Assembly (NCBI RefSeq): GCF_005155025.1 | Contig: NZ_CP039731.1 | Span: 186,001 to 250,000 of the forward strand | From: Aquitalea aquatilis | GTDB taxonomy: Bacteria; Pseudomonadota; Gammaproteobacteria; Burkholderiales; Chromobacteriaceae | DNA: 64,000 nucleotides | Direction: 5' to 3' | In this document: in pieces, positions 1 through 64,000 of the stretch | How positions within the stretch are numbered: position 1 is the first letter of the stretch | Layout: each line of letters starts with the position of its first letter | Position numbers and translations under genes: made by a program | The notes under the pieces: model-generated | What the model saw: the letters and a program-made list of their open reading frames with translations, nothing else | The model's database searches: none | Told to the model about the DNA's origin: nothing

Positions 1-689
1 ATCACCAGCCAGCAGGCATCTGCCGGCAAGCGGCTGATCAGTTCCACGCCGCCCTGCAGTGTCGTGATATGGTCCGGGCAATCCGCAGGAAACATAGCCG
101 GCCGGCTATCCAGCCAGAGCAGCCGGACGGGCAGCTCGCCCAGCAGGCGGCTCACCGCGCGTCCGACATGGCCGGCACCGCACAGCACCACGGTCAACTC
201 GGGAGCAGCCAGATCGTCCTGCAACAGCATCGGCTCGGCCAGCCAGCGCACGCCTTCACCTTTACCGGCAGGCCAACTGCAACTGATGGGCAAAGCAGAA
301 TTCAGCCGCAGCGTGCGCCGCAATACCCGGCCCTGGCTTCTGGCCTGCCAGGCTAGCTCCAGCCAGCCCTCATCCTGCTTGCCCAGTTTTTCAAACAACA
401 GCCACACCTGACCGGCGCAACAATAATCACCAGCCGGCCCCAGGTGAAAACACTCGCAATGCCGTACCGCTTGTGGCTCAGCCAGCAGTCGACGGGCATG
501 CATGCAGGCCTGCTGTTCCAGCCAGCCCCCGCCCAGCGAGTCGGCCTGCCAGTCGTCAGCCAGCGCCAGCCGGGCACCGGTTTCACGCGGCACCTGCCCC
601 TGGCTACGCACCACAGTCACCAACATGGCCTGGCCTTGTTGCGGCAGTTGCCGCCGTAATACGGTCAGCCAATCGCCATCGAGCAGCAT
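1..689 (-). CDS. xdhC: XdhC, xanthine dehydrogenase accessory protein (3' end cut by window)
   Basis: About 229 codons are visible; the C-terminus lies beyond base 1. The reading frame starts at an ATG (689-687) preceded by AAGGAAGGGG. XdhC binds molybdenum cofactor and helps insert its sulfurated form into xanthine dehydrogenase. The N-terminal XdhC/CoxI domain is followed by the start of the Rossmann-like C-terminal domain (motif VVLCGAGHVGRA near residue 165). It lies downstream of the permease on the same strand, which fits conversion of xanthine to urate feeding the adjacent urate pathway. The xdhA and xdhB subunit genes are not in the window. Assignment is by recognised motifs only. Confidence 0.88.
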   Translation of the reverse strand, partial: MLLDGDWLTVLRRQLPQQGQAMLVTVVRSQGQVPRETGARLALADDWQADSLGGGWLEQQACMHARRLLAEPQAVRHCECFHLGPAGDYCCAGQVWLLFEKLGKQDEGWLELAWQARSQGRVLRRTLRLNSALPISCSWPAGKGEGVRWLAEPMLLQDDLAAPELTVVLCGAGHVGRAVSRLLGELPVRLLWLDSRPAMFPADCPDHITTLQGGVELISRLPADACWLV

Positions 690-772
690 CGCCCCTTCCT
701 TTTCATGGCGGCCCGTCAAGCAGGTAATGGACCCGCTGGCAGGCGGGTCGGTTGGTTCAGTATCCCGACGGC

Positions 773-2128
773 TCAGTGTCCCGGCATCGACATCACTTCG
801 GTTGCACTCGCCTCGGACAGATCCTCCTTACCCAAACCATTGAAAAAAGCATTCAGCACCACCGCAGTCAGACTGGCTAGCAGAATGCCGCTGTGCAATA
901 GCGGTGCCATGCCCGCCGGCATCTGGCCAAAAAAGTCTTTGGCGACGGTGGGAATCATGCCCATGCCCAGGCTGATGGCGACGATGTACAAATTGTAGCG
1001 GTTATGGAAATCCACCCGCGACAACACCTTGATACCGGTGGCTAGCACCATGCCGAACATCACGATACCGGCCCCGCCCAGCACGAAGGGGGGAATGGAG
1101 GCCACCACGATGGACATCTTGGGTACCAGGCCGAAGGCGATCAGGATAAAGCCTGCCATCACGCACACCCAGCGGCTGCTGACCCCGGTAATGCTGACCA
1201 GGCCAATGTTTTGCGAGAATGAGGTATGCGGGAAGGTATTGAACATGCCGCCCACCATCGTCCCCAGCGCATCCACTCGTAGGCCGCGGACCAGATCATC
1301 CCGCTTGACCGGACGATCGATGATTTCACCCAGCGCCAGGAACATGCCCATCGACTCGATGAACACGATCAGCATCACCACGGTGAGGGTAACGATGGAC
1401 CACAGCTCGAAACGCGGCGCACCAAACTTGAAGGGGGTAATCAGGGCAAACCAGCTGGCATCCTGCAAACCGTTGAAATCCACTTTCCCCAACAGCAGTG
1501 CAATGCAGAAACCCAGCACCAGCCCCAGCAAGATGGAGATATTGGCCAGGAAACCACGGGCAAAACGGATGATCAGCAAAATGAAGATCAACACGCTGAG
1601 CGAGATGCCCAGATAGAGCGGGCTGCCATAATCAGGCGAGCCCAGCCCGCCAGCAGACCAATTGATACCGACACCGATGATGGACAAGCCGATGGAGGTA
1701 ATCACCACCCCCGTAACCAGCGGTGGAAAAAAGCGGATCAGCCGGCCGATCAGCGGCACCAGCAGCAATGACAGCAGCCCGGAGGCCATGGTGGCACCAA
1801 AGATGCCGGGTAGGCCCAGAGCCGGATTCTGGCCGATGGCGATCATCGGCCCCACCGTGGCAAAAGTCACCGCCATGATGACCGGCATGCGGATACCAAA
1901 ACCCTTGCAGCCCAGGCATTGCAACAGCGTGACCAGACCGCAGCAGAACAGGTCGGCACTGACCAGAAAGGCGATTTGCTCCTTGGGCAAGCCAACCGCA
2001 CCACCGACAATCAGTGGCACTGCGACCGCCCCGGCATACATCACCAGCACGTGTTGCAAGCCCAGCGTGAACAGCTGCACCAGCGGCAGCTTTTCGTCTA
2101 CCGGATGAACATTTTGCGTCGAGCTCAT
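773..2128 (-). CDS. NCS2-family purine (xanthine/urate) permease
   Basis: A 451-residue polytopic membrane protein of the nucleobase:cation symporter-2 family, which imports xanthine, uric acid or uracil with a cation. The N-terminal region (KLPLVQLFTLGLQHVLVMYAG) and the many hydrophobic segments are typical, as is the conserved Q/N-rich stretch FNTFPHTSFSQNIGLVSITG near residues 305-325. The start at 2128 was chosen over an upstream in-frame Met at 2236 because AAGGAGA lies directly before it. Between xdhC and allA it most likely imports xanthine or urate (UacT/PucK/XanQ-like). Substrate cannot be decided from sequence alone. Confidence 0.88.
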   Translation of the reverse strand: MSSTQNVHPVDEKLPLVQLFTLGLQHVLVMYAGAVAVPLIVGGAVGLPKEQIAFLVSADLFCCGLVTLLQCLGCKGFGIRMPVIMAVTFATVGPMIAIGQNPALGLPGIFGATMASGLLSLLLVPLIGRLIRFFPPLVTGVVITSIGLSIIGVGINWSAGGLGSPDYGSPLYLGISLSVLIFILLIIRFARGFLANISILLGLVLGFCIALLLGKVDFNGLQDASWFALITPFKFGAPRFELWSIVTLTVVMLIVFIESMGMFLALGEIIDRPVKRDDLVRGLRVDALGTMVGGMFNTFPHTSFSQNIGLVSITGVSSRWVCVMAGFILIAFGLVPKMSIVVASIPPFVLGGAGIVMFGMVLATGIKVLSRVDFHNRYNLYIVAISLGMGMIPTVAKDFFGQMPAGMAPLLHSGILLASLTAVVLNAFFNGLGKEDLSEASATEVMSMPGH

Positions 2129-2267
2129 CGAGTCTCTCCTTCGCATGAGTCTTCCGCCAGCGCAAAAGACGCTGCACGGGCGGGTGGCTCGCCAGGCGAC
2201 AGGCGTGACGGAGCCACCCTGTTGCATCAACAACAAGGACTACAGCAGGAACCATCAGGGCTTAAGG

Positions 2268-2771
2268 CTAGCCGACTGCCTCAATGCGGTAGCTTGTGGA
2301 CAAGGCCACCTCATCGCAGTTGTGCCCGCTACCAACACGGTCAACCACGATGAAATCACCTTCCCGCCCCAGGCTGATCAAGGGGTGATGCCAACAACCA
2401 CGGCGATAGTTGACCCCCTGATCGGAATAGGCATGAAAGGCACGCAGCCCGCTTTCATCCGGCAGGCCATCCGGCAGGCTGGGAGCTACCACCACGATGA
2501 AAGGCACACCGTTGCAGGGGATGAAGGATTGGCTGCCCAGCGGGTGGCGCTCGAGCATGCTGATGCTCAAAGGGAAATCAAAGGCGGCACCACGTGCCAT
2601 GCTGATGGCGGGAAGTCCGCCCTCGCCGAGCACCTCCACCATGCCCAGCTTGTGATAGCGCTGGGTGCTGCCGTTATTAATGGGAAACCAGTCGCTGCCT
2701 TCAATCTCAATGACATCACCAAAAGGGGCGAACGCTTCTTTGCTTAGCGCTTCCAGGACAAGCAGGGCCAT
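2268..2771 (-). CDS. allA: Ureidoglycolate lyase AllA
   Basis: A 167-residue cupin-fold enzyme that splits (S)-ureidoglycolate to glyoxylate and urea, the last step of the allantoate branch. Family-typical features are the N-terminal APFGDVIE, the central FPLSISMLERHPLGSQSF and the C-terminal WHHPLISLG. Length matches the family. It follows alc on the same strand with a 39-bp gap, so the two steps after allantoin are probably co-transcribed. Its glyoxylate product is the substrate of Gcl encoded at 10451-12196. Confidence 0.93.
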   Translation of the reverse strand: MALLVLEALSKEAFAPFGDVIEIEGSDWFPINNGSTQRYHKLGMVEVLGEGGLPAISMARGAAFDFPLSISMLERHPLGSQSFIPCNGVPFIVVVAPSLPDGLPDESGLRAFHAYSDQGVNYRRGCWHHPLISLGREGDFIVVDRVGSGHNCDEVALSTSYRIEAVG

Positions 2772-2810
2772 GGTGTTTCTCCTCTGTAGAATCGGGTTGT
2801 CCTATGGCTG

Positions 2811-3851
2811 CTAATCAAGCAGACGGCCCCAGATGCGCAAGCGGCTCACGCCACCGTCAGGGAAGATGTTCAGCCGCACGTGATTGACCGGCCCCAGCGG
2901 GCGGATCTGCTCCCGGTCATAAAAGTGCTGCTTGTCCATGGCGGTTTTCTGCTCGGGCAACAAGCTGTCCCAGAACATGGCCTGGGTCACAATGGACTGA
3001 TCGGTACCCTGCGTCACCAGCGCAGCCTGAATGGACACGCTGTCCGGATAATTACCCTTGAAGTGAGCGGTATCCACCTCGATACGCTCGACAATGGCCA
3101 TCCGCCCCAGTTGGACGATGCACCAGTCGTTACCCGGCTCGCGCCGGCGGCGGGTTTCCCAGCCATCCCCCATATTGATGCCACGACCGGGCATGATCAG
3201 GCGAAAGGGCACGCCGAAATGGGCATCGTTATAGGCAACAATGCGACCGCCATGCTGCAGCGCAGACACTTCATGCAGGGCTGACCGGTCCTTGCCCTCC
3301 CAGTCGCTGGCGGGTTGGCCATACACCCGCAAGCGTGCCACGCCGCCATCCGGATAGATGTGCAGCCGCAGATGCGTCCACACCCGTGCGTCATCAATGG
3401 CAAAAAAGTGATGCGCACTGCTGCCCAACGCTGCTGCCGGCAGGATTTCGGTCCATACCGTGTGCTCATCAGGTGAACCCGCGAGATGACAAGCTTCCAC
3501 CGAAGCAGCCGGCGGGAAATTGCCGGTAAAGTGGCTGGTATCAATATCCAGCCCCTTGATCACACCTGGCAGGCCCAACTGGATGACCGCATGATCATGC
3601 CCGCCATTGCGGCGACGGCGCGTCTCCCAGCCATCCATCCATTTGCCGTGATCGTCAAACTTGCCCACCACGAATACCGGTGACGATGACTGCAGCATGC
3701 GCTCTGCCGGCGCAAACCACTCATCCGAGCAGGACAGCACACAAGCGCCGAAATCAGGATCCGCCAGATTGGCATGGCGACGGGCAAATTCCGGTAACTC
3801 AACCGGCGACGCAGGTAAAACAGTCGCCGTGGGATGCAATGCAATATTCAT
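2811..3851 (-). CDS. alc: Allantoicase
   Basis: A 346-residue allantoicase that hydrolyses allantoate to ureidoglycolate and urea. Two tandem beta-sandwich repeats are visible: the motif DGWETRRRR occurs twice (near residues 73 and 230), each followed by a valine- or isoleucine-rich QLG strand and an aspartate-His-Phe stretch. The C-terminal half ends with [19 protein letters not shown]. An ATG at 3851 with a nearby GGAGAGA supports the start. It is separated from the upstream lysE-like gene by only 57 bp, so it probably belongs to the same minus-strand transcript as puuE-uraD. Confidence 0.94.
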
Positions 3852-3908
3852 GATGTCTCTCCTTTATTTTTGCTTTACCACCAACAAGATTTGCTACTGA
3901 CTACTCCT

Positions 3909-4532
3909 TCACAAGACAACGCTGGCCAAGGTCTGCCCCAGCAGCACGCCGCCCATCACCACAAAACAGATTGCCGAAGCCATCAGGAACAAGCGACGCA
4001 ACGTGGCCATACTGGCCAACAATCGGCTGGCCAGCAGGCCATAAGCGAGCTTGCACAACAGATCAACCACCATCCAGCCCAGCACCATCCACAGCAGCTG
4101 TGGCAACAATGGCCTGGACGGCGTCATGAATTGCGGCAGCAAAGCCAGAAAAAAAGCGATGTCCTTGGGATTGCTGATACCCAGCAGAAAGGCTTTGGAA
4201 AAAAGGTGGGCCCGGCCCTGGCGACTATCAGCCGCACTCGCCGCAACACCACGCCCCTGCCAGGTACGGATGCCCAGATAAAACAGATAGCAGGCACCGA
4301 TGGCTTGCAGCAGCAGGAAGCTGCGCGGCGATGCCAGCAACAATGAGCCGATACCCAGCGCCGACAGTAGCAGTAGGCTGACCGAAGCCAGTACGCCACC
4401 AACAAAACCGGGCCAGCTTTTCCAGACGCCAAACTGCAGGGCGTTGCCCACCATGAATAGCGACAATGGTCCAGGGACGGCGATGACCACCGCGATGGCC
4501 AATAGATAGAAGCCCAGAGTTTCCGGACTCAT
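3909..4532 (-). CDS. LysE/RhtB-family transporter embedded in the purine operon
   Basis: A 207-residue membrane protein with the LysE/RhtB signature: an N-terminal AVPGPLSLFMVGNALQFG and a central GISNPKDIAFFLALLPQF. About six hydrophobic segments are visible. Family members export amino acids or small metabolites. The start at 4532 was chosen because its ATGA overlaps the uraD stop by 4 bases, giving translational coupling; an in-frame Met upstream at 4601 would lie inside uraD. Tight coupling to uraD suggests a role in purine or ureide transport rather than amino acid export, but this is inference. Confidence 0.85.
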   Translation of the reverse strand: MSPETLGFYLLAIAVVIAVPGPLSLFMVGNALQFGVWKSWPGFVGGVLASVSLLLLSALGIGSLLLASPRSFLLLQAIGACYLFYLGIRTWQGRGVAASAADSRQGRAHLFSKAFLLGISNPKDIAFFLALLPQFMTPSRPLLPQLLWMVLGWMVVDLLCKLAYGLLASRLLASMATLRRLFLMASAICFVVMGGVLLGQTLASVVL

Positions 4533-5059
4533 ACGCAGACGCTTTCCGGCAGCAATGCTTCCAGACGCAAACGCCCGATACGATAGATCTGCTCCAGGCA
4601 CTCGCGCCGTTCCTCCTCCACACCCAGTTGCAAACGGCGTTCGAATTCGCGGATGATGCCCGCCCGGTCATACCCCCGTACCGCCAGGATGAAAGGAAAC
4701 CCGAACTTGCTGTGGTAGGCACGGTTCAGTTCGGTCAGGTGGGCAAACTCCTCCGGACTGCATTGATCAAGCCCGGCCCCCGCTTGCTCGGTGGTCGACT
4801 CTACAGTCAGTTCGCCGCGTATCGCCGCCTTGCCGGCCAGCTCCGGGTGAGCCCGGATCAGCGTCATCTGCGCACCATAGCCGGCTTTTTCCACTTCGCC
4901 GGCCATGACGGCGGCCAGCTCCGCCACCGAATGGAAAGGACGCAAGGCAGCCGTACGCTCCGCCACCCATGGCGAGTGTTCAAAGATACCGCCCAGAACA
5001 GCGACAAAAGCATCAAATGGCAGCTGGTTCAACAATGACAGGGTGAGAGGCTGGCTCAT
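4529..5059 (-). CDS. uraD: OHCU decarboxylase UraD
   Basis: A 176-residue 2-oxo-4-hydroxy-4-carboxy-5-ureidoimidazoline decarboxylase, which makes (S)-allantoin stereospecifically. Hallmarks are the IRAHPELAGKA catalytic-histidine segment, the LNRAYHSKFGFPFILAVRG core and the C-terminal EQIYRIGRLRL. The start at 5059 overlaps the puuE stop by 4 bases (ATGA); the longer in-frame extension to 5140 lies within puuE and is unlikely. It acts directly after UraH (6936-7289) and before PuuE. Confidence 0.93.
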   Translation of the reverse strand: MSQPLTLSLLNQLPFDAFVAVLGGIFEHSPWVAERTAALRPFHSVAELAAVMAGEVEKAGYGAQMTLIRAHPELAGKAAIRGELTVESTTEQAGAGLDQCSPEEFAHLTELNRAYHSKFGFPFILAVRGYDRAGIIREFERRLQLGVEEERRECLEQIYRIGRLRLEALLPESVCV

Positions 5060-5994
5060 CGGCAGGACTCCAGGTCGGGGTGGGGATGATGACGCAGCCA
5101 GTGATGGGCGATATCGACACGACGGCATACCCATACCCATTCATGCTGCTGCACATAATCAAGAAAACGCTGTAATGCGGCAAAACGCCCAGGGCGACCA
5201 ATCAGCCGGCAGTGCAGGCCGATGGACAGCATGGCCGGGGTGGTTTCGCCCTCGGCATACAGCACGTCGAAGCTATCCTTCAGATACTGGAAAAAGTGCT
5301 CACCGGTGTTGAAGCCCTGCGCTGAGGCAAAGCGCATATCGTTGGCATCCAGGGTATAGGGCACCACCAGGTGAGGCTTGCGCTGGCCATTGGCCAAGTG
5401 CACTTCAGTCCAGAAGGGCAGCTCGTCGCCATAGTGGTCTGCGTCGTAGAGAAATCCGCCCTCCTCCACCACCAGCCGTCGGGTATTCGGGCTGTCGCGT
5501 CCGGTGTACCAGCCAGCCGGATGCGATCCGGTCAGCCGGCTGACGATTTCCACGCAGCGCTGCATGTGCTCGCGCTCCAGGCTGACATCGGCATTTTGAT
5601 AATGCAGCCAACGATAGCCATGACAGGCCAGCTCATGCCCCAGCTCCACGAAGGCGGCCGCCGCTTCCGGATTGCGTTCCAGCGCCATGCCCACGGCAAA
5701 CACTGTCAGCGGCAGCTCACGCTTTTCGAACTCACGCAAAATGCGCCATACCCCCACCCGCGAGCCGTACTCATACAGGCTTTCCATCGACATGTGCCGT
5801 GCAGGGTAGGCCGCTGCGCCAACGATTTCGGAGAGAAACTGTTCGGATAGCGCATCGCCGTGCAGCACATTGCTTTCCCCTCCTTCCTCGTAGTTGAGGA
5901 CAAACTGCACGGCCACCCTGGCCTGGCCTGGCCAGTTCACCTTGGGCCGCTGGCGGCCATAGCCGATCATGTCTCGCGGATACGCCTGTTGCAT
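5056..5994 (-). CDS. puuE: Cofactor-independent allantoinase PuuE
   Basis: A 312-residue polysaccharide-deacetylase-fold allantoinase that opens the allantoin ring to allantoate. Visible signatures are the N-terminal YPRDMIGYGR, FVLNYEEGGE, the ELACHGYRWLHYQ active-site histidine region, and GWYTGRDSPNTRRLVVEEGG. It is unrelated to the metal-dependent AllB amidohydrolase. The start at 5994 (MQQAYPRDM) aligns with the family's usual N-terminus; the in-frame extension to 6048 has no family similarity. It is the first enzyme gene of the minus-strand puuE-uraD-lysE block, and the GntR regulator lies just upstream. Confidence 0.93.
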   Translation of the reverse strand: MQQAYPRDMIGYGRQRPKVNWPGQARVAVQFVLNYEEGGESNVLHGDALSEQFLSEIVGAAAYPARHMSMESLYEYGSRVGVWRILREFEKRELPLTVFAVGMALERNPEAAAAFVELGHELACHGYRWLHYQNADVSLEREHMQRCVEIVSRLTGSHPAGWYTGRDSPNTRRLVVEEGGFLYDADHYGDELPFWTEVHLANGQRKPHLVVPYTLDANDMRFASAQGFNTGEHFFQYLKDSFDVLYAEGETTPAMLSIGLHCRLIGRPGRFAALQRFLDYVQQHEWVWVCRRVDIAHHWLRHHPHPDLESCR

Positions 5995-6020
5995 GCGTTC
6001 AACTCCTTGGTCTTGGGCAC

Positions 6021-6776
6021 CTAAAGCTGGCGATGAAACATCGTCCATGGGTCAGGTATATTTCTGTCGGCAAAATGCATGCGCTGCTCACAATCCTGCA
6101 AATGCTGCCGCATGGCTTGCTGCGCGCCTTGCCGGTCTCCCTGCGACAGCCGCTGCAGAATCTGCTCATGCTCATCGAATGAGCAGGCACTGCATCCCGG
6201 CTTGTCGTACAGGGCAATGATGAGCGAGGTGCGCGAACACAAGCTGTTCATCAATTCGGTCAGTACCTCGTTTTCCGCCAGCCGAACCATCTGCACATGA
6301 AAGGCATTGGACAGACGTATCCAGCTGACCCGGTCCTGCCGTTCGAATGCAGCCCGCTCCTGTCGCACCATTTGCCACAACTGCTGCAGACGCTCTGGCA
6401 AATCGGGCAGGCTCAGCAATTTATCCAGAATGGCTGCTTCCACCATGCGTCTGGCCTCAAACACATCGCGGGTTTCCTTGATATCCGGCTGGGCCACAAA
6501 TGCGCCGCGATTAGGCTGCAGCTCGACAATCTTGTCATGTTGCAACTGGGCCAATGCGGCACGTACCGTGCCACGCGAACAGGCAAAAACATCACACAAC
6601 ACGGCCTCGGTCAGCTTGACGCCTGGCCGCAAACGCTGGTCGATCACCGCATCGAATATTTCCAGATACAGCCGCTCTACTTCGCCTGGGGACTGATTTT
6701 CGTCCCGCAGGCTGGAAGCCGGCGGAGCAGAAATCTCCCCCTCACTCTCCGGTACAGGTCGTTGATGATTGTTCAT
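6021..6776 (-). CDS. GntR-family (FCD/FadR subfamily) regulator of purine catabolism
   Basis: A 251-residue regulator with an N-terminal winged HTH (about residues 35-100: [39 protein letters not shown]) and a C-terminal FCD ligand-binding domain ([13 protein letters not shown], then [13 protein letters not shown] and [11 protein letters not shown]). The start at 6776 was preferred over 6896 because the upstream extension is low in coding character and runs into the divergent promoter region. It sits between puuE (same strand) and divergent uraH-puuD, so it probably controls both. The effector, perhaps urate or allantoin, is unknown. Confidence 0.87.
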
Positions 6777-6935
6777 TTTTTCAATTTCCACAATACGGTA
6801 ATCACTTCCAAAATATTGTTGACAATTATCGACAGGATAAAACAATATCGTCAACTCCAATCGCCCATGCTTTGCACAACAACAACAGCCCGCCATTCAA
6901 AAACTGCGCAGGGCTGGTACACAGGAGACAAACAG
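6777..6935. promoter_or_regulatory. Divergent gntR / uraH-puuD promoter region with inverted repeats
   Basis: This AT-rich 159-bp interval separates divergent transcription units. On the plus strand TTGACA (6819-6824) is followed 16 bases later by AACAAT (6841-6846), a plausible sigma-70 promoter for uraH-puuD. ATTGTTGACAAT (6814-6825) has 5-bp inverted arms, and GTTGAC/GTCAAC half-sites (6818-6823 and 6849-6854) flank the spacer. Such dyads overlapping a -35 box are what one expects for a GntR operator. Operator function is inferred. Confidence 0.45.
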
Positions 6936-7289
6936 ATGGGAAAACTTTCCACACACGTGCTGGACACCATGCATGGCCGCCCGGCTGCCCAGGTGCGGTG
7001 CGAGCTGTACCGGATACAAGGAGATGGGCGCACGCTACTGCGCCATTTCGACACCAATGAGGATGGCCGCAGCAACGAGCCGCTGCTGTCCGGTGACACG
7101 ATGCAGGCCGGGGTATACGAACTGGTTTTTCATGCAGGCGACTACTTTGCAAGCCAGGGAGTGCATTTGGCAAAACCCTGCTTTGTCGATCAGGTGGTGC
7201 TGCGCTTCGGCATTGCCAACCCGGCTGAAAACTATCATGTCCCGCTTGTCGTCACGCCCTGGACCTACTCGACCTATCGCGGTAGTTGA
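6936..7289 (+). CDS. uraH: 5-hydroxyisourate hydrolase UraH (HIUase)
   Basis: A 117-residue transthyretin-like protein that hydrolyses 5-hydroxyisourate to OHCU. Both family signatures are present: the N-terminal [14 protein letters not shown] with the active-site His, and the C-terminal tetrapeptide YRGS. The start at 6936 follows ACAGGAGACAAACAG. The reading frame is open far upstream to 6297, but that part is antisense to gntR and was excluded. It is followed 28 bp later by puuD on the same strand, so urate oxidation and HIU hydrolysis are co-expressed. Confidence 0.95.
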
Positions 7290-7317
7290 CCCCTACTTTC
7301 TATCAGGAACTTCACTC

Positions 7318-8583
7318 ATGGAAAGCTACCTCCTCGAGTTCGGCAACCTGCTGCTACGCTGGTTGCACGTGATCGCCGCCATTGCCTGGATTGGCGAGTC
7401 CATCTACTTCGTCATGCTGGACAACAGCCTCAGTACACCCAAAGGAGAGCAAGACCCGCGCTATGACCTGCTGGGTGAGATGTCGTCAGTACACGGCGGC
7501 GGCTTTTACCATAACCAGAAATATCTGACCCGCCCGCCCTTCCCGCTCGACAACAAATTGCACTGGTCATTCTGGAAGTCCTATACCACCTGGCTATCCG
7601 GATTCGCCTTGTTCAGTCTGCTGTATCTGAGCAACCCGGCAGTTTATCTGGCCAACCCGTCCAGCCCCTGGGCCTGGGCAGCGGTACTCACGCCAGCGGA
7701 GGTAAACGTTGCGGCCATTGCCCTGCTCATTGTCGGCTGGCTGGTTTACGACGAACTATGCCGGCGCATCAGCCCGGAAATGCAGCGTGATGGCCTGCTG
7801 AGCGTGGCGGTTGCCCTCATGATGGCCGGCGTGGCCTACTTCAGCTCCCATGTATTTCAGGGACGCGCTGCTTTTCTGCTGACCGGTGCGGTCATGGCCA
7901 CCTGCATGTCGGCCAATGTGCTGTTCTGGATCATCCCTGGGCAGCGCCGCATGGTGGCCGCACTACAGGCCGGGGAAGCACCCAACCCGCTGGACGGCAA
8001 GCGAGGCAAGCAAAGATCGGTGCATAACACCTACTTCACCCTGCCGGTAGTGTTCCTGATGATCAGCAACCACTATGCCTTTGCCTATAGCAATGACACG
8101 GCCTGGTTCATCATGGTGTTGTTCATTTTGGCCGGAGCCTTGATCAGACAATATTTTGTGTTGCGTCATCGCGGTCAGAACGTACTGACCCTGCCGGCAG
8201 CCAGTGCCATCATGCTGCTGGTCGTTGGCATGATTGCCGCACCTTCCAGCACACCGAGCGACAGCGCTAATTCCAACCCGGTCACGGCCAGGAGCAATAC
8301 GGCCCCTTCTGCCAGCACGACGGCGAGCGACAAGGGCAAGGACAGCGGGATGCAAAACGTTGCCGGTGTGCTGCAAGAACGCTGTATCGCCTGCCATGCC
8401 GCCAAGCCAACCCAGCCTGGCTTTGCCGCGCCGCCGGCGGGTATCAGGCTGGATAATGAGCGCGACATCCGCTTGCATTACCTCAAGATCAAACAGGCTG
8501 TCGCCAGTAAATACATGCCGCTCGCCAATACCACCAAGATGAGCGATGAGGAGCGCCAGCTGATTGCCCAGTGGCAGCCATAA
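7318..8583 (+). CDS. puuD: PuuD membrane urate oxidase with C-terminal cytochrome c domain
   Basis: A 421-residue protein that oxidises urate to 5-hydroxyisourate, passing electrons to a respiratory carrier instead of O2 directly (established for PuuD-type urate oxidases). Residues 1-310 form about eight hydrophobic segments of the DUF989/PuuD domain (LLRWLHVIAAIAWIGESIYF near the start; SSHVFQGRAAFLLTGAVMAT). A Ser/Thr/Ala-rich linker (about 311-348) leads to a c-type cytochrome: C356-I-A-C359-H360 binds heme, and Met400 or Met408 is the likely axial ligand. The start at 7318 was chosen because it begins the family domain; an in-frame upstream Met at 6973 lies inside uraH. Confidence 0.92.
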   Translation: MESYLLEFGNLLLRWLHVIAAIAWIGESIYFVMLDNSLSTPKGEQDPRYDLLGEMSSVHGGGFYHNQKYLTRPPFPLDNKLHWSFWKSYTTWLSGFALFSLLYLSNPAVYLANPSSPWAWAAVLTPAEVNVAAIALLIVGWLVYDELCRRISPEMQRDGLLSVAVALMMAGVAYFSSHVFQGRAAFLLTGAVMATCMSANVLFWIIPGQRRMVAALQAGEAPNPLDGKRGKQRSVHNTYFTLPVVFLMISNHYAFAYSNDTAWFIMVLFILAGALIRQYFVLRHRGQNVLTLPAASAIMLLVVGMIAAPSSTPSDSANSNPVTARSNTAPSASTTASDKGKDSGMQNVAGVLQERCIACHAAKPTQPGFAAPPAGIRLDNERDIRLHYLKIKQAVASKYMPLANTTKMSDEERQLIAQWQP

Positions 8584-8670
8584 AACCCACAGGCAACAAG
8601 CTGTCGGGCAGATTAGCTGAATGAAGCGGTGTAATCCTGCCTAACGTGATAAGCAGCCTTGTCAGCAAGA

Positions 8671-8698
8671 AAAAGGGGCGGATTTCTCCGCCCCTTTT
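8671..8698. terminator. Bidirectional rho-independent terminator (puuD / glxR)
   Basis: AAAAGGGGCGG (8671-8681) and CCGCCCCTTTT (8688-8698) form an 11-bp stem around a 6-base loop. There are A runs on one side and T runs on the other, so it can work in both directions between convergent puuD (+) and glxR (-). Confidence 0.85.
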
Positions 8699-8735
8699 CT
8701 ACATCTGCTCTGCCTGATGGTTTGCCACTACCCCG

Positions 8736-9620
8736 TTACTGGGCAGGGATGGCAAAGTCCGACAATTGTTCCAGTGCCCTGACCATGGCGCTGTGATCCC
8801 ATGCAGCCCCCCCTTGTGCCACACAACTATTGAATAGTTGCTGCGCCAGCGCCGTTGCCGGCAAAGCCAGTGCCATTTTCTGGGCACTGGACAAGGCCAG
8901 ATTCAAGTCCTTCTGATGCAGGGATATCCGGAAGCCAGGATCAAAAGCCCGTTTGACCATGCGCTCGCCATGCACTTCGAGAATCCTGGACGAAGCAAAG
9001 CCACCCAGCAATGCCTGGCGCACTCTGGCCGGATCAGCACCGGCACGTGCCGCAAACAGCAGGGCCTCGCCCACAGCCTCTATCGTGAGCGCCACAATCA
9101 TCTGATTGGCTACCTTGGCTGTCTGGCCATCACCATTTTCACCGACACGGGTGATGTTCTTGCCCATCAATTGCAGCACAGGCAGCAACTGCTCGAACAC
9201 GGCCTGTGGCCCACCCACCATGATGGACAGGGTTGCCGCCTTGGCTCCCACCTCGCCACCGGATACCGGTGCGTCCAGATAGTGGCCACCCAATTGTTCG
9301 ATACGGCGGGCGTACTGCTTGGTGTCCAATGGAGAAATCGAAGACATATCCACGATAACCTTGCCGGTCAGCTCGGCCTCTGCCACACCGCCGGCGCCAA
9401 ACAATACCTCGCCGACATCCGGGGTGTCCGGCAACATCAAGATGATGACTTCTGCCTGCTGGGCCACCTGCCTGGCAGTTTCACACAAGGTCAGGGGCTG
9501 GGCCGCCAGGGACGACGGCAGGCCGCTGCGCGAACTGACAAACAAGGCATGGCCGGCTTGTACCAGATGCCCAACCATGGGTGCGCCCATGATGCCCAGT
9601 CCGATGAATCCTATCTTCAT
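8736..9620 (-). CDS. glxR: Tartronate semialdehyde reductase (2-hydroxy-3-oxopropionate reductase)
   Basis: A 294-residue beta-hydroxyacid dehydrogenase reducing tartronate semialdehyde to glycerate with NAD(P)H. The N-terminal dinucleotide-binding loop is GFIGLGIMGAPM, the substrate-binding motif is LDAPVSGGEVGA, and the catalytic lysine lies in GQTAKVANQM. The start at 9620 (MKIGFIG) has GGAG seven bases upstream; the Met two codons earlier (9626) abuts that RBS and is less likely. It is the last gene of gcl-hyi-glxR, the glyoxylate-to-glycerate pathway. Confidence 0.92.
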   Translation of the reverse strand: MKIGFIGLGIMGAPMVGHLVQAGHALFVSSRSGLPSSLAAQPLTLCETARQVAQQAEVIILMLPDTPDVGEVLFGAGGVAEAELTGKVIVDMSSISPLDTKQYARRIEQLGGHYLDAPVSGGEVGAKAATLSIMVGGPQAVFEQLLPVLQLMGKNITRVGENGDGQTAKVANQMIVALTIEAVGEALLFAARAGADPARVRQALLGGFASSRILEVHGERMVKRAFDPGFRISLHQKDLNLALSSAQKMALALPATALAQQLFNSCVAQGGAAWDHSAMVRALEQLSDFAIPAQ

Positions 9621-9640
9621 TGCCATCTCCTTCTCTCTGT

Positions 9641-10420
9641 TCAGGAAAGATACTGCTCGGCCCAGGCAAGACCGGCCTGGGTGCCATTGCGCGGTTTGTA
9701 CTCGCAGCCAACCCAACCCTGATAGCCGATTTCATCCAGCAAGCTGAACAGGTAGGGATAGTTTATTTCGCCAGTTCCGGGTTCGTGCCGCCCCGGGTTG
9801 TCCGCCAGTTGGATATGAGCAATATGCGCCAGCTGCGACTGCAAGGTTTGCGCCAGCTCTCCTTCCATGCGCTGCATGTGATAGATGTCGTACTGGACAA
9901 ACAGATTATCGCTACCAATATCCCGTATCAGGTCCAGAACCTGGCGAGTACGGGATAGCGCAAATCCCGGGATATCAAAGGTATTGATGGCCTCAACCAG
10001 CAATTTGATACCCTCAGCGCGCAACGCACTGGCAGCAAACCGCAAATTGTTGTGTTGGGTCTCCTCCACCATGTCGGCATCAACCCCTGCCGGACGAATG
10101 CCCGCCAGAACATTCAGTTGGCGACATCCCAAAGCCTTGGCATAAGCGATAGCCTCGCCCACGCCATCCTGAAACTCGCCGACACGATCAGGCAGGCAGG
10201 CAATGCCGCGCTCTCCTGCCTCCCAATTTCCGGCAGGAAGGTTATGCAGCACCTGTACCAGTTGATGTTTGTCCAGCAGTTCGGCCAACTGCTGCTTGTC
10301 GTAGGCATAGGGAAACAGGTACTCCACGCCACCAAAGCCGGCATGGGCTGCCGCCTGAAAGCGCGACAGGAAATCGACCTCGCCAAACAACATCGTCAGA
10401 TTGGCAGCAAATCTTGGCAT
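9641..10420 (-). CDS. hyi: Hydroxypyruvate isomerase
   Basis: A 259-residue TIM-barrel isomerase interconverting hydroxypyruvate and tartronate semialdehyde. Typical elements are MPRFAANLTMLF at the start, the LLVEAINTFDIPGF strand carrying an active-site Glu, VQYDIYHMQRMEG, and a C-terminal GWVGCEYKPRNGT. It sits 30 bp downstream of gcl and 20 bp upstream of glxR, so the three form one transcript. Confidence 0.93.
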   Translation of the reverse strand: MPRFAANLTMLFGEVDFLSRFQAAAHAGFGGVEYLFPYAYDKQQLAELLDKHQLVQVLHNLPAGNWEAGERGIACLPDRVGEFQDGVGEAIAYAKALGCRQLNVLAGIRPAGVDADMVEETQHNNLRFAASALRAEGIKLLVEAINTFDIPGFALSRTRQVLDLIRDIGSDNLFVQYDIYHMQRMEGELAQTLQSQLAHIAHIQLADNPGRHEPGTGEINYPYLFSLLDEIGYQGWVGCEYKPRNGTQAGLAWAEQYLS

Positions 10421-10450
10421 AAGACTCTCCGGATAAAGATGGCGCTCACA

Positions 10451-12196
10451 TCAGACCGGCAGGTCGATGATGTCTTCGAACTCGTTGATGGCATTGATTT
10501 CTGCCCCCATGGCGATATTGGTTACTCGTTCCAGAATCACCTCCACCACGACCGGCACCGCATGCTGCTCCATCAGTCGCTGCGCCTCGGCCAAGCCCGC
10601 CGCCAGTTGCTCGGGATCACGGACACGCACGGCCTTGCAGCCCAGCCCTTCAACCACACGAACGTGATCGACACCATAGCTGCCCAGCTCTGGGGCATTG
10701 ATGTTTTCAAAACTCAGCTGTACGCAGTAGTCGATATCAAACTGGCGCTGTGCCTGACGGATCAAACCCAGGTAGCTGTTGTTCACCAAAACATGGATGT
10801 AAGGGACGCGGAACTGTGCGCCAACGGCCAGTTCCTCCAGCATGAACTGGAAATCGTAGTCGCCGGAAATGGCTACCACCGCGGTGGATGGATCCGCCAC
10901 CTTGGCACCAATGGCGGCCGGAATGGTCCAGCCCAGCGGGCCGGCCTGGCCGCAATTGATCCAGTTGCGCGGGTGATAGACATGCAGGAATTGCGCAGCC
11001 GCAATTTGCGACAGGCCGATGGTGCTGACATAGCGGGTGTTCTTGCCAAAAAAGCGGTTCATTTCTTCATACACCCGCATCGGCTTGATCGGCCTATCCG
11101 TATGGTTACTGCGTCGCAGCATGCTGCTCTTGCGGCGCTGGCAGTCATCCAGCCACTGCGGGCGCGTCGGCAAGCGCCCTTGTTCCTGCCATTCGCGGGC
11201 AATGTCGATCAGCAACGCCAGCGCGCTGGCGGCATCGGACACAATGCCGAAATCGGGCGCAAACACCCGGCCAATCTGGGTGGGTTCGATATCGATATGT
11301 ACGAACTTGCGTCCGGCGGTATAGACATCGACCGAACCGGTATGGCGATTGGCCCAGCGATTGCCGATACCCAAGACAAAATCCGCCGCCAGCAGGGTGG
11401 CGTTGCCGTAGCGGTGGGCGGTTTGCAGACCAGCCATCCCGGCCATCAGCGAATGGTCGTCCGGTATGCAGCCCCAGCCCATCAAGGTGGGAATCACCGG
11501 CACCTGCACGATCTCAGCAAAGGTGGTCAGTAGTGCCGCAGCATTGGCATTGATGATGCCGCCTCCTGCCACGATCAGCGGGCGCTCCGATTCGACCAGC
11601 ATGGCCAATGCCTTTTCCAGCTGGGCGCGACTGGCGGCAGGCTTAAACACTCCCAGCGGCTGATAGGTATCCGGATCAAAATCGATCTCGGCCATCTGCA
11701 CATCGAAAGGCAGATCAAGCAACACCGGGCCGGGGCGTCCGGAACGCATCAGATGAAATGCCTGCTGCAAGGCACCCGGCAGTTGGGCAGGCTCCATCAC
11801 GGTTGTCGCCCATTTGGCGACCGGGCGCGCGATCTCCTTGATGTCGACTGCCTGGAAATCTTCCTTATGCAAGCGCGAACGCGGTGCCTGACCGGTGATG
11901 CACAGGATGGGAATGGAGTCGGCCGCAGCAGAATACAGGCCAGTAATCATATCGGTGCCCGCCGGACCGGACGTGCCGATACAGACACCAATATTGCCGG
12001 CACGGGCACGGGTATAGCCCTCGGCCATGTGCGATGCACCTTCCACATGACGCGCCAGCAAATGCCGGATACCGCCGATTTTTTTCATGGCGGCATACAG
12101 CGGATTGATGGCGGCTCCCGGCACGCCAAAGGCCGTGTCCACCCCCTCCTTGATCAAGATATGTACGGCTGCTTCGATTGCTCGCATTTTGGCCAT
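10451..12196 (-). CDS. gcl: Glyoxylate carboligase
   Basis: A 581-residue thiamine-diphosphate enzyme that condenses two glyoxylates to tartronate semialdehyde and CO2. The N-terminal Pyr domain carries [14 protein letters not shown], lacking the usual catalytic Glu of the family, as is known for Gcl. The C-terminal ThDP motif runs from GDYDFQFM to NN (about residues 445-480). The start at 12196 ([10 protein letters not shown]) has CAGGAGC upstream; an extension to 12286 was excluded. It uses the glyoxylate produced by AllA. Its promoter region contains an IclR-type palindrome. Confidence 0.95.
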
Positions 12197-12290
12197 GGAT
12201 TGCTCCTGAATTAGGCAGGCCTTACCACCTTGGTCATGGCCCGGCATGGCTTCAACTATCCCGCAGCACGGAAACATAGTCAACAAATAA

Positions 12291-12305
12291 TGGAAATCGT
12301 TTCCG
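12291..12305. promoter_or_regulatory. IclR/AllR-type operator between gcl and its regulator
   Basis: TGGAAATCGTTTCCG contains the inverted repeat GGAAA-TCG-TTTCC (12292-12304). It closely matches the published IclR-family box TGGAAATNATTTCCA. It lies 95 bp upstream of the gcl start and about 180 bp before the divergent iclR-type gene, in an otherwise very AT-rich spacer (12300-12420). Repression of gcl-hyi-glxR by the neighbouring regulator is inferred. Confidence 0.6.
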
Positions 12306-12483
12306 TTATTTTTATTTTTTATATTTTACTCATTAAAATCATGCAATTACTAAAATTAAAATAAAGAAAACAAATACCAAAAAATCAAAAAAATCGCCAC
12401 GTCGTCAGTAATTGCTACACCCAACTGTACCTAAGGCGTAAAATCGCAGCCAACTTCCCCATCCGCCCACGCCAAGAGGATAT

Positions 12484-13326
12484 ATGGCCAAAGCCGACAG
12501 CACCCCGCGTACTCCCACCCGTAAACGCGCAGAAGGCGGAAGCGCTAGCACAGGCCAGGTTCAGTCACTGACCCGGGGCTTGGTATTGCTGGAGCGGATT
12601 GCCGAAGCGCCTGCCGGCATCATGCTGACTGACCTCTCCATGCAAGTGGGCCTGCCCAACTCCACCACCCATCGCTTGCTCAGCACCATGCAGCAAATGG
12701 GTTTTGTACAACAAACCGGCGATCTGGGACTGTGGAGCATAGGCGTGCGCGCCTTTACCGTAGGCAGCGGCTTTCTGGGTAGCCGCGATCTGTCCACCCT
12801 CGCCATGCCGGTATTGCGCCGAACCATGGAGGCTGCAGGTGAAACCAGCAATCTGGTGGTATTCGATACCGATGCCTGGCAAAGCGTGGTGGTCGGCCAA
12901 GTGCAATGCCGCGAACTGATGCGCATGCTGGCCCCGATTGGCGGCCGTCTGCCGCTACACGCCTCTGCTGCTGGCAAGGCTTTTCTGGCCGCCCAGGATG
13001 CAGAACACCTGAACCGTATCTTGCAAAAAACCGGCTTGCCGCATTACACCGAGCACACCATCACCACCCCCGCCCTGCTAAAAGAACAGCTACTGCGGGT
13101 TCAGCAACAGGGCTTCGCTTTTGACGATGGCGAACATGCACTTGGGCTGCGTTGCGTAGCCAGCTGCATCTACGACGAAAGCGGTCAGGCATTCGCCGCC
13201 ATCTCGGTATCCGGCCCCAAATCGCGCATCCCGGACGAGCGCATCACCCACCTGGGATCGCTGATCATGCAGGCGGCCAGCGAAATCACCCAGCGCTATG
13301 GTGGCAAACCCAGAAAAAGCAGCTGA
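12484..13326 (+). CDS. IclR-family transcriptional regulator (AllR-like)
   Basis: A 280-residue regulator with a basic 25-residue N-terminal tail, an IclR winged HTH (about 28-85: LTRGLVLLERIAEA... LPNSTTHRLLSTMQQMGFV) and a C-terminal GAF-like effector domain (PLHASAAGKAFLA, then ALGLRCVASCIYDESGQAFAAISVSGP). It is divergent from gcl-hyi-glxR. AllR represses gcl in enterobacteria and responds to glyoxylate and allantoin. The same role here is likely from position and the operator-like palindrome, but the effector is not proven. Confidence 0.87.
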   Translation: MAKADSTPRTPTRKRAEGGSASTGQVQSLTRGLVLLERIAEAPAGIMLTDLSMQVGLPNSTTHRLLSTMQQMGFVQQTGDLGLWSIGVRAFTVGSGFLGSRDLSTLAMPVLRRTMEAAGETSNLVVFDTDAWQSVVVGQVQCRELMRMLAPIGGRLPLHASAAGKAFLAAQDAEHLNRILQKTGLPHYTEHTITTPALLKEQLLRVQQQGFAFDDGEHALGLRCVASCIYDESGQAFAAISVSGPKSRIPDERITHLGSLIMQAASEITQRYGGKPRKSS

Positions 13327-13343
13327 ACTCCGCCGGCCAGCAA

Positions 13344-13379
13344 TAAAAAAAGCTCTGCAATCAATTGCAGAGCTTTTTT
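13344..13379. terminator. Bidirectional terminator between iclR-type gene and ispH
   Basis: AGCTCTGCAA (13351-13360) and TTGCAGAGCT (13365-13374) form a perfect 10-bp stem with a 4-base loop. A7 precedes it and T6 follows, so it serves both convergent genes. Confidence 0.9.
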
Positions 13380-13397
13380 CTGATATTGCCACAACCG

Positions 13398-14330
13398 TTA
13401 TTTGTCGCGCAGCCCCGCCGGCAGGGCGAACACGGTCGACTCTTCCACGCCATCCAGTTCAGTAATCTCTCCTGCACCATACTGGCGGATCTGATCGATG
13501 ACAGCCTGCACCAGCACTTCCGGCGCACTGGCCCCGGCAGTCACGCCCACACGCTGCTTGCCAGCAAACCAGGCTTCCTGCAGCAGGCTGGCATTATCGA
13601 CCATATACGCCTCAACCCCCTTCAGCGCGGCGACTTCACGCAGGCGATTGGAGTTGGAGCTGTTGGGCGACCCCACCACAATCACAATATCGCACTCGTT
13701 GGCCAGCACCTTGACCGCATCCTGACGATTCTGCGTGGCATAGCAGATATCGTCCTTCTTCGGACTGGTAATGCCAGGGAAACGCGCTTTCAGGGCGACA
13801 ATGATGTCGCGGGTTTCATCCACTGACAGCGTGGTCTGGCTGACATAGGACAGTGCTTGCGGATTGCGCACCTGCAAGTTGGCGACATCGGCAACGTTCT
13901 CCACCAGATACATGCCTCCCTCCACCTGCCCCATGGTGCCCTCGACCTCAGGATGACCGGCATGACCAATCATCACGATTTCCATCGCCGCCTGGTGCAT
14001 GCGCTTCACCTCGACATGCACCTTGGTCACCAGCGGACAGGTGGCATCGAATACTTGCAGCCCCAGCGCTTCGGCCTCGGCCCGCACCGACAAGGGCACA
14101 CCATGTGCCGAATAGACCAGGGTGCTGCCTGCCGGTACATCTTTCAGCTCTTCAATGAACACCGCGCCCTTGGCACGCAGGTTTTCCACCACGAAGCGGT
14201 TGTGCACCACCTCGTGGCGCACATAAATGGGAGCCCCAAACTTCTCGATGGCACGCTCGACGATGGCGATGGCCCGGTCTACCCCGGCACAAAAGCCACG
14301 GGGATTGGCCAGCATGATGGTCTTCGTCAT
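13398..14330 (-). CDS. ispH: 4-hydroxy-3-methylbut-2-enyl diphosphate reductase
   Basis: A 310-residue iron-sulfur enzyme of the last MEP-pathway step, giving IPP and DMAPP. The three cluster cysteines are visible in [16 protein letters not shown] and [10 protein letters not shown]. The active-site SNSNRL-type motif appears as SSNSNRL, and the conserved [10 protein letters not shown] follows. The start at 14330 (MTKTIML) has AAGGA upstream; a Met two codons earlier is possible. It is downstream of lspA on the same strand, a common proteobacterial arrangement (ileS-lspA-ispH). Confidence 0.96.
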
Positions 14331-14383
14331 CAGCAATCCTTACAGAAAGACCGCCGCCAACGGCGACGGTGCGAAAACAGGTA

Positions 14384-14875
14384 TCAGGCAGATTTGGGCT
14401 GTTTCATGCTGTCCAGCACCATCAAGACGGCACCGACACAGATGAAAGAGTCAGCCAGATTGAAGGCCGGGTAGTACCAGCTGTTGTGGTAATGCACCAG
14501 GATGAAATCCACCACATGGCCATAAGCCAGGCGGTCGATCACATTGCCGATGGCACCACCGATGATAAAGCTGGCGGCGACATTCATCAGGCTGGTAAAA
14601 CGCCCCTTGATGATGTTCCAGCCCAGATAGCCGGACACGCCCAGCGCCAGCAGAGTGAACAGATATTTCTGCCAACCGCCAGCATCTCGCAGAAAGCTGA
14701 AGGCGGCTCCCGGATTGTAGATCAGGGTAAAGCTGAAATAGCCGGGAATGACATCCCGCATTTCACCAAACTGGTACTGACTGTTGAAATAGATCTTGGA
14801 CAACTGGTCCAGCACGATGACCAGCAGCGCCAGCCCCATCCACTTGGGCCAGCTTTTGGCGTGAGGCGCACTCAT
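14384..14875 (-). CDS. lspA: Lipoprotein signal peptidase (signal peptidase II)
   Basis: A 163-residue inner-membrane aspartyl protease that removes signal peptides from prolipoproteins. There are four hydrophobic segments. The two catalytic aspartates sit in GNVIDRLAYGHVVDF and FNLADSFI, and YNPGAAFSF is the conserved periplasmic motif. The start at 14875 (MSAPHAKSW) is preferred; an in-frame Met at 14887 is also possible. It follows ileS, as in many proteobacteria. Substrates in this window include BamC and the small lipoprotein at 28764-28976. Confidence 0.95.
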   Translation of the reverse strand: MSAPHAKSWPKWMGLALLVIVLDQLSKIYFNSQYQFGEMRDVIPGYFSFTLIYNPGAAFSFLRDAGGWQKYLFTLLALGVSGYLGWNIIKGRFTSLMNVAASFIIGGAIGNVIDRLAYGHVVDFILVHYHNSWYYPAFNLADSFICVGAVLMVLDSMKQPKSA

Positions 14876-14913
14876 TACGGATTCCATTGCATTACATCCC
14901 TTGCCGCTAGGAC

Positions 14914-14937
14914 GCTCCCGGGCCCAGACCCGGGAGC
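14914..14937. other. GC-rich stem-loop between ileS and lspA
   Basis: GCTCCCGGG (14914-14922) and CCCGGGAGC (14929-14937) make a perfect 9-bp stem with a 6-base loop in the 76-bp ileS-lspA gap. No T run follows on either strand, so it is not a classic terminator. It may slow transcription, protect ileS mRNA or set lspA output; this is inference. Confidence 0.5.
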
Positions 14938-14951
14938 TCACTCAGGCGAGG

Positions 14952-17738
14952 TCAGGCGTGAGCCCGGCTTTCGCCCTTGCCATCGATATTGTCCACGCAG
15001 CGTCCACACACCGCGCCATGACCAGCATGTGACCCGACATCGGCACGATAGTGCCAGCAGCGCTCACATTTCTGATAAGTGGACGGCGTAACCGTAATGC
15101 GGGTTTCATCCGCTTCCTTGACCCGTGCGGCCGACACGATCAGCACAAACTTCAGATCATCGCCAAGGCTGGCCAGTTGCTGATACAGATCGCCCGCGGC
15201 TTCGATATCCAGCTCGGCCTGCAGCGAAGAGCCCAGTTGATCAGCACTGCGCAACTCTTCAATCTGCTTGTTGGCCTGGGCGCGCAGGCTGCGAATGGCA
15301 TCCCACTTCTGCTGCAAGGCTTGCTCGCTGGCGCTGCTCAGGGCCGGGAACTCGTGCCAGGTATGGAAGAGCGTGGACTCTTCCTCGCTCTTGGTCAGCA
15401 CTTCCCACGCTTCGTCAGCGGTAAAGCACAGCACCGGCGCGATCAGCAGCAGCAGGCTGCGGCTGAGATGGTACAAGGCAGTCTGGGCGCTGCGGCGGGC
15501 ACGGCTGTCGGCCTGGGTGGTGTAAAGACGATCCTTGATGATGTCGAGGTAGAACGCGCCCAGATCCTCCGAGCAATAGTTCACCACGTCCTGCATCGCA
15601 TGATGGAAGGCATAACGGGTGTACAGCTCGCCCGCTACGCGCTCTTGCACCTGGCGCGCCATCAGCAAGGCGTACTGATCCAGCTCCAGCATTTCGCCAA
15701 ACGGCACGGCATTGTCCAGCGGATCGAAATCCGACAGATTGGCCAGCAGGAAACGCAGGGTATTGCGCAGGCGGCGGTAGCTCTCGGTCACCCGCTTGAG
15801 GATTTCATCGGAAATCGCCAGCTCACCGGAATAATCGGTAGAAGCCACCCACAGGCGCAGGATGTCAGCACCCAGGCTGTCGTTCACCTTTTGCGGTGCC
15901 ACCACATTGCCCTTGGACTTGGACATCTTCAGGCCCTTGCCATCCACCACGAAGCCGTGGGTCAGCAATTGCTTGTAGGGCGCGCGGCCAATGGTGGCGC
16001 AGCCGGTGAGCAAGGAGGACTGGAACCAGCCGCGATGCTGGTCGCTGCCTTCCAGGTACAGGTCGGCCGGCCACGCCAGCTCGGCACGCTGCTTGAGCAC
16101 GGCAAAGTGGGTAGAGCCGGAATCAAACCATACGTCCAGCGTGTCGGAAAGCTTGCGGTATTCCTCGGCCTCGTCGCCCAGCAGTTCGCGCGCATCCAGG
16201 CTGAACCAGGCTTCAATACCCTGCTGTTCGATGCGCAGCGCCACTTCTTCCAGCAAAGCCAGCGAACGCGGATGCAGCTCACCGCTTTCCTTGTGCACGA
16301 AGAAGGTCATCGGCACGCCCCAGTTACGCTGGCGCGATACGCACCAGTCAGGACGATTGCCAATCATGGCTTCCAGACGGGCACGCCCCCAGGCCGGGAA
16401 GAATTCGGTGGCATCGACGGCGCTCTTGGCACGCTCACGCAGTGCCACACCATCCTCGCCAGCCTTGTCCATGCCGATGAACCATTGGGCTGTCGCACGG
16501 AAAATGATGGGGGTCTTGTGACGCCAGCAGTGCGGGTAGCTATGCAGCAGGCGCGCCTGATGAATCAGGGTGCCATGTTGCTCCAGGGTTTCGATGACCT
16601 TGGGGTTGGCTTCCCAGACCGTCAGGCCGGCAAACAGTTCGGTGGTGGACTTGTAGCGGCCATCGTCGGCAACCGGGTTGTCGATCGGCAAGCCATACTG
16701 CTGCCCCACCTGGAAGTCTTCCAGACCGTGCGCCGGCGCGGTATGCACCAGACCGGTACCGGCATCAGTAGTGACGTGGTCGCCACAAATCAGCGGCACG
16801 CTGCGTGCATAGAACGGGTGTTGCAACTGAATCATGTCCAGTTGCGCACCGGTGGTTTCGCCCAAGACGACGGTTTCGGAGAAGCCGTAGCGCTGCAGGG
16901 CCGACTCTGCCAGCTCCTTGACCAGGATCAGCTTGCCCTTGGGGGTGGCGATCAACTGGTAAGTCAGCGTGGCACTCACCGCCACCGCCTGGTTGGCCGG
17001 CAGGGTCCATGGCGTGGTGGTCCAGATAACCGCTTGGGCATCGCTCACCTGCTCTTCGGTCAAGCCAAACGCTACTGCCAGCTTGTCGCTGTCCAGTACC
17101 TTGAAACCAACATCAATGGCCGGAGAATTCTTGTCTTCGTATTCGACTTCAGCCTCGGCCAGTGCCGAGCCGCACTCGATACACCAGTGCACCGGCTTCT
17201 CGCCCTTGAACAGATAGCCATTGCTGCAGATCGTACCCAGCGTGCGCACGATGTCGGCCTCGGTCTTGAAGTCCATGGTGAGATAGGGATTATCCCAATC
17301 ACCCAGCACGCCCAGACGGATGAAGTCCTTTTTCTGGCGGGCAATCTGCTCCTTGGCATACTCGCGACACAGTTCGCGGAATTTTGCCGCCGGAATCGCT
17401 TTGCCATGCAGCTTTTCCACCATCAGCTCGATGGGCAGGCCATGACAATCCCAGCCCGGCACATAGGGGGCATCAAAGCCGGCCAGCGTCTTGGAGCGGA
17501 CGATAATATCCTTCAGCACCTTGTTGACGGCATGGCCGATATGGATGTCGCCGTTAGCATAGGGCGGGCCATCGTGCAGAATGAATTTGGGACGGCCAGC
17601 TGACAGTTTGCGTACCTTGTCGTAGCGCTTCTGTTCCTGCCAGCGCTTGACCCAGGCAGGTTCGCGCTTGGCCAGATCCCCTCGCATAGCGAACGGGGTA
17701 TCCAGCAGGTTGACGGTTTTACGGTAATCGATGCTCAT
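14952..17738 (-). CDS. ileS: Isoleucyl-tRNA synthetase
   Basis: A 928-residue class I synthetase of normal bacterial length. HIGH is at residues 66-69 ([10 protein letters not shown]), KMSKS occurs in [11 protein letters not shown], and the editing (CP1) domain carries [14 protein letters not shown]-terminal zinc finger is formed by [12 protein letters not shown] and CGRCVDNI. The start at 17738 overlaps the ribF stop (ATGA), so translation is coupled. The order ribF-ileS-lspA-ispH is conserved in proteobacteria. Confidence 0.98.
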
Positions 17739-18670
17739 GCCTGCTCTCGCTGCAAACTGGTCAAATAGGTATGGGCACTGGCAGCATCGCGTTCGATCTG
17801 CGCCACCAATGCCGGCAAATTGTCATAGCGCTCTTCATCGCGCAGTTTCTTCAGGAAGCGCACCGTGACGCGCTGGCCATACAGATCGCCAGAGAAATCA
17901 AACAGATGTGCTTCCAGCTTGTAGTCGCTACTGGTGCTGACCGTGGGGTTCAGCCCCAGACTGGCCACACCACCCTTGCGACCAAGGGGAGTCTCTACTT
18001 CTACCACAAACACGCCCTGCAAGGCCGGCTTCAAATGTGGAAGATGGACATTGATGGTGGGAAAACCGATAGTTCTCCCCAGTTTCTTCCCATGCATCAC
18101 CTTGCCGGATATCTGATAGCAACGTCCCAACAAGGCATTGGCTGCATCCAGGTCACCCAGTGCCAGCCGCTCCCGCACCAGCGTGCTGGAGGCGCGCTCT
18201 CCCTGGACCAGTACCGACGGCATGGCCTCGGTAACAAAATCCGGACAGGCAGATAGCAAGTCGAAATTACCCTTGCGGGCAGCACCAAACTGGAAATCAT
18301 CACCGATCAGCAAATAGCGGGTTTTCAGATCGCGCACCAGCACATCACGGATGAAAGCGTCTGCGCTCATCCCGGAAAAACGCTGGTTGAAACGAAAGAC
18401 AAACACATAATCCAGCAAGCCCAGTTCGCGCAGAAAGGCAAACTTGTCGCGCAAGGTGGACAGCCTGGCCGGCGGATTGCTACGGGTGAAAAACTCGCGC
18501 GGGTGTGGTTCGAACGTCAGTAGCGCAGTGGGCAAGGAACGGGCCTTGGCCTCTTCCTTGAGTCGCTGCAGCATGTGCTGGTGGCCCAGATGCACACCAT
18601 CGAAATTACCGATGGTCAATGCGCAGCCAGCGAGCCCAAAGCGTCGCGGGTCTCCTAGAAATACCTGCAT
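17735..18670 (-). CDS. ribF: Bifunctional riboflavin kinase / FAD synthetase
   Basis: A 311-residue protein making FMN and FAD from riboflavin. The N-terminal FAD-synthetase (nucleotidyltransferase) domain carries [13 protein letters not shown] and [17 protein letters not shown]. The C-terminal kinase domain carries [13 protein letters not shown] and the Glu-containing [10 protein letters not shown] region. Length matches the family. It overlaps ileS by 4 bases. Confidence 0.96.
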
Positions 18671-18753
18671 GTGCTGCCTAGTCCTGAAAACCTACGATTG
18701 TAGCCGTGGGCACCGCGCAGCGTCCAGCCAAGTGCAAAAGACGAGCAAAACAA

Positions 18754-18779
18754 AAAAGCCCCACGTCTGTGGGGCTTTT
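18754..18779 (-). terminator. Terminator of the OmpA-family gene
   Basis: AGCCCCAC/GTGGGGCT (with GTCT loop) forms a strong stem. On the minus strand it is followed by T6, 19 bases after the ompA-like stop codon. Confidence 0.9.
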
Positions 18780-18797
18780 CAGGTCTACCGGAGCAGA

Positions 18798-19475
18798 TTA
18801 CTGCTGGGTGGTAACCTTAACAGCGTCGATGACTACGTCAACACGACGATCCGGCTCGATGCAGGCCTTGATTTCAGCATTTTGCTTCTTGTTCTTGGCA
18901 TACTTCGGGAACTTGGACTTGCACTCGTCGCTCATCTTGGCATCAGCTTTGCCCTTGCCAACTGCAGCAACCTTCTCAGCCGGTACGCCGGCATTTACGA
19001 AGTATTCCTTAACAGCATCAGCACGCTTCTGGGACAGAGCGTTGTTGTACTTGTCGCTACCCATGAAGTCGGTGTAGCCGTCAATTTCAACACCGTTCAG
19101 AACGCCTTGACCAGCGTGAGCCTTCAGCTTGGCAACCAGCGGATCCAGTTCGTTCTTGGCATCAGCACGCAGGGTAGCCTTGTCGAAGTTGAACAGAACC
19201 TTGGCGGACAGGGTTACATGTTCCTTCACGGAAACCGGAGCAGCCTTCGGAGCTTGCGCTACCGGGGCAGCCGGCTTAGCAGCTTCGCGATCGCCACACT
19301 CAACCAGGCCATCCTTGGCCTTGTCGAAGTAGGTGGTGTGCCAGCATTCGCCGTAGTTGTTACGGGAAACGGCATCAGTGGTTTGATCTACGGTGTAGCC
19401 CGGCTTAGCTGCGAACGCGCTAGCAGAAACCAGCAGAGCAGCAACCAGGGCGCTCAGTTTCAGCTGTTTAGTCAT
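18798..19475 (-). CDS. OmpA-family outer-membrane/peptidoglycan-binding protein
   Basis: A 225-residue protein. A Sec signal peptide (about 1-22, ending SASAFA) is followed by a short Ala/Pro-rich region with a YGECWHTTYFD segment. A C-terminal OmpA domain (about 95-215) carries KVLFNFDKATLRADAKNEL, VEIDGYTDFMGSDKYNNALSQKRA and EPDRRVDVVID. It lacks an OmpA beta-barrel, so it is a compact peptidoglycan-binding protein like those abundant in Neisseriales. The start at 19475 has GAGGGA upstream. Two cysteines within and before the domain may form a disulfide. Codon use looks optimised, consistent with high expression. Confidence 0.9.
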   Translation of the reverse strand: MTKQLKLSALVAALLVSASAFAAKPGYTVDQTTDAVSRNNYGECWHTTYFDKAKDGLVECGDREAAKPAAPVAQAPKAAPVSVKEHVTLSAKVLFNFDKATLRADAKNELDPLVAKLKAHAGQGVLNGVEIDGYTDFMGSDKYNNALSQKRADAVKEYFVNAGVPAEKVAAVGKGKADAKMSDECKSKFPKYAKNKKQNAEIKACIEPDRRVDVVIDAVKVTTQQ

Positions 19476-19537
19476 ATTATTCCCTCTTTTATCTATGAAT
19501 CGGTATTGATGCGGTTGACGCAAACACCACGCGGACA

Positions 19538-19568
19538 ATTCTACTGCAAACAACAGGGTAAGCGCCAA
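19538..19568 (-). promoter_or_regulatory. Candidate promoter of the OmpA-family gene
   Basis: On the minus strand a TAGAAT -10 box (19543-19538) lies about 60 bp before the start codon. The best -35-like hexamer is TTGGCG (19568-19563) with a long 19-bp spacer. Weak evidence by eye only. Confidence 0.3.
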
Positions 19569-19713
19569 ACTGTGTTTATGCAGTTAACGGGCACTATAGA
19601 AATGCGTCCACCCGGTGTCAACACAGCGCGACGGCTGTCACTGCCAAAATGTTGCAAAAAAGCATCAGAATTCAGGCCGAGCTCAGCACTTCTGTATCAT
19701 TCACACGACACTA

Positions 19714-20226
19714 TCACAACGATGTTACACGACGACGAAACAAGGGAACCGGTTCTCGATGGGTAGACTGGTAGCGTTCCGTGAAGGTGTCATATCCGGA
19801 CAGTGCAGTATCAATCGCTTTGCCATCCTTGATTTCAAAGGCATTGAAGCCAACCTGCCAGAGATAGTGCAGCAAATCCACCCACACGTCGCCCAGAGCT
19901 CTTAACTCACCGGCATAGCTGTATCGTTCGCGCAACAGTCGTCCCAGACTGTATCCGCGACCATCGGTAAATGCCGGGAAATCCACCGCTACCAGCGGCA
20001 ATGCAGCCAAGTCCGCAGCCAGCAGCTGCGGATCATCCGCCGGAGCCAGCCAGACAGCAGTTTTACCTGGACGAGCTTGCCAGACAGCCTTGTCAGCCAG
20101 CCATTGCGACAGTGGAACAATCACGTCGACGTCGGCTGCCACTGCCGGGTACTGCCCTTCGGCATCCGCTCGCAGGATTTGCCAGCCATCCTGAACAATC
20201 TGGCCGTCTTTAATGATGCTTTGCAT
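19714..20226 (-). CDS. DUF934 protein linked to sulfite reductase
   Basis: A 170-residue DUF934-family protein (conserved core FPAFTDGRGYSLGRLLRERYSYAGELRALGDV near residues 85-117). Family members are almost always next to cysI/cysH and are thought to help sulfite reduction, but their activity is not established. The start at 20226 overlaps the end of cysI by 17 bases, indicating coupling. It is the last gene of cysH-cysI-DUF934. Confidence 0.88.
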   Translation of the reverse strand: MQSIIKDGQIVQDGWQILRADAEGQYPAVAADVDVIVPLSQWLADKAVWQARPGKTAVWLAPADDPQLLAADLAALPLVAVDFPAFTDGRGYSLGRLLRERYSYAGELRALGDVWVDLLHYLWQVGFNAFEIKDGKAIDTALSGYDTFTERYQSTHREPVPLFRRRVTSL

Positions 20227-21868
20227 AAACGCGTTCCTTGAAGGGGTCGAGGCCAATGCGGCGTACGGTTTCGATAAAGCGCTCGCCGACTGCGCGCTGC
20301 TCCAGATACACGGTCATGATTTTTTCGAAGGCCAAGGGCACATCCGCCTGGGCAAACGAAGGGCCAATCACCTTACCGATGGTGGTGTGACTACCCTGGC
20401 TGCCGCCGAGGGTGATCTGGTACCACTCCTCGCCGTTCTTGTCGACGCCCAGAATGCCGATATTGCCAATGTGATGATGACCACAGGCATTCATGCAACC
20501 GGAGAAGTTGCAGTCGATTTCACCCAGATCGAACAGGTAATCCAGGTCCTCGAAACGTGTCTGGATGGCTTCCGCGACGGGAATGGAGCGTGCATTGGCC
20601 AGGCTGCAGAAGTCACCACCGGGGCAGCAGATGATATCGGTAAGAAGGCCGATGTTCGGTGTGGCAAATCCCTGGCTCTTGGCCAGTTGCCAGACTTCGT
20701 ACAGATCGCGCTCACGCACATCCGGCAGAATCAGGTTTTGTTCATGTGCCACGCGCAGTTCGCCATAAGCGAAGCGGTCTGCCCAGTCGGCGGCGGCGTC
20801 CATTTGCTCGGCACTGATATCACCCGGAGGCACGCCGGTTTTTTTCAGTGACAGTACCACCGAGCGATAACCGGCACGCTTGTGCAGGCGCGTATTGCGC
20901 TCAACCCAGCGGGCAAAGGCCGGCTCTGCGGCTAGCTTGCTGCTGAACTCGGGCGGATTGGCTTGCAGTTGCTCATAAGCAGGATCGATGAAAAAGCTGG
21001 CGTAGTGCGCAACATCACTGTCACGCAGGGTCGATGGGCCATCTTTGAGGTGGAGCCACTCATCTTCCACCTTGGCAGCAAAAGCTTCGACGGTCATGGC
21101 CTTGACCAGGATTTTGATGCGCGCCTTGTATTTGTTGTCGCGCCGGCCAAAGCGGTTGTACACGCGCAGCACGGCATCCAGATAGGTCAGCAAGTGGCGG
21201 GTGGGCAGGAAGGACTTGACCACTTCGCCGACTATCGGCGTACGCCCCAGACCACCGCCGACAATCACTTTGAAGCCGACTTCGCCAGCCTCGTTGCGCA
21301 CGACATGCAGGCCGATATCGTGCACCTGGGTGGCCGCACGGTCTTCCTCGCTGCCAGAAACGGCAATCTTGAACTTGCGTGGCAGGAAAGCGAATTCCGG
21401 ATGCAAGGTGCTCCACTGGCGGATGATTTCGCAATAGGCACGCGGATCGAGCAATTCGTCCTGAGCCACGCCGGCGAAGGCATCGGTGGTGGTATTGCGC
21501 ACGCAGTTGCCGGAGGTCTGGATGGCATGCATTTCCACTTCGGCCAGTTCGGCCAGAATATCCGGTACCTGCGCCAGTTCCGGCCAGTTGAACTGGATGT
21601 TCTGCCGCGTGGTCAGGTGGGCATAGCTTTTGTCGTACTGGCGGGCAATGTGCGCCAGCTTGCGCAATTGGCGGCTCGCCAGATGTCCATAGGGAATGGC
21701 CACCCGCAGCATGGGGGCGTGGCGCTGTACATAAAGGCCATTCATCAGCCGCAGCGGGCGGAATTCATCTTCGGACAACTGACCCGCCAGAAAGCGCTGA
21801 GTCTGATCACGAAACTGCTCGACACGCTCGCGCACAATGCGGTGGTCGACTTCATCATAACGGTACAT
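20210..21868 (-). CDS. cysI: Sulfite reductase hemoprotein (CysI-type)
   Basis: A 552-residue siroheme/4Fe-4S reductase that reduces sulfite to sulfide in assimilation. Two ferredoxin-like half domains are visible (HLTTRQNIQFNWPEL; GEVGFKVIVGGGLGRTPIVG). The cluster and siroheme cysteines lie in CCPGGDFCSLA and DCNFSGCMNACGHHHIG. No cysJ flavoprotein is nearby, so the electron donor may be ferredoxin or another reductase. The start at 21868 (MYRYDEVD) has AAGGAC upstream; the open frame to 22090 overlaps cysH and was excluded. Confidence 0.93.
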   Translation of the reverse strand: MYRYDEVDHRIVRERVEQFRDQTQRFLAGQLSEDEFRPLRLMNGLYVQRHAPMLRVAIPYGHLASRQLRKLAHIARQYDKSYAHLTTRQNIQFNWPELAQVPDILAELAEVEMHAIQTSGNCVRNTTTDAFAGVAQDELLDPRAYCEIIRQWSTLHPEFAFLPRKFKIAVSGSEEDRAATQVHDIGLHVVRNEAGEVGFKVIVGGGLGRTPIVGEVVKSFLPTRHLLTYLDAVLRVYNRFGRRDNKYKARIKILVKAMTVEAFAAKVEDEWLHLKDGPSTLRDSDVAHYASFFIDPAYEQLQANPPEFSSKLAAEPAFARWVERNTRLHKRAGYRSVVLSLKKTGVPPGDISAEQMDAAADWADRFAYGELRVAHEQNLILPDVRERDLYEVWQLAKSQGFATPNIGLLTDIICCPGGDFCSLANARSIPVAEAIQTRFEDLDYLFDLGEIDCNFSGCMNACGHHHIGNIGILGVDKNGEEWYQITLGGSQGSHTTIGKVIGPSFAQADVPLAFEKIMTVYLEQRAVGERFIETVRRIGLDPFKERVYAKHH

Positions 21869-21914
21869 GGTTGGATGTCCTTGGGTAAGGTTGGCCTGTG
21901 CTGGCCGGCCAGCC

Positions 21915-22619
21915 TTATGCTGGGCGCTTGAGCGGGCTTGCCTTGATGTGCAGGCCACACTCCTTGGATTCCGGGTTTTCCCACCACCAGCGGCCAGCAC
22001 GCACGTCCTCACCGACCGTGATCGAACGGGTACAGGGTGCACAGCCAATGGAGGGGTAACGCTGATCGTGCAGGGCGTTATAAGGAACATCGTTACTGCG
22101 GATGTATTCCCATACTTCGGCCTCGGTCCACTCGATCAGCGGATTGAATTTCATCAGGCCATTGTCGGCATCGAATTCCTGATTGCCCAGGTCCTGGCGC
22201 GTCGGCGACTGTTCGCGACGCAGGCCGGTAATCCAGGCTGACTTGCCCGCCAGCGCACGTTTCAGCGGCTCGATCTTGCGAATCTGGCAACAGGATTTAC
22301 GCAGTTCCACACTCTGATAGAAACCATTGATGCCATGGGTATTGACGTAGGCTTCAGTCGCATCGGTCTGCGGGAAGTACACCTTGACCGGTACGGCGGG
22401 ATAGTACTCGGCGACCTGCTGCATCAGGGTATAGGTTTCCACCGGCAGGCGTCCGGTGTCCAGGCTGAACACCTGCAGCGGCAGGGCCAGGCGGGCGATC
22501 AGATCGGTCAGCACCATGTCTTCGGCGCCATAGCTGTTGGCCAGCACCGCATCCGGGTGCTTGGCGGCAATATCCGTCAGCAAGGCTTGGGTTGCGGCAA
22601 GTTTCACATCCAGGCTCAT
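21915..22619 (-). CDS. cysH: Adenylyl-sulfate (APS) reductase, CysH family
   Basis: A 234-residue enzyme reducing activated sulfate to sulfite with thioredoxin. The paired cysteines KSCCQIRKIEPL and the CAPCTR motif bind a 4Fe-4S cluster. That marks the APS-using branch, unlike enterobacterial PAPS reductase. The catalytic Cys is in KECGLHIK at the C-terminus. The start at 22619 has GGAGCGC upstream. It heads the sulfite-forming operon and is divergent from cysB. Confidence 0.94.
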   Translation of the reverse strand: MSLDVKLAATQALLTDIAAKHPDAVLANSYGAEDMVLTDLIARLALPLQVFSLDTGRLPVETYTLMQQVAEYYPAVPVKVYFPQTDATEAYVNTHGINGFYQSVELRKSCCQIRKIEPLKRALAGKSAWITGLRREQSPTRQDLGNQEFDADNGLMKFNPLIEWTEAEVWEYIRSNDVPYNALHDQRYPSIGCAPCTRSITVGEDVRAGRWWWENPESKECGLHIKASPLKRPA

Positions 22620-22739
22620 CGAGCGCTCCACATAGGTATAGTCTGGCTAGGGCATCATCCTACCCAAGCCCCATATAAACCTAAAAGAATATTGTGTTAG
22701 TATTTAATGCCTACAGGTTTTATGGAATATGCCCGTCTT

Positions 22740-23684
22740 ATGAAACTGCAACAGCTGCGCTATCTGGTCGAAGTGGCCAAACAGGGCCTGAATGTCTCCG
22801 AAGCAGCGGAAAAGCTGCATACTTCTCAGCCCGGCATTTCCAAACAGATTCGCCTGCTGGAAGACGAGCTGGGCATTCAGGTATTCATCCGCAACGGCAA
22901 GCGCGTGGTGTCGGTTTCCGAGCCAGGCAAGGAAGTGCTGCGCATTTCCGAGCGCATTCTACGTGAAGCACAGAACCTGAAACGGGTAGGTGACGAATTT
23001 TCGCGTGAATCGGAAGGTGCGCTGACCATCGCCACCACCCATACCCAGGCCCGCTACGCCTTGCCGCCCACGATTGCGGCCTTTGTGCAACGCTATCCCA
23101 AGGTCAGGCTCTCCATCAAACAAGGCAGCCCGACCCAGATCTGCGAAATGGTGGTGTCCGGTGAGGCCGATCTGGCGGTAGCAACCGAAGGCATTGCGCT
23201 CTACAAAGAGCTCGCGATGCTACCCTGCTACGAATGGAACCGCTCGATTGTGGTGCCGCAGGATCACCCGCTATTGCAGCTGGAACGCCCCATTACGCTG
23301 GCCGATATCGCCAGTTATCCGATTGTCACTTACGACTTTGCCTTTGCTGGCCGCTCCAAAATCAACAAGGCATTTGCTGATCAGGGGCTGAGTCCGAATG
23401 TGGTGCTCACGGCTATCGATACCGATGTGATCAAGACCTATGTTTCGCTCGGTCTGGGTATCGGCATCATCGCCAGCATGGCCTTCGAGCCGAACCGCGA
23501 TGCCGGTTTGCGCATCATCGATGCCGGTCACCTGTTCGAGCCGTCCACCACCAAGATCGGTATTCGCAAGGATGCCTATCTGCGTGGCTTTGCCTACACT
23601 TTTGTCGAACTGTTTGCTCCCCACCTGCACCGACGCGAAGTGGATGCGGCCTTGCTGGCCCACGACAGCGATCTGGACGACTGA
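22740..23684 (+). CDS. cysB: CysB-type LysR regulator of sulfur assimilation
   Basis: A 314-residue LysR regulator. The N-terminus MKLQQLRYLVEVAKQGLNVSEAAEKLHTSQPGISKQIR matches CysB closely. The effector domain carries ATTHTQARYALP and KQGSPTQICEMVVSGEADLAVATE. The start at 22740 aligns with known CysB proteins; Met codons at 22707 and 22722 are also in frame. It is divergent from cysH-cysI, which it should activate under sulfur limitation with N-acetylserine as inducer (family knowledge). Confidence 0.95.
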   Translation: MKLQQLRYLVEVAKQGLNVSEAAEKLHTSQPGISKQIRLLEDELGIQVFIRNGKRVVSVSEPGKEVLRISERILREAQNLKRVGDEFSRESEGALTIATTHTQARYALPPTIAAFVQRYPKVRLSIKQGSPTQICEMVVSGEADLAVATEGIALYKELAMLPCYEWNRSIVVPQDHPLLQLERPITLADIASYPIVTYDFAFAGRSKINKAFADQGLSPNVVLTAIDTDVIKTYVSLGLGIGIIASMAFEPNRDAGLRIIDAGHLFEPSTTKIGIRKDAYLRGFAYTFVELFAPHLHRREVDAALLAHDSDLDD

Positions 23685-23702
23685 GACAAGGCAGCAGACA
23701 GA

Positions 23703-23730
23703 CAAACGCCCCGGCATGCCGGGGCGTTTG
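23703..23730. terminator. Perfect 28-bp palindromic terminator (cysB / SDR gene)
   Basis: The 14-bp arms from CAAACGCCCCGGCA to TGCCGGGGCGTTTG form a perfect palindrome between convergent cysB (+) and the SDR gene (-). T runs are short (TTTG), so efficiency is uncertain. Confidence 0.65.
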
Positions 23731-23749
23731 TACTGATGACAGACCGCAA

Positions 23750-24490
23750 TTACAGCGTCAGGCCACCGGTCACTTCGATCGCCGCGCCATTGATGTAGCT
23801 GGCTTCGTCGGATGCCAGGAAGGCATAGACATTGGCGATTTCGGCCGGATCGGCCATGCGCTTCATCGGTACCTTGTCTTCCATGGCCTGGATCACTTTT
23901 TCCGGCATGGATTTCAGGATAGGCGTAGCCACAAAGCCCGGGCATACGGCGTTGGCACGGATACCCTTCTTGCCCAATTCCTTGGCCCAGGTCTTGACGA
24001 AGCCGATCACGCCGAACTTGGTGGCGGCGTAGTTGGTCTGACCAAAGTTGCCATACACACCGACTACCGAAGATGCGTTCAGGATGACGCCGCTACCCTG
24101 CTCCACCATGGTATCCACCACGGCACGGGCACAGTTGTATACGCCCTTCAGGTTGATGTCGATCACCTTGTCGAACTGATCGTCGGTCATCTTGATCAGC
24201 TGGGCGTCCATCACGATGCCCGCATTGTTCACCAGTACGTCGATGCGGCCAAAGCGTGCTTTCAGATCACCAACCATATCGGCGATCTGCGCCTTGTCCG
24301 TCACGTTGACCTGGTAGCCGACAGCCTCCCCGCCCAGAGCCTTCAGTTCTTCCACCACCGCATTGACAACGTCAAGGTTCAGGTCACAGACGGCAACGAT
24401 AGCGCCTTCCTTGACGAACTTTTCCGCAGTAGCCTTGCCGATGCCGCTGGCACCGCCAGTGATGATGGAGACTTTCCCTTTCAATCGCAT
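23750..24490 (-). CDS. SDR-family 3-oxoacyl-ACP / acetoacetyl-CoA reductase (FabG/PhaB-like)
   Basis: A 246-residue classical short-chain dehydrogenase. The cofactor loop is ITGGASGIGKA, NNAGIV follows near residue 88, and the catalytic triad is Ser in NASSVVG with Tyr and Lys in TNYAATKFG. GGLTL ends the protein. It resembles FabG but stands alone, away from a fab cluster, so it may be an acetoacetyl-CoA reductase for polyhydroxyalkanoate. The neighbouring inverted repeat contains TGCA-rich elements, but that link is speculative. Start ATG at 24490 has GGAAGAACC just upstream. Confidence 0.85.
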   Translation of the reverse strand: MRLKGKVSIITGGASGIGKATAEKFVKEGAIVAVCDLNLDVVNAVVEELKALGGEAVGYQVNVTDKAQIADMVGDLKARFGRIDVLVNNAGIVMDAQLIKMTDDQFDKVIDINLKGVYNCARAVVDTMVEQGSGVILNASSVVGVYGNFGQTNYAATKFGVIGFVKTWAKELGKKGIRANAVCPGFVATPILKSMPEKVIQAMEDKVPMKRMADPAEIANVYAFLASDEASYINGAAIEVTGGLTL

Positions 24491-24533
24491 GGTTCTTCCT
24501 TCATTAACTTGAGGTTGCAGGCAACCCGATCAC

Positions 24534-24563
24534 GGGTCGACTTTCGGGCTCCACCATCGACCC
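24534..24563. repeat. Inverted repeat in the SDR gene leader
   Basis: GGGTCGA (24534-24540) and TCGACCC (24557-24563) are 7-bp inverted arms separated by 16 bases, 44-73 bp upstream of the SDR start codon. It may be a leader stem-loop or an operator; no T run is present. Confidence 0.4.
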
Positions 24564-24620
24564 ATTCGAGATCAGGTTCCTGTTCTTGTCTTGTAATTAT
24601 TATGTGGGCACTACGTAAAA

Positions 24621-24694
24621 ACGGGAGCATCGTGCGCTGTCGTTATTGCAGCGCAACACAATGTCGCACTGCAATATAGCGCACCTGCTCCCGT
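24621..24694. repeat. Long bulged inverted repeat (likely ybiT terminator and/or operator)
   Basis: Three nested paired blocks make a 74-base imperfect hairpin: ACGGGAGCA/TGCTCCCGT (24621-24629 with 24686-24694), GTGCGCT/AGCGCAC (24632-24638 with 24678-24684) and ATTGCAG/CTGCAAT (24645-24651 with 24669-24675). Read on the minus strand the last arm runs into T5 (24620-24616), so it could terminate ybiT 69 bp after its stop codon. It is far longer than a normal terminator and lies 131 bp upstream of the SDR gene, so a regulatory role is also possible. Confidence 0.6.
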
Positions 24695-24762
24695 CGGTAA
24701 AGCAATCGCTCTAGCCGGTCTGCCCCGATGACAAAGGCAAGGCCGGCAGCGTGTCTTCCGGC

Positions 24763-26394
24763 TTACTCCAGGCCCTTGCTGGCCAGATAATCCTCGTAAT
24801 TGCCGGTGTAGTAGTCATAGCCACCCTTGCCATCCAGTTCCAGCACATGAGTTGCCAGCGAGCTGACGAACTGACGGTCGTGCGACACGAAAATCAGTGT
24901 TCCCTTGTACTTTTCCAGCGCCATGTTCAGCGCCTCGATGGATTCCATATCCATGTGGTTGGTCGGTTCGTCCATGATCATCACGTTCGGCTTTTGCAGC
25001 AGCAGCTTGCCGTACAACATGCGACCCTTCTCACCACCGGACAGTACGCGCACCGGCTTGGTCACCTCGTCGCCACCAAACAACAGCCGCCCCAGCGTGC
25101 CACGGATAACCTGCTCGTCATCGCCTTCCTGGCCCCACTCGCGCATCCATTCGGTCAGCGTCATGTCGCTGTCGAACTCGGCTTCGTGGTCCTGGGCAAA
25201 ATAGCCAATCTGCGCCTTTTCCGCCCACTTGATATTGCCGTAGTCGGCAGTCAGGCCTTCGGCGAGACGTGCTTCAAAGGCGCCAGCGAGCAACTTGACC
25301 AGCGAGGTCTTACCGGCACCGTTCGGGCCGATCACCGCCAGGCGGGCACCAGCCTCCAGGATGAAACTCATATCCTTGAACAGCACTTTGTTGTCGTAGG
25401 CCTTGTTCAGGCTTTCCACTTCTACTGCCTGACGATGCAGCTTGAAGCGGTCGTCGGTTTCAAAGCGGATAAACGGGCTCTGGCGGCTGGAGGGCTTCAC
25501 ATCCACCATCTCGGACTTCAGCTTGTCCACCTGCTTCAGTCGGGAAGTAGCCTGCCGCGCCTTGGACTTGTTGGCCGAGAAACGCGCCACGAACTCCTGC
25601 AGCTCCTGGATACGTTCCTTGGCCTTGCTGTTGGACGACAACTGGCGTTCGCGCGCCTGGGTCGAGGCGATCATGTAATCGTCATAGTTACCCGGATAAA
25701 TGCGAATGGTGTTGTAGTCCAGATCCGCCATATGAGTACACACGGAGTTCAGGAAGTGACGGTCATGCGAAATGATGATCATGGTGGAATTGCGCTCGTT
25801 CAGCACATTTTCCAGCCAGCGAATGGTGTTGATGTCCAGGTTGTTGGTCGGTTCGTCCAGCAACAGGATGTCCGGGTTGGAGAACAGCGCCTGTGCCAGC
25901 AAAACACGCAGCTTCCAGCCCGGTGCCACTTCGCTCATCGGGCCAAAATGCTGTTCGACCGGAATGCCCACACCCATCAACAGCTCGCCAGCGCGAGCCT
26001 CGGCGGTATAGCCATCGTACTCGGCGAACTTGGCTTCCAGTTCAGCCGCGTGCATGTAGTCATCTTCAGTGGCTTCGAGATTGGCATAAATGGCGTCGCG
26101 TTCGCTCATTGCCGACCACATTTCAGTGTGGCCCATCAGCACGACATCAATGACGCGCTGCTCTTCGTAGCCAAACTGATCCTGACGCAGCTTACCCAGG
26201 CGCAGACCGTTTTCAATGGCTACTTCGCCACTGGTCTGCTCCAGGTCACCGCCCAGAATTTTCATGAATGTCGATTTGCCGGAACCGTTGGCACCAATCA
26301 GGCCATAACGGTTGCCTTCGCCAAACTTGACGGAAACCTTTTCAAACAAAGGCTTCACGCCAAACTGCATGGTAATGTTGCTAGTGGTAATCAC
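24763..26394 (-). CDS. ybiT: ABC-F family ATPase YbiT
   Basis: A 543-residue soluble protein with two ABC ATPase domains and no membrane segments. NBD1 has Walker [10 protein letters not shown] and Walker [16 protein letters not shown]2 has [19 protein letters not shown] and [13 protein letters not shown] basic helical linker lies between them (about 240-310). The NBD1 signature appears as VAPGWKLRV, as in E. coli YbiT. ABC-F factors act on stalled ribosomes; the exact role of YbiT is incompletely known. Confidence 0.93.
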
Positions 26395-26500
26395 GCTTGA
26401 GATCCTTCAGCCAGTCCAGCCGTAAGTATCGGAAAAACCGTGGATTCTATCACATCAGCTGGACAATCCGGCGCTCGACGCCAAATGCGATGACATGCTT

Positions 26501-26528
26501 TTGACCCGTAGGGGAATTCCGCTACAAT
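26501..26528 (+). promoter_or_regulatory. Sigma-70 promoter of dapA-bamC
   Basis: TTGACC (26501-26506) and TACAAT (26523-26528) are each one mismatch from consensus with a 16-bp spacer, about 40 bp before the dapA start codon. Confidence 0.7.
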
Positions 26529-26568
26529 CGAAGACTTTGAATCTTCATCCCTAGATATAGGCAGAACT

Positions 26569-27444
26569 ATGCTTACCGGTAGCTTGGTTGCCCTGGTCAC
26601 CCCGATGACCACAGATGGTCGGGTCGACTTCGAATCGCTCTCCCGCCTCGTTGATTTCCACATCGATAACGGAACCAGCGGCATTGTCGCTGTCGGCACC
26701 ACTGGCGAATCCGCCACGCTGGCCGTTGCTGAACACATGCAGGTAGTCGAAGCCGTCATCAAACAAGCCAAGGGACGCGTCAAGGTGATCGCCGGCACCG
26801 GGGCGAACTCCACCGCCGAAGCCATCGAACTGGCCGCACATGCCAAACAGGCCGGCGCCGACATGACCCTGTCGGTTGTGCCCTACTACAATAAGCCGAC
26901 CCAGGAAGGCATGTACCGCCACTTCCGCGCCATTGCAGAAAGTGTCGACATTCCGGTGATCCTGTATAACGTACCGGGACGTACCGTTGCCGACATGAAT
27001 AACGACACGGTGCTGCGCCTGACCCAGGTGCCCGGCATCATCGGCCTCAAAGACGCGACTGGCGATATCGGCCGCGCTTGCGACCTGATCAGCCGCGTAC
27101 CAGCCAACTTCGCGCTGTACTCCGGCGATGACGCCACCGGCATGGCTTTCATGCTGTGCGGCGGCAATGGTGTGATTTCGGTTACTTCTAATGTCGCACC
27201 GAAACTGATGAGCCAGATGTGTGCTGCCGCCATCGCCGGTAACGCTGCCCTGGCTCGCGAACTGAATGACAAGTTGCAGGGTCTGCACAAGCAGCTGTTT
27301 GCTGAACCCAATCCGATTCCGGCCAAATGGGTGCTGCAAGAGCTGGGCCTGATCCCTGACGGCATCCGCCTGCCCCTTCATGTGATGTCGGAAAGCCTGC
27401 GTCCGCAGCTGACCGCCGCCATGAAGCAGGCTGAACTCATCTAA
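26569..27444 (+). CDS. dapA: 4-hydroxy-tetrahydrodipicolinate synthase
   Basis: A 291-residue TIM-barrel aldolase condensing pyruvate and aspartate semialdehyde for lysine and diaminopimelate. GTTGESATL is the substrate loop, the catalytic Tyr is in LYNVPGRT, and the Schiff-base Lys is in GLKDATGD. The start at 26569 follows ATAGGCAG. It is followed 24 bp later by bamC, the same pair as in E. coli (dapA-nlpB). Confidence 0.97.
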   Translation: MLTGSLVALVTPMTTDGRVDFESLSRLVDFHIDNGTSGIVAVGTTGESATLAVAEHMQVVEAVIKQAKGRVKVIAGTGANSTAEAIELAAHAKQAGADMTLSVVPYYNKPTQEGMYRHFRAIAESVDIPVILYNVPGRTVADMNNDTVLRLTQVPGIIGLKDATGDIGRACDLISRVPANFALYSGDDATGMAFMLCGGNGVISVTSNVAPKLMSQMCAAAIAGNAALARELNDKLQGLHKQLFAEPNPIPAKWVLQELGLIPDGIRLPLHVMSESLRPQLTAAMKQAELI

Positions 27445-27468
27445 CCCCCTGACAACAAGGGAGTCCGC

Positions 27469-28629
27469 ATGAAACGAAGCGCGCCCGCCGCGATTCTGCT
27501 GGCAACCGGCATCCTCGCCGGTTGCAGCACCTCCAATCCGCTGGAAAAGAAACTGGACTACAAGTCCGCTGAGCCGCCGAAACTGGGCAACTCGCTGGAA
27601 GTACCGCCAGACCTGACCGCACCGCAAATCCAGAACAAATACGTGATCCCGGCCACTGGTAGCGCATCGGCGCTGGCCAGTAGCAACAATGCAGCCGCGG
27701 CACAGCAAGCAGCCGCACAGCCCGTAACGACTGAAACGGTTGCCATCAAGAGTATCGACAACATCAGCATGGAGCGCGCTGGCACCCAGCGCTGGCTCGC
27801 CGTGAAGGGCAAGTCACCTGCGGAACTGTGGCCGGTACTGAAAGCCTTCTGGCAGGAAAACGGTTTTGTCATCAAGACTGAAGAGCCTGACCTCGGCATC
27901 ATGGAAACCGACTGGGCCGAAAATCGCGCCAAGCTGCCAGCTGACGGCATTCGCAAGCTGATGGAAACCGTTGGACTGGGCGGCGCAATGTCGACTCCGG
28001 AACGCGACAAATTCCGCATCCGCCTGGAAAAAACTGCCAACGGTACCGAAATCTACTTCTCGCACCGCGGCATGTACGAAACCTTCATCAATGAAGGCAA
28101 ATCGGACACCATGTGGCAACCCCGTCCGGTAGACCCGAACCTGGAAGCCGAATTGCTGGGTCGCTTCATGATCCGCATGGGCATTACCGAAGAGAAGGCC
28201 AAGGAAGCGCTCAAGCAAACGCAGACAGTCGCAGACAAGCCTAAAGAAACCATTGTGGATGGCAAGCTGAACATCAACGACAGCTTCGACCGCGCCTGGC
28301 GTCGCGTAGGCCTGGCTCTGGATCGTATCGGCCTGGTCGTCAACGACCGCGACCGCTCGCAAGGCATTTACTATGTGAAGCCTGCCAAGGGCGAACTGGA
28401 CAAGAACGACAACACCTCCAGTGGTGGTGGTTTCTGGTCCAGCCTGGCCTTCTGGAAGAGCAAGGATGCCGAAGACAAGACCAGCCCCACCGGGCCGGAA
28501 TACCGCATCCTGGTCAAGGATGTCGGCAATGGCCTGAGCACCCTTGCGGTACAGGACAAACAAGGCAAGCAGCTGTCCGACAGCTTTGCCAAATCCGTTC
28601 TGTCCAAGCTTCAGACCGAACTACAGTAA
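27469..28629 (+). CDS. bamC: BamC outer-membrane assembly lipoprotein
   Basis: A 386-residue lipoprotein of the BAM complex that inserts beta-barrel proteins into the outer membrane. The signal peptide ends in a lipobox (ILAGCS, Cys19). An extended N-terminal region carries the conserved PPKLGNSLEVPPDLTAP motif that contacts BamD. Two helix-grip domains follow (about 105-225 and 265-386). It is co-transcribed with dapA. Confidence 0.93.
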   Translation: MKRSAPAAILLATGILAGCSTSNPLEKKLDYKSAEPPKLGNSLEVPPDLTAPQIQNKYVIPATGSASALASSNNAAAAQQAAAQPVTTETVAIKSIDNISMERAGTQRWLAVKGKSPAELWPVLKAFWQENGFVIKTEEPDLGIMETDWAENRAKLPADGIRKLMETVGLGGAMSTPERDKFRIRLEKTANGTEIYFSHRGMYETFINEGKSDTMWQPRPVDPNLEAELLGRFMIRMGITEEKAKEALKQTQTVADKPKETIVDGKLNINDSFDRAWRRVGLALDRIGLVVNDRDRSQGIYYVKPAKGELDKNDNTSSGGGFWSSLAFWKSKDAEDKTSPTGPEYRILVKDVGNGLSTLAVQDKQGKQLSDSFAKSVLSKLQTELQ

Positions 28630-28648
28630 GGCCAGCACCTTCCTAGGC

Positions 28649-28675
28649 AAAAAGCCCGCACAAGCGGGCTTTTTT
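28649..28675 (+). terminator. Terminator of dapA-bamC
   Basis: AAGCCCGC and GCGGGCTT pair around an ACAA loop and are followed by T6, 20-45 bp after the bamC stop. Confidence 0.92.
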
Positions 28676-28722
28676 CTTGCCAGCACCGGAACAGATACAA
28701 GACTTCCGGAGCATGGACGTAA

Positions 28723-28746
28723 AAAAACCGGCCGAAGCCGGTTTTT
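28723..28746 (-). terminator. Terminator of the small lipoprotein gene
   Basis: ACCGGC/GCCGGT with a CGAA loop (read as TTCG on the minus strand) is followed by T7 on the minus strand, 18 bp after the stop codon at 28764. Together with the bamC terminator it separates convergent units. Confidence 0.88.
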
Positions 28747-28763
28747 GGTGCTTTCGCGCTGAA

Positions 28764-28976
28764 TTACTGAGCAGCGGAAGCAGCCGGAGCGGAAGCAGCA
28801 GCAGCGGAAGCGTCAGCAGCCGGAGCGGAAGCGTCAGCAGCCGGAGCGGAAGCATCAGCAGCCGGAGCGGAAGCTTCAACAGCAGGAGCGGAAGCTTCAG
28901 CCGGAGCATCAGCTTTCTTACCGCAAGCGGACAGAGCAACGGCCAGCAGGGCAGCAACGAGGAGCGACTGTTTCAT
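28764..28976 (-). CDS. Small repeat-rich lipoprotein
   Basis: A 70-residue lipoprotein. The signal peptide MKQSLLVAALLAVALSAC ends in a lipobox with Cys18, followed by GKKADAPAE. The rest is only Ala, Ser, Pro, Asp and Glu, built on the heptad ASAPAAD. It resembles the family of short antitoxin-like or envelope 'LPS translocon maturation' style lipoproteins only in its N-terminus, so no function is assigned. The coding DNA contains a tandem 21-bp repeat (28811-28894). It has its own terminator and a leader of about 260 bp to the next gene. Confidence 0.75.
   Translation of the reverse strand: MKQSLLVAALLAVALSACGKKADAPAEASAPAVEASAPAADASAPAADASAPAADASAAAASAPAASAAQ
28811..28894. repeat. In-frame 21-bp tandem repeat (about 4 copies)
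   Basis: Four adjacent units are visible: 28811-28831 and 28832-28852 are identical, 28853-28873 differs at one base, and 28874-28894 is more diverged. Each encodes seven residues of the lipoprotein tail, so copy-number change would keep the frame. Confidence 0.85.
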
Positions 28977-29240
28977 TTTTTCTTGACCTTTAAAGATAAG
29001 TTAACAAGACGTCAATTTAATCGCCCAAGCTGTTTTGGATATGACTGGGCGACTGAAAATCTTTCAGTGCGCAAATTGTATCACGAAAAAAATTGCTGTG
29101 TAGGGGGGCAAGCCAGCAAAAACGCCACCAACCCTACTGCAACCTCCCGCAATGCAGCATTCCCGGCAAAATAGGCGTTTGAACGCCAATCCATGCAGGG
29201 TAGCAGCCTTGCTATGTGTACATTTGAACATCTGATGTGG

Positions 29241-30374
29241 TTATTTTGCTACAGACTGCGGAAAATGCCAATAACCAGTTAGATATCCTTGGTACAGCTG
29301 ATCCAATAACGACGGCCTGATGTCCGTAGCCGACAAGCGGCGCTGGTTGGCAAACTGTTGCCACACAGCAACATCATCCGGTTCGATTTCGAGAAGCTCA
29401 CCATTGCAATAGAACATTTCATTGCGGAACAGGATAAGGCTCTTGCGATCCAGTTCAATGCCAGCCTTGGCCAATTCAGTGGCAAATTCCTCTTCGTCCA
29501 GTTCATCGTCAGGCGCATCGTAGAATACATGCGGCTTGGGCTCGGTAAGGTAATGACCGAGAAAGTCGCTGACAATCTGTTTGTCCCAGCTAATCTGGCT
29601 CAGCATCTGGCTGACCTTGTCCACCATCTCGTCGCTGATGCGCGCCGGATCCGGTTGGCGTTGCAATTCCGGGTCGGCGTAACGCCCTTCCAGGCAGATG
29701 CGATCCTGCATATATACCAGGAACTGGGTGGCCAGTTCCTGTGTCGGCGCTGCACGGAAGCCGATGGAATAAGTCATGCCCGGCTCCAGCGCCACGCCGT
29801 AGTGTGCGCACTTGGGCGGCAGATAGAGCATATCGCCATGCTCCAGCACGAACTCCTCTTCCACACGGAAATCCTGCAATACCCTGATGGGCGCATCCGG
29901 AATGAAATCATCATCGGCCTGCGAAGAAATCTGCCAGCGCTTGCGCCCTCCCACTTGCAGCAGGAAAACATCGTAGGAGTCGAAATGCGGACCAACCGTG
30001 CCACCCGGCGGGGCATAGCTGATCATCAGGTCGTCCAGCCTGGAGAAGGGGATGAAATCGAATTGCCACAGGATGTTGTCGATATGCGGCAAGTGGTGAT
30101 TGACGTTCTGCACCAGAATGGTCCAGTCAGTTTCACCGAGCTTGCGGAAGCGGGCGGGACGGAAGGGGCCACGCTCCAGATGCCATTTACCGTTACGATT
30201 TTCGATCAGGCGGGATTCAACATCCTCCTGCATCGCCAGTTCGGACAGGCATTTGAAATCAACATGCGGCCCCACATCGGTCAGTGCACCGCGAATCAGC
30301 AAAGGTTTTTTTTGCCAGTAATCTTGAAGAAACTCTTCAGGGGTGAGTCCACCCAGCAATGTCATCGGTTTCAT
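29241..30374 (-). CDS. roxA: Ribosomal protein L16 arginine hydroxylase (RoxA/YcfD)
   Basis: A 377-residue cupin/JmjC 2-oxoglutarate oxygenase that hydroxylates an arginine in ribosomal protein L16. The Fe(II) ligands His and Asp are in VGPHFDSYDVF and the distal His in YLPPKCAHYGVALE. A dimerisation and winged-helix C-terminal region follows. N-terminal FLQDYWQKKPLLIRGAL is family typical. Stand-alone gene, divergent from slyD. The 264-bp gap between this stop and the lipoprotein start holds the lipoprotein's promoter region and nothing else I recognise. Confidence 0.93.
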   Translation of the reverse strand: MKPMTLLGGLTPEEFLQDYWQKKPLLIRGALTDVGPHVDFKCLSELAMQEDVESRLIENRNGKWHLERGPFRPARFRKLGETDWTILVQNVNHHLPHIDNILWQFDFIPFSRLDDLMISYAPPGGTVGPHFDSYDVFLLQVGGRKRWQISSQADDDFIPDAPIRVLQDFRVEEEFVLEHGDMLYLPPKCAHYGVALEPGMTYSIGFRAAPTQELATQFLVYMQDRICLEGRYADPELQRQPDPARISDEMVDKVSQMLSQISWDKQIVSDFLGHYLTEPKPHVFYDAPDDELDEEEFATELAKAGIELDRKSLILFRNEMFYCNGELLEIEPDDVAVWQQFANQRRLSATDIRPSLLDQLYQGYLTGYWHFPQSVAK

Positions 30375-30514
30375 GGCAGTTTCACGGGCTTGCAGGCCCT
30401 TCTATGGTTTACAATACGTTCAAGCGGCTGTTCCGCACCATTCCTTGCAGGAGAATGGAAGACTCGCGCTCCCTGCCCTGTCAAGATTTTTCATTTCATC
30501 CCGGACAATTTCTG

Positions 30515-30994
30515 ATGCAAATCGCCAAAGATACCGTCGTTACCCTCCACTACGAGATGTTCGACGCGGAGAATACTCTCCTCGACAAAACCGAAGAACC
30601 GATTGCCTACCTGCACGGTGGCTATGATGGCATCTTCCCGCTGGTGGAAGAGGCTCTGCACGGCAAGGCAGTTGGCGACTCCGTGGACGTCAAGCTGACC
30701 CCGGACGATGCCTTCGGCGACCCGGAAGAAGAGCTGGTCCGCGTCGAAGATCTGGACGTATTCCCGGCCGACGTTGAAGTTGGCATGATGTTCGAAGCCG
30801 ACGATCCGGAAACCGGCGACGTGCTGCTGTTCCGTGTCACCGACATCGCTGACGGCAAGGCCATTGTTGATGCCAACCACCCGCTGGCTGGCCAGACCAT
30901 CCGTTTTGTTGCCAAGGTAACCGAAGTACGCGCAGCCACCGCTGAAGAACTCAGCCACGGCCACGTACACGGTGCCCACGGCCACCACCACTAA
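30515..30994 (+). CDS. slyD: FKBP-type peptidyl-prolyl isomerase SlyD
   Basis: A 159-residue isomerase and metallochaperone. The FKBP domain (MQIAKDTVVTLHYEMFDAENTLLD; PEEELVRVEDL) is interrupted by the insert-in-flap domain (about 70-128) with chaperone activity. The short tail HGHVHGAHGHHH is His-rich and would bind nickel, though it is shorter than in E. coli. The start at 30515 was chosen by homology; the open frame to 30359 is antisense to roxA. Confidence 0.93.
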   Translation: MQIAKDTVVTLHYEMFDAENTLLDKTEEPIAYLHGGYDGIFPLVEEALHGKAVGDSVDVKLTPDDAFGDPEEELVRVEDLDVFPADVEVGMMFEADDPETGDVLLFRVTDIADGKAIVDANHPLAGQTIRFVAKVTEVRAATAEELSHGHVHGAHGHHH

Positions 30995-31400
30995 GCCGTG
31001 ACGACCGGCCTATGCCGGTCTGATCTGTGCTCGAAATAGGCGCAGTCTGAGTCCTCTTGCGGGACAAGGGCTACGCCTGTTTTCATTTCAGGCCTACGGC
31101 GACCATGGCAGCTTAAGCGGACATGTGTGCCCGGCACACCATCCCCGTCACTACACTCAGTCAAAGACCGCAACACACCCTGCTCTGCCCGCCTCACCAT
31201 CAGCCTCCGGCATGATCAGCAGGCCAGACAATTCAGCGATCACCATCGGAATAATCCGCCAAGGATACGGCAGGTGCCAGCATGCCGTTGTAATCAAACC
31301 ATCCCTTTGATGCAAGGCAAGCAAGTGCGATTGATTCGCCAGCGGGCAGCCGATCAGCCGCACGCGAGGGCAATGCAGCCTATAACAAGCAAGCCCCTGC
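30995..31400. other. Non-coding 406-bp gap between slyD and prmC
   Basis: Only a hairpin just after slyD is recognisable (GACCGGC 31003-31009, GCCGGTC 31014-31020, CTAT loop), without a T run. Short ORFs on both strands look non-coding. The segment is downstream of both flanking genes, so no promoter is required. Confidence 0.5.
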
Positions 31401-32222
31401 TTATATGCCAGCCATCTGCCCTATGCTTACCCGGTCCAGCCCGGCAAGGTCGGGTAGCGTCGCCACATTCTGCAAGCCGGCAGACTGCAGCAACTGCCGC
31501 ACGGCGTCTCCCTGATCGAAACCATGCTCCAGCATCAGCCAGCCTCCCGCCTTCAAACGCGCCGGTGCGCCCGCAATAATCTCGCGCAGGCAACTCAAAC
31601 CGTCATCCTCGTCGGTCAGGGCCATGCGTGGCTCGAAGCGCACATCGCCTTCGGCCAGATGGTGGTCGTGCTGTTCGATATACGGCGGATTGGAAATAAT
31701 CAGGTCAAAGCCAGCAGACTCGCCCAGCGGCTGATACCAGCTGCCCTGATGAAAACGGATGCTTGCTCCCAGCTGCTGCGCATTGCCCATGGCTACTTGC
31801 AAGGCAGCGGCCGACAGATCCACTGCCGACACCTGCCAGTTGGCCGCTTCCAGCGTCAGGGTAATGGCAATGGCACCGCTGCCACAGCCCAGATCAACCA
31901 CTTGCGCCGGAGCCTGTCCCAGCCTCGCCAATGCAGCTTCGACCAGATGTTCGGTTTCCGGGCGCGGAATCAGCACCGCAGGGCTGACATTGAAATTGCG
32001 GCCATAGAATTCGCGCTCGCCCAGCAGATAAGCCATCGGCTCACCCTGTAGCCGGCGCAGGGCCAGTTGCTCGAACTGGCTGGCCTCCACCTCGCTCAGC
32101 GGCAGATCGGGATCGGCAATCAGCCGGGCATGGGTCAGGCCGGGACGCACATGCTGCAATAGCATGCGTGCTTCCAGCCGGGGCAAGGGATGACGCCGCA
32201 GCGCCTGTTGCAGTGTCAGCAT
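31401..32222 (-). CDS. prmC: Peptide-chain release factor N5-glutamine methyltransferase
   Basis: A 273-residue SAM methyltransferase that modifies the GGQ glutamine of RF1 and RF2. An N-terminal helical domain carries YLLGEREFYGR and VLIPRPETEHLVE. The SAM loop is VVDLGCGSGAIAI and the catalytic motif is ISNPPYIE. The start at 32222 leaves only 2 bases after the mgtE stop, so it is probably co-translated with mgtE; the longer in-frame ORF to 32714 is out of frame with mgtE and non-coding. Confidence 0.94.
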   Translation of the reverse strand: MLTLQQALRRHPLPRLEARMLLQHVRPGLTHARLIADPDLPLSEVEASQFEQLALRRLQGEPMAYLLGEREFYGRNFNVSPAVLIPRPETEHLVEAALARLGQAPAQVVDLGCGSGAIAITLTLEAANWQVSAVDLSAAALQVAMGNAQQLGASIRFHQGSWYQPLGESAGFDLIISNPPYIEQHDHHLAEGDVRFEPRMALTDEDDGLSCLREIIAGAPARLKAGGWLMLEHGFDQGDAVRQLLQSAGLQNVATLPDLAGLDRVSIGQMAGI

Positions 32223-32224
32223 GT

Positions 32225-33625
32225 CTAGAGCAGGAAAAGAGTGGCCAGGCCGAGAAAGATGAAGAAACCACCGGAGTCGGTACAAGCGGTGATCAGCACG
32301 CTGGAGCCCAGCGCCGGGTCGCGCCCCAGCTTTTGCATCAGCGAGGGAATCAGCACGCCCATGGTCGCTGCCAGCATCAGGTTGAGTGTCATGGCGGCCA
32401 GCATGACCAGTCCCAGCGATAGCCGTCCGTACAGGGCCCAGGCAACCAGGCCGATGGCACCACCCCATACCAGACCATTGATGATGCTGACCCCCAGCTC
32501 TTTGCGCCACAGCCGCCAAGCCTGACCGACCTGCATCTGCCCTATGGCCAGCGCTCGCACAATCATGGTGATGGTCTGATTGCCCGCGTTGCCGCCGATA
32601 CCCGCCACAATCGGCATAAGCGCAGCCAGTGCCACCAACTGGTTGATGGAATGCTCGAAAGCACCAATCACCCGCGAGGCGACAAAAGCGGTACACAGAT
32701 TGATGGCCAGCCATGCCCAGCGGTTCTTTACCGAATCAACCACCGGAGCGAACAGGTCTTCTTCTTCTTTCAAACCTGCCAGATTCAGCACTTCGCTGTC
32801 CGACTCCTCACGCATGACGTCGACCATCTCATCCACGGTGAGCCGGCCAATTAGCGCACCACGCTCGTCGACCACCGGTGCCGATACCAGATCGTAGCGC
32901 TCGAAAGCCAGCGCGGCATCGCGTGCCTCGTCTTCCGGCCGGAAGGACACGACCTCGGTCGCCATCACCTCGGACACCATTTGCTCCGGGTCCGCCACCA
33001 GCAGGCTACGCAAGGGCAGTACACCACACAGCACTTCTTCGGCATCCAATACGAAAATCTTGTCGGTCTGGTGTGGCAGCTCATCGAAGCGCCGCAAGTA
33101 GCGCAATACCACTTCGCAGCTGACATCGGCACGGATTTTCACCAGTTCGAAGTCCATCAGCGCACCGATAGAGCCTTCCGGGTAGGACAGCGCAGATTGC
33201 AATTGCTCGCGTTCGGCTTCGTCCAGTTCGCCCATCACTTCGTAGACAACCTGCCGTGGCAAGTCGCCAGCCAGTTCGGCCAGCTCGTCGGTATCCAATT
33301 GGCGCACAGCGGCAACCAGCTCGTCCGGCTCCATGGATTCGATCAGCGTTTCGCGCACCGCATCGGAAACTTCCAGCAGGATGTCGCCATCCTGCTGAGA
33401 CTTGACGCGCTCCCACACCAGCAAGCGCTCGTCCAGCGGCAAAGCCTCCAGGATGTAGGCAATGTCCGCCGGGTGCAGGCTTTGCAGTCTTTGCTCCAGC
33501 TCTTGCAGGACATGGGGGGCCGGCAGGCGCTCATCGCGCTCGTGATGCAGCTCAATCAGCCTTTGCACCTCGGCAAGGCTTTCACTCAATCGTTCAGCAG
33601 TTTGTTTTTTTTCGACAACCGTCAA
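32225..33625 (-). CDS. mgtE: Magnesium transporter MgtE
   Basis: A 466-residue Mg2+ channel/transporter. The cytosolic N domain (about 30-130, HPADIAYILEALP) is followed by two CBS domains (about 135-265, VSEVMATEVVSF, LIGRLTVDEMVDVM) and five membrane helices with the pore motif GGNAGNQTITMIVRALAIGQ. A TTG at 33625 is chosen as start since GGAAGGAG lies 6 bases before it; a second TTG at 33631 abuts the RBS and no ATG is available. The non-ATG start implies modest translation. Confidence 0.9.
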   Translation of the reverse strand: MTVVEKKQTAERLSESLAEVQRLIELHHERDERLPAPHVLQELEQRLQSLHPADIAYILEALPLDERLLVWERVKSQQDGDILLEVSDAVRETLIESMEPDELVAAVRQLDTDELAELAGDLPRQVVYEVMGELDEAEREQLQSALSYPEGSIGALMDFELVKIRADVSCEVVLRYLRRFDELPHQTDKIFVLDAEEVLCGVLPLRSLLVADPEQMVSEVMATEVVSFRPEDEARDAALAFERYDLVSAPVVDERGALIGRLTVDEMVDVMREESDSEVLNLAGLKEEEDLFAPVVDSVKNRWAWLAINLCTAFVASRVIGAFEHSINQLVALAALMPIVAGIGGNAGNQTITMIVRALAIGQMQVGQAWRLWRKELGVSIINGLVWGGAIGLVAWALYGRLSLGLVMLAAMTLNLMLAATMGVLIPSLMQKLGRDPALGSSVLITACTDSGGFFIFLGLATLFLL

Positions 33626-33745
33626 GCACAACTCCTTCCGCCGGGGCGACAGAAGCTGGACAGCACAGTCGGAACGGCGGGAATCAACTACGGGAAAGGG
33701 GGTAGCCAGCGGCTATGGGGTAACTGGGTAAGTCCATGTGCAATA

Positions 33746-33763
33746 CCGCGCTTTACAGCGCGG
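33746..33763. other. Hairpin in the mgtE leader
   Basis: CCGCGCT/AGCGCGG with a TTAC-type loop lies about 125 bp upstream of mgtE in its 216-bp leader. A second GC-rich hairpin (33804-33823) lies just after mtgA. Neither has a T run. The spacer between (33660-33745) is G-rich on the plus strand and does not resemble a known Mg2+ riboswitch that I can recognise. Confidence 0.4.
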
Positions 33764-33841
33764 CAGAACGGATAAACAAGGCGGGAATTGTAACACGAGC
33801 ACTCCCCGGCCTTCCAGCCGGGGGATGTACGGTGCAATGGC

Positions 33842-34525
33842 TTAAGGCAGGTCGGCGTACTGCATGCGCCGCTGGATGATGCGGGTCTTGCGTGCCAGGC
33901 CGGGCGCACCACGATGCTCGTCGTAGTAGCGCGGATTAGGGACCATGGCCGCCAGCTTTGCGGCCTGGCCGGCAGACAGGCGCGCGGCACTGGTGTGGAA
34001 GTAATAACGGGCCGCTGCTTCGGCACCGAATACACCATTACCCCACTCGATCACATTCAGATAGATCTCGAAGATGCGCCGCTTGTCGAGCACGTTCTCC
34101 AGCATCACGGTGATCACGGCCTCTTCCAGCTTGCGCCACGGGGTTTTCTTGCTGGACAGGAACAGGTTCTTCGCCAATTGCTGGCTGATGGTGGAACCGC
34201 CCGCCACGATATGGCCCTGCTTCAGGTTTTTCTCGAAAGCCGCCTCGATGCCATCCCAGTCGAACCCTTCGTGATCGGCAAACTTGGCGTCCTCGGCAGC
34301 AATCAGCGCCCGTTTGAGATTGGCAGAAATCTGGCTGTAGGGCACCCACTTCTGCCGCAACTCGGCATTGGGGTCGTCTTCCTGCAGCTTGGCCAGTTGC
34401 TCGTTCATGAAGGCACTGGCTGCGGGATTATGGTTTCGCCAGTACACCACGTGCGCCAGAATCCACAGGTTGTACAACACAATGGCGGCCACCAGGACCG
34501 CCATGATTTTCAGAAAGAGACGCAT
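33842..34525 (-). CDS. mtgA: Monofunctional peptidoglycan glycosyltransferase
   Basis: A 227-residue inner-membrane GT51 enzyme polymerising lipid II. One N-terminal membrane segment (about 5-25) precedes the GT51 domain with catalytic Glu in AAEDAKFADHEGFDW and the motifs GGSTISQQLAKNLFL and RRIFEIYLNVIEWGNGVFGAEAA. No transpeptidase domain. It directly follows aroE (4-bp gap). Confidence 0.95.
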   Translation of the reverse strand: MRLFLKIMAVLVAAIVLYNLWILAHVVYWRNHNPAASAFMNEQLAKLQEDDPNAELRQKWVPYSQISANLKRALIAAEDAKFADHEGFDWDGIEAAFEKNLKQGHIVAGGSTISQQLAKNLFLSSKKTPWRKLEEAVITVMLENVLDKRRIFEIYLNVIEWGNGVFGAEAAARYYFHTSAARLSAGQAAKLAAMVPNPRYYDEHRGAPGLARKTRIIQRRMQYADLP

Positions 34526-34529
34526 CGGA

Positions 34530-35351
34530 TCAGGCCAGCACTTCCCTCAGCATATTGGTGACCTTGCGGGTGTCCGGCTGCACACCGCGCCAGATATGGA
34601 AGGACTCGGCAGCCTGCTCTACCAGCATGCCCAGGCCATCGGCCAGCATGCCGGCGTTTTCGCTCTGGGCACGCTTGAGGAAGGGGGTCAGACCCTTGCT
34701 GTACACCATGTCGTATGCCAGGGTGCGGGCGGTAAAAATATTGGCCGGCAAGGGCGGAATCTCATTGTGCAGGCTGGTCGAGGTGCCATTGATGATGATG
34801 TCGAAGGTTTTGCCTTCCAGCGCCTCGTAGCCACTGGCCACCACCTCGCCCCAAGGGGAGAAATGATGGGCAATGGATTCGGCCTTGATCAGGGTACGAT
34901 TGGCGATGGTCACCTTGGCCGGCTTCTGCTCCAGAATCGGTTCCAGCACACCGCGCACGGCACCGCCGGCACCCAGGATCAGGATGCTCTTGCCCGCCAT
35001 GGGGAAATCCAGATTGTCCACGATGTCGCGCACCAGTCCAACGCCATCGGTATTGTCGCCAAACACCTTGCCATCACGGAAAGTCAGGGTATTCACCGCT
35101 TCGGCAGCGCGGGCGCGCTCGGTGACCTCCTGGGCAAAGCGGAAGGCATCCCCCTTGAACGGCAGGGTGACATTCAGCCCCAGGCCGCCGGCCCGGACAA
35201 ATTCACTGACTACTTCGTTGAACTTGCCCAGCTCGGCAAACAGCTTTTCGTACTGGATGGACTCACCGGTGGCACTGGCGAATTCATTGTGGATAAACGG
35301 CGACTGGCTATGGGAAACGGGGTTACCGATGACGGCGTAACGGTTGATCAT
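34530..35351 (-). CDS. aroE: Shikimate dehydrogenase
   Basis: A 273-residue NADPH-dependent enzyme of aromatic amino acid synthesis. Shikimate-binding NPVSHSQSPFIHN and catalytic Lys in NVTLPFKG are in the N-terminal domain; the NADPH domain has GAGGAVRGV and ANRT. The start at 35351 (MINRYAVIG) was chosen by family alignment over in-frame Met codons up to 35441. Confidence 0.96.
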   Translation of the reverse strand: MINRYAVIGNPVSHSQSPFIHNEFASATGESIQYEKLFAELGKFNEVVSEFVRAGGLGLNVTLPFKGDAFRFAQEVTERARAAEAVNTLTFRDGKVFGDNTDGVGLVRDIVDNLDFPMAGKSILILGAGGAVRGVLEPILEQKPAKVTIANRTLIKAESIAHHFSPWGEVVASGYEALEGKTFDIIINGTSTSLHNEIPPLPANIFTARTLAYDMVYSKGLTPFLKRAQSENAGMLADGLGMLVEQAAESFHIWRGVQPDTRKVTNMLREVLA

Positions 35352-35477
35352 GATCAGCTTTCTTGGATTCCTGTGGTGCTTCCGCGTCGTGCGGTTCATC
35401 TGCTGAGGTAGCACTTTGCCGTGTAACGTCATAAACATCAACCGGTCAATACCCCTGTCCCAACAATAAGGTCGTGC

Positions 35478-35930
35478 TCAGCCCTGCACCCAGGGCAGGC
35501 CATGCGCCTTCCAGCCTGTCAGCAGGCCACGATGCTCATGCTCGTCCTTGTCACCCTCGAAACCCTCCAGCACGTTGTAAACCCGGGTATAACCAGCTGC
35601 ACGGGCTTGCGTGGCGGCCTCGTGTGAGCGCACGCCGCTGCGGCACATCAGCAACAGCACAGCCTGCTTGTCGACTGCACCTTGCAGCTGCTCGACAAAC
35701 TGCACATTGACTTGCATGCCGGGGAAGCTGCGCAGCTCGATACGCAAGGCACCGGGCACCACGCCGACAAACTGCCATTCGGCCGCACTGCGCACATCCA
35801 CCAGTACCGCGCCGGGCAGATGCTGAGCCAGATAATGCGCTTCGGGTGGAGTGAGCGCGCCCTGATAGGGCAGTTGCTGGGCAGCTGCACGCTCGGCAGC
35901 CGTTTGCAGGATCAAATCGGTCTGGTCCAT
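35478..35930 (-). CDS. Rhodanese-domain protein
   Basis: A 150-residue protein with a single rhodanese domain (about 25-140). The active-site Cys is in LLLMCRSGVRSHEAA, giving a CRSGVRS loop; VLVDVRSAAEW and YNVLEGFEGD are typical. It probably moves sulfane sulfur, acceptor unknown. The start at 35930 has GAGGAAA upstream. It is divergent from glnA and its promoter overlaps the glnA NtrC region. Confidence 0.87.
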   Translation of the reverse strand: MDQTDLILQTAAERAAAQQLPYQGALTPPEAHYLAQHLPGAVLVDVRSAAEWQFVGVVPGALRIELRSFPGMQVNVQFVEQLQGAVDKQAVLLLMCRSGVRSHEAATQARAAGYTRVYNVLEGFEGDKDEHEHRGLLTGWKAHGLPWVQG

Positions 35931-36001
35931 TGCTTTCCTCTCTTTGTAATAGGGGCATGCCACGATGCCGTCAGGGCATCTACCATCACCCGCCGGCGTT
36001 A

Positions 36002-36018
36002 TGCACAGATATAGTGCA
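36002..36018. promoter_or_regulatory. NtrC site 1 upstream of glnA
   Basis: TGCACAGATATAGTGCA is a perfect TGCAC-N7-GTGCA dyad, the NtrC (NRI) consensus. Its centre is about 127 bp upstream of the predicted sigma-54 start site. Confidence 0.85.
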
Positions 36019-36032
36019 CTCGCACCACGGAA

Positions 36033-36049
36033 TGCATTATTTTGGTGCA
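36033..36049. promoter_or_regulatory. NtrC site 2 upstream of glnA
   Basis: TGCATTATTTTGGTGCA has one mismatch from TGCAC-N7-GTGCA. It is 31 bp (about three helical turns) from site 1, the spacing known for the E. coli glnA enhancer. Confidence 0.82.
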
Positions 36050-36111
36050 TTCATAAGCGCTAGCCGTGTACCAAGCCCTGTGACACAATGATTACATTAG
36101 TGTTCGTACCC

Positions 36112-36127
36112 TGGCACGCTTCATGCT
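36112..36127 (+). promoter_or_regulatory. Sigma-54 promoter of glnA
   Basis: TGGCACGCTTCATGCT matches the -24/-12 consensus TGGCACG-N4-TTGCT with one mismatch. The GG (36113-36114) and GC (36125-36126) are 10 bases apart as required. Start site is expected near 36137, 60 bp before the glnA ATG. Confidence 0.85.
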
Positions 36128-36196
36128 TCCAGTGAGGCGTACCATCTTTATCAAGCAATATTGCTTTCGATGCACGTTGCCTTTAGGAGAACATTC

Positions 36197-37615
36197 ATGG
36201 CGGTTGCAGACGTAGTCAAGCTGATTCAAGAAAACGACGTCAAGTTCGTAGACCTGCGCTTTACTGATACCCGTGGTAAAGAACAACACGTTACCATCCC
36301 GGCACACGTTCTGCTGGAAGATGCTGATGAATGGTTCGAGCACGGCCACGCCTTCGACGGCTCCTCCATCGCAGGCTGGAAAGGCATTCAGGCCTCCGAC
36401 ATGCTGCTGATGGCTGACCCGGCTACCGCCAAGATTGACCCCTTCTTCGACGAAGCGACCGTATTCATGTCGTGTGACGTGATCGACCCGGCCGACGGCA
36501 AGGGTTACGACCGCGATCCGCGCTCCATCGCCAAGCGCGCCGAAGCCTACCTGAAGGCATCCGGCATGGGCGACACCGCCTACTTTGGCCCGGAACCGGA
36601 ATTCTTCGTCTTCGACAGCATCACCTGGGGCACCGACATGTCCGGCTGCTTCGTGAAGATCAAGTCCGAAGAAGCTGCCTGGGCCTCCGCTGAAGAATTC
36701 GAAGGTGGCAACACCGGTCACCGTCCGGGTGTCAAGGGTGGTTACTTCCCGGTTCCGCCGGTTGACTCCGCGCAAGACCTGCGTTCCGCCATGGTTCTGC
36801 TGCTGGAAGAACTGGGTGTGCCGGTTGAAGTGCATCACCACGAAGTGGCCACCGCCGGCCAGATGGAAATCGGTACCAAGTTCAGCACCCTGACCCAGCG
36901 TGCCGACTGGACCCAGATCCTGAAATACGTGGTACAGAACGTGGCACACAGCTACGGCAAGACCGCTACCTTCATGCCCAAGCCCATCGTTGGCGACAAC
37001 GGTTCCGGCATGCACGTACACCAGTCCATCTGGAAAGACGGCAAGAACCTGTTTGCCGGTGACGGCTACGCTGGCCTGTCCGAAACCGCCCTGTACTATA
37101 TCGGCGGTATCATCAAGCACGCCAAGGCACTGAACGCCATCACCAACCCGGGCACCAACTCCTACAAGCGTCTGGTACCGCATTACGAAGCCCCGGTAAA
37201 ACTGGCTTACTCCGCCAAGAACCGTTCCGCTTCCATCCGTATCCCGCACGTAGCCAATCCGAAGGGCCGTCGTATCGAAGCCCGCTTCCCGGATCCGCTG
37301 GCTAACCCGTACCTGTGCTTCTCCGCTCTGCTGATGGCCGGTCTGGATGGTATCCAGAACAAGATCCACCCGGGCGATGCTGCTGACAAGAACCTGTACG
37401 ACCTGCCGCCGGAAGAAGACAAGCTGATCCCGACCGTATGCGCCAGCCTGGACGAAGCCCTGGCCGCGCTGGACGCAGACCGCGACTTCCTGACCCGTGG
37501 CGGTGTGTTCTCCAACGAGTGGATCGACGCCTACATCGAACTGAAGATGCAGGAAGTGAACCTGACTCGCATGACGACCCACCCGGTCGAATTCGCGATG
37601 TACTACTCGCTGTAA
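36197..37615 (+). CDS. glnA: Glutamine synthetase type I
   Basis: A 472-residue enzyme assimilating ammonium into glutamine. Family motifs include [13 protein letters not shown], the metal-binding [19 protein letters not shown], and the adenylylation site NLYDLPPEE near residue 400, so activity is probably controlled by GlnE. The start at 36197 has TAGGAG upstream. Two NtrC sites and a sigma-54 promoter precede it, so expression should rise under nitrogen limitation through NtrBC encoded downstream. Confidence 0.97.
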
Positions 37616-37652
37616 TGGCAAGCCGCCGCCGGAGCATTCCGGCGGCTATGGC

Positions 37653-37687
37653 AAAACCCGCATGGCTCATGGCCATGCGGGTTTTTT
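37653..37687 (+). terminator. Terminator of glnA
   Basis: ACCCGCATGGC and GCCATGCGGGT form a long stem followed by T6. A second GC hairpin (AGCCGCC..GGCGGCT, 37621-37647) directly follows the stop codon. Strong termination separates glnA from ntrBC, which have their own promoter. Confidence 0.9.
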
Positions 37688-37889
37688 CATGTCATCCGGC
37701 CAAGCACAAGCCGAGCGAGGCCGACCGGCAGCCTTTCCTGATCATGTAGCACCAGACGGCAGAACAAGAAGGCAGGGGACCAACGCACCCTTGCCCCCAG
37801 CCAAACGACAGGCCGATGTGACGCGGGCCGGGCTTTTGCTTATCATATCGCCACTACCATCCTGTATTTCCTTGCTGATGCGGACTCCC

Positions 37890-38375
37890 ATGAAAACGCT
37901 TGCCTTTTGTCTGCTGCTCAGTTGCAGCCTCGCCCAGGCCGAGGTGTACAAATACATAGACGCCAACGGCAATGTCACCTTCACCAATGTGCCGATCAAG
38001 GGTGCCAAGCCCATGCATCTGGCACCACTGTCCACCTATGGCAACAGCAGCAAGAGCAAGCCGGCGGCTAATGCAGGCAGCAAATCGGCCTCCACCCCGG
38101 ATGGCTACCCCAATGTCGACAATGGCACCCAGAACAAGCGCGACCAAGGCCGACGCAAGATTCTGGAAAACGAGCTGGCCAATGAGCAGAAAGCGCTGGC
38201 TGACGCCCAGAAGGCTTACACCGACGGTGCCGCCACCCGTAATGGCGATGAAACCCGCAACTACCAGAAATACCTCGACCGGGTGCAGAAGCTGAAAGAC
38301 GCGGTGACCGAGCGGCAGAAGAATGTTGATGCACTGCGCCGCGAATTGGGGCAGGCCACATCCTCTGCACAATAA
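37890..38375 (+). CDS. DUF4124-domain exported protein
   Basis: A 161-residue protein. Signal peptide about 1-17 (ending LAQA) is followed by a DUF4124 segment (EVYKYIDANGNVTFTNVPIKGA), then a low-complexity stretch and a C-terminal coiled-coil (about 90-155, ILENELANEQKALADAQKA). Function unknown. An in-frame Met at 37878 is an alternative start; neither has a strong RBS. The 3' end contains the NtrC site that serves ntrB. Confidence 0.82.
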   Translation: MKTLAFCLLLSCSLAQAEVYKYIDANGNVTFTNVPIKGAKPMHLAPLSTYGNSSKSKPAANAGSKSASTPDGYPNVDNGTQNKRDQGRRKILENELANEQKALADAQKAYTDGAATRNGDETRNYQKYLDRVQKLKDAVTERQKNVDALRRELGQATSSAQ

Positions 38376-38382
38376 TGGTGCA
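38366..38382. promoter_or_regulatory. NtrC site upstream of ntrB
   Basis: TGCACAATAATGGTGCA is a perfect TGCAC-N7-GTGCA dyad. It overlaps the stop codon of the DUF4124 gene and lies about 73 bp upstream of the predicted sigma-54 start site, a normal enhancer distance. Confidence 0.85.
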
Positions 38383-38421
38383 TAATTAACTCCGTAATCG
38401 TGCATTCGCTGTGCTCTGGCT

Positions 38422-38437
38422 TGGCGTGCTTATTGCT
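38422..38437 (+). promoter_or_regulatory. Sigma-54 promoter of ntrBC
   Basis: TGGCGTGCTTATTGCT fits TGGCACG-N4-TTGCT with only the A/C positions changed; GG and GC are 10 bases apart. Predicted start near 38447, 29 bp before the ntrB ATG. Confidence 0.78.
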
Positions 38438-38475
38438 AACAGCACCAGGCACAGCCCTCTTCGATCCGGAGCACC

Positions 38476-39531
38476 ATGAACTCTCCCAGCTTTGCCGGCC
38501 TGGAATTACTCGACACCCCGGTTCTGATCACCAGAGCCGACGGCGTACTGGAATTCGCCAATCCCGCGTGTGAAAACCTGTTGGCCATCGGCCGGCGCGA
38601 GCTGTTGCGCCACACCCTGTTCGAGCTGTTTCAGGACAGCCCGGCCCTGCGCCAGGCACTGAGCACCGCCCTGCAGCACAACGCTGGCTACATCGAGCAC
38701 GATCTGGAGCTGCGCACCCCGCATGGCGAGCAGCCGCTGCATATCGCCCTGTCGGTGACGCCGGTGGATGCCGAAAGCCGGCTGGCGCTGGTGGAATTGC
38801 GGCCACTCGACCAGCAGCTGAAAATCGCCAACGAAGAGCGCCTGTTGCTGCAACAGCAGGCCAATCGCGAGCTAATCCGCAATCTGGCCCATGAAATCAA
38901 GAATCCGCTGGGCGGTATTCGCGGTGCGGCACAGCTGCTGGAACACGAGCTGTCCGACCGGCCGGAGCTGAAGGAATACACCGAAGTCATCCAGGAAGAA
39001 GCGCTGCGCCTGCAGTCGCTGGTTGACCGCCTGCTGGCCCCGCATCGCCGCCATGTCCGCAGCGAAATCAATATCCACGAAGTGCTGGAACGGGTGCGCA
39101 GCATTGCCCTGGCCGAGTATCCACAAGGCCTGTCCATCCGTCGCGACTACGACACCAGCCTGCCGCACATGGTGGCGGACAAGGAGCAGCTGATCCAGGT
39201 GGTGTTGAATATCGTCAAGAACGCCATCCAGGCCATGAAGGCCAGCGGCGAGGTGATTTTGCGCACCCGCGTGGCCCGTCAGGTGACGCTGGCGCGCAAG
39301 CGTCACGGGCTGGCATTAAAATTGCAGATTGTCGACAACGGCCCCGGCATTCCGGAGGAAATCAGGGATCACATTTTCTATCCGCTGGTGACCGGACGCG
39401 CCGAAGGCACCGGTCTGGGGCTGACACTGGCCCAGGCCTATGTGCACCAGCATGGCGGCAGCATCGAATTCGAATCCCGCCCCGGCCAGACCTGCTTTAC
39501 CGTAATGCTGCCTTTCAGCAATACGGATTGA
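38476..39531 (+). CDS. glnL: Nitrogen sensor histidine kinase NtrB
   Basis: A 351-residue cytosolic kinase/phosphatase controlling NtrC. An N-terminal PAS domain (about 5-110) precedes the dimerisation domain with phospho-His139 in NLAHEIKNPLGGIRGAAQLL. The ATP domain has the N box (IVKNAIQAM), G1 (DNGPGIP) and G2 (GTGLGL). No membrane segment, as expected for a PII-controlled kinase. ntrC follows 27 bp later. Confidence 0.96.
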   Translation: MNSPSFAGLELLDTPVLITRADGVLEFANPACENLLAIGRRELLRHTLFELFQDSPALRQALSTALQHNAGYIEHDLELRTPHGEQPLHIALSVTPVDAESRLALVELRPLDQQLKIANEERLLLQQQANRELIRNLAHEIKNPLGGIRGAAQLLEHELSDRPELKEYTEVIQEEALRLQSLVDRLLAPHRRHVRSEINIHEVLERVRSIALAEYPQGLSIRRDYDTSLPHMVADKEQLIQVVLNIVKNAIQAMKASGEVILRTRVARQVTLARKRHGLALKLQIVDNGPGIPEEIRDHIFYPLVTGRAEGTGLGLTLAQAYVHQHGGSIEFESRPGQTCFTVMLPFSNTD

Positions 39532-39558
39532 ACCCAAATAACAGAAACGAGGGCTGCT

Positions 39559-41007
39559 ATGAATAACCCGGTGTGGATCATCGATGACGACAAGGCCATC
39601 CGCTGGGTACTGGAAAAGGCACTCGGCCGCAGCGGCATCGGCTTTGACAGCTTTTCCAGTGCAGACGACGCACTCAATGCCCTGTATGACAACACCCCGC
39701 GCGTCATCATTTCCGATATCCGCATGCCCGGCACGGATGGTCTGAAGTTCCTGTCGCGGGTCAAGGCCGACCACCCGCAGCTGCCGGTCATCATCATGAC
39801 CGCGCACTCCGACCTGGATTCGGCCGTGGCCGCCTTTCAGGGCGGGGCCTTCGAATACCTGCCCAAGCCCTTTGATGTCGACCAGGCAGTACAGCTGATC
39901 GAACGCGCGCTGGCTGAGAGCAATAGCCAGATCGAAGCCAGCGGCGGCGTGGAAGCCATGCCGGTGCTGCTAGGCCAGGCCCCGGCCATGCAAGACGTAT
40001 TCCGCGCCATCGGCCGGCTGTCGCAATCACATGTCACCGTGCTGATTACCGGTGAATCCGGTACCGGCAAGGAAAGAGTGGCCGAGGCGCTGCACCGTCA
40101 CTCGGTACGGGCGAGCAAGCCCTTCATCGCCCTGAACACCGCCGCCATCCCGAAAGACCTGCTGGAATCGGAGCTGTTCGGCCATGAGAAAGGCGCGTTT
40201 ACCGGCGCACTGGCCACCCGTCGTGGCCGCTTCGAAGAAGCCGAAGGCGGCACACTGTTTCTGGATGAAATCGGCGACATGCCCACCGAGCTGCAAACCC
40301 GCCTGCTGCGCGTGCTGTCCGATGGTCATTTCTACCGCGTGGGCGGCCATGTGCCGATCAAGGCCAATGTGCGGGTGATTGCCGCCACCCATCAGCATCT
40401 GGAAGACCGGGTCAAGCGCGGCCTGTTTCGCGAAGACCTGTTCCACCGCCTGAACGTGATCCGTCTGCGTCTGCCACCGCTGCGCGAACGCCGCGAAGAC
40501 ATTCCGCTACTGACCCGCCATTTCCTGGCCAAGAGTGCCAGCAGCCTGGGCGTGGAGCCGAAACGGCTGACCGATGCCGCGATGGAGGTGATCAAGTTCC
40601 ACAGTTTCACCGGCAATGTGCGCGAGCTGGAAAACCTGTGCCAATGGATCACTGTGATGGCACCGGGCCAGCAAGTAGAGGTGGGCGACCTGCCGGCTGA
40701 ACTGCGCGAACCGGAAGCCGCCAGCCCGGTAACGGACGGCGAAGGCAGCCCGGTGGCCAGCAGCAGCGTGCATGTGGTCGACTGGACGCTGGGCCTGGCC
40801 GAAGAAGTGGCACGCCGCCTGCGTGCCGGCGAGGTGGGCATCATCGACGACCTGTGCCGGCGCTTTGAGGAAAGCTGCATCCGCACCGGCCTGGCCCACA
40901 CTGGCGGACGCAAGGTGGAAGCCGCGCATCTGCTGGGCTGGGGCCGCAACACCCTCACCCGCAAGATTCAGGAACTGGGCATGGAAGCCCATGACGAGCA
41001 GGCCTGA
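39559..41007 (+). CDS. glnG: Nitrogen regulator NtrC (sigma-54 activator)
   Basis: A 482-residue response regulator. Receiver with phospho-Asp53 ([10 protein letters not shown]), central AAA+ domain with Walker A GESGTGKE, the sigma-54-contacting GAFTGA loop and GNVRELEN sensor-2 region, and a Fis-type C-terminal HTH ([24 protein letters not shown]). It should bind the TGCAC-N7-GTGCA sites before glnA and its own operon. Confidence 0.97.
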
Positions 41008-41023
41008 AGCCCACAATCGTGCG

Positions 41024-41941
41024 TCAGCCCTCCAGCACGGTCAGCCCGGGGAGCGTGGCAAAGCTGCGCTCCCGCACCGTGCTGAGAAAATCCTGCATAT
41101 AGGCTAGCCCGGCATCCTCGCTGCGTAAGGCAGCGTACAGCTCGCTGCTCAGCCCCTGCTCGCCAATCCGCCGCGCCACCACATAGCCGCGCTCCAGATA
41201 GGGCTTGACCGCCCAGAACGGCAGCGCCGCCACGCCGCGCCGGCTGGCCACCAGCTGGATAATGGCCACCGTCAGCTCGCTGGTACGGCGCAATGGGCTG
41301 ACCCCGGCGGGCAGCAGCACCTTGCGCCATAAATCCAGCATCTCGTCCGGTACCGGATAGTGGATCAGCGTTTCATTGGCAAAGTCCTGCGCCTGCCACA
41401 CCTTCTTTTCCGCCAGCGGATGATCACGCGCCACAATCCCCACCATCTCATAGGCAAACAAGGGCTGGTGGACGATGCCGGCCTGCGGCTCGGCTTCCGA
41501 CACGATGGCCAAATCGGCGCGCCGAGTCAGCAACAGCCCCACCGGATCGGCATGAAAACCGGAAACAATGTCCAGCTCCACCGCCGGCCAGTGCTGGCGA
41601 AAGCTGTCCATCGCCGGCATCAGCCAGTCGAAACAGGTGTGGCACTCCACCGCCACCCGTAGCTCCCCCGCCTCGCCCTGGCGGATGCGCGCCACCTCAC
41701 GCTCGGCAGATGCCACCTTGTCCAGTACCTCACGTGCCAGCGCCAGCAGGCGCTCGCCCGCCAGGGTAAAGCGCAGCGGCTGGCTTTTACGCTCGAACAG
41801 CGGCTGCTGGTAATAAGCCTCCAGCTGCTTGAGCTGATGCGACAGGGCCGACTGGGTGAGAAACACCCGCTCAGCCGCCAGCGACACACTGCCGGTTTCC
41901 TGCAGGGCAATCAGCGTGCGCAGATGACGTAGTTCCAGCAT
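41024..41941 (-). CDS. metR: MetR-type LysR regulator
   Basis: A 305-residue LysR regulator whose N-terminus (MLELRHLRTLIALQETGSVSLAAERVFLTQSALSHQLK) and ligand-domain segment VECHTCFDWLMPAMDSFR are typical of MetR, which uses homocysteine as coregulator. It is divergent from metE, the classic arrangement, and the gap contains two TGAA..TTCA dyads. Confidence 0.93.
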   Translation of the reverse strand: MLELRHLRTLIALQETGSVSLAAERVFLTQSALSHQLKQLEAYYQQPLFERKSQPLRFTLAGERLLALAREVLDKVASAEREVARIRQGEAGELRVAVECHTCFDWLMPAMDSFRQHWPAVELDIVSGFHADPVGLLLTRRADLAIVSEAEPQAGIVHQPLFAYEMVGIVARDHPLAEKKVWQAQDFANETLIHYPVPDEMLDLWRKVLLPAGVSPLRRTSELTVAIIQLVASRRGVAALPFWAVKPYLERGYVVARRIGEQGLSSELYAALRSEDAGLAYMQDFLSTVRERSFATLPGLTVLEG

Positions 41942-41963
41942 GGCATGGGCTTTCCGATAATCA

Positions 41964-42020
41964 TGAATTAAATTAATTCAAAACAACAAAAAAATGAGTT
42001 TGAATCATACAGCAGATTCA
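41964..42020. promoter_or_regulatory. MetR-box-like dyads between metR and metE
   Basis: TGAATTAA-A-TTAATTCA (41964-41980) has 8-bp perfect arms. TGAATC...GATTCA (42001-42006 with 42015-42020) has 6-bp arms around 8 bases. Both begin with TGAA and end with TTCA as E. coli MetR sites do, though spacings (N9, N12) exceed the usual N5. Confidence 0.5.
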
Positions 42021-42056
42021 CCGATGCTGGGGACACTGACAGACAAGGACCCCACC

Positions 42057-44342
42057 ATGACCACACTGCACCTGGCCGGCTTTCCCCGCATCGGCGCCAA
42101 ACGCGAACTCAAACTCCTGCTGGAAAACTTCTGGCAAGGCCAGATTGACGAACAAGCCCTGCGCCAGGGCGCACGCTCACTGCGCCAGCGCCATTGGCTG
42201 CTACAAAAGGGCGCGGGCATCCAGCTGTCGCCCGTGGGCGATTTCTCACTGTACGACCACGTGCTGGACGCACAGATTCTGGTTGGCGCCATTCCGACCC
42301 GCTTCGGCTTTGACCCGGCCCGGCTGGACAGCGCGCAATACTTCCAGCTGGCACGCGGCAATAGCCGCCAGCCGGCACTGGAAATGACCAAATGGTTCGA
42401 TACCAACTACCACTATCTGGTGCCGGAATGGCAGGCCGATACCAGCTTCAGCGCCAACCCGGCACCGCTGCTGGCCCAACTGGCCGAAGCACGCGCGCTG
42501 GGCATCCAGGCCAAACCGGTGCTGATCGGCCCCCTCACCCTGCTGTGGCTGGGCAAATGCAAGGGCGGCGAGTTTGACCGTCTGCAATTGCTGCCAGCCT
42601 TGCTGAACTGCTACCAGAGCCTGCTGCAGGCGCTACAACAGCAGGGCGTGTCCTGGGTACAGCTGGATGAACCCATTCTGGCGCTGGACCTGCCCGCCGA
42701 CTGGCTGGCCGCCTTCGCCCCGGCCTATCAGCAACTGGCGGCCAGCAGCCCGCTCAAGCTATTGCTGGCCACTTACTTTGGTAGCGTTGCCCAGCATGCC
42801 CCGCTATTGCACAGCCTGCCGCTAGCCGGCCTGCATCTGGACCTGGTCCGCGCACCGGAACAGCTGGCCAGCTTCCTGCAGCACTGGCCGGATGACAGGG
42901 TGCTGTCTGCCGGGGTGGTGGATGGGCGCAATGTCTGGCGCAGCGATCTGAGCACCGTGCTGGCACAACTGGAGCCGGTGGCGGCACAACTGGGCGAGCG
43001 GCTGTGGCTGGCACCCAGCTGCTCGCTGCTGCACAGCCCCTTCGATGTGGCCGCCGAAACCGAAATGGACGCCGATATCCGCAGCTGGCTGGCCTTTGCC
43101 GTGCAAAGACTGAACGAACTGAAGCTGCTGCAGCGCGGGCTGGAGCAGGGCCGTGCCAGCATCAGCAACGAACTGCAGTCCAGCGACCATGTGCAGGCGC
43201 AGCGCCGCAGCAGCCCGCTGATTCACCGGCCTGCCGTGCAGCAGCGTCTGGCGGCACTGCCAGCAGGTGCCGATCAGCGCCCCCTACCCTTTGCCCAGCG
43301 CATTGCCCGGCAACAGGCCTGGCTCAAGCTGCCCCTGCTACCCACCACCACCATCGGCTCTTTCCCGCAAACCGCCAGCATCCGCAGCGCACGGGCAGCC
43401 TTCAAGCGCGGCGAACTGGATGCGGCCAGTTACGAGCAGGCCATGCAGGAAGAAATCGCGCTGGCCATACGCCGTCAGGAAGAACTGGGGCTGGATGTAC
43501 TGGTACACGGCGAAGCCGAACGCAACGACATGGTGGAATACTTCGGCGAACAGCTGGATGGCTTTGCGTTTACCCGGCTGGGCTGGGTGCAGAGCTATGG
43601 CAGCCGCTGCGTCAAGCCGCCCATCATCGTCGGCGACGTGGCCCGGCCGCAGCCGATGACCGTGCGCTGGGCTGTCTATGCGCAAAGCCTGAGCAGCAAA
43701 CCGGTGAAAGGCATGCTCACCGGCCCGGTCACCATGCTGCAGTGGAGCTTTGTCCGCAACGATCTGCCGCGCAGCACGGTCTGCCGGCAGATTGCCTTGG
43801 CACTGAACGAAGAAGTGCTGGATCTGGAAAACGCCGGCATCCGCATCATCCAGATCGACGAACCGGCCATCCGCGAAGGCCTGCCCCTGCAGCAGGCACA
43901 GCAACAGACTTACCTGCAGTGGGCCGGCGAGGCCTTCCGCCTGTGCAACTGGCGCATTGATGACAGCACCCAGATTCACACCCATATGTGCTATTCGGAA
44001 TTTGGCGACATCCTGCCGCAGATCGCCGCGCTGGACGCCGATGTGATCACCATCGAAACCTCGCGCTCCGACATGGCCCTGCTGCAAGACTTTGCCCAGT
44101 TCCGCTACCCCAATGACATCGGCCCCGGCGTCTATGACATCCACAGCCCGCGCGTCCCCGCCGCCAGCGAGATGGCAGCCTTGCTGGACAAGGCCTTGCA
44201 GGTGATTCCGGCCGAGCGCTTGTGGGTCAACCCCGATTGCGGACTGAAAACCCGTAGCTGGCCGGAGGTAGAAGCCGCGCTGGGCAATATGGTGAGTGTG
44301 GCGAAAAGGCTGCGCCAGCAGCTGACGGCACGGCTTAGCTAA
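42057..44342 (+). CDS. metE: Cobalamin-independent methionine synthase
   Basis: A 761-residue enzyme methylating homocysteine with 5-methyl-THF-triglutamate. The N-terminal barrel starts [16 protein letters not shown]. The C-terminal catalytic barrel holds the zinc ligands: His and Cys in [10 protein letters not shown], Glu in TIETSRS, and Cys in NPDCGLKTR. The start at 42057 has AAGGACC upstream; the in-frame extension to 41994 overlaps the regulatory dyads and was excluded. Confidence 0.97.
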
Positions 44343-44438
44343 CCGTCATTCATTGCATTTATTGAAAAGTATTTTTAATATTTATTTACCAAGACTCTCT
44401 CTCAGGGCCTTCGCGGCCCGCTTGGTACCCGCTGATCA

Positions 44439-44466
44439 AGGGCTCCTTCGGGAGCCCTCTTTTTTT
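44439..44466 (+). terminator. Terminator of metE
   Basis: AGGGCTCC-TTCG-GGAGCCCT followed by C and T7. A smaller GGGCC/GGCCC hairpin precedes it (44404-44418). Confidence 0.92.
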
Positions 44467-44560
44467 GTCCTGGCAAGCACCTGCCGGCACTCGCCCGACA
44501 ATCGGCAACAGCGAACGGCTACCGTCGAAACAGGCCAAAGCCTGCAGTAAACCACGCTGC

Positions 44561-44660
44561 AGAATACACACTGGCGGCGCTGTCGCGGGCATTCAAGGCA
44601 CAGTGCGGGCTAAGCCCCCGAGAGTGGCGGCAGCTGCGCGAGCAGGATTCAGCCCGCTAA
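44561..44660 (+). pseudogene. Relic of an AraC-family regulator (C-terminal end only)
   Basis: The plus frame ending at TAA 44658-44660 reads LAALSRAFKAQCGLSPREWRQ and stops ten residues later. The pattern SRAFK..GLSPREWR is the signature end of the second HTH of AraC regulators. No start codon or upstream HTH is found in this frame, and stops in neighbouring frames suggest the rest was deleted. Recognition rests on about 25 residues. Confidence 0.5.
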
Positions 44661-44717
44661 AGCCACCACGCCGGCCGGGCGGTGAGGCAGCACTGGCCAT
44701 GCGATCAGACAGCAAAA

Positions 44718-44735
44718 AGCCCCTCGCAAGGGGCT
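44718..44735 (-). terminator. Terminator of sixA
   Basis: AGCCCCT/AGGGGCT with a CGCA loop is followed on the minus strand by T5, 27 bp after the sixA stop. Confidence 0.8.
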
Positions 44736-44761
44736 AGCACTGACAGACACATCCCTGACAC

Positions 44762-45220
44762 TCAAGGCTTGAGCATGCTGGGGGTCATCATCACTTTCAG
44801 GCGCACCTGTTCCAGATCGTGACGCACCCGGTGATTCAGCCACCACACCGAGCCTTTTTTCACGCTCCACAGCAGCGGCTGCTCGCCCAGCAACAGGGCC
44901 GACAGGCGGCCGATATACGGCTGATGGCCTACCAGCACGATGGTCTTGCCCGCTTCCGGCCAGTTGACTGCTTTCAATACCTGCTCGATGGATGCATCCG
45001 GATTCAGCTCCGGCAACACGGTAAAACGCTTGCTCAGCAGCGCAGCCGTCTGCTGCGAACGTTTGGCTTCCGATGCCAGCAGGAGAAAATCCTCCGGCAG
45101 GCGGTCGCGCAGCCACTGGGCCATCTGGCTGGCTTGTTGCTGGCCATTGCGGGTCAGCGCCCGCGCCAGATCATCAGAACCGTCTTCTGCTTCGGCATGA
45201 CGCCACAGGATCAGATCCAT
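44762..45220 (-). CDS. sixA: Phosphohistidine phosphatase SixA
   Basis: A 152-residue histidine-phosphatase-superfamily protein. Catalytic His is in ILWRHAEAEDGSDD and the second in LVGHQPYIGRL. SixA dephosphorylates His in phosphorelay proteins and NPr of the nitrogen PTS. The start ATG 45220 is preceded by GGAGG. Stand-alone; the 214-bp gap to lrgB shows no further feature. Confidence 0.9.
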   Translation of the reverse strand: MDLILWRHAEAEDGSDDLARALTRNGQQQASQMAQWLRDRLPEDFLLLASEAKRSQQTAALLSKRFTVLPELNPDASIEQVLKAVNWPEAGKTIVLVGHQPYIGRLSALLLGEQPLLWSVKKGSVWWLNHRVRHDLEQVRLKVMMTPSMLKP

Positions 45221-45434
45221 TTTTCACCTCCGTTATTGTTGTTGGCGCTTGTTCGCGCAGCGGCGAGCGACAGGGTCACAAGCCATGGCGCGATCAAACG
45301 CAGTGTACTGCGCCTGCCGCCGCGTGCGGCACGCTTTTCGTGCGACACCCACCTGCGGCAAGACTAAGCGCGCAGCCTACACCAGGCTTGTGTCAGCCAC
45401 ATGTCGGACAAACACTTATACCGCCACCTTGGCG

Positions 45435-46148
45435 CTAATGCAGCAGCGGTGCCAGCAAGGGCACCAGAATGGCGGTGACCACGCCATTCAGCCCCATTGC
45501 CAGTCCGGCGAAAGCACCGGCAGTCTCGGACAACTGAAAGACCCGTGCTGTTCCGATACCGTGCGCCGAAATACCGGTGGCCGTGCCCAGCACCATGTCG
45601 TCGCCCATGCCCAGCAAGGAAAACAGCGGCTTGACGATGACCGCGCCGAAAATACCAGACAGGATGACGAACATGGCCGACAGCTCGGGAATACCACCCA
45701 CGCCCTGCGATACGCTCATGGCAATGGGCGTGGTCACCGCGCGCGTGGTCAGCGACAGCAATACCTGCTGCGGCAATTGCAGCAGCCAGCCTATGCCCAC
45801 CGCACTGATAATACCAAGCAGACCGCCAAATACGATGGTGATGGCCAAGGGGCCGGCCGCACGCTTCAGCCGCGACAGATTGCCGTACAGCGGCACCGCC
45901 AGCGCCACGGTAGCCGGGCCCAGCAGCATCTGCACCATCACCCCGCCCTTCATGTAATCACGGTAGCTGGTGCCGGTGGCCAGCAGCCAGCCCAGCAACA
46001 GCAACACGCCGATCAGCACCGGGTTGGACAGCGGATGTCCCTTGCAACGGCGGTTGAACAATACGGCCAGCTTGTAGGCCAGCAAGGTGACAAATACGCC
46101 GCTCAAGGGCGAAGTACGCATGACCTCCACGGCCGCCATGAGATTCAT
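45435..46148 (-). CDS. lrgB: LrgB/CidB-family membrane protein
   Basis: A 237-residue polytopic protein with the LrgB signature (NPVLIGVLLLLGW, VTTPIAMSVSQGVGG, GTATGISAHGIGTARVFQLSE). LrgAB/CidAB proteins are linked to holin-like control of murein hydrolases in Gram-positives and to glycolate or pyruvate transport in some plants and bacteria. The role here is unknown. Its start overlaps lrgA by 4 bases. Confidence 0.88.
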   Translation of the reverse strand: MNLMAAVEVMRTSPLSGVFVTLLAYKLAVLFNRRCKGHPLSNPVLIGVLLLLGWLLATGTSYRDYMKGGVMVQMLLGPATVALAVPLYGNLSRLKRAAGPLAITIVFGGLLGIISAVGIGWLLQLPQQVLLSLTTRAVTTPIAMSVSQGVGGIPELSAMFVILSGIFGAVIVKPLFSLLGMGDDMVLGTATGISAHGIGTARVFQLSETAGAFAGLAMGLNGVVTAILVPLLAPLLH

Positions 46149-46501
46149 GCCTCCTCCTTGTGCCGGTGGCGCGCCAGCAGCAACTTCAGCAACAGGCCGG
46201 GCAGCAACAGCGTCAAGGTCGTGGAAGCAGCCAGCACCACCAGCAATTGCCAGCCGAAACCAGCCAGCAAATCACGATAGGCCAGCACGGCAGCACCGGC
46301 AGGAATGAACAGCAGCGACAGATGGGACAGAAAGCGCGGCACATTCAGCTTCATGCTGTCCGGCACCGATTTGCGCGCCGCCAGCGTGCAAAACAGCAGC
46401 AGCATGCCCAGCACCGGGCCGGGCAAGGGCAGGGAAAAGCTGCGGCTGATCAGCTCGCCAGCCAGCTGGTAACCCACCAGCCACAACAGGGTTTCTATCA
46501 T
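46145..46501 (-). CDS. lrgA: LrgA/CidA holin-like protein
   Basis: A 118-residue protein with about four hydrophobic helices and the family core LPLPGPVLGMLLLF followed by LSLLFIPAGAAVL. The start at 46501 (MIETLLWLV) leaves proper spacing to AGGCGGA; in-frame Met codons at 46507 and 46510 are alternatives. Partner of lrgB. Confidence 0.85.
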   Translation of the reverse strand: MIETLLWLVGYQLAGELISRSFSLPLPGPVLGMLLLFCTLAARKSVPDSMKLNVPRFLSHLSLLFIPAGAAVLAYRDLLAGFGWQLLVVLAASTTLTLLLPGLLLKLLLARHRHKEEA

Positions 46502-46671
46502 GATCATCATTCCGCCTGTGGCAGCACGCCGCCACAAGCCAGGCCATCGGCCAAAATCGGGCTTTCATCATACCTGTGGCTGCTGCAGTGCGGTATAAAC
46601 AGACAAGGCCATTGTCGTATTACTGTCAACAAACAGGACAAGCCTTAGCCGGCTTTGGCATAATGCGCGCC

Positions 46672-47193
46672 ATGATTCAGGATACGCACTGGCTGCCGCA
46701 GCCCCCCGACCTTGCCCCCGCCCTGCTGGCTTGCGTCACCGAAGCCGGCTCGCTCACCGAGCGACTAATGGCCACCAGCCACCGCTTCGGTGTGCAGGTA
46801 TTATCCCAAGGCGCAAGCAAGGCCCACCCGGACGAGATCGCCCTGCTTTCCCTGCCGGCAGACAGCATGCTGTATGCCCGCCATGTGCTGCTGACCCTGG
46901 ACGACACCCCGGTGGTCTACGCCCGCAGCATCGCCCGGCTGGACTGCCCGGTATGGCAGCCCATCCTGGACCGTGGCAGCCGCTCGCTCGGACTCACCTT
47001 GTTTGGCGGCCTGCCGCAGCTGCAACGCGGCCCGCTGCACTATCAGCAACTGGATTCGGCCCACCCCTTGCACCAGGCCTGCCACAGCATGGCGGCCCAC
47101 CTGCCGGCGCGCCGTTGCCGCTTTGCACTGGAACAGGCCCCGCTGGTGGTATGCGAGCTATTCCTGCCCGCCCTGGAGGATTTCATCCGATGA
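46672..47193 (+). CDS. ubiC: Chorismate pyruvate-lyase
   Basis: A 173-residue enzyme producing 4-hydroxybenzoate for ubiquinone. The product-binding region ARHVLLTLDDTPVVYARSI and the Arg/Gly-rich LDRGSRSLGLTLF are family features; a C-terminal CELFLPAL carries the conserved Glu. The start at 46672 was chosen by homology. It overlaps ubiA by 4 bases (ATGA). Confidence 0.93.
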   Translation: MIQDTHWLPQPPDLAPALLACVTEAGSLTERLMATSHRFGVQVLSQGASKAHPDEIALLSLPADSMLYARHVLLTLDDTPVVYARSIARLDCPVWQPILDRGSRSLGLTLFGGLPQLQRGPLHYQQLDSAHPLHQACHSMAAHLPARRCRFALEQAPLVVCELFLPALEDFIR

Positions 47194-48062
47194 ACACCGC
47201 CCTGCTCAAGGACCGCTACACCGTCTACAAGCAACTGATGCGCATGGACAAGCCCATCGGCACCCTGCTCTTGCTCTGGCCCACGCTGTGGGGGCTGTGG
47301 ATTGCCGGTGACGGCAAGCCTGATCCCATGGTGGTGCTGATTTTCGTACTGGGTACTTTCCTGATGCGTTCGGCCGGCTGCGTCATCAACGACTATGCCG
47401 ACCGCCACTACGACATGCACGTGGCACGCACCAGCCAACGCCCGTTTGCCCGTGGCGCGGTGACCGAGCGCGAAGCGCTGTGGCTGGCGCTGGCACTGGC
47501 CATCATCTCTTTCCTGCTGATCCTGCCGCTCAACAGCCTGACCTGGCTGATGAGTGTACCGGCAGTATTCGTGGCCGCCAGCTACCCCTTCACCAAACGC
47601 TTCTTCCCCATGCCGCAGGCCTATCTGGGCATCGCCTTCTCCTTCGGCATTCCCATGGCCTTTGCCGCGCTCACCAATCAGGTGCCGCTGCTGGCCTGGC
47701 TGCTGCTGCTGGCCAATGCCTTCTGGACCGTGGCCTACGACACCGCCTACGCAATGGCGGACAAGCCGGACGATCTGAAGATCGGCATCAAGACCTCGGC
47801 CATCACTTTTGGCGAGCACGACGTCACCGGCATCATGCTGTGCCACACGGTATTCGTGCTGATGATGGGCGGCATCGGCTGGCAGCTGGCACTGGGCTGG
47901 CCTTTCTTTGCCGCACTGGCCATCTGCCTGCTGCTGATCGGCAAACAGTACCGGGAAATCCGCACCCGCGACCGTGGCCTGTGTTTCAAGGCCTTTCTGG
48001 ACAACAACCAAGTGGGTGCCGTGCTGATGGGCGGCATCGTGTTGAGTTATCTGTTGAAGTGA
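47190..48062 (+). CDS. ubiA: 4-hydroxybenzoate polyprenyltransferase
   Basis: A 290-residue integral membrane prenyltransferase. The two Asp-rich motifs are NDYADRHYDMHV (about 68-79) and YAMADKPDDLKIGIKTSA (about 184-201), and MRMDKPIGTLLLLWPTLWGLW starts the protein. It uses UbiC's product, and translational coupling supports a ubiCA operon. Confidence 0.96.
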   Translation: MNTALLKDRYTVYKQLMRMDKPIGTLLLLWPTLWGLWIAGDGKPDPMVVLIFVLGTFLMRSAGCVINDYADRHYDMHVARTSQRPFARGAVTEREALWLALALAIISFLLILPLNSLTWLMSVPAVFVAASYPFTKRFFPMPQAYLGIAFSFGIPMAFAALTNQVPLLAWLLLLANAFWTVAYDTAYAMADKPDDLKIGIKTSAITFGEHDVTGIMLCHTVFVLMMGGIGWQLALGWPFFAALAICLLLIGKQYREIRTRDRGLCFKAFLDNNQVGAVLMGGIVLSYLLK

Positions 48063-48100
48063 TGGTGTAGCCGCCAGCCTACTTTTCCCGGCGCAGTGGC

Positions 48101-48353
48101 ATCCGCTCCCGCGGATGATGGTTTGCATTGCCGCTTCCGTGCGGCGAACGGGAAAGAGGGCTTGCCTGGCCAAGCCCTCTTTCACCTCCAAGGCCACCCC
48201 ACAAGCATGGCCTGCGGCTGCCCTCCGGGGCCTGACACTGCTGCGGCACGGCTGGAACTCGCGATTGGCTAACGTCCAATCGCTCAAACAGCCAGCCGCT
48301 TAAAACCGCAGCAGCGTCATCCGTCGGCATGCTTGACAGGGCCCATGGGTGGC
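48101..48353. repeat. Dispersed structured repeat, copy A
   Basis: About 253 bp that match 49862-50116 in the same orientation with substitutions and small indels. Shared blocks include ATCCGCTCCCGCGGATGATG near the start, CACCCCACAAGCATGGCCTG, the run around CTAACGTCCAATCGCTCAAAC, and GCATGCTTGAC near the end. A 13-bp perfect hairpin (48152-48164 with 48171-48183) lies in the middle. A 203-aa ORF on the minus strand (48079-48690) crosses it but looks non-coding. Confidence 0.8.
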
Positions 48354-48644
48354 GTCGGTGCTGTGGGAATATTTCGACAAAATGGAAGGCCGGATTTGCC
48401 ATGAAAGGTGGTGGGGCTGAATTCACATCTGCTTGAGCGATAGCCCTAACAAATTCGGCGAGACCGAATCCCGTCAGCGCGAGCCGACGCAGACGTGCCG
48501 CACAGGGTGTTAAGCGGTCGGCTGTCCGCAGCGGCGCGACGTTAGCGCGCCGCAAGTTCCGGCCGCGCCCTGGGCGGGATGGCTGTGGCGGGATTTCGAA
48601 GCGCTGCGGGTCGCCTTTTCTTTGGGTCGGCGGTTTCAAACACC
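48354..48644. other. Repeat-derived non-coding segment left of the IS
   Basis: No convincing gene. It has several short GC-rich inverted stretches (e.g. GACGTTAGCGCGCCG around 48540) and ends with GGTCGGCGGTTTCAA (48625-48639). That end is repeated in inverted form right of the IS (49748-49759). It looks like part of dispersed intergenic repeats. Confidence 0.5.
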
Positions 48645-49705
48645 AAGTGCAACGGTGGTTGGAATCCTGATATCCAGATTGAAGCAACATTCCCAGAATG
48701 CTTCGCTTGGTTTCTTAAACCCGAGTGATTTGCGCGGCCGGTTATTCAGGCTCCAAGCGATCTGATCCAGTTCCTGTTGGGTAAACTGGCTTAAATCGGC
48801 TCCCTTGGGCAGGTACTCCCGCAACAGACCGTTGGTATTCTCATTGATCCCACGTTGCCAAGGACTGTGAGGATCGGCGAAGTAAATCTTCAATCCCGTC
48901 CGCTCTTCCAGCCTTTGGTGGTATGCCATCTCTTTACCCTGATCGTACGTCAGGGTCTTGCATAGCTCTTCATCGAATGGCGCGAAAGCGCGGGCAAAGC
49001 CCTCCAAGGCAGCCGCTGCAGTACAGCCCTCCATCTTCGCCAGTACAACCAGTAAGGTTTTGCGGCACACCAGGGTACCTACCGCGGAGCGGTTCCCAGC
49101 TCCCACCAGGAAATCACCTTCCCAGTGGCCAGGCAACAAGCGCTCATTAGCCTCCGGAGGTCGAACATGAATGCTGGCTACGTCCTGAAGCTGACCACGC
49201 CGATCTGTACCTCGCGTACGAGGCCGGCGAGCTCCTCGTCCCTGGCGCAAGAGCGCAACGAGTTCTCGACGCAAAGCCCCTTTGGGGGCAGCATAGATCG
49301 CGGATAAATGGTTTCGTGCGAGGCGTGCAAAGTCTGTTGTCCTGGGTAGTCCTGTTTTAGTCTGCCAGCGATTTGCTCGGGCGACCACCGATCCTCCAGC
49401 AGTGCACGAACCTTGGTCCATAACGGTCCCGCCGGATCCAGCTTTTTCACGCGTCGAACTTTGTATTTCAAGCGGCGAGCACGCTTTCCCGCTCGTAGTG
49501 CATCGTACCCGCCAGCTACGCGAGGGCGTCCGATTGGACCGATCTCATACGGTGGCTTATATCCATTACGACGCAGTTCTCGACAAATTGTGCTGGGTGC
49601 CCGGTGCAATGCCTTTGCAATAGCCCTGGCACTCTCTCCCTGCTGCTTCATTGCCATGATGAACCCGCGTTCTTCGGCACTTAGGTGCTCATAAGTTCTT
49701 TGCAT
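48636..49705 (-). pseudogene. IS30-family transposase, frameshifted
   Basis: The N-terminal part (from ATG 49705) has the IS30 HTH start (YEHLSAEERGFIMAMKQQG, ARAIAKALHRAPSTICREL) and reads to HETIY. The second frame resumes AIYAAPKGALRRELV and contains all three DDE residues: Asp in GHWEGDFLVG, Asp in TLTYDQGKEM and Glu in GINENTNGLLREY. One base appears missing between 49303 and 49304; restoring it would give a continuous product of about 350 residues, normal for IS30. A sequencing error or a recoding site cannot be ruled out. Confidence 0.8.
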
Positions 49706-49742
49706 GCAACAACTTAACCTTTAATCGGTTCGTGTTGCACTT
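48645..49742 (-). mobile_element. IS30-family insertion sequence
   Basis: About 1.1 kb bounded by AAGTGCAAC (48645-48653) and its inverse GTTGCACTT (49734-49742), with a transposase frame filling the interior on the minus strand. IS30 ends with GTTGCAC just beyond the transposase stop are typical. No clear target duplication was found. It has landed within, or carries, inverted copies of a local repeat. Confidence 0.75.
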
Positions 49743-49861
49743 AGCCCTTGAAACCGCCGTACTTTCTTTTTGGCGAAGCAAAAGAAAGTACCTCGCCAGC
49801 GGGGCGAGACCCGCGAAGTTGTTTTTTGTTTTGATCTTGGCAGCGATAACCCAGTGTGGGA
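49743..49861. other. Repeat-derived segment right of the IS
   Basis: Begins TTGAAACCGCCG (49748-49759), the inverse of the sequence left of the IS. It contains two AGAAAGTAC-like inverted halves around a TTTTGGCGAAGCAAAAG core. No gene seen. Confidence 0.5.
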
Positions 49862-50116
49862 ATCCGCTCCCGCGGATGATGATTTGCATTGCCGCGTCCG
49901 TGCGACGTACGGGAAAGGGGCCTTTGTGTGGCCAAAGGCCCCTTTCATCCCCAAAGACCACCCCACAAGCATGGCCTGCGGCTGCCCGACAGGTCCCGAC
50001 CGGTGCGAGGCACGCCTGAACTCGCGATTGTCTAACGTCCAATCGCTCAAACAGCCAGCCGCTTAAAACCGCAGCAGCGTCACCCGTCGGCATGCTTGAC
50101 GGGGCCCATGGGTGGC
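49862..50116. repeat. Dispersed structured repeat, copy B
   Basis: Direct-orientation partner of 48101-48353. Its central hairpin has a 14-bp perfect stem (GAAAGGGGCCTTTG 49913-49926 with 49933-49946, loop TGTGGC). The stem differs in sequence from copy A but pairs fully. Small ORFs crossing it (49689-50303, 49721-50050 on minus) look non-coding. Confidence 0.8.
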
Positions 50117-50262
50117 CTTGGTTCGGTGGAGAAGAATGGATATTTGGCTGGGTCGTTGCGGTGGAAATTAATCGCCATCTGGTGCAGCCCATCACTGGGC
50201 ACATATTCAGCAATTCATTTCCAGCATTGCTACCAAAACAGCCCCATCCACACACGGTCAAC

Positions 50263-50286
50263 AAAAAAGGCCCCTTCCGGAGCCTT
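50263..50286 (-). terminator. Terminator of the minus-strand group ending at 50309
   Basis: On the minus strand AAGGCTCC-GGAA-GGGGCCTT (one G-T pair) is followed by T4-6, 22 bp after the stop codon. Confidence 0.85.
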
Positions 50287-50308
50287 GTTGCGTTGACCAG
50301 CAACCGCG

Positions 50309-50743
50309 CTACTGCGTCTGGAAGGGCAGGCTGTAAGCCTTGTCACCCAGATGCAGGGTGGCCGTCCAGTGGCGGCTACCGGTGGCACAGACCGGCAGGG
50401 TGATGCGCGCCTGCCAGTCCGAGCCATCGGCCACAAAGCGATAGCGGTTGAAACCCATGTCCATGTCAGCCATGGCGAATTCCACCGCGGGCTGCTCTAC
50501 CTGTACCCCTTCCAGCCGTAGCGTAAAGGGCTTGCCGTTTTCCGGCGGGCTGACAAAGTACAAGCTGCCGCCATCCGGCAGCGCGCAGCGCCCCTGGCCA
50601 ATATTGCAGGCCAGCAGTTGCGGCACCACGGGCTGATTCTTGTGCTGCACATACCACCACACCAGCCCGCCCTTGATGGCAGCCAGCAGCAGCAGGGCGC
50701 TGCCGATCAGCAGCAGTTTTTTCTGTTGGGCGTTCATTTGCAT
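50309..50743 (-). CDS. Hypothetical membrane-anchored protein
   Basis: A 144-residue protein with one N-terminal membrane helix (about 10-33, LLLIGSALLLLAAIKGGLVWWYV) after a basic start, so the rest should face the periplasm. Two Cys pairs (NIGQGRC and an earlier LLACN; TLPVCATGS) may form disulfides. A predominantly beta C-terminal part is likely. No family recognised. Its ATG at 50743 overlaps the Nudix gene end by 10 bases with GGAG upstream, so it is co-translated with it. Confidence 0.75.
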   Translation of the reverse strand: MQMNAQQKKLLLIGSALLLLAAIKGGLVWWYVQHKNQPVVPQLLACNIGQGRCALPDGGSLYFVSPPENGKPFTLRLEGVQVEQPAVEFAMADMDMGFNRYRFVADGSDWQARITLPVCATGSRHWTATLHLGDKAYSLPFQTQ

Positions 50744-51681
50744 TGCCAGGCTCCCCGCATCAGTGCCACTCCATGCGCACCATGCTGACGCGCGGTTTCA
50801 ATCACCCCGGCCTGCAAGCCGCCCAGCGCATAGACCGGCAGCGGAATGCCACCAGCCAGTACGCTGGCAAAGCCGTCCCAGCCCAGCGGCGTGACGCCAG
50901 GGTGGCTGGCCGTCGGCTGAACATGCCCCAGCAGGGCGTAATCCAGCGCCAGTTCTCCGGCGCGGTGCAATTCGGCAGCCGTGTGCACCGAGGCACCCAC
51001 CCAGGCAAAATCGGGCCGTTGTGTCAGATGAGCCAGCCGGCCGGCATTCAGGTGCACGCCGTCCACCGGCCAGCCCTGCAGCCAGTCCGGGTCGGCATTC
51101 ACCACTACCTTGCCACCACGCTCATGCACGATGGCGGCCACTTCGCTGGCAAACGCCTGCAGTTGCTGGCGGTCCATGTCCGGCTCACGCACCTGTACCA
51201 GACCATGGGCCGGGCCGCTGGCCAGTGCTTGCAACTGGGCGGCCACACCCAGTTCATGGGCGCAAGTGATGGCATAGACGGCAGGCAGTTGCAGGGATTT
51301 GAGAATGGGGCCATTGGCCGGCAGCATGGGCGCTACGCTGGTCTGGCCCGGCTGCTGCCAGGCAAACTGCTGGCTCTCTTGCGGCTGTGGCTCGCCCTGC
51401 CAGTCCCATACGCGGAAAAAGCGCAAATGTACCGAGGCATGCTCGTAGTGATGCACCCGTGTCAGCCAGGGTGTGGCCTGGGTCACGGTGATGGCCATTT
51501 CCTCCTGCAGCTCGCGCACCAGCGCCTCTACCGCGTTTTCGCCCGGTTCTACCTTGCCGCCGGGGAACTCCCAGTAGCCGGCATAAGGCTTGCCCTGCGG
51601 CCGGCTGCCCAGCATGAAACTGCCATCCGGGCGCATCAGCACGCCGGCCACCACTTCGATGATCTTGTTATCAGAATGCAT
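50734..51681 (-). CDS. Nudix hydrolase (MutT) fused to thiamine-phosphate-synthase-like domain
   Basis: A 315-residue two-domain protein. Residues 1-130 form a MutT-type Nudix domain: the Nudix box reads GGKVEPGENAVEALVRELQEEM. Residues 145-315 resemble ThiE/TenI barrels (VYAITCAHELG, GLVQVREPDM, VVVNADPDWLQ, DGVHLNAGRL, YALGGLQAG). The first domain probably cleans 8-oxo-dGTP. The second keeps the barrel, but I cannot confirm TMP synthase activity. The start at 51681 was chosen by family alignment. Confidence 0.87.
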   Translation of the reverse strand: MHSDNKIIEVVAGVLMRPDGSFMLGSRPQGKPYAGYWEFPGGKVEPGENAVEALVRELQEEMAITVTQATPWLTRVHHYEHASVHLRFFRVWDWQGEPQPQESQQFAWQQPGQTSVAPMLPANGPILKSLQLPAVYAITCAHELGVAAQLQALASGPAHGLVQVREPDMDRQQLQAFASEVAAIVHERGGKVVVNADPDWLQGWPVDGVHLNAGRLAHLTQRPDFAWVGASVHTAAELHRAGELALDYALLGHVQPTASHPGVTPLGWDGFASVLAGGIPLPVYALGGLQAGVIETARQHGAHGVALMRGAWQCK

Positions 51682-51715
51682 GATTTGTCTTGTCAGCCAT
51701 TGTCCTAGTCGGCCT

Positions 51716-52594
51716 TTAGTGCTTCGCCCTGGCCACCACCACACCGCTGGCGATAATCAAGGCCCCGCCCAGCCAGGTGCTCATACCCGGCATTTCGGCA
51801 AAGAAAAAATACCCCAGCGCCGCCGCCCACAGCAGGATGCTGTACTCCAGCGGTGCCACCGCCGATAGCGGCACATCGCGCAGCGACAGGGCATTGACGA
51901 AGTTGGCCAGACCACCGCTCAAGCCCAGCAACAGCAGTACCAGCCAGTCGGCCAGCCCCGGCCACTGCCAGTCACCGCCCATACTCATGCCGCTGAACAA
52001 CAGCATGATCAGCGTACCCAGCATGGCAATGGTGGCCGGGCTGTCGGTGGCCGACAGCTGACGGGTCAGCAGCGTAGCCAGGGCATAGGACAAAGCCGAT
52101 GCCACCGCCAGCAGGCTGTAGGCATTGAACTGCAGGCCGGACAGGCCACACACCACCATCACCCCGATCAGCCCCAGGCCTACCGCCAGCCATTGCTGCC
52201 GCCCCACCTGCTCACCCAGCCAGAACAAGCCCAGCAGCAGCATGAATATCGGGTTGGCCAGGGTAATCACCGTCACCGTAGCCAGCGGCAAATGGCGCAA
52301 GGCCATGAAGAAAGTCACGATGGTCACCATCACCACCACCCCGCGCAGCAGGTGCCGCCACGGGTGGGCGGTAGCCAGCAGGCGCGCTGGCGCACTGCTG
52401 TGGCGCAGCCCCAGCACCAGCAAAATGGGCAGGGCAAACAACGAGCGGAAAAAGATGATCTCCCCCACCGGATAGCCATGGGTCAACCACTTGGCACTGG
52501 CATCCATTACCGCCAGCAGAAAAATGGCCAGGCTGTACAGCAGGATGCCGCGTGTCCGGTGCGGCGGCGTGGCCGCCACGCTGGCTACACTCAC
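51716..52594 (-). CDS. EamA-family (DMT) transporter
   Basis: A 292-residue protein with ten hydrophobic segments in two EamA repeats (about 15-145 and 155-288), e.g. LYSLAIFLLAVMDASAKWL and PLEYSILLWAAALGYFFFAE. Likely exports or imports a small metabolite; substrate unknown. The start is a GTG whose GTGA overlaps the DUF815 stop, indicating coupling. Confidence 0.85.
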   Translation of the reverse strand: MSVASVAATPPHRTRGILLYSLAIFLLAVMDASAKWLTHGYPVGEIIFFRSLFALPILLVLGLRHSSAPARLLATAHPWRHLLRGVVVMVTIVTFFMALRHLPLATVTVITLANPIFMLLLGLFWLGEQVGRQQWLAVGLGLIGVMVVCGLSGLQFNAYSLLAVASALSYALATLLTRQLSATDSPATIAMLGTLIMLLFSGMSMGGDWQWPGLADWLVLLLLGLSGGLANFVNALSLRDVPLSAVAPLEYSILLWAAALGYFFFAEMPGMSTWLGGALIIASGVVVARAKH

Positions 52595-53469
52595 TTGCCC
52601 AGCTCCGCCTTGCGCTCGCGCGCGCTGCGGCCGGCCCAGTCATTGGCAAACTGCCAGGCCACCCGGCCAGAACGGCTGGCACGCAGCTGGCTCCATTGCA
52701 GGGCGGCACGTTCGGTCTCTTTATCCATGGGCAGGGCAAAGTGCTCCAGCCAGGTTTTGACGGCGGCGAGGTAAGCGTCCTGATCAAAGGGATAAAACGA
52801 TAGCCACAGGCCGAAGCGGTCGGACAGCGACACCTTTTCCTCGATGGCTTCACCCGGATGGATTTCGCCATCGCTGACCCAGCCTTCGCGGTTTTCGCTG
52901 TGTTTTTCCGGCATCAGGTGGCGGCGGTTGGAGGTGGCATACACCAGCATGTTTTCCGCCCGGCGCGCCAGGCCGCCATCCAGCGCCGTTTTCAGTGCCT
53001 TGTAGGCATCATCACCATCCTCGAAGGACAGATCATCGCAAAACAGGATGTAGCGTTCCTTGCGCCCGGCCACCAGTGTCATGATCTGGGCCAGATCGGA
53101 CAGATGATCCTTGTCCACCTCGATGATGCGCAGGCCCTTGTCGGCGAACTCCGGCAGCAATGCCTTCACCAGCGAAGACTTGCCGGTGCCGCGCGCGCCG
53201 GTCAGCAGCACATTGTTGGCAGGCTTGCCCTTGACGAACTGGCGGGTATTGCGCACCAGCAGCTTGAGCTGATTGTCGATATGAGTCAGCCGGGCCAGCG
53301 GCAGGGTGTGCGGCTCGTTGACGCCCTCCAGCCAGCCGGCCATGCCCTGACGCCGCCAGCGATAGGCCGGCGCGCTCCAGTCCGGCTCGGGCCGGGCCGG
53401 CGGCAACAAGGGTTCGAGACGGGCCAGCAGGGCTTCGGCGCGGGCAAGAAAGGCTTCCAGTTGCTGCAT
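52591..53469 (-). CDS. DUF815 AAA+ ATPase
   Basis: A 292-residue P-loop ATPase. Walker A is TGARGTGKSSLVKAL (about 90-104) and Walker B is ILFCDDLSFE; the family segment LVYATSNRRHLMPE carries sensor 1. Function of the family is unknown. It overlaps the EamA gene by 4 bases, and a terminator upstream separates it from the HAD gene. Confidence 0.85.
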   Translation of the reverse strand: MQQLEAFLARAEALLARLEPLLPPARPEPDWSAPAYRWRRQGMAGWLEGVNEPHTLPLARLTHIDNQLKLLVRNTRQFVKGKPANNVLLTGARGTGKSSLVKALLPEFADKGLRIIEVDKDHLSDLAQIMTLVAGRKERYILFCDDLSFEDGDDAYKALKTALDGGLARRAENMLVYATSNRRHLMPEKHSENREGWVSDGEIHPGEAIEEKVSLSDRFGLWLSFYPFDQDAYLAAVKTWLEHFALPMDKETERAALQWSQLRASRSGRVAWQFANDWAGRSARERKAELGK

Positions 53470-53482
53470 GTCGTTCTCCGGG

Positions 53483-53514
53483 CAAAAAAACAGGCTGGCA
53501 CTGCGGCCAACCTG
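53483..53514 (-). terminator. Terminator of hda-HAD
   Basis: On the minus strand CAGGTTGGC-CGCAGT-GCCAGCCTG (one G-T pair) is followed by T7, 23 bp after the HAD stop. Confidence 0.85.
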
Positions 53515-53536
53515 TGCGGACGGGATGATGGCAGGC

Positions 53537-54223
53537 TCAGCCGCGCAGGCTGATCACCGGCCAGCCCTGCTCTTTGGCATGCTGGCGCAGGGTGTCGTCC
53601 GGGTCTACCGCCACTGGATTGCTGACGATGGACAACAGCGGCAGGTCGTTGTGCGAATCGCTGTAGAAAAAGCTGCGAGCAAAGCTGGCCATGGACAGGC
53701 CACGCTCGGCCAGCCACATTTCCAGCCGGGTGATCTTGCCGGCCTGGAAGCTGGGTACGCCGGTGTGCTTGCCGGTGTAGCGGCCATCGGCAGTCTGTTC
53801 CAGCTCAATGGCAATCAGGTGTTCCGCATCAACGCCCAGCTCGGCCGCGATGGGGCCGGTAATGAAGCGGTTGGTGGCGGTGATGATCAGGACTTCATCG
53901 CCCTGGGCACGGTGCAGGTTGAGCAGGTCGCGCGCCGCCTGCGGGATGATGGGGCGGATGTGCTCATCCATATAAGCGGCATGCAGCGCGGCCAGCTCGG
54001 CACCGTCGTAACGGGTCAGCGGTTCCAGCGCGAATTCCAGGTATTCGCCGATATTCAGCGTGCCGGACTTGTACTGTTCATAAAAATGATTGTTGCGGTG
54101 GTCGTAGTAGGCCTGGTCGACAATGCCGCGCTTGATCAGGAAACGCGGCCATTCGAAATCGGAGTCGCCGATCAGCAGGGTATTGTCCAGATCAAACAGG
54201 GCCAGATTGGGTGCTTGGGTCAT
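53537..54223 (-). CDS. HAD-superfamily IB phosphatase
   Basis: A 228-residue phosphatase. Nucleophile motif FDLDNTLLIGDSDFEW (Asp10, Asp12), motif II IITATNRF, Lys in AGKITRLEMW and motif IV YSDSHNDLPLL are intact. It resembles SerB-like IB enzymes; the substrate is uncertain and could be phosphoserine-like, histidinol-phosphate or a phospholipid head group. It overlaps hda by 4 bases. Confidence 0.85.
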   Translation of the reverse strand: MTQAPNLALFDLDNTLLIGDSDFEWPRFLIKRGIVDQAYYDHRNNHFYEQYKSGTLNIGEYLEFALEPLTRYDGAELAALHAAYMDEHIRPIIPQAARDLLNLHRAQGDEVLIITATNRFITGPIAAELGVDAEHLIAIELEQTADGRYTGKHTGVPSFQAGKITRLEMWLAERGLSMASFARSFFYSDSHNDLPLLSIVSNPVAVDPDDTLRQHAKEQGWPVISLRG

Positions 54224-54897
54224 GTGTCGGAAGAACTCGCGGTTTGCAAAACGTTTTTCACCAGCGGCACGGTGATGGGGCGGCGCAGCGCCAGCGAATA
54301 GCGGTCCAGCATGTCCAGCATGCCGATCAGGCTGGACAGGTCGCGCCGCCAGTGGGTAAGCAGGTAACGGAAGACATCGTCGGCAATCGCCAGCTGGCGG
54401 TTGGCGGCATGGGTGCGCAGCGCGGCCAGCTTGTCGTCGTCGGACAGGGCTTTTACTTCCAGCACCAGTCCCCAGCCCAGCCGGGTACGCAGATCGTCGC
54501 GCACGGCAGCGGCCATCGGCGGCTTGCGCCCGGCCATCAGCAGCCGGCCCTCGCCACTTTCCTTCAGCGAGTTATAAAAGGAGAACAGGGTGATCTGGTC
54601 GTCCGGGGCCAGGTCGTCGACATGGTCCACCGCGATGAAGCTGGCTTCACGGGCAAAATCGGGCAGATGCTCGTTCTGGCCATCCAGATAGATGGAGGCG
54701 CGCCCCAGCCGCTCGGCGTGGGCGATCCAGGCTTGCAACAGGTGGGTTTTGCCGCTGCCCGGCTCGCCCCACAGATAGATGAAGCGCTCGCCATCCTCCG
54801 CCGTGAGGGCGGTAATCACCTCGCGGTTGCGCTGGGCCAGAAAATTGTCGAAGGCCGGCAGCGGAGTGGGGGTCAGGTCTAGTACTAGCTGGTCCAA
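54220..54897 (-). CDS. hda: DnaA regulatory inactivator Hda
   Basis: A 225-residue AAA+ protein that, with the DNA-bound sliding clamp, promotes DnaA-ATP hydrolysis. The N-terminal clamp motif is QLVLDL, Walker A is GEPGSGKTHL and Walker B is FIAVDHVDD. It lacks the DnaA DNA-binding domain. The start is TTG at 54897, since no ATG or GTG lies before the clamp motif. Confidence 0.92.
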   Translation of the reverse strand: MDQLVLDLTPTPLPAFDNFLAQRNREVITALTAEDGERFIYLWGEPGSGKTHLLQAWIAHAERLGRASIYLDGQNEHLPDFAREASFIAVDHVDDLAPDDQITLFSFYNSLKESGEGRLLMAGRKPPMAAAVRDDLRTRLGWGLVLEVKALSDDDKLAALRTHAANRQLAIADDVFRYLLTHWRRDLSSLIGMLDMLDRYSLALRRPITVPLVKNVLQTASSSDT

Positions 54898-55200
54898 GAG
54901 TAAGGTCGTGTGGGCCGATTGAAGTCAGAGCGTGATTTTACGCCGAGATGGCCTGTTGGCGAAACCGCTGCATGCCATTAGTTTGCCGATTCCAGGCGGA
55001 TAAAAGCGTGTCACAGCAGCCCGGCACAGCATGGCGGGCCCTGCACCGGGGCAGGCCTGGGCAGCCGCCACGGCGCTTTCTGCTGCGGCATTGCAAATTA
55101 AGCGCGGCTTTCTGGCAGAAATTCAGTTAAAATACAGTGCTTTCGCATCAGCGAAAGCTTGACGTGAAAATACTTCAAGTTAGCAGAAAGCGAGTTTACC
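54898..55200. other. hda-purM divergent intergenic region
   Basis: About 300 bp without a gene. A -10-like TAAAAT (55128-55133) lies about 70 bp before purM with no clear -35. The hairpin at 55139-55158 falls just after it. The rest is unremarkable. Confidence 0.4.
55139..55158. other. Perfect hairpin in the purM 5' leader
   Basis: GCTTTCGC-ATCA-GCGAAAGC forms an 8-bp stem, 43 bp before the purM start codon and close to the predicted transcript start. No T run. Confidence 0.5.
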
Positions 55201-56238
55201 TTGAGCACCCAGTCCCTCAGTTACCGTGATGCAGGCGTGGATATCGACGCCGGCGACGCGCTCGTCGAAAACATCAAGCCCTATGCCAAGCGCACCATGC
55301 GCCCGGAAGTTCTCGGTGGTATCGGCGGTTTCGGCGCACTGGTGGAAATTTCCAAAAAGTACAAAGAGCCCGTCCTGGTATCCGGCACCGATGGCGTGGG
55401 CACCAAGCTGAAACTCGCCTTTGACTGGAATCGCCACGACACCGTCGGTATCGATCTGGTGGCCATGAGCGTGAACGACATCCTGGTTCAGGGTGCCGAG
55501 CCGCTGTTCTTTCTGGATTACTTCGCCTGCGGCAAGCTGGACGTACCGCAAGCCACCGACGTCATCAAGGGCATTGCCGCTGGCTGCGAACAAGCCGGTT
55601 GTGCACTGATCGGCGGCGAAACCGCCGAAATGCCGGGCATGTACCCGGTGGGCGAATATGATCTGGCCGGCTTTGCTGTCGGCGTGGTGGAAAAGAGCCA
55701 GGTGATCACCGGCCGTACCATCGTCCCGGGCGACGTGGTGCTGGGTCTGGGTTCCAACGGTGTGCATTCCAACGGTTACAGCCTGGTACGCAAGATCATC
55801 GACCGTGCCCAGCCGGATCTGGACGCTGCCTTTGATGGCGACAAGAGCCTGCGCGATGCGGTGATTGCCCCCACCCGCATCTACGTGAAGCCACTGCTCA
55901 AGCTGATGCAGACCCTGCCGGTAAAAGGCATGGCCCACATCACCGGCGGCGGCATCACCGAAAACACCCCGCGCGTGCTGCCGGACAATGTCGTGGCCCA
56001 ACTGGACGCAGGCAGCTGGGAGCTGCCCAAGCTGTTCCAGTGGCTGCAAAAAGAAGGCAATGTCGACAGCCAGGAAATGTACCGTACGTTTAACTGCGGC
56101 ATCGGCATGGTGGTAATCGTGGCCGAAGAGCACGTGGCTGCGGCCACCGCCCTGCTGCAACAGGAAGGCGAAACCGTACACCGCCTGGGCAGCGTACGCG
56201 CCCGCAACGGTGACGAACACCAGACCCAGATTTCCTGA
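55201..56238 (+). CDS. purM: Phosphoribosylformylglycinamidine cyclo-ligase
   Basis: A 345-residue AIR synthetase of de novo purine synthesis. Signature segments are [14 protein letters not shown], the invariant-His-lacking [13 protein letters not shown] and [16 protein letters not shown]. The start is TTG at 55201 with GCGAG upstream; the N-terminal [17 protein letters not shown] matches the family, so this non-ATG start is well supported. purN follows 88 bp later. Confidence 0.95.
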
Positions 56239-56326
56239 GTCAGGCAGTGACACCGAACGGCGCCGCTAGCATTGCTGGCGGCGCTTGTTTTTTTACCGGC
56301 GACATCCCGCAGCCAATAGTGCAACC

Positions 56327-56956
56327 ATGAAAAATATCGTCATCCTGATTTCCGGTCGTGGCTCCAATATGCAGGCCATTGTCGAGGCCAATATTCCGGC
56401 CGCGCGCATCGCCGCAGTGGTAGCGAACCGCCCCGACGCCGCCGGCCTCGCCTGGGCGGCAGAGCGTGGCATCGCCACCGCCGTGGTGGATCACAAGCAG
56501 TTTGCCAGCCGCGAAGCATTTGATGCACAGCTGGCGCAAGTGATAGACGGCTATCAGCCCGATCTGGTGGTGCTGGCCGGCTTCATGCGCATCCTGACGG
56601 CAGACTTCACCCGCCGCTACGAAGGGCGCATGTTGAATATCCACCCCTCGCTCTTGCCCGCCTTTCCCGGTTTGCATACCCATGCACGGGCACTGGAGAT
56701 GGGCTGCAAGGTCGCGGGCTGCACCGTGCACTTCGTCACCGCCGAGCTGGACCACGGCCCCATCGTGGCGCAAGGCGTGGTGACACTGCAGGACAACGAC
56801 ACCCCGGACAGCGTGGCCGGCCGGGTATTGCAGCTGGAACACCAGCTCTACCCGAATGCCGTGCGCCGCTTCGTGGCTGGCGAGCTGAAGATTGTCGATG
56901 GCAAGGTGGCATCGCCCGCCCAGCCGGCTGCCAGCCTGCTGGCACCTGCGCCCTGA
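56327..56956 (+). CDS. purN: Phosphoribosylglycinamide formyltransferase 1
   Basis: A 209-residue GAR transformylase using 10-formyl-THF. ILISGRGSNMQAI binds the ribotide, and catalytic Asn and His are in NIHPSLLPAFPG, Asp in ELDHGPIV. The start at 56327 was chosen by homology over an in-frame ATG at 56285. purM-purN order is standard. Confidence 0.95.
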   Translation: MKNIVILISGRGSNMQAIVEANIPAARIAAVVANRPDAAGLAWAAERGIATAVVDHKQFASREAFDAQLAQVIDGYQPDLVVLAGFMRILTADFTRRYEGRMLNIHPSLLPAFPGLHTHARALEMGCKVAGCTVHFVTAELDHGPIVAQGVVTLQDNDTPDSVAGRVLQLEHQLYPNAVRRFVAGELKIVDGKVASPAQPAASLLAPAP

Positions 56957-56971
56957 GTTGTCGGTCACGGC

Positions 56972-58138
56972 ATGAAATCATCGCTGCGGATATTCATCCT
57001 GGCCCTGCTGGCTTCCCTGCTGCTGCATGTGGCCATGCTGGGTTCCGGCCTGCTGCCGGAAACAGCGATTGAATTGCCGCCCGATCAGGCCCTGCGCAAG
57101 ATCGATGTAAAAATGCAGGCGCTGCAACTGGAGCAAGCCGCGCCGCCAGCCACACCAACTGCCAGACTGCTGCCCAGCGGGCCGGCAACAGCGGCGGCAG
57201 CGCACAAGACAAAACGCAAACGTGATGCCTCGGCTGCCCACGCCAAAGCCAAGCAACATCCGCCAGCCGCGGCAGAGCAAGCGGCCGAGACGGAAGACGC
57301 CAGCCAGCCGGTGGCAGAACAGGCCAATCATCACCAGCCAGTGGCTGCCAGTGAGCCGGCAGCGGCCCATGCCGAGAAGATGGACAAGGCTGAACAGCAT
57401 GAACGCGCAGTCGAAGCCAGCGCGCCGGCCGCCAACGTAGCAGACAGGCCGGCTGGTTACCTGTCGCCGGCAACCGCCCTGCACCGCTTCCCGGCGCAGG
57501 CCAAGCTGGGTTACCAAACCTTCTATAACGGAGCGATAGTCGGCACCGGAAGCCTGAACTGGCAACATGGCCCGAACAGTTATACGCTGGAGATTCGCTT
57601 CAACCCGGTTATCGGCGGGAATCGGCGCTATCTTTCACAAGGGCAGTTAAACCAGCACGGCCTGCAGCCCGATAGCCTGCAAGCCTGGGTAGGTCAGGAA
57701 GCCAAGGAGTCCGCCCGCTTTGACTGGGCAGGCGGCACACTGCACTTTGGTGATCAGGGCGACAAGGAAATCGCCCTGCGCGCCGGTGCACAAGATGTAT
57801 TCAGCCTGGCTTTCCAGCTGGGGCTGAAGGGCGGCCAGCTTGGCTCCGCCCCGTTACAGATCACCACCGGGAAAAAGGTCTACGACTATCCGATGACCCC
57901 CAGTGGAGAAACCGATTACGACACCGGCTCCGGCAAGATCCGGGTGATAGTGTTCCGCGCCAAGGGCGAGGATGACATCACCGAATTCTGGCTGGCTCCG
58001 GATTTCGCCAACCTGCCGGTGCGCATTTCGCGCACCGACAAGAGCAAACGGGTAGAACTGCGCGCCGTGCTGATCAATATTGACGGCACCGAGCAATGGC
58101 GCCTGCCCGCTCGCCCCATGACCCGGAATAATCATTAA
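56972..58138 (+). CDS. DUF3108-domain envelope protein
   Basis: A 388-residue protein. One N-terminal hydrophobic segment (about 6-22) is followed by a long Ala/Pro/Gln/Glu/Lys-rich low-complexity region (about 45-165). A C-terminal DUF3108 domain comes last (about 165-380: LGYQTFYNGAIVGTGSLNWQ... TEFWLAPDFANLPVRI). Looks like a periplasmic-facing protein of unknown role. Its stop overlaps the next start by 1 base (TAATG). Confidence 0.83.
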   Translation: MKSSLRIFILALLASLLLHVAMLGSGLLPETAIELPPDQALRKIDVKMQALQLEQAAPPATPTARLLPSGPATAAAAHKTKRKRDASAAHAKAKQHPPAAAEQAAETEDASQPVAEQANHHQPVAASEPAAAHAEKMDKAEQHERAVEASAPAANVADRPAGYLSPATALHRFPAQAKLGYQTFYNGAIVGTGSLNWQHGPNSYTLEIRFNPVIGGNRRYLSQGQLNQHGLQPDSLQAWVGQEAKESARFDWAGGTLHFGDQGDKEIALRAGAQDVFSLAFQLGLKGGQLGSAPLQITTGKKVYDYPMTPSGETDYDTGSGKIRVIVFRAKGEDDITEFWLAPDFANLPVRISRTDKSKRVELRAVLINIDGTEQWRLPARPMTRNNH

Positions 58139-59397
58139 TGAATATCAGCCATAGCCAACTGAAACATATCGAAAACGTCATCGGCCAGATGATCCGCTTT
58201 GACCGCCCGGCCGACGCCGTGCTGTCGGCCTACTTCCGTGAAAACGTGAAGCTGGGTTCCAACGACCGCCACCTGATCGCCGAAACTGCCTTTGGCTGCC
58301 TGCGCCGCCTGATCCAGTTCCGCGCGCTGATCGCCCCGGAAAAGGCCAGCCCGCGCCGGCTGGCCATGGTGGCACTGATGCGCCTGCAAAAACTCAATAT
58401 CAAGGAACTGGCCGACTCCACCAGCGCCGGTGAGCGCGAATGGCTGGGCAGCGTCAAGGGCAAGCAACTGGACGACAACCTGTCCATCGCCGCCGAACTG
58501 CCGGAATGGGTGATCGAACGTCTGGCAGAACAAGACCCCAAGGACGTACTGGCACTGGGCCTGGGCCTGATGGAGCCGGCCCCGCTGGATCTGCGCGTCA
58601 ACACCATGAAGATGAAGCGCGACGAAGTGATGGACCGCCTGCGCGCCGACGGCATGCCCTGCGAACCGACGCCCTACTCACCCATCGGCATCCGCCTGCA
58701 AGACAAACCGGCACTGTCCAAGTATGAGCTGTTCAAATCCGGCGTCATCGAAGTACAGGACGAAGGCAGCCAGCTGCTGGGCCTGATTACCGGTGCCCGC
58801 CGTGGTGAAATGGTGGTGGATTTCTGCGCTGGAGCCGGTGGCAAGACCCTGCTGCTGGGCAACCAGATGGCCTCCAGCGGCCGTCTGTACGCCTTCGACG
58901 TATCGGAAAAGCGCCTGGCCAACCTCAAGCCGCGCCTGGCCCGCTCCGGCCTGTCCAATGTGCACCCGCAACTGCTGGCTCATGAGAACGACAGCAAGGT
59001 AAAACGCCTGGCTGGCAAGGCCGACCGCGTGTTGGTGGATGCCCCCTGCTCCGGCCTGGGCACCCTGCGCCGCAACCCCGACCTGAAATTCCGCCAGAGC
59101 CCGGAAAGCGTGGCCGAACTGAACGTGAAGCAGACGGCCATTCTCGCTTCCGCAGCCCGGCTGGTGAAAGTGGGCGGCCGCCTGGTGTACGCCACTTGCA
59201 GCCTGCTGCCGCAGGAAAACCGCGACATCGTCGAAGCCTTCCTGACCGCCCACCCGGATTTTGTCCTGATGCCGATGGATGAAGCGCTGGCCGAACAGAA
59301 GATTCCGCTGCAAATTGGCGACTATCTGGAATTGAAGCCGCACCTGCATAATTCCGATGGTTTCTTCGCTGCGGTTCTGGTCAGGAAAGGTAATTGA
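58138..59397 (+). CDS. RsmB-family RNA (cytosine-5-)-methyltransferase
   Basis: A 419-residue SAM methyltransferase. An N-terminal NusB-like region (about 1-150) is followed by a PUA-like linker and the Rossmann domain. The catalytic Cys pair is in DAPCSGLGTLRRNPD and YATCSLLPQEN; SAM motif VVDFCAGAGGKTLLLG. Probably modifies 16S rRNA like RsmB/F, but the target base is not certain. Confidence 0.88.
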   Translation: MNISHSQLKHIENVIGQMIRFDRPADAVLSAYFRENVKLGSNDRHLIAETAFGCLRRLIQFRALIAPEKASPRRLAMVALMRLQKLNIKELADSTSAGEREWLGSVKGKQLDDNLSIAAELPEWVIERLAEQDPKDVLALGLGLMEPAPLDLRVNTMKMKRDEVMDRLRADGMPCEPTPYSPIGIRLQDKPALSKYELFKSGVIEVQDEGSQLLGLITGARRGEMVVDFCAGAGGKTLLLGNQMASSGRLYAFDVSEKRLANLKPRLARSGLSNVHPQLLAHENDSKVKRLAGKADRVLVDAPCSGLGTLRRNPDLKFRQSPESVAELNVKQTAILASAARLVKVGGRLVYATCSLLPQENRDIVEAFLTAHPDFVLMPMDEALAEQKIPLQIGDYLELKPHLHNSDGFFAAVLVRKGN

Positions 59398-59503
59398 CCT
59401 TATCATCGAGTATTAGCAAAATCGAAAATACCGTTTCATCTCGAATGATTCGCAACACGGCTTTGCTGCTCTCTCGATAAACCGCCACGGAGTTTCCTCC
59501 CCC

Positions 59504-60862
59504 ATGCCCGACTCCCGAGTCGCCCGGCGCCTGGGCCAGCACGGCCTGCGCGCCAGCCGCCGCCTGAGATATCTGTACTTGTCCATGGCACTGTGGCGAC
59601 GTCGGGCTCCGATCTGGATTGCCGCCATTCTGATCGGTCTGGTGGCGGCGGTGTTTGCCAATGGCAGCCATCTGTCACACGAGCTGTTCTACCAGATATA
59701 CGACCAGTCGCCCTTGTGGGCGCTGCTGATCACCCCGGCCGGGCTGGGCTTGTCGGTATGGCTGCTGCGCACCTTCTTCGATGGTGCCGGTGGGGGTGGC
59801 ATTCCGCAAACCATCATCGCCATGCAGCCGGGCATGCACGCCTTGCGCGCGCGCATTCTCACCATGCGTGCAGCCGTGGGCAAGATGATCTTGACGCTGA
59901 TCGGCGTGGGCTGCGGCTCGACCATGGGCTACGAGGGCCCCATCGTGCAGGTGGGGGCGGCCATCAAGTATTCGCTCAATCGCGAAGCCGCCTTGCGCCA
60001 TGAGGGCGTGGCGCGCAGCTTTATCCTGGCGGGTGCGGCGGCCGGCGTGGCGGCGGCCTTCAATACGCCGCTGGCCGGCATTGTATTCGCCATCGAGGAA
60101 ATGGGCCGCACCTTCGACCAGCGCGCCAGCTCCACCATCCTGCTGTCGGTCATCCTGGCCGGTATTACCGCCATTGCGGTACTGGGCGATTACAACTATT
60201 TCGGCGTGGTGTCGGTAGCACTGGAGCTGCGCTCGGGCTGGATGGCCATTCCGGTGTGCGGCATCATCGGCGGCATCATTGGCGGGCTGACCTCGCGCGC
60301 CATTCTGGCCCTGGCCCAGCAACTACCCGGCCCGCTACACGGCTGGCGCATCAATTACCCCATTCTGTTCGCCGTCGCCTGTGGCCTGCTGCTGGCAGTC
60401 ATCGGCATCGCCAGCGATGGCATCACCTTTGGCACCGGTTATTTCCGCGCCAAGGAAATCATCGAGGGCGGCGGAGCCAGCATGCAGGAATACGGCATTC
60501 TCAAGCTGGTTTCGCTGATCATCACCTATATCAGCGGCGCGCCCGGCGGCATGTTCGCCCCCTCGCTGGCCGTGGGTGCCGGCTTTGGCCTGAACATGTC
60601 CTTGCTGCTGCCGTTTCTGCCACAGGCAGCCATGGTGCTGCTTGGCATGGTGGCCTTTTTCTCCGGCATGACTCGCGCCCCGATGACCGGATTTGTCATC
60701 GTGATGGAAATGACATCCTCTTCTTCCACCATGATCATTCCGCTGATGGCCACCGCACTGATGGCGGCCAATGTGTCGCGCTTCATGAACCGCCATGCCC
60801 TGTACGACGGGCAGGCCGAAATATTCCTGCGCCAGCTGCGCGCACGCAATCAGGCAAATTGA
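59504..60862 (+). CDS. ClC-family chloride channel/antiporter
   Basis: A 452-residue membrane protein. The anion-pore loops are FFDGAGGGGIPQTI (in place of GSGIP), GYEGPIVQVGAAI with the gating Glu, and GAPGGMFAPSLAVGAGFG. No CBS domains. A basic 30-residue N-terminal tail precedes the first helix. Could be ClcB-like; transport mode (channel or H+ exchanger) is not clear. Confidence 0.9.
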   Translation: MPDSRVARRLGQHGLRASRRLRYLYLSMALWRRRAPIWIAAILIGLVAAVFANGSHLSHELFYQIYDQSPLWALLITPAGLGLSVWLLRTFFDGAGGGGIPQTIIAMQPGMHALRARILTMRAAVGKMILTLIGVGCGSTMGYEGPIVQVGAAIKYSLNREAALRHEGVARSFILAGAAAGVAAAFNTPLAGIVFAIEEMGRTFDQRASSTILLSVILAGITAIAVLGDYNYFGVVSVALELRSGWMAIPVCGIIGGIIGGLTSRAILALAQQLPGPLHGWRINYPILFAVACGLLLAVIGIASDGITFGTGYFRAKEIIEGGGASMQEYGILKLVSLIITYISGAPGGMFAPSLAVGAGFGLNMSLLLPFLPQAAMVLLGMVAFFSGMTRAPMTGFVIVMEMTSSSSTMIIPLMATALMAANVSRFMNRHALYDGQAEIFLRQLRARNQAN

Positions 60863-60955
60863 CCGGCGCAGCCGGCTTACGTACAATAACCCATCGTTTC
60901 AGTCAAGTATTGAGGGCAAACCCGCTGTTTGCCCGTTCACCGCAAGGAATTCCTC

Positions 60956-61267
60956 ATGGATACCCAGGACATCATCAAGCAGACCGTTACCGAAAACCCG
61001 GTTGTGCTGTTCATGAAAGGCTCGGCCCAGTTCCCGCAGTGCGGCTTCTCCTCGCGCGCGGTCCAGATTCTGAAAGCCTGTGGCGTAGAAACCATCAAGA
61101 CCGTTGACGTGCTGCAGGATGCCGAAATCCGCCAGGGCATCAAGGAATTCTCCAACTGGCCGACCATTCCGCAGCTGTATGTAAAAGGCGAATTCATCGG
61201 CGGCTCGGACATCATGTACGAAATGTACCAGTCCGGCGAACTGCAGGAAGTGCTGCAAGGGCTGTAA
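60956..61267 (+). CDS. grxD: Monothiol glutaredoxin GrxD
   Basis: A 103-residue CGFS-type glutaredoxin that carries a shared 2Fe-2S cluster with glutathione and a BolA partner. The CGFS site is in [15 protein letters not shown], with [20 protein letters not shown] typical. The start at 60956 has AAGGAATTC upstream. Confidence 0.96.
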
Positions 61268-61622
61268 GCCACGCCCGTCCCACCCGCCATGCAAAAGAGA
61301 GCAAACCCGGCCCCGGCCGGGTTTTTCTTTGCCGGCATGGTGAATGGATGCCATTGCACAGGATGCGACACAAAGCCTGGCGCGCCTTGCCTGCAACAGA
61401 CTGCACAGCCGGCCCGCTAGCACCCTTCTCCAGCACCACCCCTGTCCTGACTCTGCAAGCTGAGCGCACATCATCACGCCAGCAGCGGGCAGCGGCCTGG
61501 CTATCCATCCGTTTTTTTAACAACACCACGACAAGTTAATATCCACTGCCGCCTGCCTGTCTTACAATTCAGCAACAGCATACTGCCGGCAGCCCTCTGC
61601 CCTATCCCTACCGGATACCGCC
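61268..61622. other. grxD-EAL intergenic region (355 bp)
   Basis: Holds the grxD terminator (61303-61326). The remainder has no gene; a TACAAT-like hexamer (61563-61568) about 55 bp before the EAL gene is a possible -10 without a good -35. Confidence 0.5.
61303..61326 (+). terminator. Terminator of grxD
   Basis: AACCCGGCC/GGCCGGGTT stem around CC, followed by a T5 run. Confidence 0.88.
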
Positions 61623-62453
61623 ATGACACCTTCACAAGCTCAAACCGAGCACGCCACCAGCCCAGCCACGGCTGACAATGGCGGTGCCATGCCCATCGAT
61701 GAAATCTGGAAAGCGCTGGTAAACGACCAACTGGTGCCGTATTTCCAGCCCATCGTCGACATCCGCAATCGTCGCGTGCTCGGTGCCGAGGCCCTGGCGC
61801 GCTGGCGCCATCCGGCACTGGGCGTCTTGTCGCCCATCACCTTCGTGCCGGTAATGGAAGAGCGCGGCATGATTCGCGAGCTGACCGAGCTGATTCTGGA
61901 AAAATCGCTATATGCCTGCCGCGACTGGCTGGACCAGGGACAGGAATTGCAAGTATCGATCAACCTGTCCGCCCAATTGCTGGCCGACCCGCAACTGGCC
62001 AACCACCTGGCCCAGAAAACCAGGCTGGCCGGCCTGAGCCCGGCCAACCTGAGCCTGGAGTTTTCCGAGAGCACCCTGCGCCAGCACTGGGCCATGGCCG
62101 ACACGCAGCTGCAAGCGCTACGCCAGGCAGGCTTTGGCGTGATGGTGGATGAATTCGGCATTGGCACCGGCCTGACCGACAAACTGCTGAGCAGCCATTT
62201 CAGCGGCCTGAAGATCGACCGCGCCTTTGTGCATGGTGCCGGTGACAACCAGCACCTGCGCGCCATTCTGGCTGAGGCGCTGGCCCTGGCCCAGGCCGGA
62301 GGTCTGAGCACGGTCGGCATGGGGGTGGAGGATGCCGCTGACCTGTCGGTACTGAGCGAACTGGGCTGCCATGCGGTACAGGGTTATATCTGTGCGGCAC
62401 CATTGCCCGCTTCAGGGTTAATCCCGTGGATTTCCCAGTGGGAAAAGCGGTAG
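61623..62453 (+). CDS. Stand-alone EAL-domain protein, probably catalytically degenerate
   Basis: A 276-residue protein, almost all an EAL (c-di-GMP phosphodiesterase) domain after a 22-residue Ala/Thr-rich lead. Retained: E56 in AEALARW, N114 in SINLS, E149 in FSES, D176, K197 in LKIDRAFV, Q253 in AVQGY. Changed: the DDFG pair is D176-E177, and the catalytic EGVE Glu is Met233 (GMGVED). Loss of that Glu usually abolishes activity, so a binding or regulatory role is inferred. No sensor domain is attached. Confidence 0.85.
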   Translation: MTPSQAQTEHATSPATADNGGAMPIDEIWKALVNDQLVPYFQPIVDIRNRRVLGAEALARWRHPALGVLSPITFVPVMEERGMIRELTELILEKSLYACRDWLDQGQELQVSINLSAQLLADPQLANHLAQKTRLAGLSPANLSLEFSESTLRQHWAMADTQLQALRQAGFGVMVDEFGIGTGLTDKLLSSHFSGLKIDRAFVHGAGDNQHLRAILAEALALAQAGGLSTVGMGVEDAADLSVLSELGCHAVQGYICAAPLPASGLIPWISQWEKR

Positions 62454-62479
62454 AATATCGCCCCATACCTCATTCAAAG

Positions 62480-62503
62480 ACCGGCCATGGCAACAAGGCC
62501 GGT
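62480..62503 (+). other. upp leader hairpin 1
   Basis: ACCGGCC (62480-62486) and GGCCGGT (62497-62503) with a 10-base loop, in the 130-bp leader of upp. A TAGAAT -10-like box lies at 62451-62456. Confidence 0.5.
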
Positions 62504-62519
62504 TTCGCATATCTGAAAC

Positions 62520-62562
62520 AAGCTGCCTCTGCGCTCCACAAGATCGCAATCGGCAGCTTTTT
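62520..62562 (+). terminator. Attenuator-like hairpin in upp leader
   Basis: AAGCTGCC (62520-62527) and GGCAGCTT (62552-62559) pair across a 24-base loop and are followed by T run 62558-62562, ending 21 bp before the upp start codon. It has the form of a terminator inside the leader. It could instead be a terminator for the EAL gene. Confidence 0.5.
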
Positions 62563-62582
62563 CGCAAGGTTTGGGACCAAGC

Positions 62583-63215
62583 ATGAATATCCACGTAGTC
62601 AACCATCCGCTGGTACAGCACAAACTCGGCCTGTTGCGCGAGGGCGATATCAGCACCATGAAATTCCGCCAGCTCACTCAGGAACTGGCGCGTCTGCTGG
62701 CTTATGAAGCCACCCGCGATTTTGAACTGGAAGCCACCACCATCGACGGCTGGTGCGGCAAGATCGACATCCAGCAGATCAAGGGCAAAAAAGTCACCGT
62801 GGTGCCCATTCTGCGCGCCGGCATCGGCATGCTGGACGGCGTGCTCGACCTGGTGCCCTCGGCCAAGATCAGCGTAGTGGGCCTGGCCCGCAACGAAGAA
62901 ACGCTGGAGCCGGTGTCCTATTTCGAAAAATTCGTCGACAGCCTGGACGAGCGCATCGCCATCATCATCGACCCGATGCTGGCCACTGGCGGCTCCATGG
63001 TAGCCACCATCGAACTGCTCAAGCGCAAAGGCTGCAAGCAGATCAAGGCGGTGGTGATGGTTGCAGCACCGGAAGGCGTAAAAATTGTCAACGATGCCCA
63101 CCCGGACGTGCAGCTGTATGCCGCCTCGCTGGACAGCCACCTGAACGAAAACGGCTACATCATTCCTGGTCTGGGTGATGCCGGTGACAAGATCTTCGGC
63201 ACCAAGCACGCCTGA
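62583..63215 (+). CDS. upp: Uracil phosphoribosyltransferase
   Basis: A 210-residue salvage enzyme converting uracil and PRPP to UMP. PRPP loop [14 protein letters not shown] and the C-terminal uracil-binding [16 protein letters not shown] are intact. The start at 62583 was chosen by homology; an in-frame non-ATG start upstream is unlikely. A second gene beginning at about 63994 may be a partner permease. Confidence 0.96.
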
Positions 63216-63237
63216 GTTTGCCGAATACCCTGTCAGC

Positions 63238-63272
63238 ACGCCGCTCATCCGTACCGGAAGGGCGGCGTTTTT
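63238..63272 (+). terminator. Terminator of upp
   Basis: ACGCCGC (63238-63244) and GCGGCGT (63262-63268) across a 17-base loop, followed by T5. Confidence 0.75.
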
Positions 63273-63305
63273 GCAGCCCGCGGCCAAAAGAAAAAAGGGA
63301 AAGAG

Positions 63306-63944
63306 ATGAACGCCCATCAACAGATCGATAACGACTTTCTGCTGCGCTTTCCCGATGGCCTGCAGGATGCCGCGTGGCAGGCACTGGCAAAGAAACACCG
63401 CAGCGTGGATAGCGTCATCCTGCTGTGCCAGCAAGGGCTGACGGCGGAGCGGCTGCAGCAGGCCATCGCCAGCCAGCGCTATGCCGACATCACCGAAACC
63501 TGCCGCCAGATCATTGGCCGCAGCACTACGGTGAGCACCTTCGAAAAGATGGCCTTTCGCAATTACCTGGGCTTTCGCGATGTGCATGCGGCTTTTGTGC
63601 AGGCGCTCTATCGCTTGCTGCACCAGTTTGGCCCGGACAGTTTTGCCGATTTTGTCGAAGTGCTGCAGCTGTGTCGCAACGATGGCAATGCCAACCCGGC
63701 CAAGTGGCCGGTGGTGAGCTGTTTTCTGGCCTATAGCGACCCCGAGCGCCATGTCTGCCTCAAGCCCACCACCATCAAGAAAGTGGCGGCGCGGCTGGAC
63801 GTGGACATTGCTTATCGGCCGCTGCCCAACTTTGACACCTATCAGCGGGTGCAGGCCATGGTGCAGGACTTCCGCCAGCACAGCCTGCTGGCTCGTCAGC
63901 AGAACAACATCATTGCCCAGGCCATCATGTATTGCACGGTCTGA
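63306..63944 (+). CDS. Conserved-looking hypothetical protein
   Basis: A 212-residue soluble, mostly helical protein with no signal peptide. A good GGGAAAGAG lies just before ATG 63306 and codon use matches its neighbours, so it is a real gene. Family not recognised. Visible features are a hydrophobic helix-rich N-half and a C-terminal CLKPTTIKKVAARLD segment that could be a small DNA- or substrate-binding patch. It follows upp after a terminator. Confidence 0.7.
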   Translation: MNAHQQIDNDFLLRFPDGLQDAAWQALAKKHRSVDSVILLCQQGLTAERLQQAIASQRYADITETCRQIIGRSTTVSTFEKMAFRNYLGFRDVHAAFVQALYRLLHQFGPDSFADFVEVLQLCRNDGNANPAKWPVVSCFLAYSDPERHVCLKPTTIKKVAARLDVDIAYRPLPNFDTYQRVQAMVQDFRQHSLLARQQNNIIAQAIMYCTV

Positions 63945-63993
63945 GTCAGCGTCAGGCCGTATTTGCTTTTAACAAAAACAGGGAAACCCCATT

Positions 63994-64000
63994 ATGTTCC
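63994..64000 (+). CDS. Start of a further gene (cut by window)
   Basis: ATG at 63994 follows CAGGGAAACCCC with RBS-like spacing; only two codons are visible. Given upp nearby, a uracil permease is possible but unproven. Confidence 0.3.

Follow-up and report, generated by a model that had tools for sequence, protein, structure and literature searches.

A predicted ybiT terminator hairpin enclosing a conserved promoter match and PhaR-type sites in Aquitalea aquatilis and related bacteria

Introduction

In an intrinsic (rho-independent) terminator a GC-rich stem, directly followed by a run of T, lies 3′ of a gene on the same strand. One terminator can be common to neighbouring transcription units whose signals overlap: excerpts of PMC6045580, which cites Grundstrom and Jaurin 1982, describe the E. 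coli ampC attenuator as being also the terminator of the frd operon, with the promoter placed in the last frd gene, before the terminator, which also attenuates ampC. Operators of PhaR have been described at phaP1 of Ralstonia eutropha (PMC12849132) and at phaP1 and phaP4 of Bradyrhizobium (PMC6201568); in excerpts of both papers they are sites of the TGCRNYGCA type, located close to the −35 box or to the start of a phasin promoter. Titration of PhaR by the storage polymer is likewise described for a phasin gene (PMC12849132, in excerpt).

The locus considered here lies in a window (the whole stretch of Aquitalea aquatilis DNA analysed) of 64,000 nucleotides. As in an intrinsic terminator, a GC-rich stem 3′ of a gene on the same strand, which we call ybiT after the first-pass annotation, leads directly into a T run; unlike the usual form, the hairpin has a length of 74 bases, and the putative promoter spacer of the next gene supplies its 5′ arm. 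The ampC attenuator/frd terminator is the nearest precedent, but here the promoter match lies inside the hairpin, and RNA begun there would be without the 5′ arm. The PhaR-type sites differ from those of the phasin operators in that they stand at a FabG-type reductase gene and are folded into the putative terminator. The parts are known and their overlap is new; among open-licence papers using such phrases, reports of promoter–terminator or Term-seq overlap contained no arrangement that we recognised as this one, which is weak evidence of absence.

We put at roughly 0.7 the probability that the locus is, as comparison of related sequences suggests, a single element: a ybiT terminator built round the promoter of the reductase gene and its PhaR-type sites, from which RNA born at that promoter is spared. 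Its features, in the order in which minus-strand transcription would meet them, are as follows.

24763..26394, minus strand: ybiT-type ABC-F gene (NF011646, ABC-F family ATPase, 967.8 bits against a cut-off of 762)
24696..24701, minus strand: −35 box TTTACC of the putative reductase gene promoter (promoter scan; orthologous spacers)
24679..24695, minus strand: 17-nt promoter spacer and putative terminator 5′ arm (fold; 24686–24695 pairs with the arm adjoining the T run)
24621..24694, minus strand: whole hairpin, proposed ybiT terminator (RNA fold, lowest energy among U-tailed hairpin calls in the window)
24673..24678, minus strand: −10 box TATATT, within the hairpin (promoter scan; orthologous loci)
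24665..24673, minus strand: PhaR-like site TGCAGTGCG (TGCRNYGCA with one mismatch), which overlaps both the −10 box and the predicted start
24665..24667, minus strand: predicted transcription start, placed from the −10 box
24647..24658, plus strand: 12-mer TGCAGCGCAACA (motif search)
24647..24655, either strand: PhaR-like core TGCAGCGCA / TGCGCTGCA, perfect to TGCRNYGCA (motif search)
24617..24621, minus strand: T5 run where the 3′ arm ends (plus-strand AAAAA)
23750..24490, minus strand: FabG-type short-chain reductase gene (NF004198), proposed target of the embedded promoter

Results

The three arms named by the first-pass annotation, ACGGGAGCA/TGCTCCCGT (9 bp), GTGCGCT/AGCGCAC (7 bp) and ATTGCAG/CTGCAAT (7 bp), are all present at 24621–24694, as is the minus-strand T5, at 24617–24621, in which it had them end, and the hairpin is confirmed. 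In minus-strand RNA the pairing runs to 10 + 7 + 15, the last block being lengthened by G-U pairs and the outermost G-U pair sitting just beyond 24621..24694. The minus strand (24704–24611) folds at −51.9 kcal/mol (z −7.96), against −27.86 ± 3.02 for 200 dinucleotide shuffles, none of which (0/200) did equally well; the plus strand folds more weakly (−44.5, z −6.42) and has no T run after the hairpin. Transcription past ybiT would thus yield a stable GC-rich stem-loop with T5 directly after the stem, the form of an intrinsic terminator. When the whole window was scanned loosely, 58 U-tailed hairpins were called, some of them overlapping, and this one is the lowest of them in energy. A simple terminator scan reported just its inner 6-pair piece, and found 4 terminator-like sites in the hairpin region compared with 5.2 expected; a scan of this kind can overlook such an element.

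The hairpin encloses a promoter match, TTTACC-17-TATATT, whose −35 box lies just outside the stem. It has both boxes at a spacing within 16–18 and agrees with the sigma70 consensus at 9/12 positions, the best score for an embedded promoter among the 58 window calls (the next being 8). Within the window alone, such matches are about as frequent as chance predicts (3 against 2.9 expected), and for this reason the best match to TTTACC/TATATT was sought in each of 61 orthologous spacers from 10 genera. TTTACC itself was the best match in 48 loci, and the −10 box was TATATT in 55 and TATAGT in 6; the spacing was 17 in 46 loci and 18 in 15. Scores out of 12 were 12 in 42 loci, 11 in 16 and 10 in 3, although in one locus (L079) the site picked is, by eye, probably not the true one. 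Since a best match is always picked, the identical search was repeated on 1830 shuffled spacers, of which 37 scored 10 and one scored 11. It is therefore conservation among related genomes that argues for a promoter here. The size of the hairpin, which had earlier been remarked as exceeding what a terminator needs, is indeed greater, probably because a conserved promoter, missed at that stage, sits inside it.

The gene downstream had been called FabG/PhaB-like, and the first half of that name holds, narrowly: the product passes NF004198 with 299.2 bits (cut-off 296), scores under the cut-off of the FabG model TIGR01830 (287.8, cut-off 297.75), and fails the acetoacetyl-CoA reductase model TIGR01829 (239.3, cut-off 302.1). 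Membership of the PhaB family is ruled out by score; a gene elsewhere, at 3613580, passes TIGR01829 with 376.3.

Two PhaR consensus sequences are given in excerpts of the literature, the 12-mer TGCRNYGCASMA (PMC6201568) and the 17-mer YTKNTGCRNYGCANMAR (PMC12849132), and the 12-mer used here, TGCRNYGCANMA, is the inner part of the second and a relaxed form of the first. It is matched perfectly at 24647–24658 and with one mismatch at 24662–24673, while the stricter TGCRNYGCASMA, read from the letters, has one mismatch at 24647–24658. The 17-mer has 2 mismatches at 24643–24659, within the rule of 3 mismatches in the excerpts of PMC12849132, a match that is weak by itself given 17 sites (34 strand calls) in the window with 2 or fewer mismatches. 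Comparison of loci is more telling. A TGCRNYGCA core lies 0–45 nt from the −10 box in 60/61 orthologous loci, against a background in the same loci of about 0.009 per such window and 8/1830 shuffled spacers holding a core there, and TGCRNYGCANMA occurs near the promoter in 58/61. The likeness of the TGCA dyads to PhaR operators, put forward in the first-pass annotation, thus gains in weight, and PhaR itself is encoded in the A. aquatilis genome (PF07879, 106.2 bits) and in 61/61 genomes of the family.

The dyads might instead be the operator of a regulator other than PhaR, which we think unlikely. That idea draws on the distribution of cores in A. aquatilis, where none that is perfect was found around the starts of phaB and phaC, nor any near the starts of two weaker members (L042, L043) of its four phasin-family genes; two perfect cores do stand upstream of the second phasin gene (L041). 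Against it, besides the presence of PhaR throughout the family and the fit to the published consensus sequences (PMC12849132, PMC6201568, in excerpt), the same core occurs at the phasin promoter beside phaR: it was found, mostly after a TACATT-like box, in 24/30 of the phaR–phaP intergenic regions available from 30 of the 61 genomes, the other 6/30 having none. Matches across the whole genome are uninformative by themselves, being more numerous than operators alone could account for (298 strand matches for the 12-mer against 22 for its reversed control; 280 for the 17-mer, allowing one mismatch, against 20). As to position, phbB2 of Bradyrhizobium is presumably a reductase gene. Excerpts of PMC6201568 report some shift of the phbB2 promoter with PhaR, a precedent for PhaR at the promoter of a reductase gene, and we continue to regard the dyads as PhaR-type sites.

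In one locus (L044, around 3472–3611) phaR and the phasin gene are divergent, with an intergenic palindrome of the TTGTGC-NNN-GCA type that recurs in 24/30 family genomes. Among 34 orthologous loci of lower identity (L125–L160, with L131 and L142 set aside because they are from Chromobacteriaceae), 19 have a core within 300 bases upstream, as do 39/680 shuffles of such upstream stretches; four of the 34 have ybiT adjacent, and in these the whole spacer was searched and held no core. Five of the more distant loci, with no adjoining ybiT found (L127, L130, L133, L134, L140), carry, upstream of the reductase gene, the core followed by C or G, A or C, and A, a pattern that suggests the same control in another promoter layout.

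Terminators were compared in the 58/61 loci with ybiT adjacent (L028, L072 and L074, with no neighbouring ybiT found, being left out), using energy cut-offs of −10 kcal/mol for separate upstream terminators and −15 kcal/mol for promoter-spanning hairpins. Thirty spacers had a promoter-spanning U-tailed hairpin only and 26 a separate upstream terminator only; both kinds occurred together in 0, and neither in two (L013, in which the T run is degraded, and L071). In 2320 shuffled spacers, spanning calls were made in 2.5% and upstream calls in 1.9%. L051, which has a strong upstream call, also gave a spanning one before the cut-offs were applied, but at −10.7 kcal/mol this was weak and fell to the energy limit. 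A quick ybiT tree yielded three independent contrasts, the two traits going in opposite directions in two or three of them and in the same direction in none, for which a sign test of exclusivity gives p 0.25–0.5, three contrasts being too few for significance, the loci being related. As far as these spacers can be read, spanning hairpins and separate terminators appear complementary in distribution, and the earlier suggestion that the hairpin ends ybiT transcription fits, in that a U-tailed hairpin is found where no separate ybiT terminator is called.

The register between hairpin and promoter is close to fixed. In 28/30 spanning hairpins the 5′ arm starts 16–17 nt ahead of the −10 box, hence one or two bases past the −35 box where the spacing is 17; in the remaining two, both of genus g2, it starts 7–9 nt after the start of the −10 box. 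Genus g7 (probably Chromobacterium) has a compact 43-nt form in 13/18 spanning loci (for example L057, GGCGGGAGGGCGTGCGC-TATATT-GCGGTGCACAAACTCCCGCT and then the T run) and a 71-nt form in five. Arm sequences vary with pairing largely kept, position −16 being G-C or A-T, and −9 being C-G, T-A or G-C; mismatches in the outer arm fall at the ninth position in 4/10 distinct arm pairs (13/28 loci) and at the first in one.

These data bear on two simpler accounts. According to one, the locus is an operator and promoter for a PhaR-type regulator only, with an outer stem that is symmetrical for DNA binding and has no part in termination. The strong conservation of promoter and core would suit this, as would the broken T run in L013; but the outer arms fall outside the PhaR consensus, lead into a T run and are called just where a separate ybiT terminator is absent, so that we hold this account to be improbable. 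According to the other, the hairpin is an ordinary ybiT terminator and the inner promoter and TGCA sites are chance or unimportant. In its favour are the T5-tailed hairpin downstream of ybiT in the same orientation and a promoter match at chance level within the window alone, yet the promoter match and a TGCRNYGCA core are kept in genomes of the family where a separate terminator exists and no spanning hairpin is called, and we rate it a shade more improbable still. A mobile-repeat remnant, for which size and symmetry might speak, is scarcely credible, and as a mobile repeat the element is ruled out by its copy number: the whole element is single copy in the 4.36-Mb genome and lies in the same place in 10 genomes of the genus. 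The genome search proposed in the first-pass annotation revealed no scattered repeat, the seven other matches all being partial (15–28 bases, E 0.665 or higher); nor is the element absent from close relatives, a spanning U-tailed hairpin being called in 9/10 genomes of the genus, with a broken T run in the tenth (L013). A search of Rfam with window positions 24000–25200 only gave three weak matches, all far under their gathering scores.

Discussion

The reading we prefer, a ybiT terminator built round the reductase gene promoter, would work as follows. RNA reading through from ybiT would carry both arms of the hairpin and undergo intrinsic termination at the T run. The 5′ arm would double as the −35/−10 spacer of a promoter of the sigma70 type that drives the FabG-type reductase gene, and RNA born at this promoter would begin within the hairpin, lack the 5′ arm and so pass the T run; the terminator would in this way spare the promoter inside it. 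The inner dyads would be PhaR-type operators at the −10 box and start, at which PhaR would repress the promoter when there is no storage granule to bind, and from which storage polymer would draw PhaR away, derepressing the promoter. Termination, the start point, PhaR binding and repression are what we infer from the sequence; the hairpin, the conserved promoter match with its sites, and the complementary distribution with separate terminators can be read in it directly. The terminator and the PhaR site of the first-pass annotation both find support, as layers of one element whose embedded promoter it had missed.

If this is right, a regulated promoter can be insulated from the gene upstream with no additional DNA, a little-constrained spacer serving as a terminator arm, and the FabG-type reductase gene joins the likely PhaR regulon of the family. 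We lean, by a slight balance, towards there being a class of promoter-sparing terminators, in which the 5′ arm is supplied by the −35/−10 spacer of the downstream promoter, the 3′ arm and T run by the region transcribed first; such elements would act on read-through RNA only and replace the separate ybiT terminator in the family. Predicted folds of promoter-born RNA differ among loci. In A. aquatilis this RNA is predicted to fold at about −16 kcal/mol into a different shape, without the terminator stem. In L019 a strong hairpin is still possible (−24.9), its stem stopping 7 nt short of the T run, and in L022, of genus g2, a hairpin of −19.5 to −24.4 kcal/mol is kept near a short T run; since promoter-born RNA could still form a hairpin there, sparing would not be clean in g2.

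Other features were seen around the reductase gene. Its 5′ leader (24488–24585, minus strand) holds a conserved element, CAGG ... GGTCGATGGTGGAG ... CGGGTTGCCTG, for which 15 loci chosen for alignability gave 15 predicted pairs, two of them with changes in both partners and several disrupted in part of the rows. The 24000–25200 Rfam search gave no match for it, and a model of the element, run on 13 genomes (150 of 935–2248 candidates scored in each), matched this leader in the 9 of them that belong to the genus, with a single weak hit elsewhere (E 0.013). A short upstream peptide in the leader was considered and, on inspection by eye, rejected, since small indels separate close relatives in that stretch. 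Beyond the reductase gene, between it and a convergent plus-strand gene (LysR-type by eye), a symmetric GC-rich hairpin at 23707–23726, CGCCCCGGCATGCCGGGGCG, is perhaps a terminator shared by the two.
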